From NCBI GenBank assembly GCA_944372665.1, contig CALVZV010000004.1:1-51816 (forward strand): a DNA stretch of 51,816 nucleotides, given 5' to 3'. The position numbers were made by a program, and so were the translations under genes. This document shows, one piece after another, positions 1 through 51,816 of this stretch. Source of the DNA: an uncultured Clostridia bacterium. GTDB taxonomy: Bacteria; Bacillota; Clostridia; Christensenellales; DTU072. Below the pieces are notes generated by a model. The model was not told the DNA's origin, did no database searches, and saw only the letters and a list, made by a program, of their open reading frames with translations. Every line of letters begins with the position of its first letter. Within the stretch, counting starts at the first letter, position 1.

Positions 1-2
1 AA

Positions 3-1787
3 GAAGTCGCCGTAAAACAGATCGCGATCGACGCGGCTTCCTTCAGCGACGTATACGGCAATTCTTATACCGAGGATGTTTCGCTCGGCGAATACTTCGG
101 CGGATACTTTGCCTTTAACGGCGAGTCCGTCAACGCGCTTGAGGACGGCGTCAATACCGTCGAATATACGATCTCGTCCGATTCCGCGCTTCTTCCGAAC
201 GCGGGCAGCTATATCGTTACTGTCAGCGTTTCGGGCAACTATTCGGGAGAAGCTGAACTGACTTACGTCATCGAAAAAGCCGTGATCGCTTTGAATTCGG
301 GTTACGAGTTCGCGTTCGGTTATCTGAATGCCGACAACATAGCCGACAAAGGCGTGTACGGTTCGCTGATACTCGGACTTATCGGAGGCGAGAGCGTGGA
401 TTACGCTTTGATGGCAGCTACGGACGCCGACGATCTGTACGCGGATTACCTCAAAGTCAACAGCTATACCGTTACCGTCACGCTTCCCGACGACGTAAAC
501 TATATTTTCGCTGACGGAATTTACGCTTCGTTCGTGGTCAATGTAGTAAAGGGCGAAAACGAATGGGTTTCCGAATTCGTACGCGACGACTGGACATACC
601 TGTCCGATCCTTCGGAGGCGGTAATGCCCGTGGCGAGATTCGACGCCGAATACGTTTCGGTAAAATACTATTCCGATCCCGAATATACGAACGAACTCGG
701 CGAGGACGGCTTTGCTCCGGGTATCCCTGCCGGAGTGTACTACGCGGTAGCCACGGTCGGCGGTACCGAAAACTACGGAGCGCTGAGAGGCGAATATACT
801 TTCGAGGTATTGAAACTCAACGCGATCGTGTCGGTCTCTACACCGGACGCTGAATTTGACGGCGAACCTTATGACGGTATCGGTTATTCCGTGTCCGGAG
901 CCGACGCGTCTGTTATGGGAGAGGTCAGCTGGAAATACTCTGCGGACGGCGGCGCCACCTTCACAAACGGTCTGCCCACGGACGCAGGTCACTATATCAT
1001 ACGCGTTGACGGCATCGCCAACGAAAGCGTTACCGTATATAACGGATACGAGAATTTCTACCTCACCGTCAACCCCAAGCAGATCGCATTCAAGGTAAGA
1101 CTCAATGACTTTACGGTATATTACGGCGACGAGATCGATCCCACCGAGCTTATAGCCGAGCCCGTTCCCGCTTCGGACGAATGCGGCAGCTTCAGCTATT
1201 CCGTCAAGGCGGTCAACGGCATAGGCGTAGAGTATTACGCCGGTATGCTCGCAAAATCCAAGATCACCCTCAACGTTTCCATCGACATCGACGACTCCAA
1301 CTACGTCGCGTTCATTTCCTCCGGCGAAGTGTCCTTCGAGATTCAGCCCAAGGAGATCAAACCCGAGATCGTCGTGGAAGAAGCCGTTGTCGCGGACGGC
1401 GAAGAAATCAGTATTGCCAACGGCTACGAATATACCGTAATCGACGCTATCAAGAACTATATGGCGGAATCGGGTGTCAAGCACTACGATTACGACATAT
1501 TCGTCAACGGCGCGCGCTATTCCGCTTCCGAAACGACATGGGAGCCCGGCGAGTATACCGTCAGCGTCAGTCTGTCCGGCAACCACTCCGGAAGTATGGA
1601 AATCAAGATGACCGTCGAAGAAAACGCCGATTACGCCACCGTCAGCGTCAGAGAACCGCTGACCCCGGTAGGCGAGTTCCTGAATACCATCAACCTGAAC
1701 ATGGCGGGCGCGCTTGCGATACTGTTCGCGTTCATCGTGTCCGTGGTGGTGATACTGTTCTTCGGACTCAGAAGAAAGAATAAGTAA
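3..1787 (+). CDS. Large surface protein with MBG-like beta repeats and C-terminal membrane anchor (5' truncated by window edge)
   Basis: The reading frame is open from the left edge, so only the last 594 codons are present. The visible part is a chain of beta-rich modules of about 80-100 residues. Each ends in a Gly-x-Tyr phrase (NAGSYIVTVSVSGNYSG, PAGVYYAVATVGG, DAGHYIIRVDG, PGEYTVSVSLSG) typical of MBG (mostly beta-grasp) or bacterial Ig-like extracellular modules. The end is a hydrophobic segment of about 23 residues (LAILFAFIVSVVVILFF) followed by a short basic tail (GLRRKNK). This is a stop-transfer anchor without an LPXTG sortase motif. I infer a cell-surface adhesin or stalk protein with its repeats outside and its tail in the cytoplasm. 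The N-terminus, signal peptide and any ligand-binding domain lie outside the window. A terminator follows directly, so it ends its transcription unit. Confidence 0.75.
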   Translation, partial: EVAVKQIAIDAASFSDVYGNSYTEDVSLGEYFGGYFAFNGESVNALEDGVNTVEYTISSDSALLPNAGSYIVTVSVSGNYSGEAELTYVIEKAVIALNSGYEFAFGYLNADNIADKGVYGSLILGLIGGESVDYALMAATDADDLYADYLKVNSYTVTVTLPDDVNYIFADGIYASFVVNVVKGENEWVSEFVRDDWTYLSDPSEAVMPVARFDAEYVSVKYYSDPEYTNELGEDGFAPGIPAGVYYAVATVGGTENYGALRGEYTFEVLKLNAIVSVSTPDAEFDGEPYDGIGYSVSGADASVMGEVSWKYSADGGATFTNGLPTDAGHYIIRVDGIANESVTVYNGYENFYLTVNPKQIAFKVRLNDFTVYYGDEIDPTELIAEPVPASDECGSFSYSVKAVNGIGVEYYAGMLAKSKITLNVSIDIDDSNYVAFISSGEVSFEIQPKEIKPEIVVEEAVVADGEEISIANGYEYTVIDAIKNYMAESGVKHYDYDIFVNGARYSASETTWEPGEYTVSVSLSGNHSGSMEIKMTVEENADYATVSVREPLTPVGEFLNTINLNMAGALAILFAFIVSVVVILFFGLRRKNK

Positions 1788-1803
1788 CCGAACGCGCAGT
1801 GCG

Positions 1804-1837
1804 AAAAAAGCAGGGCGGCAGCGCCTTGCTTTTTTTT
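1804..1837. terminator. Rho-independent terminator after the surface-protein gene
   Basis: A 14-bp stem with one G-U pair (GCAGGGCG / CGCCTTGC extended by A/T runs) and a GCAG loop is flanked by A6 on the left and T8 on the right. Because both flanks form U-tracts it can act in both directions, serving the surface-protein gene on + and possibly readthrough from the DUF4364 gene on -. Confidence 0.85.
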
Positions 1838-1880
1838 GCCGACGGCAGCGGCAGTCGGCAGGGAAATACGTGATACCTAA

Positions 1881-1900
1881 AACCGCCCATCCGGGCGGTT
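1881..1900 (-). terminator. Hairpin at the 3' end of the DUF4364 gene
   Basis: AACCGCCC and GGGCGGTT form a perfect 8-bp stem with a 4-nt loop, starting 4 nt after the DUF4364 stop codon on the minus strand. On that strand it is followed by only a short U-run (TTTTAGG), so it is a weaker terminator that may work with the stronger hairpin at 1804-1837. Confidence 0.65.
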
Positions 1901-1904
1901 GAAG

Positions 1905-2435
1905 TCAGTTATCAAGCAGTATTTCGTGTACGGATCGGTAAAACTCGGGCGCCGTTTCGCCCCAGGAATTGCGTATGCTCACCGCCAGCGCTCTGGAATC
2001 GACGATCAGCTTTAATTCCAGCACCACTTTTTTCAGATCCTGGATTTTCAGCACCACCGTGAACGTGCCGTCGGAATTGCGGTAAAAATCGGAAACGAAT
2101 TCCTGTTTTTTGCGGTATTCCAGACGGTTGTTTTTGATAAAAGCGGTTATTTCTTCGCGCAGCGACAGCGGCAGCTCGTTGTAAAAATAGGCTATGCAGC
2201 TCCTGCCGTCGGCGGTGATCTTCAACAGCGATACGTTGTTGCCGGGAAGCGTGGTCCTGACTATAAAACCGCTCTTTATCAGCTCGTTCAGGACCTGTTT
2301 GCAATACAAATAACGGACCCAGCTGTTTTCCGTACAGCAAATGGAGAGGAGTGCGTCCTCCGTCAGAGGCATTTCGAATTTCTCCATTACGAAAAGCACC
2401 AGCAGCTTATTGTTCGTCGTTTGGTCGTCCGTCAT
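1905..2435 (-). CDS. DUF4364 family protein (putative winged-helix regulator)
   Basis: This 176-residue protein has the recognisable DUF4364 layout. It begins with the typical opening (TNNKLLVLFVMEKFEMPLTE), then a helix-rich part resembling a winged-helix DNA-binding domain to about residue 80 (LKITADGRSCIAYF). A mixed alpha/beta C-terminal half ends in the characteristic SIRNSWGETAPEFYRSVHEILL. Members are widespread in Clostridia and are thought to be transcriptional regulators, but the target is unknown and nothing here reveals it. The start is supported by a GAGG Shine-Dalgarno sequence and an extended -10 promoter just upstream. It is a single-gene unit, with hairpins downstream. Confidence 0.8.
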   Translation of the reverse strand: MTDDQTTNNKLLVLFVMEKFEMPLTEDALLSICCTENSWVRYLYCKQVLNELIKSGFIVRTTLPGNNVSLLKITADGRSCIAYFYNELPLSLREEITAFIKNNRLEYRKKQEFVSDFYRNSDGTFTVVLKIQDLKKVVLELKLIVDSRALAVSIRNSWGETAPEFYRSVHEILLDN

Positions 2436-2461
2436 TTTTTCCTCTTTTGATAGCGGATTTT

Positions 2462-2490
2462 ATTATATCATACATTACCGTCTATTTGTC
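2462..2490 (-). promoter_or_regulatory. Extended -10 promoter of the DUF4364 gene
   Basis: Read on the minus strand, TATAAT (2467-2462) is preceded by TGA, giving an extended -10 (TGATATAAT). A weak -35 (GACAAA, 2490-2485) lies 17 nt upstream. The distance to the ATG leaves room for a leader with the GAGG ribosome site. Confidence 0.6.
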
Positions 2491-2497
2491 GGCCGCG

Positions 2498-2535
2498 GAA
2501 AAAATTGTTCCCCGAATCAACTTATATCCGGGGAA
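2498..2535 (-). terminator. Terminator of the M20 peptidase gene
   Basis: On the minus strand TTCCCCG and CGGGGAA form a 7-bp stem around a 14-nt loop, followed by CAATTTTTTT. It sits about 60 nt past the stop codon of the upstream M20 peptidase gene and separates that unit from the DUF4364 promoter. Confidence 0.6.
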
Positions 2536-2597
2536 ATTTATACCATATATTGTGGTTTGAGATCGGAAGCTTCACTATCGGAAAAGCATGCCGATTT

Positions 2598-4052
2598 TTA
2601 TAAACAAGTGTTCTCGTACAGTCTTAGGAAGAAGCGCGTGCCCTCAGCCAGCATATCTATATCCTGCCTTTCGTTAAGCCCGTGAATGCGGTTTGCGTCC
2701 TCCACGCTTTTTTCAAAAGGCGTAAAACGGTAAACGTTATCGGTCAGATTGTAATAGTGCTTGGCGTCCGAAGCGGCTATAAACGGATAGGGTGCGACTA
2801 TGTATCCGGAAAATACTTCGCCGATAGTCTTTTTCAGCATCGCATAAGCCTCGGAAGAAGTGTCCGAAACGGGAGAGGGGTCTATGCTGCCCTCCAGAGT
2901 CGATATCTCGACGTGTTTTCCGACGGTCTTTTGAATGTGCGCCTGAACGCTTTGTACGCTTTCTCCGGTATTTATGCGCGCGTTTACAGTGCCCTCGGCC
3001 ACCCCAGGCAGCGTGTTGGGCGTGGACGCGCCTTCCGCCTGCGTGGGCGCAAGCGTCGTGCGCATCAGACAGTTAGTGAACGGACTTACAAGGCAGAGCA
3101 GGGGCTTTAACAGCGGCGAAAGTATGTCGCGGTTTGCAAGAGCAAGCTTGAAAGGGAAGTTCATATGCGGCGCCAGCGCTGCGAACATCTCTTTTGTCGG
3201 CTTTGTCCAATGGGGGCGCATTTTATGCTTTTCAACCTTGTATATCGCTTCGGCAAGCATGCCCACGGCGGTGCGCCTGGTGGGAGCGGAAGCGTGTCCG
3301 CCGTCCTTTTTGACCTTGAGGATATAATCGGCATACCCTTTTTCGCAGGTGCCGACCAGCGCGATTTTTTTGTCGATACCCAGTATCTTTCCGTCCAGTA
3401 CGGTGCCGCCTTCGTCGATAACGTATTCCAGCCGAACGCCGCTGTTTTCGAGATATTTGCTGATCTCGTACGCTCCGTAGGTGCCGCGCAGCTCCTCGTC
3501 GTGACCGAAACAGAACAAAATAGTGCGGCGCGGGCGCTTGCCTTCCGTCAACAGTATTTCCAGCCCCTCCAAAGCCGCTATCATCTGCGACTTCATGTCC
3601 TGGGAGCCTCTGCCGTAAACGTAGCCGTCGCGTATTTCGCCGCCGAACGGATCGGCTTCCCAGCCCTCTGGATCCGCGGGCACGACGTCCTGATGCGCCA
3701 ATACCGCCGCGGGTAGCAGCGTTTCGTCGCTGCCTTTTATTTTATATATGACGGCGTACTTGTTGACGAGTATTTTTTCGGCGTTTTCCGTCACTTTCGG
3801 GAAGACGCTTTCGATATATCTCTGATATTCGTAAAATACGCTGCCGTCCGCGTCGTTGTCGGGCAGGGTGACGGTTTTGATCCTGACGGCTCCGGAAAGT
3901 TTTTCGGCAACGGCGTGCTTGTCGATCTCGTGAGGCACGTATTCCGAATCCTCGATTTTGGGCTTTTTGACTGCCAACGCGCGTGCGACTGTTACCGATA
4001 TAAACAATACCGCCAAAGCCAGGAGCGTGTATCCGATTATCTGTCCTGCCAT
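2598..4052 (-). CDS. Membrane-anchored M20 family metallopeptidase (CPS1/PM20D1-like)
   Basis: This 484-residue protein has an N-terminal transmembrane helix (about residues 5-25) followed by an M20 zinc peptidase domain. The metal and catalytic signature is visible: H120-x-D122 in LAHQDVVPADPEGW, D152 in GRGSQDMKSQ, the Glu pair in FGHDEELRG (186-187), a second Asp/Glu in VIDEGG, and a His in the C-terminal ASDAKHYY. The phrases W..DPFGG, GRG..D.K and GHDEE..G match the yeast carboxypeptidase S / PM20D1 branch rather than DapE or PepT. The expected activity is hydrolysis of a peptide or N-acyl amino acid at the membrane surface; the substrate is unknown. A GGAGG ribosome site precedes the ATG. 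It is monocistronic with its own terminator. Confidence 0.85.
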   Translation of the reverse strand: MAGQIIGYTLLALAVLFISVTVARALAVKKPKIEDSEYVPHEIDKHAVAEKLSGAVRIKTVTLPDNDADGSVFYEYQRYIESVFPKVTENAEKILVNKYAVIYKIKGSDETLLPAAVLAHQDVVPADPEGWEADPFGGEIRDGYVYGRGSQDMKSQMIAALEGLEILLTEGKRPRRTILFCFGHDEELRGTYGAYEISKYLENSGVRLEYVIDEGGTVLDGKILGIDKKIALVGTCEKGYADYILKVKKDGGHASAPTRRTAVGMLAEAIYKVEKHKMRPHWTKPTKEMFAALAPHMNFPFKLALANRDILSPLLKPLLCLVSPFTNCLMRTTLAPTQAEGASTPNTLPGVAEGTVNARINTGESVQSVQAHIQKTVGKHVEISTLEGSIDPSPVSDTSSEAYAMLKKTIGEVFSGYIVAPYPFIAASDAKHYYNLTDNVYRFTPFEKSVEDANRIHGLNERQDIDMLAEGTRFFLRLYENTCL

Positions 4053-4340
4053 AACAATACCTCCGTAACGAACTATATATTAAATTTTATAACATTCGGT
4101 ATATAAAATCAATACGCTTCCCGATCATACCGCCAAGGCGCATATTTTTCGGCGGTCAAACGGGCGGCGACGTTGCAATATGCCGAAAACATTCCGCAGC
4201 GAAACACCTAAAACCGTTAAAACCTGCGTTTACGGTATACCTAAAGTATCCCTGAAAAGGGGTTTCAAACTGTCCGAAAAAATCGGAAATTCGTACTTTG
4301 CGTTCCGCCGCGTGCGAAATTTGTCGATTTTATTAAGAAC

Positions 4341-4385
4341 TTATACACATTTTAACGGGGTTATCAACATAAAATTGTTGATAAC
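4341..4385. repeat. DnaA-box-like cluster with a perfect 10-bp inverted repeat
   Basis: TTATACACA at 4341-4349 fits the DnaA box consensus TTATNCACA exactly. GTTATCAACA (4360-4369) and its perfect inverse TGTTGATAAC (4376-4385), separated by TAAAAT, each contain TTATCAACA, one base from the classical TTATCCACA. Three such 9-mers in 45 nt suggest a DnaA-binding regulatory or titration site. It could also be a dyad operator for another protein. Confidence 0.45.
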
Positions 4386-4441
4386 TCAGTTGAAAAGTCG
4401 TTCAAAGCGAAATTGGCGGGTAAAACGCCGTGCGCATTCGA

Positions 4442-4471
4442 CGTTTCGGCTCCCGAAACGGCGTTAAATTT
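4442..4471 (+). terminator. Terminator-like hairpin without an assigned upstream gene
   Basis: CGTTTCGG and CCGAAACG make a perfect 8-bp stem with a CTC loop, followed by GCGTTAAATTTTTT. An alternative outer pairing exists between AACGCCG (4424-4430) and CGGCGTT (4459-4465). No convincing gene ends here, so it may close a small RNA or be incidental. Confidence 0.4.
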
Positions 4472-4607
4472 TTTGGGTGCCTGTATGCGGCAAAATTGAC
4501 CGGTCGAAGTCTGACGCCGCCGTTATAAGTCGCTTTGTCCTGAGCCGATCTTGACCGCATAAAGCGCCGCGTAAGTGCGAAATCGTTAATTTTGTACCTT
4601 TAAAAAG

Positions 4608-4637
4608 TTGTTTTTTCCAAGGTATAAGGGGTAGAAT
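4608..4637 (+). promoter_or_regulatory. Putative SigA-type promoter of the ZIP transporter gene
   Basis: TTGTTT (4608-4613), an 18-nt spacer and TAGAAT (4632-4637) lie 29 nt before the ATG, leaving a short leader that contains the GGAGAGG ribosome site. The match is moderate. Confidence 0.4.
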
Positions 4638-4666
4638 ATTTGCGTACGGAAAGGAGAGGTATTTAT

Positions 4667-5452
4667 ATGACCAACGTCGAAATCACCATACTCGGTTTTT
4701 CCATCATTTTTGCGGCGACAACATTGGGCGCGGCAATGGTTTTCTTGTTCAAAAAAGAAATTACCCCCAAGCTGAATACCGTTATTCTCGGTTTTGCCGC
4801 CGGCGTCATGGTGGCTGCAAGTATCTGGTCCTTGCTTTTGCCGTCGCTGGAAGGAGCTTCTGACTGGGAAAACCTGGCGTTCGTGCCCGCGCTTATAGGA
4901 TTTCTGGCAGGCGGTTTGTTCATGGTGGTCATAGACAAAATCGTGCCGCACCTTCATAAAAGCGGTACGGACGAGGGTCTCAGAAACAATTTCAAGAAAA
5001 CGACAAAGCTGTTCATGGCCGTTACCATACACAATATTCCCGAAGGTCTTGCGGTCGGCTTTGCTTTCGGCGGCGCTTTTGCGGACGGTTCCACCGCGGC
5101 GTTCATGGGCGCTCTGGGGCTGGCTATAGGCATGTCCATACAGAATTTCCCCGAAGGCGCTGCTGTCGCGCTGCCTATGCGCGCCGTTACGGGCAGCAAG
5201 TGGAAATCCTTTATATACGGTACCGCTACGGGCATCGTAGAACCCATATTCGCGGTGGTGGGTTATTTCCTGGCGGCGTCGTTAAGCGTGGCGCAGCCCT
5301 GGTTTTTGGCGTTTGCGGCGGGTCTTATGATATTCGTCGTTGCCGAGGATCTTATCCCCGACGCGCACATGGAAGAAAATTCGCATCTCGGCACATGGGG
5401 CGTAATGGTGGGCTTCGCGCTGATGATGGTGCTGGAAGTCGCGCTCGGTTAA
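4667..5452 (+). CDS. ZIP family divalent metal transporter (GufA/ZupT-like)
   Basis: This 261-residue integral membrane protein has about eight hydrophobic segments. The two signature helices of the ZIP family are clear: HNIPEGLAVGFAFG (from about residue 122, TM4) and IQNFPEGAAVALP (from about residue 157, TM5), whose His, Asn, Glu and Gln residues line the metal path. A loop after TM3 carries PHLHKSG. The family moves Zn2+, Fe2+ or related divalent cations into the cytoplasm; the exact ion cannot be read here. I start at the ATG at 4667 because AAAGGAGAGG lies 6 nt upstream. The in-frame TTG at 4640 would put that Shine-Dalgarno inside the gene. The gene stands alone, with a promoter in front and a terminator behind. 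Confidence 0.87.
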   Translation: MTNVEITILGFSIIFAATTLGAAMVFLFKKEITPKLNTVILGFAAGVMVAASIWSLLLPSLEGASDWENLAFVPALIGFLAGGLFMVVIDKIVPHLHKSGTDEGLRNNFKKTTKLFMAVTIHNIPEGLAVGFAFGGAFADGSTAAFMGALGLAIGMSIQNFPEGAAVALPMRAVTGSKWKSFIYGTATGIVEPIFAVVGYFLAASLSVAQPWFLAFAAGLMIFVVAEDLIPDAHMEENSHLGTWGVMVGFALMMVLEVALG

Positions 5453-5458
5453 AGACGG

Positions 5459-5479
5459 AACGCCCCGGAAGGGGCGTTT
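5459..5479 (+). terminator. Rho-independent terminator of the ZIP gene
   Basis: AACGCCCC and GGGGCGTT form a perfect 8-bp stem around a GGAA tetraloop, followed by TGTTATT. It begins 7 nt after the ZIP stop codon. Confidence 0.8.
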
Positions 5480-5812
5480 GTTATTGCATGGCTAAGTAAC
5501 GCCAATATGGTTTATGCGCGATAAAACCTATTTATTGTTTGTCTTTTCGGGTCGGATAGGATTTTCGGGTTTTTGACGGGAATACATTTGAATATGCGGT
5601 GAAGCACACGCTCCCCGAAGGGTGTTTGAATTTTGTGCTGCGCTGAACGTCGGTAAGATTATACGTTCCTGACGATATGCGTAAAACCGCGTTATTACAT
5701 ATAAACCGGTAAAACGGCTGTAATTAAAATGAATTTTATTTATAACAGTCATTGAAAACAAACCGTAGATGTACATAAACAGGTACATCCGTATTTTTTG
5801 TCGCACTCAAAC
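5480..5812. other. Non-coding stretch upstream of the phage-like operon
   Basis: I see no credible gene in this stretch. A 92-codon frame on the minus strand (5528-5806) has no ribosome site and low-complexity composition. The only clear structure is an inverted repeat GATGTAC / GTACATC (5768-5774 and 5783-5789) with an 8-nt spacer, followed by TATTTTTTG, 23 nt before the -35 of the phage-like operon. It could be an operator, or a weak terminator insulating the operon. No tRNA, direct repeat or integration site was recognised here. Confidence 0.45.
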
Positions 5813-5841
5813 TTGACTTTCGGTTATACGGATGCTATATT
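5813..5841 (+). promoter_or_regulatory. SigA-type promoter of the phage-like operon
   Basis: TTGACT (5813-5818), a 17-nt spacer and TATATT (5836-5841) give a near-consensus promoter with predicted start near 5848, immediately before the LexA box. A GGAGG-containing leader then leads to the ATG at 5892. Confidence 0.8.
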
Positions 5842-5848
5842 GAAAAAG

Positions 5849-5862
5849 CGAACAAATGTTCG
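5849..5862. promoter_or_regulatory. LexA/DinR (SOS) box overlapping the transcription start of the phage-like operon
   Basis: CGAACAAATGTTCG is a perfect dyad with arms CGAAC / GTTCG and a 4-nt centre. The Bacillus and Clostridia LexA consensus is CGAACNNNNGTTCG, and the internal AAAT also fits the RNRY preference. It begins 7 nt after the -10 hexamer, where bound LexA would block initiation. I infer DNA-damage induction of the operon. Confidence 0.8.
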
Positions 5863-5891
5863 TAAATTAGAAACGATAAGGAGGAAGACAG

Positions 5892-6398
5892 ATGCTTTCC
5901 GCCGGTTTGGCAGAAATCGTATTGACGGTATATCCTGAACTGGATAAGCTGGGGAAAATTTACCGCGCCAGGGCGGATAAATGTCTCAGTTTCGAATACA
6001 ACACCGAGGGGCGCGACGCGGCGCATATATTCGACGAATATTTTTCCGCTTCGGATATGTGCGAGAGTATTAAGCAATTCAAGCTGTGCATGGATACGGC
6101 GCTTAAAATCCTTTCCGAATCGGAACGCGAAGTGATATGCAGCGTTTATTTCAGAAAGGAAACTCTCGGTGCCGGCTGCAAACGGTTGGGTCTGGATGTT
6201 TCGCGATTCAGGTATCTGAGAGGCAAATGCCTTAAAAAGGTGCGCGCTTATATAGAGATCCTGGGCTTCGGCGAAGAAAGGATTTTAAACTGCTTCGACT
6301 CCGAGCCCGATTTTATATCGGCGGCGCGTGAAGTGGAAAAGCGCAAAAGCGCGGGAGCGCGTTTTAATACGGCGAAAAAAGCCATCAAGTCCGTATAA
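5892..6398 (+). CDS. Phage late-operon regulator-like protein with sigma-region-4-type HTH
   Basis: This 168-residue protein is the first gene of the SOS-controlled operon, preceded by AAGGAGGAAG. Residues about 75-125 (LSESEREVICSVYFRKETL, then GAGCKRLGLDVSRFRYLRGK) have the spacing of a sigma-70 region 4 or ArpU/RinA-like helix-turn-helix: a helix, a turn at the Gly-Leu, and a basic recognition helix ending in CLKKVRAYIE. Genes of this type commonly precede terminase genes in Firmicute phages and activate late transcription. I infer a transcription regulator of the packaging genes. The N-terminal 70 residues are not recognised and the C-terminus is a basic tail. It could instead be a structural HTH protein with no regulatory role. 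Confidence 0.55.
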   Translation: MLSAGLAEIVLTVYPELDKLGKIYRARADKCLSFEYNTEGRDAAHIFDEYFSASDMCESIKQFKLCMDTALKILSESEREVICSVYFRKETLGAGCKRLGLDVSRFRYLRGKCLKKVRAYIEILGFGEERILNCFDSEPDFISAAREVEKRKSAGARFNTAKKAIKSV

Positions 6399-6416
6399 AG
6401 GCGGCGGAGGAGAAGC

Positions 6417-6722
6417 ATGAAAAAAAACAAGCCGACCGACAAGGAAAGGGTGCTGAACGGACTGCAGCGCCGCGCCGAAGGGCTGGAAGCCGAAGAGCGC
6501 ATAGTTGAGTACGTGCTGGACGAGGACGGAACCAGGCGCGCCGTAAAGGAAAAGACGCAATATAAATATTATCCGCCCGACGTTGCTGCGGCCAAAGCGT
6601 GTCTGGAGCTTACCAAGACGGAGGACGCTTTTTCGGCACTGAGCGACGAAGATATCGAAAGGGAAAAGCTCAGGCTGTTGCGCGAGCTTGAAAATCTGTC
6701 CATAAACGCTCAGTCCTCGTAG
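6417..6722 (+). CDS. Putative terminase small subunit (partial-domain type)
   Basis: This 101-residue charged helical protein starts 18 nt after the regulator, behind GGCGGAGGAG. The phrase YYPPDVAAAKACLELTK followed by LSDEDIEREKLRLLRELENL resembles the C-terminal part of small terminase proteins of Clostridia phages, which often read PPD..A.K..LEL...Y.DLSDEELE. It lacks an obvious N-terminal DNA-binding HTH, which might be supplied by the preceding gene. Its place directly before the terminase block supports a role in DNA recognition or in loading the large terminase. The last 13 nt overlap, tail to tail, the minus-strand gene that follows. Confidence 0.5.
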   Translation: MKKNKPTDKERVLNGLQRRAEGLEAEERIVEYVLDEDGTRRAVKEKTQYKYYPPDVAAAKACLELTKTEDAFSALSDEDIEREKLRLLRELENLSINAQSS

Positions 6723-7453
6723 CGTTCGCGGCTGCGTTTACCGCCTTTGGAACGGAACAGCAGTATCACCACCGCCAGCGCGGGCACGGCAAGACCGACT
6801 ATGATTATTATTTTCAGTTCTTTGTCGTCCAGCGCGTCCAGAACGGTTTTGCCGTCGTCCCCGTCGTCTTCAGGTGCGGAGGTCGGGGCGTCGGCCGGCG
6901 CCTGTTCGGGGACGAAGGGTTTGATCTCGGGCGTCGGCATGGAAGTGCGGTCGGCGCGCAGATAACCGTAGAACTGTTCGTATTTGACATAGTACCATAC
7001 TGCGGTATCGGTGGGATACACGCCCAGGAAGGTTATAGCGGCGCTGACGGGAACTTGAGCGGTGTTTTCGGCGCTGAGATCGGGCGAGGATTTCAGATTT
7101 ATAGCGGTGAACTCCGCGTATTCCGCGGAGATGTTGATATCGCGCATGGTGCCCGCGGCGACAGTATGATATCCGACCGTGGAAACGGTGTTTTTGTCGA
7201 CCTTTCCCGAAACGCCGTTGAAAGTCACGTAATAAAAGCTGTCGTCCAGATTGTTTATTCTGGCGTAGTAAGTGTCGGGCAGCATGAACAGCCTGCTACC
7301 TTCGCTGCTCAGCAGCCATACTTCGCCGGATACCGCTATATGCGGAGTGTCCGCAGCAAACGCCGACAGACTCCCCGCAGCCGAAAGAGGAGCCGTCACG
7401 GCTAAGAATACGGATATAAGCGTTATTATAGGTAACGCTTTTGATACTTTCAT
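6710..7453 (-). CDS. Secreted, membrane-anchored SH3-like protein inserted in the phage-like operon
   Basis: This 247-residue protein is on the opposite strand to its phage neighbours. From the ATG at 7453 it begins with a signal peptide (MKVSKALPIITLISVFLAV, then LSAFAA). A beta-rich exported region follows with an SH3-like stretch (NLKSSPDLSAENTAQVPVSA to VWYYVKYEQFYGYLRAD). Next come a Pro/Ala/Asp-rich linker, a C-terminal membrane helix (IIIIVGLAVPALAVVILLF) and a basic tail. I prefer this start to the longer frame from 7540 because it puts the signal sequence at the N-terminus. A -10-like TATACT lies 7 nt before the ATG and there is no good ribosome site. Function is unknown; it resembles host envelope proteins more than phage proteins and may be a moron (cargo) gene. 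Confidence 0.65.
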   Translation of the reverse strand: MKVSKALPIITLISVFLAVTAPLSAAGSLSAFAADTPHIAVSGEVWLLSSEGSRLFMLPDTYYARINNLDDSFYYVTFNGVSGKVDKNTVSTVGYHTVAAGTMRDINISAEYAEFTAINLKSSPDLSAENTAQVPVSAAITFLGVYPTDTAVWYYVKYEQFYGYLRADRTSMPTPEIKPFVPEQAPADAPTSAPEDDGDDGKTVLDALDDKELKIIIIVGLAVPALAVVILLFRSKGGKRSRERYED

Positions 7454-7516
7454 ACAAACTAGTATATCCGCCGCAAACCGCGCTAAAACAAGTAATTTGT
7501 TTAAAAGGAGAATATT

Positions 7517-7858
7517 ATGTTGATTTCGAACGACGTCCACGACGTCGCTTTACGTCTTAAGGAAATAGATCCCGGTTACGAACTGCACTACGAAAGCTCC
7601 GATCGGAAATTCCGTCTCAAGAACGCTGAGGGCGATACGCTGATAGTTTTCCCATTCCGCAGTATCGACTGCAGAATGGTAGAGCATGCCAGGAAAACGC
7701 GCGTGGAAAGGCTGGAGGAGATAATAAAGGAGATAGATAAAGCCAATGCCGCCGCCGAGGAGAGCGCGATACGCCGTAAAGAATCGCTGGCTTCGGATTC
7801 GTTAAAGGAAGCCGCTTCAAGATACTATGCCGACAAAAACAGAAAGGGAACTCGTTGA
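7517..7858 (+). CDS. Small unknown protein upstream of the large terminase
   Basis: This 113-residue protein is preceded by AAAAGGAG. The first half looks like a small alpha/beta domain (YELHYESSDRKFRLKNAEGD). The second is a charged helix, likely a coiled coil (RVERLEEIIKEIDKANAAAE), and the C-terminus is basic. Its end overlaps the start of the terminase gene by 32 nt, so the two are probably translationally coupled. I do not recognise the family. Genes of this size before the large terminase are often packaging accessory or HNH-type proteins, but no HNH motif is visible. Confidence 0.6.
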   Translation: MLISNDVHDVALRLKEIDPGYELHYESSDRKFRLKNAEGDTLIVFPFRSIDCRMVEHARKTRVERLEEIIKEIDKANAAAEESAIRRKESLASDSLKEAASRYYADKNRKGTR

Positions 7859-9263
7859 AAGGATACTGCTGCTGGAAGCGGAACAGCTCAAAAGACGCGC
7901 CGAGAATAAATTGAGCTATTATAACACGGGCGAAAAAGTGCATCTGAAACAGTTGGCGTTCCACCGCGCGCCCAAGCGAAACCGCTGGGTATTCGGCGGC
8001 AACCGCAGCGGCAAGACGGAGTGCGGAGCCGTGGAAGCGGTCTGGATGCTGCGCGGCAATCACCCTTACCGCAAAAACAAGCCCGGCGTAAAAGGCTGGG
8101 CGGTCAGCGTGACCAAGGAGGTGCAGCGTGACGTCGCCCAGGCGAAGATCTTGTCGTATCTCAATCCGCAATGGATAGAGCGCATCACGATGAGCGAAGG
8201 CAGCAGGGACTTCCCCGAAGGCGGCATAATAGACTCGATCTACGTCAAAAACGTGTTCGGTTCTGTCAGCGCGCTGTCGTTCAAGTCCTGTCAGCAGGGA
8301 CGCGAGTGCTTTCAGGGCGCGTCGCTGGACTTCGTATGGTTCGACGAAGAACCGCCCGAGGACATTTACGAGGAATGCCGTATGCGCGTGCTGGACACAT
8401 CGGGCGACGTTTTCGCTACGATGACTCCGTTAAAAGGGCTGACCTGGGTGTACGACAAAATATACCTAAACCCGGCGTCCGACCCTGAAATATGGACTTC
8501 CAGCATGGAATGGGCGGACAACCCGTATCTGAGCGCGGAAGAAACAAAGCGCCTGTCTGCGGTCATGACCGCAGAGGAGCTGGAGGCGCGCCGTTACGGA
8601 CGGTTTCGCGCCGAATCCGGGCTTGTGTATCCCGAATTTGACGTTTCGGTACACGTGATCGAGCCTTTCGAGGTACCAAAGGAATGGCAGAGCGCCGTTT
8701 CGATAGACCCGGGACTCAAGAATCCTCTGTCGTGTCATTTTTACGCTCAGGATTATGACGGAGTCATATATGTGGTCGGGGAGCATTACCGCGCCGGCCT
8801 GGACGTGGGCACGCACGCCGCGGCGATAAAAAGTCTTGCCGACGAACTGGACTGGGTCAGACGCAGCGACGGCAGGCTGGAAGCGCTTATCGATTCGGCG
8901 GCGACTCAGCACACGCTGGCTTCGGTCAAATCGGTGGCGGAACTGTTTTTTGAAAACGGCATCGCCGTTAACGTAAACGTCAACAAGGATCTGTTTACGG
9001 GGATAAGCCGTGTGCGCAGGCTTTTTGCCGAACGGCCGCCCGCGATATACATATTCAATACCTGCGTCAACCTGATACGCGAGCTTAAAGGGTACTGGTG
9101 GGGCAAAGGCGACGTGCCCGTCAAGCGCGACGACCACGCGCTGGACGAACTCAGATATTACGTCATGACGCGTCCGGAAAAAAGCGTTCCCGCGCCGCGG
9201 CCGGGAAGGACTGCCGAATACAAAAACAAATTACTGCGTATGCACCGCATAGGCAGAAAATAA
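7827..9263 (+). CDS. Phage terminase large subunit (packaging ATPase and nuclease)
   Basis: This 478-residue protein is the motor that cuts concatemeric DNA and drives it into the prohead. Visible motifs are a Walker A GGNRSGKT (about residues 57-64), a Walker B VWFDEEPPED (about 170), and a coupling motif MTPLKGL. In the C-terminal RNase H-fold nuclease there are acidic residues in SIDPGLKN (about 292), LIDSAATQHT (about 355) and DDHALDELRYY (about 434). All expected catalytic acids are present, so the enzyme looks intact. Length is close to the family norm (P22 gp2 is 499). The start overlaps the preceding gene and its ribosome site is weak, consistent with coupling. Confidence 0.92.
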   Translation: MPTKTERELVERILLLEAEQLKRRAENKLSYYNTGEKVHLKQLAFHRAPKRNRWVFGGNRSGKTECGAVEAVWMLRGNHPYRKNKPGVKGWAVSVTKEVQRDVAQAKILSYLNPQWIERITMSEGSRDFPEGGIIDSIYVKNVFGSVSALSFKSCQQGRECFQGASLDFVWFDEEPPEDIYEECRMRVLDTSGDVFATMTPLKGLTWVYDKIYLNPASDPEIWTSSMEWADNPYLSAEETKRLSAVMTAEELEARRYGRFRAESGLVYPEFDVSVHVIEPFEVPKEWQSAVSIDPGLKNPLSCHFYAQDYDGVIYVVGEHYRAGLDVGTHAAAIKSLADELDWVRRSDGRLEALIDSAATQHTLASVKSVAELFFENGIAVNVNVNKDLFTGISRVRRLFAERPPAIYIFNTCVNLIRELKGYWWGKGDVPVKRDDHALDELRYYVMTRPEKSVPAPRPGRTAEYKNKLLRMHRIGRK

Positions 9264-9273
9264 AGGAGGAAAC

Positions 9274-11109
9274 ATGTCAAAAGAAGATCTTGCAACCGAA
9301 ATCCGAAACGACTTCGAGGCGCGCCGTGAGGCGCGCAGGCAGACGGAAGCCAAATGGAATCTTAACATGCGGTTCATGCTGGGATACCAGAATACGCTGA
9401 TCGACGCGCGCGGCGAACTGACCGAAGAAACTCCGCGTTTCGGTTGGGAGGGGCGCGAAGTGTATAACCATATCGCGCCGCTTATCGAAACCAGACTGGC
9501 GAAGTTTACGCGTATAAACTGCGCCGTCAACGTCAGACCCGCCGGAGCCGAGGAAAAGGACGTCAACGCCGCGCGCCTTTCGGGCAAAATCATTGACGCG
9601 ACCATGCGCGACAATTCCTTTACCGCTCTTTCGTCGGAAGCCAATTACTGGGCGGAACTTACCGGCACGTCGTTTTTCAAAGTCGTGTGGGACTCCGACG
9701 CGGGAGAAGGCGGCTCCGTACGGATAGCGGTATGTCCGCCTCAGGAGATTTTCCCCGACGATCCCGGCGCAAGCGACGTTTCGGCGTGCAGAAGCGTCAT
9801 TCACGCCAAAGTGTATCCCGTTGAAACCGTGTACGAGCTCTGGGGCGAGGAAGTCGAAAGCGAGGATGTAGACATATACGATTTCGAATATGCGGTCAGA
9901 CGTCTGTCGCGTACCGCCGACCGCGCAGGAGCCTCTCCGACAGGCTACGTATTGGTGCTGGAACGCTACGATGCGCCCTCCAAGGAACATCCCGACGGCG
10001 CGCTTAACATAGTCGCCGGCGGCAAGGTGCTGTATTCGGGAACGCTGCCTTACGTAAACGGAGCCAACGGCGCGCGTACGTTCCCGTTTATACGCCAGAC
10101 CGCGCTGAAAGTGCCCGCGTCGTTTTACGGAATGAGTCTGATAGAGCGGCTGATCCCCGTTCAGCGCGCATACAACGCCGTCAAGAACCGCAAGCACGAA
10201 TTCATGTCCAGGCTTGCGTCAGGCGTGTACGCCGTCGAAGACGGCAGCATAGACGTCGAAGCTCTGGAGGACGACGGACTCTATCCGGGGCGCGTGGTGG
10301 TCTACCGCCAGGGCGGCAGTCCGCCCGTAGCGATGAGCGCGGGAAGCGTTCCCGGGGAATTCCGCGACGAGGAAGACAGACTTTTGAACGAATTCAGGAA
10401 CATTTCGGGAATATCCAACGTCATAAACCTGTCGGGTACGGAGCTTAACACGGTCAGCGGTTACGCGCTGTCGCTGCTGATGGAACAGGAATATTCCAGG
10501 ATGAGCGTGACAACGGAATCCATACGCGGCGCGGTTAAAGAGGTCGCAAGGCATATCCTGAGGCTGTACAGGCAGTTTGCGGACAAAAAGCGGCTGATCA
10601 CCATAGGCGGCGCTTCGGGAGAAGTCGAGGCGGTCTGCTTTATGGGCAGCGACCTCGGAGGCGACGACGTAGTCACCGAAACCGATTCCGAGATGGTCGA
10701 GTCGCCCGCCACCAGAAAGAACATGGTGCTCGAACTGATGAGGTACGGGCTTTTGAACGACGAAAACGGCAAAATAACCAACCGAAACCGCGCCAAGATC
10801 ATCGAGATGCTCGGCTTCGGCAACTGGGAGGCCGCAAAAAGCGCCGACGAAGCGCACATCAAAAAAGCCGAACGCGAAAATCTGGGATTCGTAAAAGGAG
10901 AAACTGCCGATGTGTCCGAACTCGACGACCACGGACTGCACATAGAGGAACACAGTCTTTTCGCTGCTTCGGGCGACATTGGCGACAACAAACGCAGGCT
11001 TGCCGAAGAGCACGTCAGAAAACACAAGTTAATGCTCCGCCTCGAAAAAGAGGCGGCGGGCGTTACGCCTTTGGGGCAGAACGTCTATAACGAAATAAAG
11101 GAGGCTTAG
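9274..11109 (+). CDS. Phage portal protein (P22-like)
   Basis: This 611-residue protein lies immediately downstream of the large terminase, behind AAAGGAGG. It matches podovirus P22-type portals in opening pattern (a helical N-terminus with VYNHIAPLIETRLAK), in the central ASFYGMSLIERLIPVQRAYN and in the region SGYALSLLMEQEYSRMSV. Twelve copies should form the ring at one head vertex through which DNA passes, and the terminase docks on it. The C-terminal 120 residues are helical and charged, the place where P22 portal carries its barrel, though here shorter (P22 gp1 is 725 residues). No disruption is visible. Confidence 0.85.
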   Translation: MSKEDLATEIRNDFEARREARRQTEAKWNLNMRFMLGYQNTLIDARGELTEETPRFGWEGREVYNHIAPLIETRLAKFTRINCAVNVRPAGAEEKDVNAARLSGKIIDATMRDNSFTALSSEANYWAELTGTSFFKVVWDSDAGEGGSVRIAVCPPQEIFPDDPGASDVSACRSVIHAKVYPVETVYELWGEEVESEDVDIYDFEYAVRRLSRTADRAGASPTGYVLVLERYDAPSKEHPDGALNIVAGGKVLYSGTLPYVNGANGARTFPFIRQTALKVPASFYGMSLIERLIPVQRAYNAVKNRKHEFMSRLASGVYAVEDGSIDVEALEDDGLYPGRVVVYRQGGSPPVAMSAGSVPGEFRDEEDRLLNEFRNISGISNVINLSGTELNTVSGYALSLLMEQEYSRMSVTTESIRGAVKEVARHILRLYRQFADKKRLITIGGASGEVEAVCFMGSDLGGDDVVTETDSEMVESPATRKNMVLELMRYGLLNDENGKITNRNRAKIIEMLGFGNWEAAKSADEAHIKKAERENLGFVKGETADVSELDDHGLHIEEHSLFAASGDIGDNKRRLAEEHVRKHKLMLRLEKEAAGVTPLGQNVYNEIKEA

Positions 11110-11694
11110 ATGGAAAAAGAACAGAACGCGGAACAAGCCGTGACCCGTCCCGCGCCCGAGGGCGGCGACAAGACGGAAACGGTCTCTTACGGGAAATTCA
11201 GAACTTCGGACGAGCTCTTGAACGCCTACAATTCGCTGGAAGCGGAGTTTACCAGACGCTCACAGCGCATAAAGGAGTTGGAAGGAAAGCTCGAATCCGG
11301 ACTCATCGAGGAGGAGTGGAGCAAAAGGCTGGAGGAACTGCACAAAAAGTATCCCGTTTCCAGGAAACTCAACAAGGAACTGGGCGAATATCTTAAAGCC
11401 AACGAATCCCTCATAGGGGAAAAGGATTGCCTGGAAAAGGCGCTGCTCAACGTGCTGGCGGTAAAATCCGAATTCAGCTCCGACCCCGAGAAAACCGTCA
11501 AGTCTCCAAATCCGATCCCCGCGCCCGAAACGGATCCGGAACGGGAGCGGGAACGCTTTGCGCCGCCCGAAGCGCCGCCCAGGATTATGACCGTGTCGGG
11601 CAATACGCCCGCAGGTACGTTCCGTAAACCCGCGTCGGTCGCGGAAGCGGGCAGACTCGCGGCGGAGCATTTCAAAAAAATGAAAGGAGTTTGA
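11110..11694 (+). CDS. Putative capsid scaffolding protein
   Basis: This 194-residue acidic protein sits between portal and capsid, the usual place of the scaffold. It begins directly at the portal stop behind AAGGAGG. The phrase YGKFRTSDELLNAYNSLEAE then FTRRSQRIKELEGKL is a coiled-coil-forming segment common in proteins at this position in Clostridia phage clusters. A Pro-rich flexible middle follows (residues about 130-160), then a basic amphipathic C-terminal helix (AAEHFKKMKGV), which in scaffolds binds the coat protein. I infer an internal assembly scaffold; the family is not certain. Confidence 0.6.
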   Translation: MEKEQNAEQAVTRPAPEGGDKTETVSYGKFRTSDELLNAYNSLEAEFTRRSQRIKELEGKLESGLIEEEWSKRLEELHKKYPVSRKLNKELGEYLKANESLIGEKDCLEKALLNVLAVKSEFSSDPEKTVKSPNPIPAPETDPERERERFAPPEAPPRIMTVSGNTPAGTFRKPASVAEAGRLAAEHFKKMKGV

Positions 11695-11696
11695 TT

Positions 11697-12911
11697 ATGC
11701 TATCGGTCAACACTATCGACGCGGTACTGAAATCGTATTATCTGGACGCGATCTGCGCGTCTTTGAATACGGGAGTCAGTCCGCTTTACAGCGCAATCGA
11801 AAAATCTGCAGCCGAAATCTCGGGTAAAGACGCCATAGTGCCCACTCTTTACGGAGTGTGCGGCGGTCTGGGTTCCACCGACGAAACGGGCGACCTGCCG
11901 GATTCCGGCGAATGCCTGCGCTCCAGCTTCAACGTGCCGCTTAAAAATATCTACGGAGTCATCGATATTTCGGATAAGGCGCTTCGCGCTTCGCGCGACA
12001 ACGCTTCGGGCATAGTGGGGCTGTTGAACACCGAAATCCAGGCTATGGTGCGTTCGGCACAGTTCAACCTCAACCGTATGCTGTGGATGGACGGCTCGGG
12101 ACTTCTCGCAACGGTAAAATCGTTTTCCAATTCCATTCTTCCCAGTATCGTGGTGGATGACACCAGACACATAGCGGAAGGCATGAGGATCGACGTTTAC
12201 CGCTCCACTTCCGCAGTCATTACGGGACTCAGGGTTGCTGACGTCAACCACGAAACCAAGACGGTTTTTTTCCCTTACGGAGTCATGGGCAACGTTACTT
12301 TACAGACAGGCGACGTTTGCTACGTCCAGAAATCCAAAGGCAACGAGGTTAACGGTCTGCCGTATCTATTCGGTGCGGGAACGACGTATTTCGGCGTAAA
12401 CAAAGCCACTTCTCCGGGCATAAACCCCGTCGAGAAGAATCTGCAGGATGAGCTGACCGTGGACGCAATGCAGGAATTTTTCGATTCCGCTTCGCTCAGA
12501 GCCGGCATTCAGCCCGACATGATCGTATGCAGTATGAAAACGCGCCGCCAGTACCTCAAGCAGCTGGAGCTGAACCGCAGGAACATCGACTACCTCAACC
12601 TCGACGGCGGTTTCAAGACGCTGTCGTTCAACGGCATTCCCGTAGTGGGTGAACGCTTCGCGCCGGACGGCGAGATGTATTTTCTGAATACTTCCACGCT
12701 TAAACTCGTTCAGCTCAACGACTGGGAATGGCTGGAGGGCGAAAACGGTTCCATACTCAACCAGCTGGACAGAAAAGCAGTGTATACCGCGACTTTGGTC
12801 AAGTATGCCAACTTCGTGGCGGCGTATCCGCGTGGTCAGGGAAGGCTGAAAGGCATTCTCGACGAAACTTCTCAGTCCGCTACCGGCGGCAGCGGTACCG
12901 ACGGCACCTGA
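11697..12911 (+). CDS. Major capsid (coat) protein, HK97-fold type
   Basis: This 404-residue protein is placed right after the scaffold. The ATG at 11697 is preferred over the TTG at 11691 because AAAGGAG lies 7 nt upstream of it. Hallmarks are a long N-terminal helical arm, an A-domain-like region with PDMIVCSMKTRRQYLKQLEL, and the C-terminal strand pattern FNGIPVVGERFAPDGEMYFL then LKLVQLNDWEWL, typical of HK97-fold coat proteins (NGIPV..D......MYFLN). The tail is Ser/Gly/Thr-rich. Its length is near P22 coat (430). No insertion, stop or missing segment is seen. Confidence 0.85.
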   Translation: MLSVNTIDAVLKSYYLDAICASLNTGVSPLYSAIEKSAAEISGKDAIVPTLYGVCGGLGSTDETGDLPDSGECLRSSFNVPLKNIYGVIDISDKALRASRDNASGIVGLLNTEIQAMVRSAQFNLNRMLWMDGSGLLATVKSFSNSILPSIVVDDTRHIAEGMRIDVYRSTSAVITGLRVADVNHETKTVFFPYGVMGNVTLQTGDVCYVQKSKGNEVNGLPYLFGAGTTYFGVNKATSPGINPVEKNLQDELTVDAMQEFFDSASLRAGIQPDMIVCSMKTRRQYLKQLELNRRNIDYLNLDGGFKTLSFNGIPVVGERFAPDGEMYFLNTSTLKLVQLNDWEWLEGENGSILNQLDRKAVYTATLVKYANFVAAYPRGQGRLKGILDETSQSATGGSGTDGT

Positions 12912-12921
12912 TAATTTATGA

Positions 12922-12943
12922 CGGCGCGCCTTCGGGCGCGCCG
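12922..12943 (+). other. Strong UUCG hairpin between capsid and connector genes
   Basis: CGGCGCGCC and GGCGCGCCG form a perfect 9-bp G+C stem closed by the extra-stable C(UUCG)G tetraloop, 10 nt after the capsid stop and just before the AAAGGAGGG ribosome site of the next gene. There is no U-tract, so it is not a classical terminator. I infer an mRNA 3'-end stabiliser that lets capsid protein be made in excess over the minor proteins downstream. Confidence 0.6.
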
Positions 12944-12955
12944 AAAGGAGGGAAA

Positions 12956-13489
12956 ATGACATTAGCCGACGTTATTGAAAGAACGGCGTCGATAATAGGG
13001 GCGGAAGGAGACGTGACTACATATCCGACGCAGCTGCTGAATAAGCTCAAAGACTGCGTTTGCACGGTGTATGCGGAGCTGATAACCGAACATATACCGC
13101 TCAAAACCAAGGAAAAAGCCACCCTTTCGGGCAACAGGATATATTTCGAGGACCTTAACTTTTCCGTAAGAGAGATCCTCAAGATATCCTCGCCTGCAGG
13201 AAGACACCGTTTCGACGTGTTCGATAAGCACGTCGAGGTCGAGAACTGCCCCGGAGAAGCCGAGGTCGAATACCTGTATTATTTCGTTCCCGAAGAACTG
13301 ACCGACGAGCTGGTGCTGCCTCCGCAGTACTCGGTTTATATAATGGCGGTCGGCGCGGCAGCGGAATACTTTTACCGTTCCTCGCTCCTGGACGAAGCCA
13401 TGTTTTTCAGAAACCGTTTCGAGTCCGGTATAAACAATCTGTCCAGATCCGGCAGGATATTCGCGCTGCCTAAAAGGAGACTTCTATGA
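12956..13489 (+). CDS. Putative head-completion/connector protein (P22 gp4 position)
   Basis: This 177-residue protein starts at the ATG at 12956, 6 nt after AAAGGAGGG. It opens with a helix typical of head-tail connectors (LADVIERTASIIGAEGD), has a beta-rich middle (NRIYFEDLNFSVREILKIS), and a C-terminal helix pair (AVGAAAEYFYRSSLLDEAMF). P22 gp4, which binds the portal after packaging, is 166 residues long and lies at the same place. I infer the adaptor ring under the portal. It ends in a 4-nt ATGA overlap with the next gene. Confidence 0.55.
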   Translation: MTLADVIERTASIIGAEGDVTTYPTQLLNKLKDCVCTVYAELITEHIPLKTKEKATLSGNRIYFEDLNFSVREILKISSPAGRHRFDVFDKHVEVENCPGEAEVEYLYYFVPEELTDELVLPPQYSVYIMAVGAAAEYFYRSSLLDEAMFFRNRFESGINNLSRSGRIFALPKRRLL

Positions 13490-15006
13490 GGTATATGAGT
13501 AGCTTCAGAAACGAAAGACTTCCGCAAGCCACTATGCTGAAATACCGTATACCCGGTTTTTCAGCGATAGACGCGCGCGATACTACTGTGCCGAAATCGT
13601 TAGGAATATGTAGCTATGGCTACAATATCCGTTTTACGAACGGTTATTTGACGCATTCGTACGGGCTGAATACCGCGGAGTGGACCACCGCCAAAAGCAA
13701 CGTTTACGTAAAGGTGCCCGACCTGGTGGCGGAGGGCGAATCCATCTGCCGTATGCACGTGTTCAACGCAAAAGACGAAAACGGTGCGGAGCGGCCAGAG
13801 CTCATTGTGTTTTCCGACGTCGGCAGACTGTATTTCTGTCCGCTGACAGAGTCGTCCGAGTCGTATTTGTATTTTGCAGGTCTTACGGACGAACCGGGTG
13901 AGGTCTCTTTTCTGAATTACTATACCGGCGGAAAGGACACCGCGCTGATATATACCGAAAACCACGCTTATTCTTACGACGGCGAGCAGCTGGTCCGGCA
14001 CAGCGGCGTTTCGGGGCTCATCGGAGCGTGCATGCACTATGACAGGGTATTCGGGATTAAACCCGGCAACCGTGACACCATAGTTTTTTCGGCTTTGCTG
14101 GATCCGTTCGATTTTTCTGTCGAAGGGGGAGGAGGCGAGATCTCGCTGATGGACGAAGGCGGCAAAATTTTAAAACTCGTTTCTGTCAGAAACGCCGTTT
14201 ATATTTTCCGCGAAAACGCAGTGTACCGTCTTACAGCGTACGCCGATCCCACCAATTATACGGTGACAAGGCTTATCCGTCTGGACAAGCCCGTCCGTTC
14301 AAGGTCCGTGGCTTTCGATCTCGACAGAGTCTTTTTTGTTGCGGGCGAGAGTGTGTATTCGCTCTCGTCCGCGGGTATAGAGAAGATATACGAGGAGGTC
14401 ACGCCGTTAATAGCTTCCGCCGAAAACGCGGTAGGGGCGGTTTACGACGATACGTATTATCTGTCGTGCCGCATGTTTACCGAGGGCAGCGAGCAAATAG
14501 GCGACGAGGGCACCGAGGGCGCCGTCACTTTGAACAACGCCCTGTTCGGATTCGGTTTCGGCAAGGGCACCGTCGACATCATGCGAGGCGCGGATATTGC
14601 CGACTTCGCCGCCGTAGCGACCGACGAAGTGACGGCGCTTATAGTGTGTTACAACGGGGTGCGCGCGGCATTTCCCGGAATGGTCACCTCTGACGGGAAG
14701 TTTTACGGGCTGCCCTTCGTCAAGCTGTGGCGTTCGCACGAGATGAAACCGGGCGACGCCGAGGCGCTTAAAGCCGTCAGGCGCATTTACGTCAACACAC
14801 TGTATCCGGTTGACGTTACCGTCGAGTCCGAGTCGGGAAGCGCGGTAAAACATCTTACCGGAGGCGAAAAGATGTCTTTGGCGGTGGGCTTCAACACGGT
14901 CGGGGACGGGATAAGGCTGAGTTTGAGATCGGGTTCGCAGGGACTCAGAGTAGGCGAAGCCGTGCTTTATATAGCGCAATACGGGAGGTATATGACGGAT
15001 GACTGA
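13486..15006 (+). CDS. Putative propeller-like tail-hub/DNA-stabilisation protein (P22 gp10 position)
   Basis: This 506-residue beta-rich protein starts in an ATGA overlap with the connector gene, behind AAAGGAG. Repeated blade-like units contain aromatic-hydrophobic strands (ELIVFSDVGRLYFC, DTALIYTENHAYSYDGEQLV, RDTIVFSALLDPFDFSV, NAVYIFRENAVYRLTAY, DTYYLSCRMF), which suggests a beta-propeller. A C-terminal beta-sandwich-like part follows (VNTLYPVDVTVESES and later). P22 gp10 (472 residues, propeller fold) closes the portal channel at this position. The assignment rests on position, size and fold impression, not on a clear sequence signature. Confidence 0.5.
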   Translation: MRYMSSFRNERLPQATMLKYRIPGFSAIDARDTTVPKSLGICSYGYNIRFTNGYLTHSYGLNTAEWTTAKSNVYVKVPDLVAEGESICRMHVFNAKDENGAERPELIVFSDVGRLYFCPLTESSESYLYFAGLTDEPGEVSFLNYYTGGKDTALIYTENHAYSYDGEQLVRHSGVSGLIGACMHYDRVFGIKPGNRDTIVFSALLDPFDFSVEGGGGEISLMDEGGKILKLVSVRNAVYIFRENAVYRLTAYADPTNYTVTRLIRLDKPVRSRSVAFDLDRVFFVAGESVYSLSSAGIEKIYEEVTPLIASAENAVGAVYDDTYYLSCRMFTEGSEQIGDEGTEGAVTLNNALFGFGFGKGTVDIMRGADIADFAAVATDEVTALIVCYNGVRAAFPGMVTSDGKFYGLPFVKLWRSHEMKPGDAEALKAVRRIYVNTLYPVDVTVESESGSAVKHLTGGEKMSLAVGFNTVGDGIRLSLRSGSQGLRVGEAVLYIAQYGRYMTDD

Positions 15007-15106
15007 GTTGATGGAAAAACTCGAGGAAGCTATTTTGAGGCTGAACATGATAGAAAAAAAGCTGGACAAACTTACCGAAACGACCTCAGGAGGCGGCGAT
15101 GGCTGA
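14999..15106 (+). CDS. 35-residue coiled-coil peptide between hub and coiled-coil genes
   Basis: A short frame starts at the ATG at 14999, inside the last codons of the preceding gene and behind GGGAGG. It ends at the TGA at 15104-15106, overlapping the ATG (15099) of the next gene by 8 nt. It encodes MTELMEKLEEAILRLNMIEK and a second heptad stretch, ending TSGGGDG. The hydrophobic heptads are regular, and the overlaps on both sides suggest translational coupling. It may be a real small structural or assembly peptide, or only a re-initiation relay. Confidence 0.45.
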   Translation: MTELMEKLEEAILRLNMIEKKLDKLTETTSGGGDG

Positions 15107-16178
15107 TAATTTTAACGCTTCCGAGCACATGGATGAGGTAGAAAAGAAAAAGGACGAACTGCTTGAAAAGATCAAGGATGCCTATAAAAAGCTGGGAATT
15201 TACGGATCGGAGAGCGGTTCCGCGGACGAAAACGCCTCCGACGGCTACGAAGCGGGCGCCAGCAGGGAGCTTATCGAGGAACTGAAAACGCTGGAGGAGC
15301 TGTACCGCTACGAACAGGCAGGGATAGAGCCCGCAGGCGGCGTAGCGCTGCCCGAAACCCTGGGGGAAAAGCCGCTTGAATACACGCCGATGACCGACGC
15401 CGAGATTAGCGACGTCGCAAGAAAGGAGCTGAACGCCAAGTATGAGGAGCTGGAAAACGCAGCCGCCGAGAAATACGGCGAAGCAAAGTCCGAAATAAAG
15501 GACGAAATAGCTAAAAACCAGCTTAAAGAGCAGACCGAACTCGGTTCTTTGGCAGAAAAAGCCGAAAGCGAACAAAAAAGTCTGACGGAAAACATGGTCG
15601 TTCAGGGGCTTGTAAACAGCACTATATTCGATATCGGCAGCGAAAGCATACGCAAAAAGTATTCGACGGAGCACGAAAAGATCAGCGCGGAATACGATCT
15701 GAAATACAACTCGCTGCATAACGAACTTGCCGCCAGGCAGATCGAATACGAAAACGCGTTGGCGGAGTACAACCTTTCTTATGCAGCGGAGCTTTATTCC
15801 GAGGTCAAGCGTCTGCACGCCGAGGAAGAAAAAAGGCTGAAAGAGATCAACGAGTATAACCTCAACCTTGCAAAGCGCGAAGAGGAATACCGCGTAAAGC
15901 GGCAGCAGCTTCTGGAGGATATGTACCTGAGCCGCAGCGAAGCGATCCTTTCCGCAGCCAAAGCCGAGCAGGAATACGAAAGGCAGTACGGCGTTTCTTA
16001 CGACAAACAGACCGAATACGTGCGCCGCTACGAAACCGCCAAGAACTTTTATTCGCGCTACGACGCCGATCAGGCGGGCGCGATGATGGAGGAATCGGAA
16101 GGTTATCTCAGGCTGCTGCTGGGCGACGAGCAGTTTACCGCGCTTATGCGCTGGAATTATACGGAGAGGGGTCAATGA
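15099..16178 (+). CDS. Long coiled-coil protein (possible tail needle/plug or ejected protein)
   Basis: This 359-residue protein is almost wholly charged helix. A short N-terminal segment (EHMDEVEKKKDELLEKIKDA) is followed by an acidic Gly/Ser linker, then about 260 residues of near-continuous heptads (ELNAKYEELENAAAEKYGEA, ILSAAKAEQEYERQYGVSYD). The break at about 170-185 (NMVVQGLVNSTIFDIGSES) is uncharged and could be a membrane-active or hinge segment. In P22 the gene after gp10 is the trimeric coiled-coil needle gp26 (233 residues). By place and structure this may be its counterpart, or an internal ejection protein. The family is not recognised. It ends in an ATGA overlap with the next gene. 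Confidence 0.5.
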   Translation: MADNFNASEHMDEVEKKKDELLEKIKDAYKKLGIYGSESGSADENASDGYEAGASRELIEELKTLEELYRYEQAGIEPAGGVALPETLGEKPLEYTPMTDAEISDVARKELNAKYEELENAAAEKYGEAKSEIKDEIAKNQLKEQTELGSLAEKAESEQKSLTENMVVQGLVNSTIFDIGSESIRKKYSTEHEKISAEYDLKYNSLHNELAARQIEYENALAEYNLSYAAELYSEVKRLHAEEEKRLKEINEYNLNLAKREEEYRVKRQQLLEDMYLSRSEAILSAAKAEQEYERQYGVSYDKQTEYVRRYETAKNFYSRYDADQAGAMMEESEGYLRLLLGDEQFTALMRWNYTERGQ

Positions 16179-16366
16179 AGCTCAGAAAACTCAAAATAAG
16201 GCTAAAGTGCGACAACGGGATCTGTTTAAACGACGCCGAATACGCCGTGGAACGGAAGGGAACGCCCGCATGCAGGGAGTTAAGGCTGTGCAAAGAATGC
16301 CTTAAGGAACTGGCGGGTCTGTACGAAAGAGCCGAAAAGGAACGAAACGGGATCAAAAGGGGGTAA
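16175..16366 (+). CDS. Small cysteine-containing protein of the phage-like operon
   Basis: This 63-residue basic protein starts in a 4-nt ATGA overlap behind GGAGAGGGG. It has two Cys pairs (KCDNGIC, about residues 11-17, and CRELRLCKEC, about 33-42) that could bind one zinc ion. Proteins of this size between tail and lysis genes are often unannotated. No function can be assigned. Confidence 0.55.
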   Translation: MKLRKLKIRLKCDNGICLNDAEYAVERKGTPACRELRLCKECLKELAGLYERAEKERNGIKRG

Positions 16367-16373
16367 ACGGAAC

Positions 16374-16595
16374 ATGTGGGAACAAATCTGGGAAGCCGCA
16401 ATCAACTCGGGACTGTGGGCGATGCTGTTCGTGGCGCTGTTTTTTATACAGATACGCGACGGCAAAGCGCGCGAAACGAAATACCAGACGCTGATAAATT
16501 CTTTGGCGGAAAAACTGGAGATCGTCGAGCTGATAAAGGACGACATAGAGGAGATCAAACAGATCGTCAAAAATAACGATAAAAGCAACGAATAA
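16374..16595 (+). CDS. BhlA/UviB-family holin-like protein
   Basis: This 73-residue protein has a single N-terminal membrane segment (NSGLWAMLFVALFFIQI) followed by a charged helix (KYQTLINSLAEKLEIVELIK, then DDIEEIKQIV). This is the classical layout and wording of the BhlA/UviB holin family, with a short N-terminus, a G-(I/L)-WA-x-LFV motif and an EKL.IVE..K.D(V/I)EEIK tail. Family members act as phage holins or bacteriocin-release proteins. UviB of Clostridium perfringens is UV-inducible, which fits the LexA box of this operon. No endolysin gene accompanies it. It is the last gene before the terminator. Confidence 0.82.
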   Translation: MWEQIWEAAINSGLWAMLFVALFFIQIRDGKARETKYQTLINSLAEKLEIVELIKDDIEEIKQIVKNNDKSNE

Positions 16596-16623
16596 AAAAA
16601 GCGGGCGTTTGCCCGCTTTTTTT
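16594..16623. terminator. Strong bidirectional terminator closing the phage-like operon
   Basis: GCGGGC and GCCCGC form a stem around a GTTT loop, extended by A7 on the left and T7 on the right for 13 paired positions. It ends the holin gene on + and can also end the convergent membrane-protein gene on -, whose stop codon is at 16631. Confidence 0.92.
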
Positions 16624-16630
16624 ATTCGTT

Positions 16631-17380
16631 TCAGCGTGTTCCGTTTACCTTTTCGCGTACCAGCGTGCCCAGCGCCAGCGTCAGCGGCAGCAGTATCATC
16701 CACAGGTACCCCCGCGTAATAAGCGCTCCCGGCAGAAAGCAAAACGAAATCAGAAGGTAGTATTTGATTTTTTGCGGATCGAGTACGTAATCGAGTATTT
16801 CTTCCGCCTTCATGCCCGAAAAACGCCGTTTCTTTTTTATCTCGGGGCGCGTCGGCAGGGCGCATCTGGTTTTCAGGTAATTATAAACGCGGCGTCTGTC
16901 GGGAAAAACGAACTCGGCAGGGATCAGCGCGGTAAGCTGCAGAACGCTGCGTGAGCGTCTTCGGGTCAGTATCACGCAGGATGAAACGCCTTTTTCGGTA
17001 ACGAAACGGTAAGCCGAGGCGATATCCTCTTTGGTCAGGTCCAAGAACCTGTATAGACACGCTACCGCTGTTCTGCGGCCTTTTATCTCGGTAATTATAT
17101 ACGGAGGGATACATTCCTCTCTTTTTTCCGGGGGCAGGGTGGAAAAGAACAGCTCCGTCTGTTTTTTCATTCCCATTAGCGCCAGCAGTTCGCACATTTC
17201 GGGCACGGAAACGGATCTTTGCCGCCTGAGCCCGGCTATTTTGAAAAAAACCGCCAGCGCGACCGCCGACACTCCCGCGACTGCCAGCGCGAGATCCCAC
17301 GGCATGAATCTTACCGCTATCAGAAACGCCGCCGTTCCGAAAACGGCAAAGCACAGTATTTTGTCCGTAACCGACGCCAT
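16631..17380 (-). CDS. Membrane protein of unknown function next to nadD
   Basis: This 249-residue protein has two N-terminal membrane helices (about residues 8-25 and 28-46), a soluble basic middle of about 150 residues, and two C-terminal helices (about 207-225 and 228-240). Both ends and the soluble part should face the cytoplasm. The middle (YIITEIKGRRTAVACLYRFL, then GVSSCVILTRRR) looks like an alpha/beta domain, but no catalytic motif is certain. I do not recognise the family. No good ribosome site precedes the ATG. It is divergent from nadD, and the two 5' ends are 70 nt apart. It abuts the phage-like island, so it marks the host side of the right boundary. Confidence 0.7.
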   Translation of the reverse strand: MASVTDKILCFAVFGTAAFLIAVRFMPWDLALAVAGVSAVALAVFFKIAGLRRQRSVSVPEMCELLALMGMKKQTELFFSTLPPEKREECIPPYIITEIKGRRTAVACLYRFLDLTKEDIASAYRFVTEKGVSSCVILTRRRSRSVLQLTALIPAEFVFPDRRRVYNYLKTRCALPTRPEIKKKRRFSGMKAEEILDYVLDPQKIKYYLLISFCFLPGALITRGYLWMILLPLTLALGTLVREKVNGTR

Positions 17381-17415
17381 ACGCGGAGTATTCCCCGTAA
17401 AAAAATCTTTAACCG

Positions 17416-17444
17416 TTTACATCGCGGTGCGTCGGGTGTATAAT
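17416..17444 (+). promoter_or_regulatory. Consensus promoter placing the nadD start codon at +1
   Basis: TTTACA (17416-17421), a 17-nt spacer and TATAAT (17439-17444) are followed after 6 nt (CGGGGT) by the nadD ATG at 17451. Transcription should begin at or next to the A of the ATG, giving a leaderless mRNA. Confidence 0.75.
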
Positions 17445-17450
17445 CGGGGT

Positions 17451-18623
17451 ATGAAATCAGGCGTATTGGGCGGCACGTTCGATCCCGTCCACGTGGATCA
17501 TCTGTATGTGGCAGAAAAAGCGCGGCTGGAGCTGGGACTGGACCGCGTTCTGCTTTTGCCCGCGGCGCTGCCGCCGCATAAATCCGGATCCGTCAGCGAC
17601 TATCCTACCAGGCTGGCGATGCTGCGGGAATTTGTCCGCGACGCCGCCGACAGAGGCGTTTGTCTGGAGATAGACGAAACGGAATCCGAGTTCCGTCCAT
17701 GTCCTTCTTACGCTTACCGCACGCTTGAAAGGCTGAAAGAAAAATACGCTTCCGATTCGCTTACGTACATTATAGGTTCCGATTCGCTGTTCAAGTTCGG
17801 TGAATGGAAATATCCCGAAAGAGTAGCCGCGTCGATGCCGGTATGCGTGTATCCGCGCGGCGGCGCCGACGGCGGTGAAGACGGCGTCGCAAAGGAGTGC
17901 GCCGATATGAACGCGCGGTATCCGGGAGCGCGGTTTTTCGCCATGGGCGCGGTTTCGCGCGGCGTTTCTTCGTCGCTTATACGCTTTTTTGCGGAAACGG
18001 ACCGGCTTGAGCTGGCCTCGGACATGCTGACGCCGTCGGTTTACGCGTATATTAAGAAAAACGGACTTTACCGCGGCTATGCCGCCATGGTGGAAAAGCT
18101 TAAAAACGACCTGCCCGAAGGTCTGTTCAGGCATTCGCTGAATACCGCGGAATGGGCGGTGGAGCACGCTTGGCTGGGGGGAGTGCCGTTCGACAGGGCG
18201 TTTACGGCGGCGCTTTTGCACGATTCGGCAAAGCCTTTTTCGCCGGTGTCGGCAAAAGACGCCTATCCCGAGGGCACGGCGGACGCGGTCAAGCACCAGT
18301 ACGACGCCGTGACCGTCCTGAAAACGGAATACGGCATTACTGATCCCGAGGTGCTGGACGCCGTAAAATACCATACCACCGCCAGACCGGACATGTCCCG
18401 TACGGGCAAACTCGTTTTTTTGGCGGACAAGCTGGAAAAGGGCAGAAACTACGACGGCATAGACAGGTTAAGGCGGATCGCGTCGAAAAGTCTGGACGAT
18501 GGCGTGGCGGCGGTCCTGGAACACACGCTCGGATATTTACATTCGCGTAAAGAAACGCCGGACGAATTGACTTTGAGTTCTTACGAATGGTATAATAATA
18601 TACGGAGGCAAAATGGAAGCTAA
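17451..18623 (+). CDS. nadD: Nicotinate-nucleotide adenylyltransferase fused to YqeK-type HD hydrolase
   Basis: This 390-residue two-domain protein starts at the ATG at 17451; the longer open frame upstream is noise. Residues 1-200 are NadD: the nucleotidyltransferase motif GGTFDPVH (7-14), the ALPPHK loop, and SSSLIR near 180. NadD makes deamido-NAD from nicotinate mononucleotide and ATP. Residues about 215-380 are an HD phosphohydrolase of the YqeK type (RHSLNTAEWA, LLHDSAKPF, KYHTTARP, LADKLEKGR). YqeK hydrolyses diadenosine tetraphosphate symmetrically. In Bacillus the two are adjacent separate genes; here they are one chain. There is no ribosome site, but a promoter lies just upstream. 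The end overlaps rsfS by 11 nt. Confidence 0.92.
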   Translation: MKSGVLGGTFDPVHVDHLYVAEKARLELGLDRVLLLPAALPPHKSGSVSDYPTRLAMLREFVRDAADRGVCLEIDETESEFRPCPSYAYRTLERLKEKYASDSLTYIIGSDSLFKFGEWKYPERVAASMPVCVYPRGGADGGEDGVAKECADMNARYPGARFFAMGAVSRGVSSSLIRFFAETDRLELASDMLTPSVYAYIKKNGLYRGYAAMVEKLKNDLPEGLFRHSLNTAEWAVEHAWLGGVPFDRAFTAALLHDSAKPFSPVSAKDAYPEGTADAVKHQYDAVTVLKTEYGITDPEVLDAVKYHTTARPDMSRTGKLVFLADKLEKGRNYDGIDRLRRIASKSLDDGVAAVLEHTLGYLHSRKETPDELTLSSYEWYNNIRRQNGS

Positions 18624-18939
18624 AGCGTTGGCCGCAGCCGTAACGGCGGTTATTGAGGACAAAAACGGCAAAGATACCGTGACTATCGCGCTCAAACAGC
18701 CTGCGATAGCCGATTGTTTTATAGTGACTACTGGCAAAAACCACAATCACGTCCGCGCCATTGCCGAGGCGGTAGAGGAAAAGCTGTACGAACTCGGCGT
18801 TTCTCCCACCAGAAGCGAAGGCGTCAGAGAGGGCAGATGGGCGGTGCTGGATTACGATTCCGTCATAGTCCACATATTCGGCGCCGACGCCAGGGATTTT
18901 TATTGTCTGGAAAAACTTTGGTCGCATAAGGAAGACTGA
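18613..18939 (+). CDS. rsfS: Ribosomal silencing factor RsfS
   Basis: This 108-residue protein has the RsfS/YbeB/Iojap fold markers: the opening ALAAAVTAVIEDKNG, ADCFIVTTGKNHNHVRAIAE, and GRWAVLDYDSVIVHIF followed by FYCLEKLW. It binds L14 (uL14) on the 50S subunit and blocks subunit joining when nutrients are low. It is preceded by ATACGGAGG and overlaps the end of nadD, the conserved nadD-yqeK-rsfS order of Firmicutes. Confidence 0.93.
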   Translation: MEAKALAAAVTAVIEDKNGKDTVTIALKQPAIADCFIVTTGKNHNHVRAIAEAVEEKLYELGVSPTRSEGVREGRWAVLDYDSVIVHIFGADARDFYCLEKLWSHKED

Positions 18940-18954
18940 TTCAGAGGAAAGAAA

Positions 18955-19689
18955 ATGATTGACACACACAAATCTGCTCCCGATAACGTCGGGAGCGAAA
19001 ACGAAGCCCAAACGCAGTCCGTCGGCAGTGCCGCCGATAACGGCGGTATCACCGGAACCAAGATCACTTTAAAGCCCGCCGGTCCGCTGGATCCTCCCGG
19101 CGTCCACGGCAGAAAAACCTCTCCCAAACGTCCGCTTTCCAGACGCAACGTCGTTGCCTATATGGCAAAAATAGGCGTTTTGGCGGCGCTTTCCACGGTG
19201 CTGTATCTGTTCGCGCGGTTCCCGATATTCGCGGTGTTTCCGTTCAACGTGCTGGATATGGACTTTTCGGACGTGCCCGCGCTTATCGGCGGTTTTGCTC
19301 TGGGACCCGTCGGCGGCGTGATCATAGAATTTATAAAGTGCGTGATCAAGCTTTCCACCTCGGACACGATGTTCGTGGGCGAGCTTTCCAACTTTATCGT
19401 GGGCGCGGCTTTGGTGCTGCCCGCTTCTCTGTATTATAAATACCACAAGACGATGAAAGGCGCGCTGATAAGCCTTTTGATAGGCATCGCCGTCAACGCC
19501 GCGGTTTCGGTGTTCAACAACTATTTCATCACCGTACCGCTGTATTCGACTTTCGCTCCTGTGGTAATGGAAGTCAGAGTGGAGTTCGCGTGCTATTACG
19601 GACTGGGATTCAATATCCTTAAATCCACGGTCGCTTCCGTGATCACGCTGCTTATATACAAGCGGCTGTCGCCGATACTGCATATTTAA
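18955..19689 (+). CDS. ECF transporter S component, RibU-like (probable riboflavin uptake)
   Basis: This 244-residue protein has a polar Pro/Ser/Lys-rich N-terminal extension of about 65 residues, then five to six membrane segments. The core carries the RibU-type pattern LDMDFSDVPALIGGFALGP followed by EFIKCVIKL and NFIVGAALVLPASLYY, which forms the substrate pocket in riboflavin S components. It should partner with a shared ECF module (EcfA, EcfA' and EcfT) encoded elsewhere. No FMN riboswitch is visible upstream; the gene follows rsfS closely and begins behind AGAGGAAAG. The long cytoplasmic N-terminus is unusual for an S component. Other vitamin substrates are possible. Confidence 0.8.
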   Translation: MIDTHKSAPDNVGSENEAQTQSVGSAADNGGITGTKITLKPAGPLDPPGVHGRKTSPKRPLSRRNVVAYMAKIGVLAALSTVLYLFARFPIFAVFPFNVLDMDFSDVPALIGGFALGPVGGVIIEFIKCVIKLSTSDTMFVGELSNFIVGAALVLPASLYYKYHKTMKGALISLLIGIAVNAAVSVFNNYFITVPLYSTFAPVVMEVRVEFACYYGLGFNILKSTVASVITLLIYKRLSPILHI

Positions 19690-19691
19690 CG

Positions 19692-20105
19692 ATGGTATTC
19701 GAATCCCGCAGCGTCGAAGATACATACGCTTTCGCCGCCGAGACCGCGGCGCGGCTAGGCGGAGGCGAGATCATACTGCTTGGAGGCGGCCTCGGGGCGG
19801 GCAAAACGACGTTTACAAAGGGTTTGGCGCTTGCGTTGGGCGTAAAACGCGAAGTCGTGTCGCCTACGTTCACTCTGGTCAGGGAATACGAGGGCGAAAG
19901 GTTAAAACTGTACCATTTCGACCTGTACCGCATAACCTGCGAGGAAGAGCTGGAAGAACTGGGACTGGACGAATATTTCGCGCCCGACGCCGTCACGGTC
20001 ATAGAATGGAACAAGCCCGGAGTGAAACTGCCGGGAAAGATTTTCAGAATAGACATAGAGCGCAAAGAAGGGGACAAACGCGTTTTCACGCTGGAGGAAG
20101 AATGA
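19692..20105 (+). CDS. tsaE: tRNA threonylcarbamoyladenosine biosynthesis ATPase TsaE
   Basis: This 137-residue protein is of family-typical size. The P-loop GGGLGAGKTT is at about 31-40, followed by SPTFTLVREYEG, the YHFDLYR Walker-B-like strand (D near 77), LGLDEYF, and VTVIEWNKPGVKLP. TsaE powers the TsaB-TsaD complex that adds the threonylcarbamoyl group to A37 of ANN-decoding tRNAs. It starts 2 nt after the ECF gene and ends in a 4-nt overlap with tsaB. Confidence 0.95.
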   Translation: MVFESRSVEDTYAFAAETAARLGGGEIILLGGGLGAGKTTFTKGLALALGVKREVVSPTFTLVREYEGERLKLYHFDLYRITCEEELEELGLDEYFAPDAVTVIEWNKPGVKLPGKIFRIDIERKEGDKRVFTLEEE

Positions 20106-20671
20106 ATTTTCTGATAATAGACGCCACCCAATCCGAGCTTATGATAGTGGTCGGCTGCGGCGGAAAGCGGTATGAATATTCCGGCAATACTAATATGCGC
20201 CGTCACGAATCCATGATACTCTGCCAAACGGACGAGCTGCTGAAAAAAGCGGGAATCGGAATAACCGATATCGACGTTTTAGGCGCCGTCACGGGTCCGG
20301 GTTCGTTTACGGGGATACGCATAGGGGTCACCGCGGTGAACGCGCTTGCCCGCGCGACGGGGGCAAAACTCGTGGCGTTTTCGGGGCTGGAATGCGCGCT
20401 TTACGGCATGGACGACGCTATCGCGCTAATGGACTGCAAACACGGCAATTATTACGCCCTGGCAAGGGTACACGGCGCCGACGAGTATCTTGCGCTGAAC
20501 GCCGGCGATCTTTCCGATCCGCGGCTGGCTCCGTTAAAAAAAGTTTATTATACGTCTCCCGATCCCGATTTTGCCGTAAAAGTGCTGCGGCAAAAGGTCT
20601 CGGAGGGCGATTTCAAGACGCTTGCGGCGCCGTTCTATATCAAAAAATCTTCGGCGGAGAATGAGAAATGA
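20102..20671 (+). CDS. tsaB: tRNA threonylcarbamoyladenosine biosynthesis protein TsaB
   Basis: This 189-residue protein starts at the ATG at 20102, in an ATGA overlap with tsaE. The N-terminal ASKHA-like strand (LIIDATQSELMIVV), the HESMILCQTDELL helix and the diagnostic GPGSFTGIRIGVTAVNALA (about 64-82) identify TsaB, the structural partner of TsaD. The C-terminal half is short and ends in KKSSAENEK. TsaD itself is not in this window. It overlaps rimI by 4 nt. Confidence 0.94.
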   Translation: MNFLIIDATQSELMIVVGCGGKRYEYSGNTNMRRHESMILCQTDELLKKAGIGITDIDVLGAVTGPGSFTGIRIGVTAVNALARATGAKLVAFSGLECALYGMDDAIALMDCKHGNYYALARVHGADEYLALNAGDLSDPRLAPLKKVYYTSPDPDFAVKVLRQKVSEGDFKTLAAPFYIKKSSAENEK

Positions 20672-21123
20672 GCTTTATCGTGCGCCCTTACGAGCTGAAA
20701 GACCTGTTCAGGATAGCCGAAATAGAAAAAAGCTGTTTCGAGCATCCGTGGTCGTACGACAGCTTCTGCATGGAGTACGCCGATAAAAGCAAGCACTATT
20801 TCGTCGCCGAAAACGAGGACGGCGCGATTATAGGATACGGCGGTTTCATGCACGTCGAGGACGAAGCGCACATTATGAACGTGGCTGTCGCAGAGCCGTT
20901 CCGCAGAGAGGGCGCGGGGGCGGCGATAATGAGTAAAATGCTTGAAAAGGCGCGTTCTTTGGGGATAAAGGCGGTAACGCTGGAGGTAGACAACGCCAAC
21001 GTCGCGGCGATAGCGCTTTACGAAAAATCTGGCTTCGAATGCGCGGGACTCAGACCGCATTATTACGGCTGGGATCGTCCTGCAAGGATATATTGGTATT
21101 ATTTCGATAAAAACCGCGCTTAA
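20668..21123 (+). CDS. rimI: Ribosomal protein S18-alanine N-acetyltransferase RimI
   Basis: This 151-residue GNAT acetyltransferase shows the RimI opening (EIEKSCFEHPWSYDSF), acetyl-CoA motif A (NVAVAEPFRREGAGAAIMSK) and motif B (NVAAIALYEKSGF), and ends with PARIYWYYFDK. The order tsaE-tsaB-rimI is conserved in Firmicutes, usually followed by tsaD, which is absent here. The target is the N-terminus of S18 or another protein. Confidence 0.92.
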   Translation: MSFIVRPYELKDLFRIAEIEKSCFEHPWSYDSFCMEYADKSKHYFVAENEDGAIIGYGGFMHVEDEAHIMNVAVAEPFRREGAGAAIMSKMLEKARSLGIKAVTLEVDNANVAAIALYEKSGFECAGLRPHYYGWDRPARIYWYYFDKNRA

Positions 21124-21249
21124 ACAGCTATATTTTCTCGGATTTATTTTTTGTGCCCGCGAACGGTCGGGAATAAAGTTTTGCGGATAAACAGCAACAG
21201 TCGCGTAATATGATATAACCTTTTTTTGCCATGCGGCATATAGTTGGAT

Positions 21250-21951
21250 ATGCTCAGTTATGTCGCAGGCGGAAATTCGAAAGGCGTGGCGGTGCTTTTT
21301 CTGCACGGCTGGGGAGGGGATACATCATCGGTGGAGCCGCTTCGCGGCGCGCTGGAGAGCGAATACATGACCGTATCCGCCGATCTATACGGCTTCGGCA
21401 AAACGCCGCATCCGGACAAAGCGCTTACGCTGAACGATTACGCGGCGGGCGTAAAGGAACTGCTGGACGCGCTAAATATTCCCAGAGCCGTATTCGTCGG
21501 GCATTCTTTCGGCGGCAGAGTGGCGATCAGAACGGCGGTTCTTTATCCGGATACAGTCTCAAAACTCGTGCTTATAGATGCGGCCGGGTTAAAGCCGAGA
21601 GGGGCAGCTTTTAAAAAGATACGCGCTAAAATACATAAAATATTAAAGTTTTTTAACGATAGGGGACTTCGCGGCTCATCTGATTACGAGGCTGCGGAGG
21701 GCAAATTGAGACAGACTTTCGTTTCGGTCGTCAACGAATATCAGGACGCCGAAGCCGCAGCGCTGAAATGCGGCGCGCTCATCGTCTGGGGAGCACGGGA
21801 CAAGGCTACGCCGCCGTATATGGCAAAGCGTTTCAGGCGCCTTATAGCCGATTCCGAACTCCATATTCTGCCCGACGCGGGACATTTCGCGTATCTGGAC
21901 AAGCTTCCCGAAACACTTATGCTGATAAAAGCATATATTGCCGGGGAATGA
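21250..21951 (+). CDS. Alpha/beta hydrolase
   Basis: This 233-residue single-domain hydrolase has a clear catalytic triad. The nucleophile elbow GHSFGG is at about 84-89 and the acid is in IVWGARDKATPP (Asp about 187). The His is in DAGHFAYLDKLPE (about 212), and the oxyanion HGWGG follows strand 3. The closest broad group is the 2-hydroxymuconate-semialdehyde-hydrolase-like family, but the substrate cannot be told. The start is uncertain: an ATG at 21250 and a TTG at 21244 are both possible and neither has a ribosome site. A TATAGT 5 nt before the ATG may be a -10 of a leaderless message. It overlaps the MurF-like gene by 4 nt, so a role near the envelope is possible. Confidence 0.82.
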   Translation: MLSYVAGGNSKGVAVLFLHGWGGDTSSVEPLRGALESEYMTVSADLYGFGKTPHPDKALTLNDYAAGVKELLDALNIPRAVFVGHSFGGRVAIRTAVLYPDTVSKLVLIDAAGLKPRGAAFKKIRAKIHKILKFFNDRGLRGSSDYEAAEGKLRQTFVSVVNEYQDAEAAALKCGALIVWGARDKATPPYMAKRFRRLIADSELHILPDAGHFAYLDKLPETLMLIKAYIAGE

Positions 21952-23474
21952 ATATGGACGTATACGCCGTCACGGCATTGTTTTTCGGCGGAATAGCGGT
22001 TTGCGTACCGCAGGGACTGATCCGCGCAGTCAGGATACAAAGGGATAACTACTATCCCGTATTTTCCGACCCGCGGGATATAGCTGAATATTTGGCGCTT
22101 TTCTTGTCGGGTACAGTCTTTGCCGTCGCGGAATACTGTTTTTGCGGCTTAGGGATAAGCGCGTTCGCCGCGACGGCGGCGGTTTTGCTGATATATTATT
22201 CGGTAAAAACCGCGCGTATGCGAAAAAAATTCGTTTTCACGGCAAGGGCGGTCAGAATGTACTTTCTGTACGCCGCCATGCAGTTCGCGCTTGCCGTAAC
22301 GGTATTCGCGCTGCGTTCTACCCCTGCGGCAATAGCGTTCACGGCGCTTGTCATAGCTTTAAACAAGAGCGTGATGTCGTTGGCGGCGGCCGTGATCCTT
22401 CCCTTTGAAAAAGTCAATAACCGCCGATATTTAAAATTTTACGCCGAAAAATATATTAACCTCAACTGCATACGCATAGCCGTTACGGGCAGCTACGGTA
22501 AAACGGGCGTAAAGAACATGCTTAAAACGGCGCTGGAAGGGCATTACACGGTAGCGATGTCCGAAGGCAACTACAACACGCCTTTCGGCATAGTAAAAAG
22601 TTTGGAAACGTACGGAAACGAGCAGGTTTTCATCGCCGAATTCGGCGCCAGACGCAAGGGCGACATCGACGAACTGACAACACTTCTGAAGCCCGATTAC
22701 GCAGTCATAACGGGCGTTGCCCGTCAGCATATAAAAACTTTCAAAAGCGTGGAGAACGTAGCCGCGGAAAAAGCGCGCCTCGGCGCGGCGCTGGAGGACA
22801 AGAGCCGTCTGGTTTTAAACGGCGGGAACGAATATACACGTCAAATGCGCGAAAAGTATTTTCCCGAGGCAACGCTGGCAGGCGAATACGGAGAAGTCAG
22901 GGCCGAAAAAATAACCGAGACCCCTGACGGATTGCGCTTTCTTTTGAGCTGTAACGGCGAAAAACGCGCCGTATCCTTTCCGCTCCACGGCAGTTTCAAT
23001 GCCGCCAACGCCGCTATGGCGGCGGCTGTGGCGCTTAAGCTGGGCGTGCCGCTGAAGGATATCGCCGCGCGTCTTAAAAACGTCAAGCCCGTAGAACACC
23101 GTTTCGAGGTGAAAAAAGAGGGCGGCGTAACGATAATCGACGACGGCTACAACTCCAACATCGACGGCGCAAAGGAGTCCGTAAAATCGCTCAAAGTGTT
23201 CCCGGGCAGAAAGATCGTCGTCGCGCAGGGAATTACCGAGCTGGGCAAGGAGCAAAAAAACGTAAACGCCGAATTTGCCCGCGCGCTGTCGGAGGTCGCT
23301 ACGGTCGTCATTCTGACGGGAGAAAACGCCGCATGCTTATATAAAACGCTTAAAAGCTGCGGTTTCGGCGGCAGAATAATCAGGGTCGACAGGTTCAAAG
23401 CCGTCGAAAACGCGCTTGCCGGGCTGGTGGAGCCCGGAGACGTGATATGGTTTCAGAACGATATACCCGAATAA
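21948..23474 (+). CDS. murF: MurF-like Mur ligase with N-terminal membrane domain
   Basis: This 508-residue protein starts at the ATG at 21948 in a 4-nt ATGA overlap. About 145 N-terminal residues form four to five membrane helices (for example VYAVTALFFGGIAVCVP, AVRMYFLYAAMQFALAV, IAFTALVIALNKSVMSLAA) in place of the usual soluble UDP-binding domain. The Mur ligase ATPase domain follows: IAVTGSYGKTGVKN (about 178-191), YNTPFGIVKSL, EFGARRKGDI, HGSFNAANAAMAAAVAL, and DDGYNSNIDGAKES before the C-terminal Rossmann domain. The NTPFG and DDGYN(S)N phrases are MurF signatures, so the likely reaction joins D-Ala-D-Ala to UDP-MurNAc-tripeptide. The adjacent ddl makes that dipeptide. Whether it is the essential MurF or a membrane-located paralogue is not settled. 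Confidence 0.8.
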   Translation: MNMDVYAVTALFFGGIAVCVPQGLIRAVRIQRDNYYPVFSDPRDIAEYLALFLSGTVFAVAEYCFCGLGISAFAATAAVLLIYYSVKTARMRKKFVFTARAVRMYFLYAAMQFALAVTVFALRSTPAAIAFTALVIALNKSVMSLAAAVILPFEKVNNRRYLKFYAEKYINLNCIRIAVTGSYGKTGVKNMLKTALEGHYTVAMSEGNYNTPFGIVKSLETYGNEQVFIAEFGARRKGDIDELTTLLKPDYAVITGVARQHIKTFKSVENVAAEKARLGAALEDKSRLVLNGGNEYTRQMREKYFPEATLAGEYGEVRAEKITETPDGLRFLLSCNGEKRAVSFPLHGSFNAANAAMAAAVALKLGVPLKDIAARLKNVKPVEHRFEVKKEGGVTIIDDGYNSNIDGAKESVKSLKVFPGRKIVVAQGITELGKEQKNVNAEFARALSEVATVVILTGENAACLYKTLKSCGFGGRIIRVDRFKAVENALAGLVEPGDVIWFQNDIPE

Positions 23475-23483
23475 GGAGGTTTT

Positions 23484-24572
23484 ATGATCAACTGCGCTCT
23501 TGTTTACGGAACCGATTCCCCCGAGCACGACGTTTCGGTCGTGACGGCGGCGGAAATAATGAAAAACGCGCCTTCGCGCGGCATAAGGCTTTATCCGCTG
23601 TATGTGCGCGGAGGACGCTGGTTTACGGGGAACGGACTGGCGGACGTAAAAAGCTATTCGCCCTTCGACCCCGAAAAATTCACCGAGGTTCGCCTTGCCG
23701 GAAAGACTTTGTACGTGTATAAGCGGAAAAAACTCGTTCCTTATGTCGTAATGGACTGCGCGTTGATCGCCGCGCACGGCGGCATGGGCGAAAACGGCGC
23801 TTTACAGGGCTTTCTGGACGTAAACGGCATTCCTTATTGTTCGTCGGGCGTATTCGCTTCCGCCGTGGGTATGAACAAGACGGCTGCCAAGATACTCGTT
23901 TCCGCTGCGGGAGTACCCGTTGCGGAATGGTTCGTTCCCGACGAAAAAGACCCCGAAGACACCTTAAAAAAAGCCGAAAACATAGGATATCCGCTGATAT
24001 TCAAGCCCAATTCCGGCGGCAGCAGTCTGGGTATTGCCGTTTCCGAGTCCGCCGCCGACGTCAAAGCGGCTGTGGAGACGGCGTCGGGCTTCGGATGCGG
24101 AGTGATATGCGAAAAATACATCGAAAACGCCTGCGACGTCAACGTGGCGGTGTTGAGCGTTGACGGTAAAAAGATAGTGTCGCGCCCTGAAAGGATGATA
24201 AAAAGCGGAAAGATCCTGTCGTTCGGCGACAAATACGCGCCTAAAAGCGATAAAGTTTCCGTTTTCCCTGCCGACATACCGCCCGAAACCGAGCTTGAAC
24301 TCGTCCGTCTGGCGCTGATATGCGCGGACGCGCTTGGCACGGAGGGAGTGGTAAGATTCGATTTTCTGCTGTGCGGTAAAAAAATCCTTTTCAACGAGGT
24401 AAATACCGTGCCCGGTTCGCTGGCGACGTATCTGTTCCCCGAATTCGGCACGACGGACTTCCTCAGAAACCTTATCGAAGCCGCATCTCACAAACAGTTA
24501 TGCTGTTTCAGACCCCAATTCGACACGGGATTGCTTAAACTCAAGCCGAAAGGGCGAAAAAAGCGCGAATGA
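23484..24572 (+). CDS. ddl: D-alanine--D-alanine ligase
   Basis: This 362-residue ATP-grasp ligase starts behind AAGGAGG, 9 nt after the MurF-like gene. Motifs include the N-terminal YGTDSPEHDVSVVTA (the usual GG.S.EHEVS), HGGMGENGALQGFLD, PLIFKPNSGGSSLGI, EKYIENACDVNVAVL and the metal/phosphate site FNEVNTVPGSLATYLFPE. It makes the D-Ala-D-Ala dipeptide for peptidoglycan. The basic C-terminal tail of about 25 residues (LKLKPKGRKKRE) is an extension not typical of the family. Pairing with murF is common. Confidence 0.93.
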   Translation: MINCALVYGTDSPEHDVSVVTAAEIMKNAPSRGIRLYPLYVRGGRWFTGNGLADVKSYSPFDPEKFTEVRLAGKTLYVYKRKKLVPYVVMDCALIAAHGGMGENGALQGFLDVNGIPYCSSGVFASAVGMNKTAAKILVSAAGVPVAEWFVPDEKDPEDTLKKAENIGYPLIFKPNSGGSSLGIAVSESAADVKAAVETASGFGCGVICEKYIENACDVNVAVLSVDGKKIVSRPERMIKSGKILSFGDKYAPKSDKVSVFPADIPPETELELVRLALICADALGTEGVVRFDFLLCGKKILFNEVNTVPGSLATYLFPEFGTTDFLRNLIEAASHKQLCCFRPQFDTGLLKLKPKGRKKRE

Positions 24573-24610
24573 GCGCTTAAAATCAATATCCGTAATTATC
24601 CGCCGGGAAA

Positions 24611-24702
24611 AGCCCCGTGTCCGCATTCTCGGCTGCCGCGCCGTAATGCGAGCGGACAAACTAACATGCGGCGAAAGGTGAAAGACGTTTAAAAACGGGG
24701 CT
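24611..24702. other. Structured element between convergent ddl and rqcH genes
   Basis: Concentric inverted repeats occupy the gap between two gene ends. AGCCCCGT (24611-24618) pairs with ACGGGGCT (24695-24702). Inside this, GTCCGC (24619-24624) pairs with GCGGAC (24652-24657), ATT (24625-24627) pairs with AAT (24645-24647) after a 4-nt bulge, and CGGC (24630-24633) pairs with GCCG (24640-24643) at the tip. No long U-run follows on either strand. It could be a bidirectional transcription end, a structured RNA or a protein site. Confidence 0.45.
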
Positions 24703-24715
24703 GACAGGCGGGTGC

Positions 24716-26356
24716 TCAGAACTCGTCCGAAGGCTTCACCGAGATCGTCTTGTAGTCGGTATACGTCACGCGCGTGCCCTTTATGCGCCTGACGTACTTT
24801 CTTAACGTATAGTCGACTTGTGCCGAAGCAGCCTGCCTGCACTCTGAAAAACGCGCTACCAGCGCGGCGGCGGCGTTCAGCGCTTTGTCTGTGACCGTTT
24901 TGCCGCAGGTGAGGATAAGCCCGTGTCCGCCGTGGTATCCTTTGGCGTGCAGCCAAACGTCGTCGGGGGATGCGAGAGAGAAAGTGACGCGTTCGTTCTG
25001 ACGGGAATTTCTGCCCACGTAAACGGTGAAGCCGTCGGCTTTTGTGCGGTATGGTTCGCTGCAAGCGGACGCTTTTTTTCTGACGCCGACGGGGGAGGGC
25101 GTTTGCTTTCCGCACAGCTTGTCCAGCTCCTCGCCGATCTCCGAGAACTCGGCTTCCGAGGAGCAGTTTCCGACATAGGTTTTCAGCTCCGCAATGCGGT
25201 CGTAAAGCTCCTCGAAGCGCTTTTTGTCCTCGGCGGCATAGCTTTCCGCGCCCTTGGCTTTGGAATACAGCTTAAAATAGCGTTCTACGTTCTTTTGCGG
25301 CGAAAAAGTGGGATTTAATGCAATTTCAATATTCCGAGTATTATAAAAATCGTAGCATTCTATAATACTCATTCCGCGTTTCAACCGCGGGAAATTGCAT
25401 TTCAGTATCTCTCCCAGCTCCAGCCAGCGTTCTTTTTCGGCGGAGCGCGACAGCACTTCGCCGTCCTCGGCGATATGGCGCAAAGCTTTCTTTTCCAAAG
25501 CCGCCAGGCGTTTTCTGACGTCGGCGGAACGCAGCGCGATCAGGCGTTTTTCGACTTTGGAAGCGTTCAGTCTGTCCATGGCTTCTGAAAGCGTGCGGAC
25601 GCTTTTTAATCCCTGCGCCGCGGCATAGGGGTAGGCGTAAAACGACTGCGTTCCGCTCTCGGAGTATACGGGCGAGTAACCTGAGTACGAGTACAGATCG
25701 TCCATGCGCTTAAGCGCTGCCGCCGCTCCGATCTCGCTTTTCAGCTTCATCAGTTCCGCTGCGGACTCCTTGCTCAGTCCGTTCAGCCGCGCGAATATCT
25801 CCTCGCTTGACGCGGCGTTTTCGAGAATGTCTGCGGCGTCTTCCCGTGACAGCGGAATTTTGCCGCGTGGCGGCAGAGTATAGGGCGCTTTCGGGAACAC
25901 GACGCGGGATTTTTCGTTCATTACACGTTTTGCCGCGTCTATGACTTTTTTTTCGGAGTCCGTGAGTATGACGTTCGAAGCTCCTCCCATTATCTCGGTT
26001 ATCAGCGAATAGCGGCCGAAATCGTTCAGCTCGTTTCTGCTGACCGTGTTCACGGCTATTATCCTGTCTTCGTTGAGTATTTCGATGTTTTCTATCGCGG
26101 CGCCGGAAAGGTATTTTCTCAGGCACATGCAGAAATTGGTGGGGATCCCGGCTTCGGGGCGGCGGCGTGAGGTCAGATATATACCTGCGGTATCCGAACG
26201 TGCGGAAACGAACAGGGTGAGTTTTTTGCCTTTTGCGCGTATTTCAATATAAAACACGTCGTTTTCCGCGGCGGAAATCCTGTTTATCCTGCCGCCTGCC
26301 AGCATGGCGGTGAGCTCTTTTGCGTGCGCTTTCAAAGTTATCATATCGTTGGGCAT
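24716..26356 (-). CDS. rqcH: Rqc2-type ribosome quality-control protein RqcH (NFACT family)
   Basis: This 546-residue protein starts at the ATG at 26356; the longer frame to 26473 begins before the promoter. NFACT-N covers about residues 1-180, with the region LTAMLAGGRINRISAAENDV and GRYSLITEIMGGASNVIL. The middle is helical with two coiled-coil arms (about 255-310 and 370-410), and the C-terminal NFACT-R domain carries DVWLHAKGYHGGHGLI. RqcH binds obstructed 50S subunits and adds C-terminal alanine tails that mark stalled peptides for degradation. Its placement next to tig-clpP-clpX-lon makes functional sense because ClpXP degrades Ala-tailed chains. There is no ribosome site; a consensus promoter lies 6 nt before the ATG. 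Confidence 0.9.
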   Translation of the reverse strand: MPNDMITLKAHAKELTAMLAGGRINRISAAENDVFYIEIRAKGKKLTLFVSARSDTAGIYLTSRRRPEAGIPTNFCMCLRKYLSGAAIENIEILNEDRIIAVNTVSRNELNDFGRYSLITEIMGGASNVILTDSEKKVIDAAKRVMNEKSRVVFPKAPYTLPPRGKIPLSREDAADILENAASSEEIFARLNGLSKESAAELMKLKSEIGAAAALKRMDDLYSYSGYSPVYSESGTQSFYAYPYAAAQGLKSVRTLSEAMDRLNASKVEKRLIALRSADVRKRLAALEKKALRHIAEDGEVLSRSAEKERWLELGEILKCNFPRLKRGMSIIECYDFYNTRNIEIALNPTFSPQKNVERYFKLYSKAKGAESYAAEDKKRFEELYDRIAELKTYVGNCSSEAEFSEIGEELDKLCGKQTPSPVGVRKKASACSEPYRTKADGFTVYVGRNSRQNERVTFSLASPDDVWLHAKGYHGGHGLILTCGKTVTDKALNAAAALVARFSECRQAASAQVDYTLRKYVRRIKGTRVTYTDYKTISVKPSDEF

Positions 26357-26362
26357 ATACAG

Positions 26363-26391
26363 ATTATACCCCGTATTCCGCGCCAAGTAAA
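26363..26391 (-). promoter_or_regulatory. Consensus promoter placing the rqcH start codon at +1
   Basis: On the minus strand TTTACT (26391-26386), a 17-nt spacer and TATAAT (26368-26363) are followed by 6 nt (CTGTAT) and the ATG at 26356. The geometry is the same as at nadD, implying a leaderless message. Confidence 0.72.
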
Positions 26392-26467
26392 GCGTCATAC
26401 GCTCCGAATAAGGATTGCTTGTTCGGAGTCGCCTTTTTAAATATAATAATTTATACGCGCTTTTTGT

Positions 26468-26496
26468 TTGCATATCCGTGCGCGATGTGATAAGAT
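26468..26496 (+). promoter_or_regulatory. Promoter of the tig-clpP-clpX operon
   Basis: TTGCAT (26468-26473), a 17-nt spacer and TAAGAT (26491-26496), preceded by TGA (extended -10), lie 54 nt before the tig ATG, leaving a normal leader with a GGAGG ribosome site. I saw no CtsR or CIRCE operator in the leader. Confidence 0.65.
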
Positions 26497-26550
26497 ATTC
26501 AAAGTCTGAAGAAAAATAAACTTAAGATATATAAACGGAGGTAAAAGAAT

Positions 26551-27837
26551 ATGGAATATTCGGTACAAAAACTTGAAAAATCCAGAGTGGAACTCGCCGT
26601 CAGCGTCGAGAAAGAGGAATGGAAAAACTTTTTTCAGAAAGCCTATCAGAAGACCAAGCATCAGTTTGCCGTCGAAGGTTTCCGCAAGGGCAAGGTGCCT
26701 TACAGCATTCTCGTAAAGCGTTACGGCGCGGAAATATTTATGGAAGACGCCATGGAACTGGCGATCGACGAATATTATCAGCAGATAATCGAAAAGGATA
26801 AGCTGAACGTCGTTTCCCGTCCCGACGTGAACGTCACCTCCGTGGACGAGGACGCTTTCAAATTCACTCTTACGGTCGCGGTTTATCCCGAATTCGAGCT
26901 GGGCGCCTATAAAGGACTCAAAATAGCCAAAGCGGAGCGCAAAGCCGTTTCCGACGAGGACGTACAGCGCGTCATCGATTCCGATCTCGACGCCGCGGCG
27001 CGTTTCGTCGACGTCACCGACCGCGCCGTTCAGGAGGGCGACATGGTATCCATCGACTATTGCGGTTCCGTGGACGGAGTCGAATTCGAGGGCGGAAAAG
27101 CCGAAAAATACTCGCTGACAGTGGGTTCGCACACCTTTATACCCGGATTCGAGGAACAGATAGCGGGCAAGAAAATAGGCGAGGAATTCGACGTCAACGT
27201 GACCTTCCCCGAAGATTATCACGCCGAGAACCTCAAGGGCAAGGCTGCGGTGTTCAAATGCCTCGTTCACGAGATCAAGGTAAAAGAACTGCCCGCCGCC
27301 GACGACGAATTCGCAAAGGACCTCGGAGAATACGATACCTTCGACGAATACAAAGAGGGTATCAGGGCAAGACTTATCTCCGAAGCGGAGAGCAAAGCAA
27401 CCGCCGAGGAGAACAACGCCATGCTCGAAAAGATAGTCGACGGCACCGAGGTCGACATTCCCGACGCGATGGTCGAGGACGAAGTCGAGCGCGAATACGG
27501 CGAAATGGCTCAGAACATGCAGATGTACGGGTTGAAGATGGAGGACTATCTCAAATATACCGGAAGCACCGAGGAGAAGCTGAAAGCGGATATGAAAGAA
27601 CGCGCCGCGCGCGACGTGAAAGCCAGCGTAGTTCTGCACGCGCTTATCAGGAAAGAGAACCTCGTTCCCGCCCAGGAAGCCTTCGACGCCGAGCTTAACG
27701 CCGCCGCCGAAAAGGCAGGCAAGAGCCGCGAGGACTATATAAAGGATTCCGGCGAATACGCCATGAACGGAATTTTGCAGAGGATGACTTCGGAAAACCT
27801 TTACAAATTCCTGAGGGAAAACAATACAATAGAATAA
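26551..27837 (+). CDS. tig: Trigger factor, ribosome-associated chaperone
   Basis: This 428-residue protein is of normal length. The N-terminal ribosome-binding domain carries the signature VEGFRKGKVPYSIL (about 44-57, the usual GFRxGKxP). The central FKBP-type prolyl isomerase domain (about 145-240) is marked by VQEGDMVSIDYCGSVDG, GSHTFIPGFEEQIAGKKIGE and VTFPEDYHAENLKGK, and a long helical C-terminal arm follows. It meets nascent chains at the exit tunnel. GGAGG lies 10 nt upstream. It is followed by clpP and clpX in the conserved tig-clpP-clpX order. Confidence 0.96.
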   Translation: MEYSVQKLEKSRVELAVSVEKEEWKNFFQKAYQKTKHQFAVEGFRKGKVPYSILVKRYGAEIFMEDAMELAIDEYYQQIIEKDKLNVVSRPDVNVTSVDEDAFKFTLTVAVYPEFELGAYKGLKIAKAERKAVSDEDVQRVIDSDLDAAARFVDVTDRAVQEGDMVSIDYCGSVDGVEFEGGKAEKYSLTVGSHTFIPGFEEQIAGKKIGEEFDVNVTFPEDYHAENLKGKAAVFKCLVHEIKVKELPAADDEFAKDLGEYDTFDEYKEGIRARLISEAESKATAEENNAMLEKIVDGTEVDIPDAMVEDEVEREYGEMAQNMQMYGLKMEDYLKYTGSTEEKLKADMKERAARDVKASVVLHALIRKENLVPAQEAFDAELNAAAEKAGKSREDYIKDSGEYAMNGILQRMTSENLYKFLRENNTIE

Positions 27838-27873
27838 CCGTACTCGGAGGGACGGGGAAAAAGGAGAGTGTAT

Positions 27874-28479
27874 ATGAACGAGATCAAATCGGTAATGATG
27901 CCTATTCCCACCGTTATAGAGACGGGCAACCGCGGACAGACGGCATACGACCTGTATTCCAGGTTGCTTGAGGACAGGATAATCTTCCTTACGGGCGCCA
28001 TAGACGACGCCACCGCTAACCTGGTGGTCGGACAACTGCTGTATCTTGAGACCAAGGATCCGTCCAAAGATATTTCGCTGTATATCAATTCCCCCGGCGG
28101 TTCCGTTACCGCGGGAATGGCGATTTTCGACACTATGAATTACATCAAGTGCGACGTTTCCACTATATGCGTGGGGATGGCGGCTTCGATGGGAGCGTTT
28201 TTGCTGGCGGCGGGCACCAAGGGCAAAAGGATATGCCTGCCTAATTCCGAAGTCATGATACATCAGCCCCTCGGCGGTGTCCAGGGACAGGCGAGCGATA
28301 TAAAGATCGTAGCCGATCATATCCTCAGAACGCGTGAAAAACTCAACAGATTCCTTGCCGAAGCGACGGGAAAGAGCATCGAGGAGATCGCGCGCGACAC
28401 CGACAGGGACAATTATATGAGCGCGGAGGAAGCCAAGGAATACGGGCTGGTCGATATGGTTTATACCAAACGCGCCTAG
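27874..28479 (+). CDS. clpP: ATP-dependent Clp protease proteolytic subunit
   Basis: This 201-residue serine peptidase starts at the ATG at 27874, 5 nt after AAAAAGGAGAG; the GTG at 27868 overlaps the ribosome site. The catalytic triad is visible: Ser105 in GMAASMGAF, His130 in MIHQPLGG, and Asp179 in [17 protein letters not shown] and the handle helix are also typical. Fourteen subunits form the barrel that works with ClpX, the next gene. Confidence 0.97.
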
Positions 28480-28487
28480 GAGACGGT

Positions 28488-29765
28488 ATGAGCGAATATA
28501 CGCCGATAAAATGCAGTTTTTGCGGTAAAAGCGAATACGAAGTAAAAACCATGTACGCGGGGCAGGGCGGCAGTTACATCTGTTCGACCTGCATCAAGCG
28601 TCTTGCGTTCGAGGACACGCATCTTAAAGAGGCTTCCGAAATGCCCGAAGCCGGCGCGTTCGCTTCGTCTTCGCGGCTGCCTAAGCCCAGCGAAATAAAA
28701 GCGCGTCTGGACGATTATATCGTAGGTCAGGAGGAAGCCAAGCGCATCCTCGCGGTGGCTGTCTACAACCATTACAAGCGCGTCAACAACTCCGCGGGCG
28801 TCAGGCGCGACGGCGAACCGGGGCTTGAAAAATCCAACATACTGATGCTGGGACCCACCGGTTCGGGCAAGACGCTTCTGGCAAAGACGCTGGCGGACAT
28901 CATCAACGTGCCCTTCGCCATTGCCGACGCCACGACGCTGACCGAGGCGGGCTATGTCGGCGAAGACGTCGAGAACATTTTGCTTAAGCTCATCCGCGCC
29001 GCCGACAACGACGTGCGCGCCGCCGAACGCGGCATAATATATATCGACGAAATCGACAAGATCTGCCGAAAAAGCGAGAATATGAGCATAACGCGCGACG
29101 TATCGGGCGAAGGCGTGCAGCAGGCGCTTTTGAAAATACTCGAATCCACCGTCGCCAGCGTACCGCCCACGGGCGGCAGAAAGCACCCGTATCAGGAGTG
29201 CATCACGATAGACACCACCAACATACTGTTTATTTGCGGCGGCGCGTTCGTGGGACTCGAAAAGATAGTCGAAAGGCGTCTGGACGCTTCTTCGATAGGC
29301 TTTACCGGCGCTCTGAAGCGCGGCGAGGAAAGCTACAGCGAATCCGTGAGGGAGCTGCAGCCCGACGACCTTATCAAATACGGGCTGATACCCGAGTTCG
29401 TGGGCAGAGTGCCAATCGTCGCGGCGCTGGAGCCTTTGGACAGGGCGGCTCTCGTAAAGATACTCACCGAGCCCAAAAACGCGCTTACAAAGCAGTACGA
29501 ACGTCTTTTCGGCATCGACGGAATGAAGCTTAAATTCACCGAAAAAGCCATCGAGGCGGTCGCGGACAAGGCGATACAGCTCAAGACCGGCGCCAGAGGA
29601 CTCAGGACGGTGCTTGAAAAAGCCATGATGAAGATAATGTACGAGCTTCCCGACCGCGCCGAGGAAATTTCAGAAGTAATTATTGACGAAGCGTGCATCA
29701 CTTCGGGAGAGCCTCCCAAAGTGATCGCGAAGCAGATACCGCTGGAGGCGAACAAAGCCGAATAA
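28488..29765 (+). CDS. clpX: Clp protease ATP-binding subunit ClpX
   Basis: This 425-residue AAA+ unfoldase has an N-terminal four-Cys zinc domain (C9, C12, C32, C35). Walker A GPTGSGKT is at about 121-128, Walker [11 protein letters not shown] at about 183-192, and the pore loop region GYVGED follows TEAG. IGF is in SIGFTGA, and sensor 2 is in [12 protein letters not shown]. It starts 8 nt after clpP behind TAGGAGACGG. The C-terminus is intact. Confidence 0.97.
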
Positions 29766-29782
29766 AAGCCAAATATTAGTCG

Positions 29783-29811
29783 TTGATTTCGCCCCTGCAA
29801 AATGCTAAAAT
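29783..29811 (+). promoter_or_regulatory. Promoter placing the lon start codon near +1
   Basis: TTGATT (29783-29788), a 17-nt spacer and TAAAAT (29806-29811) lie 6 nt (CCGATT) before the ATG at 29818. This matches the nadD and rqcH geometry. A second in-frame ATG at 29836 has an AGGGA about 7 nt upstream and could be used from a normal short leader. Confidence 0.6.
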
Positions 29812-29817
29812 CCGATT

Positions 29818-32106
29818 ATGGACAGGGAAATGAACATGCAGGACATAAAAATTAAAGCCGTTTCGATAGGAAAAGCCGTTTTTCCCAACGAAAGCGGAAA
29901 GGTAGATCTGGACGCCGCCGCTACGGCTTCGGTCAGAGCGGCAATAGACGATCACGAAAGAATAGTGCTGGTTCCCGACGTTTCCGGCGACGGTTCGGTA
30001 AAGCGCGGGGATATTTGCATACCCGTCGAGATAGACCAGTTCATGGTCGCCAGAAGCACGTCGGGGATACTTATGTATTCCAGCGGCCGCAGCCGCTACA
30101 GGATCCTGGGCGTAGAGTCCGACGAGCGCTGCCCCAACGTGGTGACGCTGGCTCCCGCGCGTTTTACCGACACTCACAACGAGGATCTTCCCGGATTGAT
30201 GCGTGAGCTTAAAGCGCGTCACGACGAGCTGTTCGAGGACGGCACCGAGGACGAAGCGCATTTCTTCGAGGATATATCGGAGCTTAACCGCGACATCGAC
30301 CGTACGGCGATCAAGTTAAGGCACGCCGACAAGATGTACTTTTTCTCCGAACTCGGCACCGTCAGCCGAGCCATGAAGATGATCCAGGCGCTGAAAAACG
30401 AAATAGACATAGAAGAAGTGGACAGCCGCGTGCACAGAATGGTGCAGGCTGCCATGGACGACAACCAGCGCGAATATTACGTGCGCGAACAGATTAAGGC
30501 GTTATCCCGCGAAATAGACGAGGAATACGAATCCGAAAGCTATCTCGAAAAGATAGACGCGCTTAAAACAAGCGAGGAAAACAAGGAAAAATTCCGCCGC
30601 GAGGTCAGACGCCTCAACCGCACCGCGCCCGCTTCGCCCGACATGGCGCTCATCAAAAACTATCTGGATACGGTGATAGAATTGCCGTGGGGAATCTACA
30701 CGGACGACAACGAGGATCTGAAAGAAGCCGAACGCGTGCTAAACGAAGACCATTACGGGCTGGAAAAAGTCAAGGAACGCCTTATCGAAGCGCTTGCCGT
30801 CAGGAAGCTCTCCAAAGAGGGCAGAAGTCCGATCATCTGTTTGGTGGGTCCTCCCGGAGTGGGCAAGACCTCGATCGCACAGTCGATAGCCAAAGCCATG
30901 AACAAAAAATACGTCCGTCTGTCTTTCGGCGGTATACGCGACGAAGCCGAGATACGCGGACACAGAAAGACCTATGTCGGCGCCATGCCCGGCAGGATAA
31001 TCACGTCCATAAAACAGGCAGGGAGCATGAATCCCGTCTTTTTGATGGACGAGATCGACAAAATGGCTTCCGACTATAAAGGCGATCCCGCAAGCGCGCT
31101 GCTGGAGGTGCTGGATCCCGAGCAGAACAGGAATTTCCGCGACCACTTCCTCGAAGTGCCGTTCGATCTTTCCAAAGTGCTTTTTATAACCACAGCCAAC
31201 GTGCTGGACACTATTTCCAGACCTTTGCTGGACAGAATGGAAGTCATAGAACTCAGCGGCTACACCGACCTGGAAAAGCGCGAAATAGCCAAGCGCTACC
31301 TCGTCAAAAAGGCGCTCAAGCTTAACGGCGTAAGCCCCGAATGGATGAGCGTGTCCGACGACGCGATAATGGAGATAATACATAATTATACGCGCGAATC
31401 GGGCGTCAGAGCCTTGGAAAAGCAGATAAACGCCGTGGTCAGAAAGGTCGCCAAAGCCTTTGTCGAGAACCCCGCGCACAAGCGCGTTTCGGTCACGACC
31501 AAGAATCTGTCGAAATTTTTGGGCGAACAGAAATATCCCGCCAACTCCAAGCTCCGCCCCGACGAAAGCGGAGTGGTGACGGGACTTGCCTGGACGGAAG
31601 TGGGCGGTGACACGCTCGAAGTCGAAGTGGCGTTTACCGAAGGTAAAGGCGAAATACTTTTGACGGGCAATCTGGGCGACGTAATGAAGGAATCGGCTCG
31701 TATAGCCATCAGCTACTGCCGCAGTTTCGGCGCCGAGTGGGGGATTCCCGACGACTTTTTCCCGACCCACGACGTACATATCCACGTGCCCGAGGGAGCC
31801 ACGCCCAAGGACGGTCCCAGCGCCGGCATCACAATAGCTACGGCGGTATGCTCGGCTGCCAGCGGCAAGCCCGTCAGGGGCGACGTCGCCATGACGGGCG
31901 AATTGACGCTGCGCGGCAAGGTGCTGCCGATAGGCGGTCTGAAAGAGAAATCTTTAGCAGCCATGCGCGACGGCATCAAGACCATATTCCTACCCGAGGA
32001 GAACAGAAAAGACTACAAGGAACTGCCCGAAGTCGTAAAGAAAAAAATCGACTTCAGGTTCGTTGACAACGTAGGCGCCGTTTTGAGGAACGCTATAGTA
32101 TGGTGA
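29818..32106 (+). CDS. lon: ATP-dependent protease Lon (LonA type)
   Basis: This 762-residue protein has a rather divergent N-terminal substrate domain (residues 1-200), a helical middle with the typical EYYVREQIKALSREI, and an AAA+ module. Walker A is GPPGVGKT at about 343-350, followed by SFGGIRDEAEIRGHRKTYVG and Walker B VFLMDEIDKM. The C-terminal Ser-Lys protease has PKDGPSAGIT (Ser about 667) and GGLKEKSLAA (Lys about 710). All catalytic parts are present. The start may be 29818 (leaderless) or 29836. The last 7 nt overlap engB. Confidence 0.95.
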   Translation: MDREMNMQDIKIKAVSIGKAVFPNESGKVDLDAAATASVRAAIDDHERIVLVPDVSGDGSVKRGDICIPVEIDQFMVARSTSGILMYSSGRSRYRILGVESDERCPNVVTLAPARFTDTHNEDLPGLMRELKARHDELFEDGTEDEAHFFEDISELNRDIDRTAIKLRHADKMYFFSELGTVSRAMKMIQALKNEIDIEEVDSRVHRMVQAAMDDNQREYYVREQIKALSREIDEEYESESYLEKIDALKTSEENKEKFRREVRRLNRTAPASPDMALIKNYLDTVIELPWGIYTDDNEDLKEAERVLNEDHYGLEKVKERLIEALAVRKLSKEGRSPIICLVGPPGVGKTSIAQSIAKAMNKKYVRLSFGGIRDEAEIRGHRKTYVGAMPGRIITSIKQAGSMNPVFLMDEIDKMASDYKGDPASALLEVLDPEQNRNFRDHFLEVPFDLSKVLFITTANVLDTISRPLLDRMEVIELSGYTDLEKREIAKRYLVKKALKLNGVSPEWMSVSDDAIMEIIHNYTRESGVRALEKQINAVVRKVAKAFVENPAHKRVSVTTKNLSKFLGEQKYPANSKLRPDESGVVTGLAWTEVGGDTLEVEVAFTEGKGEILLTGNLGDVMKESARIAISYCRSFGAEWGIPDDFFPTHDVHIHVPEGATPKDGPSAGITIATAVCSAASGKPVRGDVAMTGELTLRGKVLPIGGLKEKSLAAMRDGIKTIFLPEENRKDYKELPEVVKKKIDFRFVDNVGAVLRNAIVW

Positions 32107-32699
32107 TAAAAAAAGCCGAGTATCTTACCGGCGCGGCATATCCGTCGCAGCTTATCGGGGGCGACACCCCCGAAATCGCCGTTGCGGGACGCTCCAACGT
32201 CGGTAAATCCAGCTTTATAAACCTGCTTACCATGAATTCCAAACTCGCCAAGACTTCGAAGGAACCCGGCCGTACGCGGCTGGTGAATTATTTTTCGGTC
32301 AACGGCGGTCAGTTCAATCTCGTGGATCTGCCCGGATACGGGTTCGCGCGCGTTTCCGACGCGGAAAAGCTGAAATGGGCGGAGCTTATCGAAACGTATT
32401 TTGCCGAAGGCAAAAATCTAAAACACGTTTTTCTGCTCATCGATATACGCCGCGAGCCTGCGGACAGCGACGTCATGATGATAAATTACATGTACCGCTA
32501 CGCCATACCTTTCACCGTCATACTTACCAAGGCGGACAAGCTGTCGCGTTCGCAGTGCATAACGCGCCGCAGACAGACGGCGGCGGCTCTCAAAATAGGC
32601 GCCGACAACATCATTGTTTCTTCGGCGCTGACCCGCCAAGGGCGCGAAGACGTGCTCAACAGGGCGGAGGAAGCGCTCTCGGTGGACGTTACGGAATGA
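32100..32699 (+). CDS. engB: Ribosome biogenesis GTPase EngB (YsxC/YihA)
   Basis: This 199-residue GTPase has all G motifs: G1 GRSNVGKS (30-37), G2 T in EPGRTRLVNYF, G3 DLPGYGFA (about 78-85), G4 LTKADK (about 141-146), and SSAL near the C-terminus. It is needed for 50S assembly. The conserved lon-engB neighbourhood is present, with the start overlapping the end of lon (ATGGTGA). Confidence 0.96.
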   Translation: MVIKKAEYLTGAAYPSQLIGGDTPEIAVAGRSNVGKSSFINLLTMNSKLAKTSKEPGRTRLVNYFSVNGGQFNLVDLPGYGFARVSDAEKLKWAELIETYFAEGKNLKHVFLLIDIRREPADSDVMMINYMYRYAIPFTVILTKADKLSRSQCITRRRQTAAALKIGADNIIVSSALTRQGREDVLNRAEEALSVDVTE

Positions 32700-33400
32700 A
32701 AGTTTTTGCCATAAGCGATCCCCATCTCTCCTTTACCGCGGACAAGCCCATGTCCATATTCGGCGCTGTCTGGGAAAACCACTGGGACGCGATAGAGGAG
32801 GACTGGCGCGAAAAAGTCGGGGAGGACGACGTGGTGCTGATAGCGGGCGACGTTTCCTGGGGAATGACTCTGGACGAGGCTATTAAGGACCTGGAAACGA
32901 TAGGCGCTCTGCCGGGTAAAAAAATATATATCCGCGGCAACCACGACTATTGGTGGAGCAGCATTTCCAAAATCCGCGCCGCACTGCCCGAAAACAGCTA
33001 TGCTCTCCAGAACGATGCCGTGAAATTCGGCAGATTCGTGTTTGCGGGTTCGCGCGGCTGGATGATACCTGAGGCGGGCGCCGCAGTTTCTCCCGAAAAC
33101 GACAAAATTTTAAAACGCGAAGCCATACGCATGGAAATGAGTCTGAAATGCGCCGAAAAAATCAGAACCGACGGCTATATTACGATAGCCATGATTCATT
33201 TTCCGCCATTCGATTCCAGGTTTTCTTCCTCGGTTTTTACCGATCTTTTTAACCGGTATTCGGTCGATAAAGTCGTTTACGGGCATCTCCACGGCACAAA
33301 AGCCAGGACGGAAATGTTCCTGAAGCGCTTAGGTACCGAATACTATCTGACTTCCTGCGACAAACTCGGCAACAAGCTGAAGCTTATCGCCGAAGACTGA
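32696..33400 (+). CDS. Calcineurin-like metallophosphoesterase
   Basis: This 234-residue protein starts at the ATG at 32696 in an ATGA overlap with engB. The dinuclear metal motifs are all visible: D-x-H in ISDPHLSF (8-10), GD in IAGDVSWG (about 50), GNHD in YIRGNHDYWW (about 82), H in AMIHFPPFDS (about 165) and GHLHG (about 202). It belongs to the predicted phosphohydrolases of the YkuE/YfcE-like class; the substrate is unknown. A terminator follows. Confidence 0.88.
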   Translation: MKVFAISDPHLSFTADKPMSIFGAVWENHWDAIEEDWREKVGEDDVVLIAGDVSWGMTLDEAIKDLETIGALPGKKIYIRGNHDYWWSSISKIRAALPENSYALQNDAVKFGRFVFAGSRGWMIPEAGAAVSPENDKILKREAIRMEMSLKCAEKIRTDGYITIAMIHFPPFDSRFSSSVFTDLFNRYSVDKVVYGHLHGTKARTEMFLKRLGTEYYLTSCDKLGNKLKLIAED

Positions 33401-33458
33401 ATTCGTATTTCTCCCCGGCGGCGGAAGCATCTTATTTTAGAACAGGATATTTAAAACC

Positions 33459-33480
33459 GGTCGGCAGCTGCCGGCTTTTT
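33459..33480 (+). terminator. Terminator of the lon-engB-phosphoesterase unit
   Basis: GGTCGGC and GCCGGCT form a 7-bp stem with two G-U pairs and an AGCT loop, followed by TTTT. It lies 58 nt after the phosphoesterase stop and 155 nt before the mraZ promoter. Confidence 0.65.
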
Positions 33481-33627
33481 CGGTTTTGCTTTCGGCAAAT
33501 GCGCTGAATGCGTTGTCGGGAAGCAGGATTTGTCTTTTCAGAACGTCTGTTCGTTTATTCCGTTTTTTTTAATCGATTTAGGGCTGCCGTTCCCGTAATT
33601 TTAGGTTTGTAAAGCTGAAATTAGAGC

Positions 33628-33647
33628 AAAGTGGTTGAAAGTGGTTA
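33628..33647 (+). repeat. MraZ-box: tandem AAAGTGGTT repeats
   Basis: AAAGTGGTTG (33628-33637) and AAAGTGGTTA (33638-33647) are head-to-tail at a 10-bp period, one helical turn. This is close to the AAAGTG-type repeats bound by MraZ in Mollicutes and related to the TGGGN repeats of Proteobacteria. The -35 hexamer lies across the junction of the two repeats, so MraZ binding should repress the operon. Confidence 0.75.
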
Positions 33648-33663
33648 AATTTCAGTTTATAAT
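33635..33663 (+). promoter_or_regulatory. Promoter of the mraZ (dcw) operon
   Basis: TTGAAA (33635-33640), a 17-nt spacer and TATAAT (33658-33663) lie 25 nt before the mraZ ATG, and the leader contains AAAGGAGAG. The overlap of its -35 with the tandem MraZ repeats indicates autoregulation. Confidence 0.8.
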
Positions 33664-33688
33664 TTAAGTACAGAACAAAGGAGAGAGT

Positions 33689-34123
33689 ATGGCTTACTGC
33701 TTTATCGGAAAATACAATCTGATGCTGGACGACAAATGCAGAATGCGTTTGCCCGCCAAACTGCGTCAATCCGTGGGCAGCGGCTACGTTATCCTTTACG
33801 GGGCGGATTCTCTAACCGTAATGCCCGCCGAAGATTTCGCGGCGCTTAACGAAAAATTCCGTCAGATACCTTTTTCCGACGTCGCTGCCAGAAGGGTGGT
33901 AGCCGACATAATGTCGTCGGCTGTCGAACCGGAGGAGGACGCGCAGGGCAGATTCGTTTTGCCCCAGCATTCCAGAGATTACGCCTCGATCGCGAAAAAC
34001 GTCGTCGTGATCGGCGCCGGAAGCGTCATCGAGATCTGGTCCGAAGAAAAGTACGCCGAGGCACACTCTGCCAAGGCAGGCTTCGAGGAAAGACTTTCGG
34101 CTTTGGGAAGGTATGGAATTTAA
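33689..34123 (+). CDS. mraZ: Transcriptional regulator MraZ
   Basis: This 144-residue protein contains two AbrB-like (SpoVT-type) repeats: GKYNLMLDDKCRMRLPAKLR (about 7-26) and EPEEDAQGRFVLPQHSRDYA (about 80-99). The D-x-[KQ]-x-R-x-x-[LV]-P pattern in both is the MraZ signature. MraZ forms a ring that binds direct repeats upstream of the dcw operon. It is first in that operon and overlaps rsmH by 11 nt. Confidence 0.95.
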   Translation: MAYCFIGKYNLMLDDKCRMRLPAKLRQSVGSGYVILYGADSLTVMPAEDFAALNEKFRQIPFSDVAARRVVADIMSSAVEPEEDAQGRFVLPQHSRDYASIAKNVVVIGAGSVIEIWSEEKYAEAHSAKAGFEERLSALGRYGI

Positions 34124-35045
34124 ACACGTTCCCGTCATGCTCAAAGAGTGCGTCGAGGGATTGAACATCGATCCCGACGGCATATACGTGGACTGCACTC
34201 TGGGCGGAGCGGGGCACTCTCTCGAAATTCTTAAGCGACTAAAAGGCGGCAGGCTGATAGCCTTCGACCTCGATCCCGAAGCGATAGCTTTCGGCAAAGA
34301 GAAACTTAAAAGCTATTCGGACAAGACGACCTTCGTAAACGCCGATTTCAAATCTCTGAAAGAAGTGCTGGCGGATTCGGGCATATACGGGATAAACGGA
34401 GTTTTAATGGATCTGGGTATCTCGTCGCCGCAGATAGATACACCCGAACGCGGATTCAGCTATATGCACGACGCGCCGCTGGACATGAGGATGAACCCCG
34501 CTCGGAAATTTTCCGCTTACGACGTCGTGAACGGTTACGACGAAAGGGCGCTGTGCAGGATATTCCGCGAGTACGGCGAAGAAAGAAACGCTTACTCCAT
34601 AGCGGCGGACATCGTTTCCACAAGGAAAAAGGCTCCCGTGTCCACGACGGGCGAGCTGGTCGAAATAATATCCAGGCATTATCCGTCAAGTCCCTCATTC
34701 AGGACGGGGCACCCGGCCAAACGCGTGTTCCAGGCGATACGGATAGAGGTAAACGGGGAGTTGGACGGACTGGACGAAGCGGTGACGGACGCGGTAAAAA
34801 GTTTGGTTAAAGGCGGCAGAATCGCGGTGATAACCTTCCATTCGCTGGAGGACAGGATCGTCAAGAACGCGCTGAAAGAACTCGAAAAGGACTGCGTTTG
34901 TCCTAAAAATCTGCCGGTATGCGTATGCGGCAAGAAGAAAGAAATAGAAATTCTGACAAAAAAGCCTTTGACGGCGTCGGAAGAAGAACTGAAAATCAAT
35001 CCCAGGGCGGCGAGCGCCAAGCTCAGGATCGCGGAAAGGGTATAA
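34113..35045 (+). CDS. rsmH: 16S rRNA (cytosine-1402-N4)-methyltransferase RsmH (MraW)
   Basis: This 310-residue methyltransferase shows the family opening HVPVMLKECVEGL, the SAM motif YVDCTLGGAGHS, and FDLDPEAIAF. It also has GVLMDLGISSPQIDTPERGFSY and the C-terminal ITFHSLEDRIVK (H-S-L-E-D), then INPRAASAKLRIAERV. It modifies C1402 in the ribosomal P site. The order mraZ-rsmH is conserved. Confidence 0.97.
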   Translation: MEFKHVPVMLKECVEGLNIDPDGIYVDCTLGGAGHSLEILKRLKGGRLIAFDLDPEAIAFGKEKLKSYSDKTTFVNADFKSLKEVLADSGIYGINGVLMDLGISSPQIDTPERGFSYMHDAPLDMRMNPARKFSAYDVVNGYDERALCRIFREYGEERNAYSIAADIVSTRKKAPVSTTGELVEIISRHYPSSPSFRTGHPAKRVFQAIRIEVNGELDGLDEAVTDAVKSLVKGGRIAVITFHSLEDRIVKNALKELEKDCVCPKNLPVCVCGKKKEIEILTKKPLTASEEELKINPRAASAKLRIAERV

Positions 35046-35059
35046 ATAGAGGAGGGTAT

Positions 35060-35596
35060 ATGGTTACGCTAAGAAGAGACATTTCAACGATCGACGCTGC
35101 GGTAAACTGTCCGCACGGCGAGATGACGGATTATGACAGATTCATGCTCGGCAAGAAAAATTCCGAGAATATCCGTAATTATGCATATTCTGCAAACAGG
35201 CAACTTTCCGCTGCAATCGAGGCGCCTAAAACCGTTGGATCTTATTCGGACTATCATGAATATATGCTCAGACAGCTTAACCGCGAAACCCCCGAAAAGA
35301 TGGTCACCGAAGAAGAATTCTATATGGATAAATACACATCCGCGCGTCCCGCGAACGCCACTCCGCACGCCCGCGGCGGCCGCAGGATGACCAAAGCCGG
35401 AAAAATATTTACCGCGGTTTACGTTCTTATCGTGGCGGCTCTGGCATCTATTATTATTGCGTTGAATACCGACAGACCCGAGGTCAACGCGCGGGCAGAC
35501 GCTACCGGCGGGGAGATAGCGGCGCTCAGCATCGAGCAGGAAAAGCCCCAAGGAAACGCATTCGACGAATTCCTGGACGCGCTTTCCAACAAATAA
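35060..35596 (+). CDS. Single-pass membrane protein at the ftsL position (not a recognisable FtsL)
   Basis: This 178-residue protein starts at the ATG at 35060 behind GAGGAGGG. It has a hydrophilic cytoplasmic part of about 115 residues rich in Tyr, Asn and Arg, with two YDRFMLG / YHEYMLRQL-like phrases. One membrane helix follows (about 117-138, FTAVYVLIVAALASIIIAL), then only about 40 external residues with no leucine zipper. FtsL and DivIC are normally short inside and have an extracellular coiled coil. Its place between rsmH and ftsI is the ftsL slot, so it may have taken that role or may be a lineage-specific divisome protein. I would not call it FtsL on sequence. Confidence 0.65.
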   Translation: MVTLRRDISTIDAAVNCPHGEMTDYDRFMLGKKNSENIRNYAYSANRQLSAAIEAPKTVGSYSDYHEYMLRQLNRETPEKMVTEEEFYMDKYTSARPANATPHARGGRRMTKAGKIFTAVYVLIVAALASIIIALNTDRPEVNARADATGGEIAALSIEQEKPQGNAFDEFLDALSNK

Positions 35597-35626
35597 AAGA
35601 TCTCCCCCGGGGAGGGGCATACGAAA

Positions 35627-37303
35627 ATTACCGTATTCAGGCAAAGGAAGAGGTTATCGGCGATATTGGTGCTGATAACCTTTTTATTTACAGCGGTCGT
35701 GATAAAACTTATCTACGTCGGCATAGTCAATGCCGACAATCTGCGCGTCAGGGCGCTGGAACAGTGGTACCGCGACGTGCCGCTGAAAGCCGAACGCGGT
35801 CATATCCTTGACAGGAACGGCGTCGTGCTGGCTGCCAGCGAAACCGTATATACGCTGTATGCCAGACCCGTTTCGGTGCGTAACAAGCAGTCCGCCGCCG
35901 CGGTTATCGCCGAAATACTCGAACTCGATTACGAAAAGCTGTATAAAAACCTCAATTCGCATTCCTCCGAGATCACGTTAAAACGCGGGGTCGACAAGGA
36001 AACGATGCTGCGCATAGTCGATTCGGGAATAGAGGGGATATACGTTTCCGAGGACATAAAGCGCGTATATCCGTACGGAGATTTCATGACCCAGGTGCTG
36101 GGCTTCACGAATACGGACGCCGACGGTCAGACAGGCGTGGAGGCGTATTACAACGCTTATCTGAAGGGCAACGACGGCTACGTGCTGACTTCGGCGGATC
36201 TGGTCGGGCGCGAACTGGAGGACAGCGACACTTATTATGTCGAAGGAACGCCGGGCGCCGACGTGTATCTGACTTTGGATTACTATATACAGAGCATAGT
36301 CGAAAACGCCGTCGAACGCGCCATGCTCACGCATTCGGCAAAGGGGGTCGCGGCGGTAGTCATGAACTGCAATACCGGCGAGATACTCGCGCTGGCGGAA
36401 AGCCCGTCGTTCGACCTCAACAACGTGCCGCGCGACGACGTACAAGCGCTGTTGGAAGCGGCGCGCCCCAAAATCGTTTCCGATGTCTTCGAACCGGGTT
36501 CGACGTTCAAGATCATCACTTCGGCGCTTGCCATAGAAGCGGGGTTGGTGAACGACGGCAAGCGCTATTACTGCGGCGGTTCCATGACGGTGGACGGGCA
36601 GAAGATACGCTGCTGGCGTTCCATAGGGCACGGCTCGCAGAGCTTTGCCGAAGGCGTCAAAAACTCATGCAACTGCGTGTTCATGAGCGCGGCGCTGGAG
36701 CTTGGAGTCGAACGCTTTTACGAGGGCATCGCCGCGTTCGGCCTTAACGTCAAAACGGGAATAGACATGTCGGGCGAGGGCGCGGGACTGACCATACCGA
36801 TGGCGTCGGTCAAAAATGTCGACCTTGCGCGCATAGGTTTCGGGCAGGCGGTGGCGGTGACGCCGATAGGCTTGCTGGCGGCGTCTGCCGCAGCCGTCAA
36901 CGGCGGGATAAAAATTACTCCCTCGCTGGTTGCAAAAATCGAAAACGAAAGCGGCATACTATACGGTGTAAGCACACGTGCGGGCGAAAGAGTGGTGTCT
37001 GAAGCGACCTCGGCTACGCTGAGGAGCATGTTGGAAACCGTCGTGCTGGAAGGTTCAGGCAAGAACGCTGCGGTAGAGGGAGTACGCGTGGGCGGCAAAA
37101 CGGGAACGGCGCAGAAATACGAAAACGGACAGATCGCCAGAGGAAAGTACATTTCGACCTTTATCGGTTTCGCACCGGCGGAAGCTCCCGAATACATAAC
37201 GCTGTTTATGGTGGACGAACCTGTGGGCGCGTATTACGGCGGAGTCGTCGCGGCGCCTTACGTCGGGGAAATATATACTAACATGTTCGCATATCTGAAG
37301 TGA
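35627..37303 (+). CDS. ftsI: Division transpeptidase (class B PBP, FtsI/PBP3 type)
   Basis: This protein of about 558 residues has a basic N-terminus (RQRKR) and a membrane anchor (about residues 14-36). A dimerisation domain follows, and then the transpeptidase with SxxK in PGSTFKIITSALAIEAG (Ser about 292), SxN in KNSCNCVF, and KTGTAQKY. It cross-links septal peptidoglycan. No PASTA domain follows, so SpoVD is less likely. The start is unresolved. There is no ATG, GTG or TTG in frame before a TTG at 35666, which would remove the basic tail. An ATT at 35627 sits 9 nt after GGGGAGGGG and keeps it. A frame error in the assembly is another option. Confidence 0.9.
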   Translation: MTVFRQRKRLSAILVLITFLFTAVVIKLIYVGIVNADNLRVRALEQWYRDVPLKAERGHILDRNGVVLAASETVYTLYARPVSVRNKQSAAAVIAEILELDYEKLYKNLNSHSSEITLKRGVDKETMLRIVDSGIEGIYVSEDIKRVYPYGDFMTQVLGFTNTDADGQTGVEAYYNAYLKGNDGYVLTSADLVGRELEDSDTYYVEGTPGADVYLTLDYYIQSIVENAVERAMLTHSAKGVAAVVMNCNTGEILALAESPSFDLNNVPRDDVQALLEAARPKIVSDVFEPGSTFKIITSALAIEAGLVNDGKRYYCGGSMTVDGQKIRCWRSIGHGSQSFAEGVKNSCNCVFMSAALELGVERFYEGIAAFGLNVKTGIDMSGEGAGLTIPMASVKNVDLARIGFGQAVAVTPIGLLAASAAAVNGGIKITPSLVAKIENESGILYGVSTRAGERVVSEATSATLRSMLETVVLEGSGKNAAVEGVRVGGKTGTAQKYENGQIARGKYISTFIGFAPAEAPEYITLFMVDEPVGAYYGGVVAAPYVGEIYTNMFAYLK

Positions 37304-37318
37304 ACGAAGGAGGCTTTA

Positions 37319-38770
37319 ATGCGATTGGAGGAACTGACGGCAGGGCTTGATTACGTCCTGGACGGGGACGTGAACGCGGACGAAGATTTTACGTTTCTGA
37401 CGCATAAGTCGGGCGAATGCCGCCCCGGAGCGGTTTTTTTCGCCATACGCGGCGCCAAGGACGACGGCGCGGGATATATCAACGACGCCGCCTCGGCGGG
37501 AGCAGCCGCATACGTGGCGGAAACGCCGCTGAAATGCTCCATCCCCGGCATAATCGTTCCCGACGTCAGGCGTGCCATGTCGGTAATGGCGGCGAACTTT
37601 TATCTTAACGCGCACAAAAATCTGTGTATTGTCGCGGTTACGGGCACCAACGGCAAGACGACTACCTGCATGATGATAGCCGAGATACTCAGAAAAAACG
37701 GCGACAACGTGGCTGTTTTCGGAACGCTGGGCGCGTATATCAATGACAGAAGGATCGATTCGGCTCTGACAACTCCCGATCCGATAGAACTGCATCGGCT
37801 GTTCCAGATAGCGTATCTGTCGGGCGTGAAATACGTTGTCATGGAAGTTTCGGCGCACGCGATATATCTGAAAAAAATGGCAGGAGTAAAAGCCAAGGTA
37901 GCCGTTTTTACCAACCTCAGCCGCGACCATCTCGACTATTTCGGAGACCTGGAAAGCTATTCCCGGGCGAAACAGGCTTATTTCACGCCCGGATACGCCG
38001 AATTCGCCGTAGTCAATTCCGACGACGAAACGGGGCGCGCCATCATAAAAGCCGAAAAAATACCCACGGCGACCTACGGCATGGAAAATCCGGCGGACAC
38101 GTTCTGCATAGATTACGAATGTATCAGGAAAATAGAATGCGTGGTAAACAGTTTTGACGATATTTTCGAGCTGAAAACGCATTTTTGCGGAAAATTTAAC
38201 CTGTACAACGCATTAGCGGCGGTCACGGCGGCAAGGGTGCTGGGAGTGGATAGCGAAATCATCTGCCGCGCTTTTTTCGAAATGCCCGAAGTGGACGGCA
38301 GGTTCAACGTACTGGAGGGCGGCAAACGCGTGGTTATAGACTATGCCCATACTCCCGACGGGCTGGAAAACCTTTTGAAATCAGCCGCCGGGTTCAAAGG
38401 CGCCGACGGCAGGATAATCGTCGTATTCGGCTGCGGGGGCGACCGGGATCGCGGCAAACGCGCGCAGATGGGGAAGATCGCCCGGGGATTTGCCGATTTC
38501 AGCGTGCTGACCTGCGATAACCCCAGGACGGAAGACCCGCTTCAGATAATTGCGGATATAGAAAGCGGATTTAATCGTGACAGCTCCGGATATATAGTGA
38601 TAGCCGACCGCGGCAGCGCCATAACCTACGCGCTGCTTATTGCCAAGCGCGAAGACGTCGTGGTGATTGCAGGCAAAGGCGCCGAAACCTATATGGACGA
38701 GGGCGGAGAAAAGAAACCCTATTCCGACCGCGCGGAAGTGCTGGAAACGTTCAGGAGATACAATCTGTGA
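37319..38770 (+). CDS. murE: UDP-N-acetylmuramoyl-tripeptide synthetase MurE (meso-DAP type)
   Basis: This 483-residue Mur ligase has the ATP site VTGTNGKTTT (about 107-116), TTPDP, the carbamylated Lys in YSRAKQAYF, and DYAHTPDGLEN. The specificity motif DNPRTEDP is at 400-407; DNPR indicates that meso-diaminopimelate is added as the third residue. It starts behind GAAGGAGG, 15 nt after ftsI, and ends in a GTGA overlap with mraY. Confidence 0.96.
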   Translation: MRLEELTAGLDYVLDGDVNADEDFTFLTHKSGECRPGAVFFAIRGAKDDGAGYINDAASAGAAAYVAETPLKCSIPGIIVPDVRRAMSVMAANFYLNAHKNLCIVAVTGTNGKTTTCMMIAEILRKNGDNVAVFGTLGAYINDRRIDSALTTPDPIELHRLFQIAYLSGVKYVVMEVSAHAIYLKKMAGVKAKVAVFTNLSRDHLDYFGDLESYSRAKQAYFTPGYAEFAVVNSDDETGRAIIKAEKIPTATYGMENPADTFCIDYECIRKIECVVNSFDDIFELKTHFCGKFNLYNALAAVTAARVLGVDSEIICRAFFEMPEVDGRFNVLEGGKRVVIDYAHTPDGLENLLKSAAGFKGADGRIIVVFGCGGDRDRGKRAQMGKIARGFADFSVLTCDNPRTEDPLQIIADIESGFNRDSSGYIVIADRGSAITYALLIAKREDVVVIAGKGAETYMDEGGEKKPYSDRAEVLETFRRYNL

Positions 38771-39768
38771 CAGACTCGGAGAAAGTATTGATAGCCGCGA
38801 TCGCCGCATTTTTTACGGGGATGCTGCTGGCGCCGTTCATCATAAAAGCCGCCGGCAGACTTAAAGCGGGGCAAAGCGTGCTGGTTTACGTGCATCAACA
38901 CGAAACCAAAGAAGGCACTCCCACCTTCGGAGGGCTGATATTCATTTTCGCCGCCACGGCGGTGTCAGCGGTATTCGGAGTGTTTTCCCGCGAACTGGGC
39001 AGGATGCTCATGCTGGTGTTTTTGGGATACGGTATAATAGGTTTTACGGACGATTTCATAAAAATAAAGCTGAAACGCAACAAAGGGCTTTCCGCCTGGC
39101 AGAAAATTGTCTTTCAGCTGGCGGCGGGCGCGATAGCGGCATGGTTTGCGTACGACAGCGAATATATCGGCAGCGCGGTTTCGCTGAATTTCGGGCTGGG
39201 TGAGGCGGACCTGGGGATATGGTATATACCTTTTGCGGCGGTCGTGTTCGTGGCGATGTCCAACGCCGTCAACCTTACCGACGGGCTGGACGCGCTTGCA
39301 GGCGGCACGGGAACCGTTTACGTGTCGTTTTTTACCGCGATAACCTTCGGATTGTATTATTCCGCGCGAGAGCTGGGCGACACTCTGTATGCCGCCGAAC
39401 TGGAATCGATGATGATAGCGCAGGCGGCTTTAGCAGGGGGACTGTTGGCGTTTCTGATATTCAACGCGCCCAAAGCCTGCGTTTTCATGGGCGACACCGG
39501 CTCCCTGGCGCTGGGAGCTTTTTTCGCCGCGGCGGCCTTATTTACCAAAAATCCGTTTATAGGCGCGCTTATAGGAATAACTTACGTATTGTCGTGCATA
39601 TCGGTAATTATACAGGTCGTCTCTTTCAAGCTCAGAAAAAAAAGAGTATTCCTGATGGCGCCGCTTCATCACCATCTGGAGCTGAAAGGGATGAACGAGT
39701 CCAAAATATCCGCCGTGTACGCAATCGTAACTTTTGTGGCAGGTCTGTTCGCGCTCACGGTACTGTAG
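38767..39768 (+). CDS. mraY: Phospho-N-acetylmuramoyl-pentapeptide-transferase MraY
   Basis: This 333-residue membrane enzyme has about ten helices and starts with GTG in a GTGA overlap with murE. Signature segments are HETKEGTPTFGGLIF, DDFIKI, NLTDGLDALAGGTG, MGDTGSLALG and APLHHHLELKGMNE. It transfers phospho-MurNAc-pentapeptide to undecaprenyl phosphate to give lipid I. Confidence 0.97.
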   Translation: MTDSEKVLIAAIAAFFTGMLLAPFIIKAAGRLKAGQSVLVYVHQHETKEGTPTFGGLIFIFAATAVSAVFGVFSRELGRMLMLVFLGYGIIGFTDDFIKIKLKRNKGLSAWQKIVFQLAAGAIAAWFAYDSEYIGSAVSLNFGLGEADLGIWYIPFAAVVFVAMSNAVNLTDGLDALAGGTGTVYVSFFTAITFGLYYSARELGDTLYAAELESMMIAQAALAGGLLAFLIFNAPKACVFMGDTGSLALGAFFAAAALFTKNPFIGALIGITYVLSCISVIIQVVSFKLRKKRVFLMAPLHHHLELKGMNESKISAVYAIVTFVAGLFALTVL

Positions 39769-39777
39769 CGAGGTGTT

Positions 39778-41064
39778 ATGAAAAACGCTCTGGTCATGGG
39801 AATGCGTCTAAGCGGAGTCGCTGCGGCGGCGTTGCTGGAAAAACAGGGTTATGCCGTCAGGCGTTACGACGACAGACTGGATATAGCCGACAACTGGGCA
39901 AAAGCGGGCGAGGCGGTTTACGAGAATCTGGATCTCGCCGTCGTCAGCCCCTCCGTGGAAAACACGCATCCCGTGCTGACAGGGCTGAAAAAGCGGGGTA
40001 TCCGAGTTATAAGCGAACTCGAGCTGGGGCAGAGCAGTCTAGACGGGGTCAAGGTGCTGGTGACCGGCACCAACGGCAAGACGACCAGCGTGGATATGCT
40101 GGACAAGGCGTTCAAAATAGCCGGGATAAAAGCGCGCACCATGGGCAACGTGGGATATCCCGTCAGCCAGGTGGTGCTGGACGGAATAAAATACGATTAC
40201 AACATCATCGAGGCGTCGAGCTTCCAACTGGAATATACATATACGCTTCGTCCCGCGTACGCCGCCTTTTTGAACATAGCGCCCGACCACATGGACAGAT
40301 ACTCCGATTTCGAGGAATATTTCGCCGCAAAATGCCGTCCGTTTCTGTGTCAGAGCGCAAACGATTACGCAGTCCTCAATTACGATTCGCCCAGGATACG
40401 CGAATTCGGCAAAAAGCTGGCAGCCAAAACGCTTTGGGTAAGCACCAAAGAGCAGCTTGGGGAATTTTACGTCAAAAACAACTATTTCTATATGCACGGG
40501 CAGCCGCTTATTTCGGTCAAGGAAAGCAGAGTAAGAGGCGAGCACAACCGTTTCAATATGCTGACGGTCATGAATATCGCTTCGCTTGCCGGCGCCAACG
40601 GGGAACAGCTTAAGCATTTCGTGCGCGAATACCGAACACTTCCGCACAGAATAGAATACATAGGTTGTTTCGGAGGCAAGCGCTATTATAACGATTCCAA
40701 GGGAACCAACATAGCCGCAACTCTGGGCGCGGTGGAATCCGTAGGCGGAAAAATAGGGCTGATAATGGGCGGATCGGACAAAAAAGAAGATTTCTGCGAT
40801 TTCTTCTTTAAAATTTCCAAAAGCGTCAAGTACGTCGTGGTGACGGGCGGTAACGCCGAAAAGATATACGGATCGGCAATGAAAATGGGCTTTACCGATA
40901 TAGAAATCGTGCCCGCGCTTTCCGACGCCGCCGAAAGGCTTAAAAGCATGCCGGGAGTGGATACCGTATTGTTTTCACCCGCGTCCGCAAGCTTCGACAG
41001 GTATTCGGGCTATCAGGAAAGAGGCGAAAATTTCAAAAACGTCGTCTACGCACTGAAACAGTAA
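39778..41064 (+). CDS. murD: UDP-N-acetylmuramoylalanine--D-glutamate ligase MurD
   Basis: This 428-residue Mur ligase has an N-terminal Rossmann-like UDP-binding domain (NALVMGMRLSGVAAAALLEK), ATP site VTGTNGKTTS (about 96-105), EASSFQLEYT, and NIAPDHMDRY. KRYYNDSKGTNIAAT and LFSPASASFDRYSGYQERGE close the protein and are typical of MurD. The last of these contains the Glu-binding region. Confidence 0.96.
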   Translation: MKNALVMGMRLSGVAAAALLEKQGYAVRRYDDRLDIADNWAKAGEAVYENLDLAVVSPSVENTHPVLTGLKKRGIRVISELELGQSSLDGVKVLVTGTNGKTTSVDMLDKAFKIAGIKARTMGNVGYPVSQVVLDGIKYDYNIIEASSFQLEYTYTLRPAYAAFLNIAPDHMDRYSDFEEYFAAKCRPFLCQSANDYAVLNYDSPRIREFGKKLAAKTLWVSTKEQLGEFYVKNNYFYMHGQPLISVKESRVRGEHNRFNMLTVMNIASLAGANGEQLKHFVREYRTLPHRIEYIGCFGGKRYYNDSKGTNIAATLGAVESVGGKIGLIMGGSDKKEDFCDFFFKISKSVKYVVVTGGNAEKIYGSAMKMGFTDIEIVPALSDAAERLKSMPGVDTVLFSPASASFDRYSGYQERGENFKNVVYALKQ

Positions 41065-41068
41065 CATT

Positions 41069-42229
41069 ATGAAAGGATTTTTGAAGACAAGCCCGGCAGT
41101 CGATCCCGTATCGGATAACTTATCGTTCGGTGCCGCTCCTTCGGCGGCGGATAAGCTCAGAAGGTACCGCCTTATGGTGCTGATACCTACGCTGATATTG
41201 TCCGCGTTCGGCATGCTGATGATATATTCGGCAAGCTCTTATTCCGCCTTTGTCGATTACGGCGACTCTCTTTTTTACGTTAAAAAACAGCTTCTGGGCT
41301 TTCTGCCGGGACTTGTTGCCATGTACGGCATGTACAGGCTGAAGCCCGGTTTCATAAAAAAAGCGGCTCCGTTTGCGTATGCGTTGTCGCTGGCGCTTCT
41401 GGCGGCGGTTTTCATTCCCGGAGTTGGGCAGACCAGCTACGGCGCGACAAGATGGATTAATCTGGGGTTCATAACCTTCCAGCCTTCCGAGCTTGCCAAA
41501 TTCGCGCTTATGCTTTTGCTGGCACGCCTTTATGCGGACAGACCGCCTTCGAAATTCAGGTATCTGATCGTACCGGCAATGTCGGTTCTGGCGGTATTGG
41601 CTCTGATAATGGCGGAACCGAATATGTCTATTACGCTGTCGGTCGCCGCCGCGGCGTTTTTGCTGACTTTTGCCGCGGGTCTTGACAGAAAATACATCAT
41701 AGCGGCGCTCGTAGCCGTGGCGGTGCTGCTGCCCGTGATGATCATGGCGGAACCGTATCGTGTCGGCAGAATGCTGGCGTTCCTGGATCCTTGGGAGAAT
41801 CCGCGCGCCGAAGGATATCAGCTTATCCAGTCGTATTACGCTCTGGGTTCGGGCGGATTTTTCGGAGTGGGGCTGTTTAACAGCAGACAGAAATATCTGT
41901 TTTTGCCTTTTGCCGAATCCGATTTCATATTTTCGGTCGTAGGCGAGGAACTGGGCGTCATAGGCTGTATAGCGGTACTGGCGGTTTATGCGGTCATGAT
42001 TTACGCGGGTATCAGGATAGCCGTCATGAATACCGACGCGTTCAGACGGCTGGCGGCGTTCGGGATAACCGCGGTTATAGCCGTGCAGACGCTTCTGAAC
42101 GTAGCCGTCGTGACGGGTTCGGTGCCGCCTACGGGAGTGCCGCTTCCGTACGTGTCGGCAGGAGGGACGTCGCTGATGGTATTTATGTGCGCGTCGGCTG
42201 CTTTGATGAGACTGGGAAAGCCGGATTGA
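41069..42229 (+). CDS. ftsW: Peptidoglycan glycosyltransferase FtsW (SEDS family)
   Basis: This 386-residue SEDS protein has about ten membrane helices after a cytoplasmic N-terminus. Typical phrases are MLMIYSASSYSAF, GATRWINLGFITFQPSELAK, VGEELGVIGCI, and PPTGVPLPYVSAGGTSLM. It polymerises lipid II at the septum together with FtsI. The adjacent murG expected in this cluster is missing; the next gene is murA after a 39-nt gap that holds a promoter. Confidence 0.95.
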   Translation: MKGFLKTSPAVDPVSDNLSFGAAPSAADKLRRYRLMVLIPTLILSAFGMLMIYSASSYSAFVDYGDSLFYVKKQLLGFLPGLVAMYGMYRLKPGFIKKAAPFAYALSLALLAAVFIPGVGQTSYGATRWINLGFITFQPSELAKFALMLLLARLYADRPPSKFRYLIVPAMSVLAVLALIMAEPNMSITLSVAAAAFLLTFAAGLDRKYIIAALVAVAVLLPVMIMAEPYRVGRMLAFLDPWENPRAEGYQLIQSYYALGSGGFFGVGLFNSRQKYLFLPFAESDFIFSVVGEELGVIGCIAVLAVYAVMIYAGIRIAVMNTDAFRRLAAFGITAVIAVQTLLNVAVVTGSVPPTGVPLPYVSAGGTSLMVFMCASAALMRLGKPD

Positions 42230-42233
42230 TTTT

Positions 42234-42263
42234 TTGGCTAAAACGCCGGAGAGCGCATACAAT
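42234..42263 (+). promoter_or_regulatory. Putative promoter placing the murA start near +1
   Basis: TTGGCT (42234-42239), an 18-nt spacer and TACAAT (42258-42263) are followed after 5 nt by the murA GTG at 42269. It could give a second, leaderless transcript within the dcw cluster. Confidence 0.5.
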
Positions 42264-42268
42264 GTACT

Positions 42269-43549
42269 GTGACACGATACATAATAAACAATTCGTCGGA
42301 TGCCTACGGTAAACCGATATATTTAAAAGGCAACATTACGGTACAGGGCGCGAAAAATTCGGCGTTGCCGCTGATTGCCGCCGCCGTATTGTCCGACAGC
42401 GAAGTGGAGTTGTACAACTGCCCCGAGATCGCCGACGTCGAAAACATGATGAAGATCTTTTCGTCGCTGGGCGGCAGAACCGAACGCATAGGCGACAACG
42501 TCAGGCTTAAAATGGAGGATATGCGTTCGCACGAGATAAAGTCGGAGCTTGCAGGGGAGCTGAGGAGTTCGGTATTCATGCTCGGCTCGGTTTTAGCAAG
42601 GGCGGGCGCTGCAAAAGTGGCGTATCCGGGCGGCTGCGACATCGGGCTGCGTCCGATAGACATCCATCTGAAGGCGCTGAGGGAAATGGGCGTAAGGATA
42701 CGCGAAGAATACGGGTATCTGCTGTGCGACGCGACCAACGCGCACGGCGCCGAAGTTACGCTGGATTATCCGTCCGTCGGAGCTACGGAAAACGTCATGT
42801 TGCTGGCGGCGGGCATAAGAGGCAGCACGGTGATACATAACGCTGCCAGGGAACCCGAAATAGAGGACCTCGGCAATTTTTTGTCAATGCTGGGCGCCGC
42901 GGTGGAAGGAGCGGGCACTCAGATCATAAAAATAGAGGGAACGGACAAAGCGCGCGGCGCGAAATTCAGAGTCATGCCCGACAGGATAGCGCTGGGTACA
43001 TATATGATCGCCGCCGCGGTATGCGGAGGAGAGGTGACGCTGAGCGCGGCGCGTCCCGAACACGTTTTCAGCCTGATAGGCAAACTGCGTGAAAGCGGCG
43101 CGGAAGTCGATTATAATTCCGATTCGGTATCCGTTCGCGCCGACGGGCGCCCGAAGGCCGTGGGAATAGTGGAAACGGGTACGTATCCGGGGTTTCCCAC
43201 CGACCTGCAGGCGCCGTTCTCGGTGCTTGCGGCTGTATCCGAAGGCAGCACCGTAATTGTCGAAAATATTTTCGAAACCCGATTTAAACATCTCGCGGAG
43301 TTGACAAAAATGGGCGTTTCGGTTAAAGTAAAAGGAAGAGTGGCGGTATTCGAAGGCGTCCGCACGCTTTCGGCGGCACAGGTCCAGGCAATGGATCTAA
43401 GAGGCGGCGCCGCATTGATGCTGGCAGGGCTGAAAGCGCGCGGGACCACCGTCGTCGAAAACGGCTTGCATATCGAAAGAGGCTACGCCGCACCCGAAAA
43501 GGTATTAAACGCGCTGGGCGCGTCGGTAACAAAGGTTCGGAATAAGTGA
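42269..43549 (+). CDS. murA: UDP-N-acetylglucosamine 1-carboxyvinyltransferase MurA
   Basis: This 426-residue EPSP-synthase-like enzyme carries the substrate Lys in VQGAKNSALPL (about 26) and the active-site Cys in PGGCDIGLRPIDIH (C123), so it should be fosfomycin-sensitive. YPSVGATENVML, GTYPGFPTDLQAP and RGGAALMLAGLKA are also typical. It makes the first committed peptidoglycan precursor. The GTG start has no ribosome site; the frame fits from GTG with the usual N-terminus. It ends in a GTGA overlap with ftsQ. Confidence 0.95.
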   Translation: MTRYIINNSSDAYGKPIYLKGNITVQGAKNSALPLIAAAVLSDSEVELYNCPEIADVENMMKIFSSLGGRTERIGDNVRLKMEDMRSHEIKSELAGELRSSVFMLGSVLARAGAAKVAYPGGCDIGLRPIDIHLKALREMGVRIREEYGYLLCDATNAHGAEVTLDYPSVGATENVMLLAAGIRGSTVIHNAAREPEIEDLGNFLSMLGAAVEGAGTQIIKIEGTDKARGAKFRVMPDRIALGTYMIAAAVCGGEVTLSAARPEHVFSLIGKLRESGAEVDYNSDSVSVRADGRPKAVGIVETGTYPGFPTDLQAPFSVLAAVSEGSTVIVENIFETRFKHLAELTKMGVSVKVKGRVAVFEGVRTLSAAQVQAMDLRGGAALMLAGLKARGTTVVENGLHIERGYAAPEKVLNALGASVTKVRNK

Positions 43550-44217
43550 AACTGAAGATAATTTCCATCGTGATAGGAGTGGTGCTGGTCGCTACCATCG
43601 CCGTGTTCGGAAACCTGTGCAGAGTCGGCGAGGTCAATCTCGTTTTCACGGAAAACTGCACCGACTCCGAGGCGGACGAGATCTATTCGGTGCTGGAAAT
43701 CGAAACGGGCGCGTCCATTCTCAGCGTCAACGAAAACGACTTTAAACGCAGGGTTTTGGCCGCTTTCCCGGACAGATCCGTATCCGTCATCGACGTTGTG
43801 CGCTCTTTTCCCAACAAAGTCACAGTATATCTGGATCTGAATTATCCGCTTTTCGCCGTTCCTCTGATGAACGGTACGGGCTATGCGCTTGCCGACAGGG
43901 ACTTTCAGCTGAACAAGACGACGGACGAGTCCTCGCTGGATAAATCTGAAATAGTGATAGTGCGCGGCGTCACCGTCGGCAACAGCTTCAATCTGCCCGT
44001 GTTCGGCATTATCCGCGACTTGGCTAAGGGGCTCAGAGCCGCGGGTCTGCCCGACGAAGCCATAGCGGCGTTATTGAAGGAAATATCTTTCGAAGGCGAC
44101 AGTATCGTGTGCACGACCAGAACGGGCGGAACGTTCAGTATAGCTTATCTCGACTCCGACGACGTGGCGGAGAGGACCGAGGCGGCGTATTACGAATATA
44201 TTTCCGCGTTAAACTAG
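43546..44217 (+). CDS. ftsQ: FtsQ/DivIB-like divisome protein
   Basis: This 223-residue protein starts with GTG in overlap with murA. A very short basic N-terminus precedes one membrane helix (about 4-22, IISIVIGVVLVATIAVFG). A POTRA-like domain follows (GEVNLVFTENCTDSEADEIY to VDVVRSFPNKVTVYLDLNYP), then a beta domain (LPVFGIIRDLAKGLRAAGLP). POTRA plus position between murA and ftsA identifies it as the FtsQ/DivIB partner of FtsL and DivIC. It is smaller than Bacillus DivIB and lacks its gamma tail. Confidence 0.82.
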   Translation: MKLKIISIVIGVVLVATIAVFGNLCRVGEVNLVFTENCTDSEADEIYSVLEIETGASILSVNENDFKRRVLAAFPDRSVSVIDVVRSFPNKVTVYLDLNYPLFAVPLMNGTGYALADRDFQLNKTTDESSLDKSEIVIVRGVTVGNSFNLPVFGIIRDLAKGLRAAGLPDEAIAALLKEISFEGDSIVCTTRTGGTFSIAYLDSDDVAERTEAAYYEYISALN

Positions 44218-44278
44218 ACATATTCGATTTTTTTATTATAAAAATTGTTCTAATTTATAATAATCCCCCAAAATACCG

Positions 44279-44307
44279 TTGACAACGCGCGTATTATTAT
44301 ATATAAT
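44279..44307 (+). promoter_or_regulatory. Perfect-consensus SigA promoter of the ftsA-ftsZ operon
   Basis: TTGACA (44279-44284), exactly 17 nt, and TATAAT (44302-44307) give a full match to the vegetative consensus in an AT-rich 138-nt gap. A further TATAAT occurs at 44315-44320. The leader has GGAAGGAG before the ftsA ATG. It should give strong, separate expression of ftsA and ftsZ. Confidence 0.88.
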
Positions 44308-44355
44308 TAATTATTATAATACAATATTGTATGCGGAAGGAGTCACCGTCCCGAT

Positions 44356-45531
44356 ATGACAAATAAAAAAGTTGCGGTTTTGGACATTACCAGCGACGTA
44401 ATAACGCTCGTGATGCAGGACAAAAAATTTGCCGACAGTTTCGCGTTCCATGCGTCCGCGAATTATTCCGGATATCAGGACGGGGAATTTTTGGATAAGA
44501 GCGAACTTATCGGCGCGGTGGAATCCCTGATAGAAAGTTGCACAAAAACGGCTTTTGCGGAGCCCGAGGAGATAATGGTGGGGGTGCCTGCCGAGTTCAC
44601 CTCGGTTTTTTGCAAGGAGATCGTCAAAAACTTCGGGGCGGTCAGAACGGTGACCGAAAAAGACGTGGACGAGATAATCGCCGGCGAGCCGCCGGAAGCC
44701 GAGCTCAAAACGGTAATTTCCGCGTCTCCGGTTTGGTTTACGCTGGATTCGGGCAACGCCGAGATCGTGCCCGTAGGCAAGCAGACAGCCAAGCTCACCT
44801 GCCAGATGTCCTATGTTTTCTGCGTCAATTCCTTTATCGCGTTATTCGATAAAATTTCCGAAATGACCGGCGTCAGGTTCGAATATGCTCCCGCGATGCT
44901 GGCGGAAGTCATGTATATAGTTCCCGAGGAAGCCAGGGATACGGGCGTACTGTTGGTGGACGCGGGCTATATGTCCACGGGCGTGGCTTACGCGTACGGC
45001 GACGGAATGCTGGGACAGACTTCGTTTTCGCTGGGGCGCGGGCATCTCGCCGGCGACCTTATGTTCGTTGACAAAATGCCTTTCGAAAACGCTGCCGCCG
45101 TGGTTGACAAGCTGAATTTCAACCTGCATCCCACGGGCGGCGAAAAATATTTCGTCAGCGTAGGCGGCGAAAGTTTCGATTACGACATAGTGCATACCAA
45201 CGACGTATGCTCCGCGAGGGTAGAGCAGATCGCCGAGGAAATTGTCGTTGCGGCTGCGTCGTTCCTGTTCAGACTGCCCTCAGATTACAAAATAATGCTT
45301 ACCGGCTCGTGTTTTCAGGGTATTCCCGGCGCCAAAGACATAGTCAGGCGCGTGACGGGACACGAAACCGAGATCGTCGGACCTGTGCTTAAACCTTTCG
45401 ATAAACCGCGTTTCGCGTCTTTGGCAGGTCTTATCGGCGTTCAACGCAAGAATCTGGAAAAAGCCGAACGCGAAAAATTCGGATTTATATATAAACTCAA
45501 AGAGAAACTCTTCAGGAGGACCAACAGATAA
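44356..45531 (+). CDS. ftsA: FtsA-like divisome protein with degenerate nucleotide-binding motifs
   Basis: This 391-residue actin-like protein lies directly before ftsZ. The C-terminal amphipathic helix (FIYKLKEKLFRRTNR) fits the FtsA membrane-targeting sequence that tethers FtsZ. The nucleotide site looks abnormal. Phosphate-1 reads VAVLDITSDVITLV instead of DIGTSK. Phosphate-2 reads LLVDAGYMSTGVAYAY instead of D(I/L)GGGTTD, and the adenosine motif reads IMLTGSCFQGIPG instead of LTGGGA. I infer a divergent FtsA that may not bind ATP normally. It overlaps ftsZ by 1 nt, so the pair is co-translated. Confidence 0.82.
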   Translation: MTNKKVAVLDITSDVITLVMQDKKFADSFAFHASANYSGYQDGEFLDKSELIGAVESLIESCTKTAFAEPEEIMVGVPAEFTSVFCKEIVKNFGAVRTVTEKDVDEIIAGEPPEAELKTVISASPVWFTLDSGNAEIVPVGKQTAKLTCQMSYVFCVNSFIALFDKISEMTGVRFEYAPAMLAEVMYIVPEEARDTGVLLVDAGYMSTGVAYAYGDGMLGQTSFSLGRGHLAGDLMFVDKMPFENAAAVVDKLNFNLHPTGGEKYFVSVGGESFDYDIVHTNDVCSARVEQIAEEIVVAAASFLFRLPSDYKIMLTGSCFQGIPGAKDIVRRVTGHETEIVGPVLKPFDKPRFASLAGLIGVQRKNLEKAEREKFGFIYKLKEKLFRRTNR

Positions 45532-46751
45532 TGAACGATAACTACGGAATGACCGACAATCTTGGACTTCCCACCGTACCCGGCGGATACGGTATGGCAA
45601 AGATAAAAGTGATAGGCGTGGGCGGAGGCGGCGGCAACGCCATCAACCGCATGATACTTGCCGGAGTGACCTCGTGCACGTTCGTGGCTGCCAACACCGA
45701 CATGCAGGCGTTGAACCTCAGCCGCGCGCAGTACAAAATCCAGCTCGGAGCCAACCTTACCAAAGGACTCGGCGCCGGCGCCGATCCCGAAATGGGCGCG
45801 AGAGCCGCAGAGGAATCCAAAGACGCCATCGCGGAAGTATTGAAAGACACCGATCTGTTGTTTATCGCGGCAGGCATGGGCGGCGGTACGGGTACGGGAG
45901 CCGCTCCCGTCATCGCAAAAATGGCAAAGGACCTCAATATTCTGACGATCGCGGTCGTTACGAAGCCTTTCGAAACCTTCGAGGGCAAGACGAGGATGGA
46001 AAATGCCAACGCCGGTATCGAAAAGCTGAAAGGCGTCGTGGACACCTTGCTTATCATTCCTAACGAAAAGATACAGCTTTACGTACCCAAGGGCACTCCG
46101 CTCGTTCAGGCTTTCAAGGTCGCCGACGACGTTCTGCGCCAGGGAATACAGGGAATAACCGACATAATCGTCACTCCGTCGCTTATAAACCTCGACTTTG
46201 CCGATATCAAGGCGATAATGAAAAACAAGGGCAACGCCCACATAGGCATCGGCAAAGGCAAGGGCGACAACCGCACTCTCGACGCCGTCAGACAGGCGGT
46301 GCAGTCGCCGCTGCTCGAAACCAACATTCAGGGCGCGACGGGACTTATCATCTACGTATCGGGCGGAACGGGTCTGACCATAGACGAGGTGCACGATTCC
46401 GTGTCGCTTGTAAAAGAGGTCGTCGACCCCAACGCGAAGATCATATTCGGAATGGGCATAGACGAGGAGCTTCAGGACGAAGTCATGATCACCATTATCG
46501 CTACGGGATTCGAACCGCAGCAGGAGAACAAGAACATTTACACTTCTCCGCGTCCCATGTTCACCGCCAGGAACGACAGAAATCCGCAGATGGATTCGAT
46601 GTACGGGTTCGGTTCGGAGGCGCTGTCCAGGGAAGAGCCGCGCCATGCCGTGCGCGAAGTCGCCGCCGACGAGATCCCGCCCATAAGGCAGGAGCCGCGC
46701 GACTCCAGGAACATACCTCCGTTTTTACAAAGGCTTAAGGATAAAAGATAA
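45531..46751 (+). CDS. ftsZ: Cell division GTPase FtsZ
   Basis: This 406-residue tubulin-like GTPase has VGGGGGNAINRM (about 28-39) and the tubulin signature GGGTGTGAAPVIAK (about 118-131). NADF-type residues are in the T7 loop NLDFADIKAIM. A variable linker ends in the conserved peptide RNIPPFLQRLKDKR that binds FtsA and other tethers. It polymerises at mid-cell into the Z ring. A terminator follows. Confidence 0.97.
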   Translation: MNDNYGMTDNLGLPTVPGGYGMAKIKVIGVGGGGGNAINRMILAGVTSCTFVAANTDMQALNLSRAQYKIQLGANLTKGLGAGADPEMGARAAEESKDAIAEVLKDTDLLFIAAGMGGGTGTGAAPVIAKMAKDLNILTIAVVTKPFETFEGKTRMENANAGIEKLKGVVDTLLIIPNEKIQLYVPKGTPLVQAFKVADDVLRQGIQGITDIIVTPSLINLDFADIKAIMKNKGNAHIGIGKGKGDNRTLDAVRQAVQSPLLETNIQGATGLIIYVSGGTGLTIDEVHDSVSLVKEVVDPNAKIIFGMGIDEELQDEVMITIIATGFEPQQENKNIYTSPRPMFTARNDRNPQMDSMYGFGSEALSREEPRHAVREVAADEIPPIRQEPRDSRNIPPFLQRLKDKR

Positions 46752-46784
46752 ATAGCCCGCCCTGTTATATAAGCACGACAAAAG

Positions 46785-46815
46785 AAGAGTTGAACGAAGC
46801 GTTCGGCTCTTTTTT
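46785..46815 (+). terminator. Terminator of the ftsA-ftsZ operon
   Basis: AAGAGTTGAAC and GTTCGGCTCTT form an 11-bp stem with two G-U pairs and a 5-nt loop, followed by TTTT. It lies just before spoIIGA, and its left arm contains the possible -35 hexamer of that gene. Confidence 0.8.
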
Positions 46816-46818
46816 ATT
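46790..46818 (+). promoter_or_regulatory. Possible promoter of spoIIGA embedded in the ftsZ terminator
   Basis: TTGAAC (46790-46795), a 17-nt spacer and TTTATT (46813-46818) are followed by 6 nt (GAAAAA) and the spoIIGA ATG. The -10 is weak, as expected for a promoter that needs an activator such as Spo0A; the geometry equals that at nadD, rqcH and lon. No clear Spo0A box (TGTCGAA) is visible. Confidence 0.4.
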
Positions 46819-46824
46819 GAAAAA

Positions 46825-47562
46825 ATGAGCGACGGAATACTGTTTGTTTTCGAAATATTCGTAATAGCGTACACTTTTGTTTTCGCCGCGGCTTCGTTTG
46901 CGGGCGGGATAGAATTATGGCGCGCCTTTGCCTGCGCGGCGCTTATAAGCGTTGCGTACATACGACCTGTGCCGGTGCTGAGCGAAGCGGTATTCTCCGT
47001 TTCGCTGGTTTCTGCGGCGCTGCTTATAGTCAAAAAAGAGCTGTCTTTTGGCGAATTTTGTACTGTTTCGGCAGGATTCGTATTCGTTTTGTTAAGTGCG
47101 GCGGGCACGGTGTATTTTCTGGAACGCTTCACTTCTGTTGAAGCGGAATGGTACGGCGTGGCGGCAGGGATATGCGCGGTTTCGGTGAGCGTCATGACGT
47201 CGATAGTCAAAAAAGCGCGCTCTTCGAAGCTGATATACGACGTGTTGATCGCCGACGCTTCGGGCAGGGAGCACCGCTTCAAGGGTTATCTGGATACCGG
47301 AAACGCTTTGTACGACAACGGCGAGGCGGTGATAGTCGTATCCCGTAAAGCCGCCGCAAAGCTGGGCGTTACCGCCGACGGGTATATGGCTGTCGACACG
47401 GTTTCGGGCATAGGCGTGCTGCCCAAAACCAGGCTGGAGTATAAGATATATTACGACAAAAACAGGCATAAGCTATACAGTACTCCCGCGCTTATATCCG
47501 ATAAAATGGGTAAGCGCGGATACGACGTGCTTATTCATAAGGATATGAAAACGAATATCTGA
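46825..47562 (+). CDS. spoIIGA: Sigma-E processing peptidase SpoIIGA
   Basis: This 245-residue membrane aspartyl protease has five hydrophobic segments in the first 125 residues. A cytoplasmic protease domain follows with catalytic D157 in [14 protein letters not shown], and the C-terminal phrase YDVLIHKDM is a counterpart of the DVIIH region in Bacillus. It cleaves pro-sigma-E at the septum when signalled by SpoIIR from the forespore. It is shorter than Bacillus SpoIIGA (309). There is no ribosome site before the ATG. It is directly followed by sigE, the universal order in spore formers. Confidence 0.92.
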
Positions 47563-47578
47563 AAGACCTGGAGGGCTG

Positions 47579-48307
47579 ATGATCGCTATATTCGAAAGGA
47601 TCAGAAATTTTCTGAAAAAAATATTTGCCGGGACCGGGCTGGCGGAATCTATCAGCGTCGATTATATGGTCGCGCTGCCGAATCCGCTGGAACCGGAGGA
47701 GGAAGCCGTGTTGCTGAAAGCCAACACCGAGGGCGATTCCGAGGCGTTCAACAAGCTGGTGGAGCATAATCTGAGGCTGGTGGTGTACATTGCCAAGCGT
47801 TTCGACAATACCGGCGTGGACATGGAAGAATTGATATCCGTGGGCACCATGGGGCTTATAAAAGCCGTCAGGAGCTATAACAACGACAAAAAGATCAAGC
47901 TTGCCACGTACGCTTCGAGGTGTATAGAAAACGAGATTCTGATGTATCTGAGGAAAATGCTCCGTACCCGCAACGAGGTCAGTCTGGACGAGCCGCTGAA
48001 CGTCGACTGGGAGGGCAACAAACTCCTGCTTTCGGACGTACTGGGCACCGACGGCGGCGAGGTTTACAAGGATCTGGAATCCGAGGTCGAAAAAAACCTG
48101 GTACGGGAACTGTTCTCGCGTCTTAACGAACGCGACAAGCTGATCATAAAAATGCGTTACGGGCTTTACGGTGAAAAGGAGCGTACTCAGAAGGAGATAG
48201 CCGATATAATGAACATTTCCCAGTCGTACATATCGCGTCTGGAAAAGAAAATTATCGACAGGTTGAAGCGCGAATACATAAAGAGCGAAGAAAAATGGAA
48301 AAACTGA
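47579..48307 (+). CDS. sigE: Sporulation sigma factor sigma-E precursor
   Basis: This 242-residue sigma-70 factor starts behind GGAGGG. The N-terminal pro-segment (about 1-27, [20 protein letters not shown]) is the part removed by SpoIIGA. Region 2 reads [20 protein letters not shown] then [20 protein letters not shown] and [13 protein letters not shown]. Region 4 is [20 protein letters not shown]. It is active in the mother cell after septation. Confidence 0.95.
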
Positions 48308-48358
48308 ATAATAAAAAATGAAATGAGGAGCATACTTACCGTACAGGAGGCATCCCGT

Positions 48359-49126
48359 ATGGTAAGAAAAGTTACCGGTGTAAAGACGGAAGAGCTGCCC
48401 GTGCTGGCAAGGAAAGAACAGGAAGATATGCTCCGGCTCATAAAAAGCGGACATACGGAATTGAGAGAGAAATTTTTGCTTGCCAACGCAAGACTCGTGC
48501 TCAGCGCGGTCCAGAGATTCCGTGACGTTAAGCAAAGTCCGGACGAGCTGTTTCAGGTAGGCATGCTGGGGCTTATGAAATCGCTGGATAATTTCGACGT
48601 AACGCTTGACGTGAAGTTTTCCACCTACGCGATACCGATGATCCTCGGGGAAATCAGGAGATTTATCCGGGAATCGACGGCGTTCAAGGTAGGAAGAAAC
48701 GTGCGCGACGTCGCATACAAGGCGGTAAAAGCCCGCGAAAGTCTGGAAGCGCGCGGAGTGCGCGAAGTCGGACTCAACGAGATCGCGGCGGAACTGGATA
48801 TCCCCGTTTACGAAGTGGTAGGAGCGTTGGACGCTATAAGCGAGCCGCAGTCGCTGTATCAGGAGGCTTTCGGAGACGGCGAGGATTCCACGGAGCTGAT
48901 AGATCTTGTAAAAGATCCGCGCGCGGAAACCGACTATGCCGAAAGGATTTTGCTCCGCGACGGAGTCGAATCGCTGCCCGAACGCGAAAAAGAGGTCGTC
49001 GTGATGCGCTATTACAAAGGCGCCACTCAGACGGAAATAGCAAGGGCTTTGCAGATGTCTCAGGCACAGGTCAGCCGACTCGAAAAATCGGCGGTAAACC
49101 GATTGAAAGAATGTTTCGGGGTATAG
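48359..49126 (+). CDS. sigG: Sporulation sigma factor sigma-G
   Basis: This 255-residue forespore sigma factor follows sigE. I start at the ATG at 48359 because ACAGGAGG lies 8 nt upstream; the earlier ATG at 48323 has none. The conserved N-terminus GVKTEELPVL matches the sigma-G opening GVDTSKLPVL that contacts the anti-sigma. Other typical segments are LANARLVLSAVQRF, DELFQVGMLGLMKSLDNFDV, YAIPMILGEIRRFIRE, and the region 4 TQTEIARALQMSQAQVSRLE. Confidence 0.95.
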   Translation: MVRKVTGVKTEELPVLARKEQEDMLRLIKSGHTELREKFLLANARLVLSAVQRFRDVKQSPDELFQVGMLGLMKSLDNFDVTLDVKFSTYAIPMILGEIRRFIRESTAFKVGRNVRDVAYKAVKARESLEARGVREVGLNEIAAELDIPVYEVVGALDAISEPQSLYQEAFGDGEDSTELIDLVKDPRAETDYAERILLRDGVESLPEREKEVVVMRYYKGATQTEIARALQMSQAQVSRLEKSAVNRLKECFGV

Positions 49127-49183
49127 GTTCTGATCCTGGCTCCGCGGTCATATATTTTTATATGCAGCGGAGTTTACATATTA

Positions 49184-49459
49184 ATGGGTGACGCGGGAAT
49201 AGATTACACCTTTTGCGAATTGCGCGAAAAAGACGTCGTCAACGTGTCCGACGGCAAACAGCTGGGCAGGATAGTGGACATAGCCATCCACTGCACGGGC
49301 AAGGTCATAGGACTGGTCGCGGGCGGCGAAAAAAAGTTTTTCAAGAATTTTACGGGCGCCGAAAACATTTTCATTCCCTGGCAGAAGGTCGTCAAGATAG
49401 GCGACGACGTCATTTTGGTGGAACTTTTACCCGTAAATACGAGGGAACTCGCCAAATAA
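49184..49459 (+). CDS. YlmC/YmxH family PRC-barrel sporulation protein
   Basis: This 91-residue PRC-barrel protein reads LREKDVVNVSDGKQLGRIVD, GKVIGLVAGGEKKFF and FIPWQKVVKIGDDVILV. These are the marks of the YlmC/YmxH family, which occurs in spore formers and sits just after sigG in Bacillus. Its exact role is unknown. The GGAG at 49169-49172 is 11 nt from the ATG and lies in an inverted repeat (CTCCGC at 49140-49145, GCGGAG at 49167-49172) that could hide it from ribosomes. Confidence 0.85.
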   Translation: MGDAGIDYTFCELREKDVVNVSDGKQLGRIVDIAIHCTGKVIGLVAGGEKKFFKNFTGAENIFIPWQKVVKIGDDVILVELLPVNTRELAK

Positions 49460-49460
49460 C

Positions 49461-49490
49461 TTTACAAAATCCGCGCCGTAATGCTACAAT
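49461..49490 (+). promoter_or_regulatory. Promoter of nrdR
   Basis: TTTACA (49461-49466), an 18-nt spacer and TACAAT (49485-49490) lie 29 nt before the nrdR ATG; the leader contains AGGAAGTGAG. It begins directly after the ylmC-like stop codon. Confidence 0.6.
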
Positions 49491-49519
49491 ATACTCATCA
49501 AACGACAGGAAGTGAGTGT

Positions 49520-49990
49520 ATGAAATGCCCGTTTTGCGGCGGTCTTGACAGCAAAGTAGTGGATTCCAGACTTTCCGAGGACGGAACGAGTATCCGTCGC
49601 AGGCGCGAATGTACCGCCTGCGCAAAGCGCTATACCACCTACGAAAAGATCGAGTCCACGCCGATACTGGTCATCAAGAACAACGGCACCCGCCAGATCT
49701 TCGACATCAACAAGATAAAGAACGGCATAATCAAGGCGTGCGAGAAACGCCCCGTTTCCATGGCGAAGATCGACAAAATGGTTTCCGACATCGAAAAGCA
49801 GGTCAACAATACGCTCGCTCAGGAGATCTCCTCCAAAAAGATCGGCGAACTGGTAATGGAAGGGCTGAAGGAACTCGACGAAGTCGCTTACGTTCGTTTC
49901 GCTTCCGTACACCGTCAGTTCAAGGACATCAACACGCTGATGGAGGAGATAATGAAACTGACCAAAGCCGACGCCGAGGAGAAAAAGTGA
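49520..49990 (+). CDS. nrdR: Transcriptional repressor NrdR
   Basis: This 156-residue protein starts at the ATG at 49520. The zinc ribbon MKCPFCGGLDSKVVDSR with ECTACAKRYTTYE supplies four Cys, and an ATP-cone domain follows (VIKNNGTRQIFDINKIKNGI through EVAYVRFASVHRQFKDI). It senses ATP/dATP and represses ribonucleotide reductase genes. No nrd gene is in this window. It overlaps the following gene by 4 nt (GTGA). Confidence 0.96.
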   Translation: MKCPFCGGLDSKVVDSRLSEDGTSIRRRRECTACAKRYTTYEKIESTPILVIKNNGTRQIFDINKIKNGIIKACEKRPVSMAKIDKMVSDIEKQVNNTLAQEISSKKIGELVMEGLKELDEVAYVRFASVHRQFKDINTLMEEIMKLTKADAEEKK

Positions 49991-50820
49991 AGTCCTACCT
50001 TTACGACGGCGCAAAAAGCGTAAAACTCGGCAAATACCTTTCTCAGCTCCTTCCGGGGCTTCAATTTTCTTCATTCAGGAGAATGCTTTCGGACGGCAGG
50101 ATAGCCGTCAACGGAAAGCGCGTAAAAAAGGAAGTTTTTATAAATCCCGGCGACGAAATCAAGATTTTTTCGGAAGACGGCATCCCGTCGTTCAAGTCCG
50201 AAAGGCTTTACGAGGACGATGACGTGATGATAGCGGTAAAACCGCGCGGCACCGAAACGAGGCTGTTCGCAAAACTCGTGTCCGCCGAGTCGGGCGCCGA
50301 GTATATCCCCGTCCACCGTCTGGACACCAACACGCGCGGGATACTGATATTCGCCAAAAACGAAAAGGCTTTCGAAGACGCGGTTTCGCTTTTTCGCTCT
50401 TCGTCGATAGAAAAGTATTACGTCGCTCTACTCGGCGGAGTCGTCGAAAAAGAGGGCGTTTTCAACGCATTTTTAAAAAAAGACTCCGAAAAAGGTCTGG
50501 TCGAGATCTCCGACGCGCCCCAAAAGGGCTTCGTGCCCATAAAGACGGGGATAAGACCGATCGGGATACGCGACGGTGAACTGACCTATGCCGAAATAAG
50601 GCTGTATACGGGTAAAACCCACCAGATACGCGCGCACGCCGCTCACCTCGGGCATCCTGTTTTGGGGGATACCAAGTACGGGGATTTCGATCTTAACCGC
50701 CTTATGCGCGCAAAGCGGCAGTATCTTACCGCGTACAAACTCGTTTTCGGAAATATCCCGAAAGGCAATCGGCTTTCCCGCCTCGGCGGCAAAAAATTCG
50801 AGATAACTCCCGATTTCTGA
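49987..50820 (+). CDS. RluA-family pseudouridine synthase with S4 domain
   Basis: This 277-residue protein starts with GTG at 49987 in overlap with nrdR. Residues about 15-70 are an S4 RNA-binding domain (RRMLSDGRIAVNGKRVKK). The catalytic Asp is in YIPVHRLDTNTRGILIFAKN (about residue 112), and later parts are TYAEIRLYTGKTHQIRAHAA and HPVLGDTKYG. It isomerises uridine in rRNA or tRNA; which site (RluD-, RluC- or YjbO-like) cannot be told. It converges on sigK with no gap. Confidence 0.92.
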   Translation: MKSYLYDGAKSVKLGKYLSQLLPGLQFSSFRRMLSDGRIAVNGKRVKKEVFINPGDEIKIFSEDGIPSFKSERLYEDDDVMIAVKPRGTETRLFAKLVSAESGAEYIPVHRLDTNTRGILIFAKNEKAFEDAVSLFRSSSIEKYYVALLGGVVEKEGVFNAFLKKDSEKGLVEISDAPQKGFVPIKTGIRPIGIRDGELTYAEIRLYTGKTHQIRAHAAHLGHPVLGDTKYGDFDLNRLMRAKRQYLTAYKLVFGNIPKGNRLSRLGGKKFEITPDF

Positions 50821-51531
50821 TCAAAATTCCAGATGTTCTTTTTTGATTCCCTTCCTCAGCTTCTGCAGGGCGGCTTTTTCTATGCGCGAAACGTAGGATC
50901 TCGAGATCTTCATTATCTCCGCCGTCTGTTGCTGGGTCTTGGGAGCGGAGCCGTCCAGACCGAACCTCGAGCGGATCAGGAAGGCTTCGCGCTCCGTCAG
51001 ATATTTTGCGATCAGCCTGGTCAGGCTTTCACGGACGAACCTGCTTTCCACCGCCGCCCAGACGCCTTCCTCCTCGTCTATTTTCAGCATATCCACCAGC
51101 GTTACGTCGCCGTCCTCGCGGTCGGAACCCACGCGTTCGTAAATCGACACGTCGTTTTTGCGCTTTTTATAGCCGCGCATCGCCATTAAAATTTCGTTTT
51201 CGATACACCTCGAAGCGTAGGTCGCGAGAGTGGCGCTTTTTTCGGGGGTATAGCTGTTTATCGCCTTTATCAGACCTATAGTACCCACGGACACCAGTTC
51301 GTCCTTGTCGGGATAGTTGACGTATTTTTTGGCGATGTAGACGACGAGCCTTAAATTGTGTTTTATGAGGATATCCTTCGCTTCCTTGTCGCCCGCGGCG
51401 GCTTTTAAAAGATATTCCCGTTCTTTTTCCTTGGACAAAGGGTGCGGAAAAGAATTGTGCGAGTCGATACCCGCGCTCAGGATCAGAATGTTACTGAGTA
51501 GCGCGAAAAAGCCTTCTAATATGATAATCAA
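50821..51531 (-). CDS. sigK: Sporulation sigma factor sigma-K precursor
   Basis: This sigma-70 factor of about 236 residues is on the minus strand. The hydrophobic pro-segment (LEGFFALLSNILILSAG) precedes NSFPHPLSKEKEREYLLKAA, the usual sigma-K start of the mature part. Region 2 reads [40 protein letters not shown] and [13 protein letters not shown]; region 4 is TQQQTAEIMKISRSYVSRIE. I take the TTG at 51531. The longer frame from a TTG at 51588 begins upstream of the likely sigma-E promoter. The gene is continuous, with no skin-type insertion. It acts in the late mother cell and needs SpoIVFB-type cleavage. Confidence 0.92.
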   Translation of the reverse strand: MIIILEGFFALLSNILILSAGIDSHNSFPHPLSKEKEREYLLKAAAGDKEAKDILIKHNLRLVVYIAKKYVNYPDKDELVSVGTIGLIKAINSYTPEKSATLATYASRCIENEILMAMRGYKKRKNDVSIYERVGSDREDGDVTLVDMLKIDEEEGVWAAVESRFVRESLTRLIAKYLTEREAFLIRSRFGLDGSAPKTQQQTAEIMKISRSYVSRIEKAALQKLRKGIKKEHLEF

Positions 51532-51533
51532 CC

Positions 51534-51563
51534 CCCGTATGAAATTATGATATTCGAATATTC
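51534..51563 (-). promoter_or_regulatory. Putative sigma-E-type promoter of sigK
   Basis: On the minus strand GAATATT (51563-51557) matches the sigma-E -35 (kmATATT). After 15 nt, CATACGGG (51541-51534) matches the first five bases of the -10 (CATACAnT). sigK is a known sigma-E target in Bacillus. A perfect 12-bp palindrome ATATTCGAATAT (51550-51561) overlaps the -35. Confidence 0.55.
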
Positions 51564-51744
51564 GTCCGATGTTGACAATTTTTTTCAAAACGCGCTTTTT
51601 TTCAGCATTTTGCGCAGTTATTGTCTATACGCATTGACCGATTTTTTTATTGTATTAAGCATTGGAACAAGGTTTTTAAAAAGGTATGACTTTAGCGTTG
51701 CGGAATAAATTCGTTCGGTTCAGACGAAGAATTATTCTGATATC

Positions 51745-51772
51745 AAAAATCCCGCCGAAAGGCGGGTTTTTT
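51745..51772 (-). terminator. Terminator of the RNase P RNA gene
   Basis: CCCGCC and GGCGGG enclose a 4-nt loop, flanked by A/T runs on both sides. On the minus strand it follows the rnpB 3' end directly and is followed by ATTTTT. Confidence 0.85.
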
Positions 51773-51774
51773 GA

Positions 51775-51816
51775 GTTAGCCTGTAAGCCGAGTTCTGTCT
51801 TGGACGATCATCTGTC
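51775..51816 (-). ncRNA. rnpB: RNase P RNA, 3' end only (cut by window edge)
   Basis: On the minus strand the right edge reads GACAGATGATCGTCC followed by AAGACAGAACTCGGCTTAC and AGGCTAAC. This matches the universally conserved 3' part of bacterial RNase P RNA (AGATGACCG...GACAGAACCCGGCTTAT). It includes the P4 strand ACAGAA and the segment that closes P1. A terminator follows at once. The rest of the catalytic RNA lies beyond the window, so the class (A or B) cannot be judged with certainty. Confidence 0.88.

Follow-up and report, generated by a model that had tools for sequence, protein, structure and literature searches.

Six features of gene transfer agents (GTAs) are given in the available text of PMC9662315: proteins derived from Caudoviricetes, encapsidation of mostly random host DNA, full endogenisation, often at several loci, a genome that exceeds its own head, vertical inheritance with host-congruent trees, and delivery of the DNA to other cells. 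The formally recognised GTAs come mainly from Alphaproteobacteria and Brachyspira, according to the accessible part of Borodovich et al. 2026 (PMC12946183), which describes FpGTA of Faecalibacterium and counts it as the second GTA-like system from Gram-positives. The same text reports GTA-like packaging of Christensenellaceae DNA (3/25 events), with HGM11616 and QANA01 as the genera of the packaged DNA, and its available sections name no gene cluster for this packaging. In the published literature, preprints apart, that paper was the sole match for Christensenellales combined with gene transfer agent.

The cluster described here occupies positions 5813–16623 of the window—the whole stretch of DNA that was analysed, 51,816 nucleotides—and belongs to an order identified as Christensenellales through named matches. 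Its nearest described system is FpGTA, compared by description. Like the cluster, FpGTA is a podovirus-like system of Clostridia, with an operon of ~10.5 kb holding TerL, portal, scaffold, and coat genes, a TerS without an obvious DNA-binding domain, no replication genes found, and more genes at a second locus (PMC12946183, available text). However, FpGTA operon I (CP030777, 2536737–2546346) is reported there from 12/12 Faecalibacterium genomes examined and not from Gemmiger or Subdoligranulum, whereas the cluster spans many families of an order and often holds a LexA-type box, SigR4, and an antisense SH3 gene. No Faecalibacterium-titled record occurs among the best 80 of 566 relatives in a named-genome scan.

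RcGTA (Rhodogtaviriformidae) shares with the cluster vertical inheritance with host-congruent trees (PMC9662315, PMC6854486) and a TerS without the N-terminal HTH (PMC6854486), as far as the available parts of these papers go, but it has a 49-nm tail (PMC9662315), in contrast to the apparent short-tail module of the cluster, known from genes. SU10/P22 podoviruses, on the other hand, share the portal family, with weaker coat, adaptor, and nozzle matches to SU10 models. Their gene order, including that of P22, is also similar. Unlike in these phages, genes for replication, lysogeny, a spike, or a lysin were not recognised in the operon of the cluster, whose TerS is short and whose inheritance is vertical. 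The cluster is probably an ancient SU10/P22-type short-tailed phage head module, domesticated early in Christensenellales and kept in the chromosome as a GTA-like element.

Gene content of the cluster

The features of the cluster are as follows:

5813..5841, plus strand: sigma-70-type promoter (-35 TTGACT at 5813, 17 nt, -10 TATATT)
5849..5862, immediately 3' of the -10: predicted LexA-type SOS box CGAACAAATGTTCG, a sequence match
5892..6398, plus strand: SigR4, sigma-70 region-4-like regulator, 168 aa (PF04545 7e-4, under the Pfam cut-off; phrog_36 1e-4)
6417..6722, plus strand: TerS-like protein, 101 aa (phrog_309 matches via relatives)
6710..7453, minus strand: antisense secreted SH3-like protein (SH3_3 1e-4, under the Pfam cut-off)
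7517..7858, plus strand: g7517, small conserved cluster protein, 113 aa (conservation)
7827..9263, plus strand: large terminase TerL (Terminase_6N/6C)
9274..11109, plus strand: portal, P22/SU10 type (P22_portal, SU10_portal)
11110..11694, plus strand: scaffold-like protein (position; weak coiled-coil-type matches; conserved across the order)
11697..12911, plus strand: major coat protein (phrog_14242 2e-40; SU10_MCP 0.003, under the cut-off)
12956..13489, plus strand: head-tail adaptor, SU10-adaptor-like (PF24175 8e-4, under the cut-off)
13486..15006, plus strand: nozzle/hub (phrog_3287, PDB 7z47_G)
14999..15106, plus strand: 35-aa coiled-coil ORF, read from the sequence, in a variable (possible fibre) position
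15099..16178, plus strand: DUF7934 coiled-coil protein (PF25588 2e-36)
16175..16366, plus strand: zinc-ribbon-like protein, 63 aa (Zn_ribbon_PaaD 0.064 only)
16374..16595, plus strand: BhlA/UviB-type holin (PF10960 1e-16)
16601..16623, plus strand: intrinsic terminator (stem 16601–16616, then T)

The promoter, LexA-type box, and terminator of the initial annotation are all found in the sequence, as is its BhlA/UviB holin. The single operon that these signals were said to frame is interrupted by the antisense SH3-like gene, and the cluster is therefore not one uninterrupted operon. The structural genes, described as free of stops, have none in the 11 cluster frames checked, and the host-like codon use judged by eye agrees with a pooled correlation of 0.98 between the cluster and 26 host genes of the window (0.67–0.95 for cluster genes taken singly) and with a GC of 0.542 against 0.535 in host genes.

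Profile matches identify the head proteins as Caudoviricete-derived. TerL (Terminase_6N/6C) and the portal (P22_portal and SU10_portal) match above Pfam cut-offs, and the coat falls into a PHROG major head family. The motor and nuclease motifs of TerL, reported as intact, lie in columns invariant among 21 aligned sequences, the window copy included. In the adaptor family, 2/26 members match the SU10 adaptor at 0.01. The protein first called a hub looks, from its sequence, like a short-tail nozzle: 34/50 aligned members of its family match the virion structural protein phrog_3287, and PDB 7z47_G is matched at 1e-3 across 33 profile positions. The head set claimed to follow the P22 order is present, but its portal, coat, and adaptor are SU10-like as well, and its hub is nozzle-like. 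Further downstream, certain other families carry larger, variable genes in place of the 35-aa ORF, and the DUF7934 coiled-coil protein may be a tail needle or an ejection protein. No solved structure was clearly matched by the coat, the DUF7934 protein, or the adaptor in profile searches, nor by the portal in a single-sequence search.

The terminase small subunit of the order apparently lacks the N-terminal part of phage TerS, judging from alignments in which the TerS of four order relatives covers only residues 194–262 of the 319 of phrog_309 TerS (E 3e-7 to 0.02); the window TerS itself has a single match, to phrog_9452 at 0.057. A relative of SigR4 (L296) matches Sigma70_r4_2 at 3e-10. The SH3-like protein holds a C-terminal hydrophobic anchor, as read from its sequence, and its gene adjoins TerL in many families. 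This antisense gene was absent from the initial annotation. Among 81 loci, the SH3-like gene is whole in 63 (no match in 18), g7517 in 73 (no match in 8), and the zinc-ribbon-like family in 53 (no match in 28).

Integrases and viral relatives

No PF00589 integrase match lies on the contig of the window, and the four listed for its genome are on other contigs. On cluster contigs, many of them draft, the nearest full-length integrase among the matches listed is ~34 kb away, and one genome (G227) has a 113-aa integrase fragment ~2.6 kb from TerL. Neither primase nor replication genes, nor a receptor-binding protein, spike, or lysin, were recognised in the operon. The initial annotation had described the cluster as devoid of integrase, replication, spike, and lysin genes, which agrees with these searches, and the nearby integrase that it named as a mark of an ordinary prophage did not appear on the window's contig. 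The integrase and replication genes that accompany the head genes of a temperate phage were not seen on that contig and in the operon, respectively, and neither was the integrase with horizontal mobility that characterises PICI-like satellites.

When the single coat sequence was searched against viral contigs, nothing matched. In the best 80 of 247 relatives from a TerL profile search, 49 (L148–L195 and L197) are 53–64% identical and have cluster neighbours, followed by L196 at 43% and others at <=38%. Some of these 49 share the housekeeping flanks, and among them is a possible phage or prophage, L180, a viral contig of an isolate genome. Its TerL is 56% identical to that of the window and its TerS extends into the part missing from the order's TerS; a possible phage is therefore almost as closely related as the order's other families are. 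The presumed replication gene of L180 has no family match. Among the relatives, L134 is a true prophage (TerL match 1e-122), with a DnaB helicase, a replication initiator, and a 1628-aa polyvalent protein. Like the cluster, L134, L137, and L180 hold TerL, portal, scaffold, coat, and g7517 homologues in identical order. However, the prophage-like L134 and L137 have a full-length Terminase_2 TerS, unlike the short TerS of the cluster, and L134 also differs by its replication genes.

Distribution, inheritance, and selection

The coat gene was found in 173/297 sampled genomes of the order, from 63/125 genera, as a single match in 165 of those 173; the other 124 genomes have no coat match, and G066 of the f28/g38 lineage, listed as 100% complete, has neither coat nor TerL. 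TerL is present in 12/13 genomes of the genus and 28/40 of the family. Nine of the ten tested flanking gene families common to several loci are housekeeping genes. A flank gene of a sister genome (G005) was looked for in the cluster-less G003 and not found.

The vertical inheritance expected of GTAs is seen in the trees. In 56 genomes, the TerL, portal, and coat tree has 45/53 splits in common with a ribosomal-operon tree (28 proteins picked by eye; Mantel r 0.77), whereas 200 shuffles of the labels gave 2 at most. Each of the eight families with at least two members is monophyletic in both trees, and the two supported conflicts each lie inside a family. The adaptor (19/44 splits), scaffold (27/51), and TerS (26/48) are less congruent with the ribosomal tree.

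Among the 81 loci, whole frames were counted for TerL in 66, portal in 77, coat in 78, TerS in 75, and adaptor in 77; none of these genes is broken, the remainder being truncated at a contig edge or lacking a match. A further 130 loci include short or split frames of two TerL, three portals, and one TerS, through assembly error or decay. Some coat matches and two TerL matches carry internal-stop flags; in the two inspected, the G012 coat and the G170 TerL, the frame is whole and the match overran its natural end. In the 12 closest pairs (seven within one genus), dN/dS is 0.03–0.12 for TerL, 0.02–0.24 for the portal, and 0.04–0.19 for the coat, which indicates purifying selection.

A prophage, whether decaying, defective, or intact and tracking its hosts by chance, would fit the existence of L134 and perhaps L180, the small number of TerL and portal frames found split among the 130 further loci, and the integrase fragment of G227. 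Nevertheless, it is very improbable in view of the congruent trees, the unbroken TerL, portal, and coat frames of the 81 loci, the lack of a full-length integrase within ~34 kb among the matches listed, and the split layout described below. The occurrence in a single strain, dN/dS near 1, and frequent pseudogenes that the initial annotation had associated with such a prophage contrast with the wide distribution, the low ratios, and the rarity of broken frames. That annotation had also considered a satellite that uses the tail of another phage. The minimal gene set, which includes its own capsid genes, agrees with a satellite or PICI-like island dependent on a helper phage for tail and lysis genes, but no integrase or primase was recognised in the operon, inheritance is vertical across many families, and the cluster has its own promoter with an SOS-type box. 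With no mobility gene seen and inheritance vertical, a satellite is not supported and appears highly unlikely. The other proposal, a GTA or domesticated capsid system, gains support from the congruent trees, the dN/dS far below 1, and the rarely broken frames. Vertical inheritance together with near-constant intactness through many families argues for a DNA-damage-linked particle that packages host DNA rather than for a virus.

The LexA-type box, the split layout, and a possible mechanism

The LexA-type box recurs in 27/42 loci, compared with 252/16200 random placements; it is missing in 15/42, in all five f32 loci (0/5), and in 33/69 named or viral-contig loci. For the 31 genomes common to both lists, a hand-sorted table of LexA gene against box (16/7 against 2/6, one-sided Fisher p 0.037, with a LexA cut-off of E 1e-8 chosen by the analyst) weakly favours an SOS link.

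The cluster is known here from its genes, from which the following mechanism can be proposed. DNA damage would lift LexA off the box overlying the promoter, and SigR4, as a sigma-region-4-like activator, would then be expressed with the head operon. Coat, scaffold, and portal would assemble a small prohead, into which a TerS devoid of its DNA-recognition end, together with TerL, would package any host DNA met. The adaptor and nozzle would seal the head with a short tail, and the holin, aided by a lysin whose gene lies outside the cluster, would release particles from a few cells for delivery. For random packaging of host DNA, the short TerS and the reported Christensenellaceae packaging are circumstantial indications.

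It is fairly likely that the cluster represents an SOS-linked family of short-tailed GTAs, acquired before the Christensenellales families split and inherited in the chromosome since, with a break-up into several loci in one lineage or more and a possible relative in f76. If so, its genes would be candidates for the machinery behind the Christensenellaceae DNA that shows GTA-like packaging in human gut viromes, and it would rank among the oldest gene transfer agents known. If the element tracks the host tree through the order, DNA packaging by domesticated phages would be old and general in gut Clostridia. TerL, coat, short TerS, SigR4, and the SH3 gene could serve as markers in culture tests.

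Domestication is argued by the congruence of head-gene and ribosomal trees and by a split layout in one lineage, f28/g38. There, TerL lies 38–103 kb from the coat gene in the six genomes with both placed on one contig, beside SigR4 and the SH3 gene in the four loci read; at such distances the two loci would hardly fit together into a small head. Two loci, housekeeping flanks, and no full-length integrase within ~34 kb among the matches listed correspond to the full endogenisation of GTAs.

A domesticated capsid could also have another job, such as killing relatives or carrying a protein, with inert packaged DNA as in PBSX, a precedent discussed in the available text of PMC12946183. In favour of such a role, no receptor-binding or lysin gene was recognised, and another family (L139) has a coat gene amid host genes, accompanied only by a scaffold-like gene. 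Against this, TerL is strongly constrained, its motor and nuclease columns are invariant, and it is retained even where split from the head genes, which makes another job unlikely. The preferred GTA-like element may extend beyond the order: in f76, from another order of the class, a coat module lies beside serC and TerL is found with a SigR4-like gene on a different contig, in what is a possible relative of the cluster.

Inheritance and spread of the cluster

The cluster of the window is a domesticated, vertically inherited operon of head and packaging genes. A host tree was built from 28 ribosomal-operon proteins (4170 columns) of 60 genomes, and a cluster tree from the TerL, portal and coat of the 56 cluster carriers among them. 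The joint cluster tree shares 45 of 53 splits with the ribosomal tree, 200 label shuffles reaching a maximum of 2. All eight families with at least two members are monophyletic in it, some of them not being so in the single-gene trees, and its two supported conflicts both lie within families. Taken singly, TerL shares 31/49 splits with the ribosomal tree, portal 43/53, coat 38/53 and nozzle 36/50, with less congruence for adaptor (19/44), scaffold (27/51) and TerS (26/48). No coat match was found in G003, a genome nested in the genus of the window, or in G055 (family f17), absences that look like losses; the coat-less genomes of families f2 and f31 are placed within the midpoint-rooted tree, whose root is uncertain.

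The initial annotation had argued for selection rather than decay, which is borne out gene by gene: NG86 dN/dS in the 12 closest pairs ranges from 0.02 to 0.47, that is, not near 1, and is lowest in TerL, portal and coat, with seven pairs reusing members of genus g71 or g109 and hence not independent, and several having dS >1, where NG86 saturates. Among 81 loci (80 stretches from 79 genomes chosen among the matches, plus the window), scored with profiles built from these same loci, frames are intact for TerL (66), portal (77), coat (78), TerS (75) and adaptor (77), with none broken; for scaffold (72, plus 4 short), nozzle (72, plus 2) and DUF7934 (59, plus 2); and for the antisense SH3 gene (63), the regulator (46), holin (46) and second holin (32), the remaining frames being truncated at contig ends or having no match in the stretch. 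A further 130 loci (50 from viral contigs and 80 named, not all from different genomes) gave 108 intact TerL frames and two short or split ones (L197, L286), 115 intact portal frames and three short or split (L161, L164, L196), 114 intact coat frames with none broken, 115 intact TerS frames with one short, and 87 intact nozzle frames with four short. Broken cluster frames exist, and they are rare.

TerL is present in 12 of 13 genomes of the genus and in 28 of 40 of the family, one of the latter (G035) by a match of 33% that lies on a short contig. Coat is found in 173 of 297 genomes of the order (149 of the 247 good-quality ones), with a few matches being fragmentary, and a coat profile matched 26 of 391 genomes sampled across the class, 12 of them outside the order. 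The best 80 of 566 named relatives include four Candidatus Borkfalkia (placed in Christensenellales by NCBI), one Candidatus Fimimonas, one Candidatus Heteroclostridium and one "Christensenellaceae"; since the portal and coat of a MAG labelled Corallococcus are nearest to family f20, this label is taken as wrong. Two named loci are identical in the aligned part of portal and coat to genomes of the order sample (L296 to G187, L263 to G213). A collection of 50,697 phage records gave 1031 TerL matches, all below 60%, the 20 listed being 28–33% identical.

Gene content, layout and surroundings

The window is one entire 51.8-kb contig of a draft genome of 1.64 Mb in 89 contigs. A ZIP transporter gene borders the cluster on one side and a divergent membrane-protein gene on the other, the latter followed by a gene that we take, from its sequence, to be NadD. 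Domain and PHROG profile matches make the identities of TerL, portal, coat and holin firm, as initially assigned. The adaptor was assigned from an SU10_adaptor match of 8e-4, under the cut-off, and the nozzle from structural PHROG families matched by 34 of the 50 members aligned and from a 33-position match (1e-3) to PDB 7z47_G, presumably a tail chain of phage SU10; the scaffold is identified by position.

Across the 81 loci the usual order is regulator, antisense SH3, TerL, TerS, zinc-ribbon, portal, scaffold, coat, g7517 (a small conserved protein), adaptor, nozzle, DUF7934, holin and second holin, some loci being without one or more of these genes. In the genus of the window, TerS, the zinc-ribbon gene and g7517 take other positions, and a search of the window for the second holin (phrog_297) found none. 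One cluster (L110, genome G127) holds a tandem pair of coat genes. In some families (L117, L118, L119, L096, L092, L121), genes of 300–680 aa lie between nozzle and DUF7934; they are possibly fibres or receptor-binding proteins, and library searches with those of L119, L096, L118 and L101 gave no meaningful match (0/4).

Nine of ten recurrent flanking families checked had a library match (RNase J, O-methyltransferase, SSB, polysaccharide deacetylase, U32 peptidase, gyrase/topoisomerase A and B subunits, MurG-type glycosyltransferase and pseudouridine synthase). On the initial question of whether the operon sits between the same host genes in relatives, the answer varies: some flanks are common to several families and others differ even within the genus of the window, so that the operon has kept its place at some sites and been relocated at others. 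Among the integrase matches listed, a single one is near a cluster: a 113-aa fragment (L080, G227:C2:123992-124186) that begins no full-length gene and stands ~2.6 kb upstream of TerL.

In genus g38 of family f28 the head locus is without TerL, which lies elsewhere in 18 of 19 f28 genomes examined, at 38–103 kb from coat in the six g38 genomes listed with both on one contig. Regulator, antisense SH3 and TerL stand together in all four separate TerL loci read, and G066, the one f28 genome examined that has no TerL, has no coat either; its listed completeness is 100%. This joint loss of separate loci and the co-travel of the three genes argue for one function. The secreted SH3-like protein (window 6710-7453, antisense) adjoins TerL across families and moves with it in f28/g38; it could be a surface receptor, a wall anchor or a lysis control.

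Proposed SOS-type control, packaging and function

Promoter, LexA-type box (5849-5862) and terminator of the window cluster are as initially described. The exact box GAAC-N4-GTTC, searched in the interval -250/+60 around the start of the regulator, is present in 27 of the 42 loci whose upstream DNA was long enough (random placement, 252/16,200), including 11/11 in family f1 and 0/5 in f32, and in 36 of 69 named or viral-contig loci. Of 46 genomes, 34 have a match to a LexA DNA-binding domain at E 0.001 and 29 have one above the cut-off, the window's genome included. Exact boxes also occur at window 21530 and at 33541, ~150 bp upstream of an ORF at 33689-34123, and may mark further SOS genes.

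The TerS copies tested are short (86–101 aa), whereas prophage-like relatives (L134, L137) hold a full-length TerS. In four copies from the order, the match to the 319-residue phrog_309 TerS is confined to residues 194–262 (E 3e-7 to 0.02), and that of the window gave a weak match to a different TerS family, nothing more. By analogy with the phage TerS layout described in PMC6854486, the missing end would be the DNA-binding one. RcGTA TerS, according to the same paper, is without this end, the proposed cause of random packaging, and FpGTA TerS has no obvious DNA-binding domain (PMC12946183). Three of the six defining features of gene transfer agents (GTAs) given in PMC9662315 were found in the cluster, the other three being experimental in kind, so that a GTA-like mode of action is the most likely one for it, and it is regarded as a candidate, not a proven member.

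Related head clusters

Family f76, which lies outside the order, holds head stretches (L130, L131, L133 and L136) where scaffold, coat and g7517 were recognised by profile and, after them, genes fitting adaptor and nozzle (profile match in L133 only). Neither portal nor TerL was found within these stretches, which adjoin genes that we take, from sequence, to be serC and serA. In genomes G375 and G426, TerL lies on a separate contig near a SigR4-like gene, and of L372 and L373, which go with this set, L373 has an exact LexA-type box ~340 bp upstream of TerL. The f76 set may represent a second GTA lineage, one that is dispersed.

In family f107, host genes surround a coat gene and, by position, a scaffold-like gene (L139:10011-12050), with no portal or terminase profile match in 20 kb and a weak TerL match (1e-12) elsewhere in the genome; this is perhaps a capsid without a motor. 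A related head cluster of family f49 (L135), with host genes on its flanks, holds an amidase with an S-layer-homology domain and a short ORF taken for a holin. Its TerL matches the window type weakly (2e-7), a second genome-level TerL search giving no match, and the cluster is a candidate for either another GTA-like element or a prophage.
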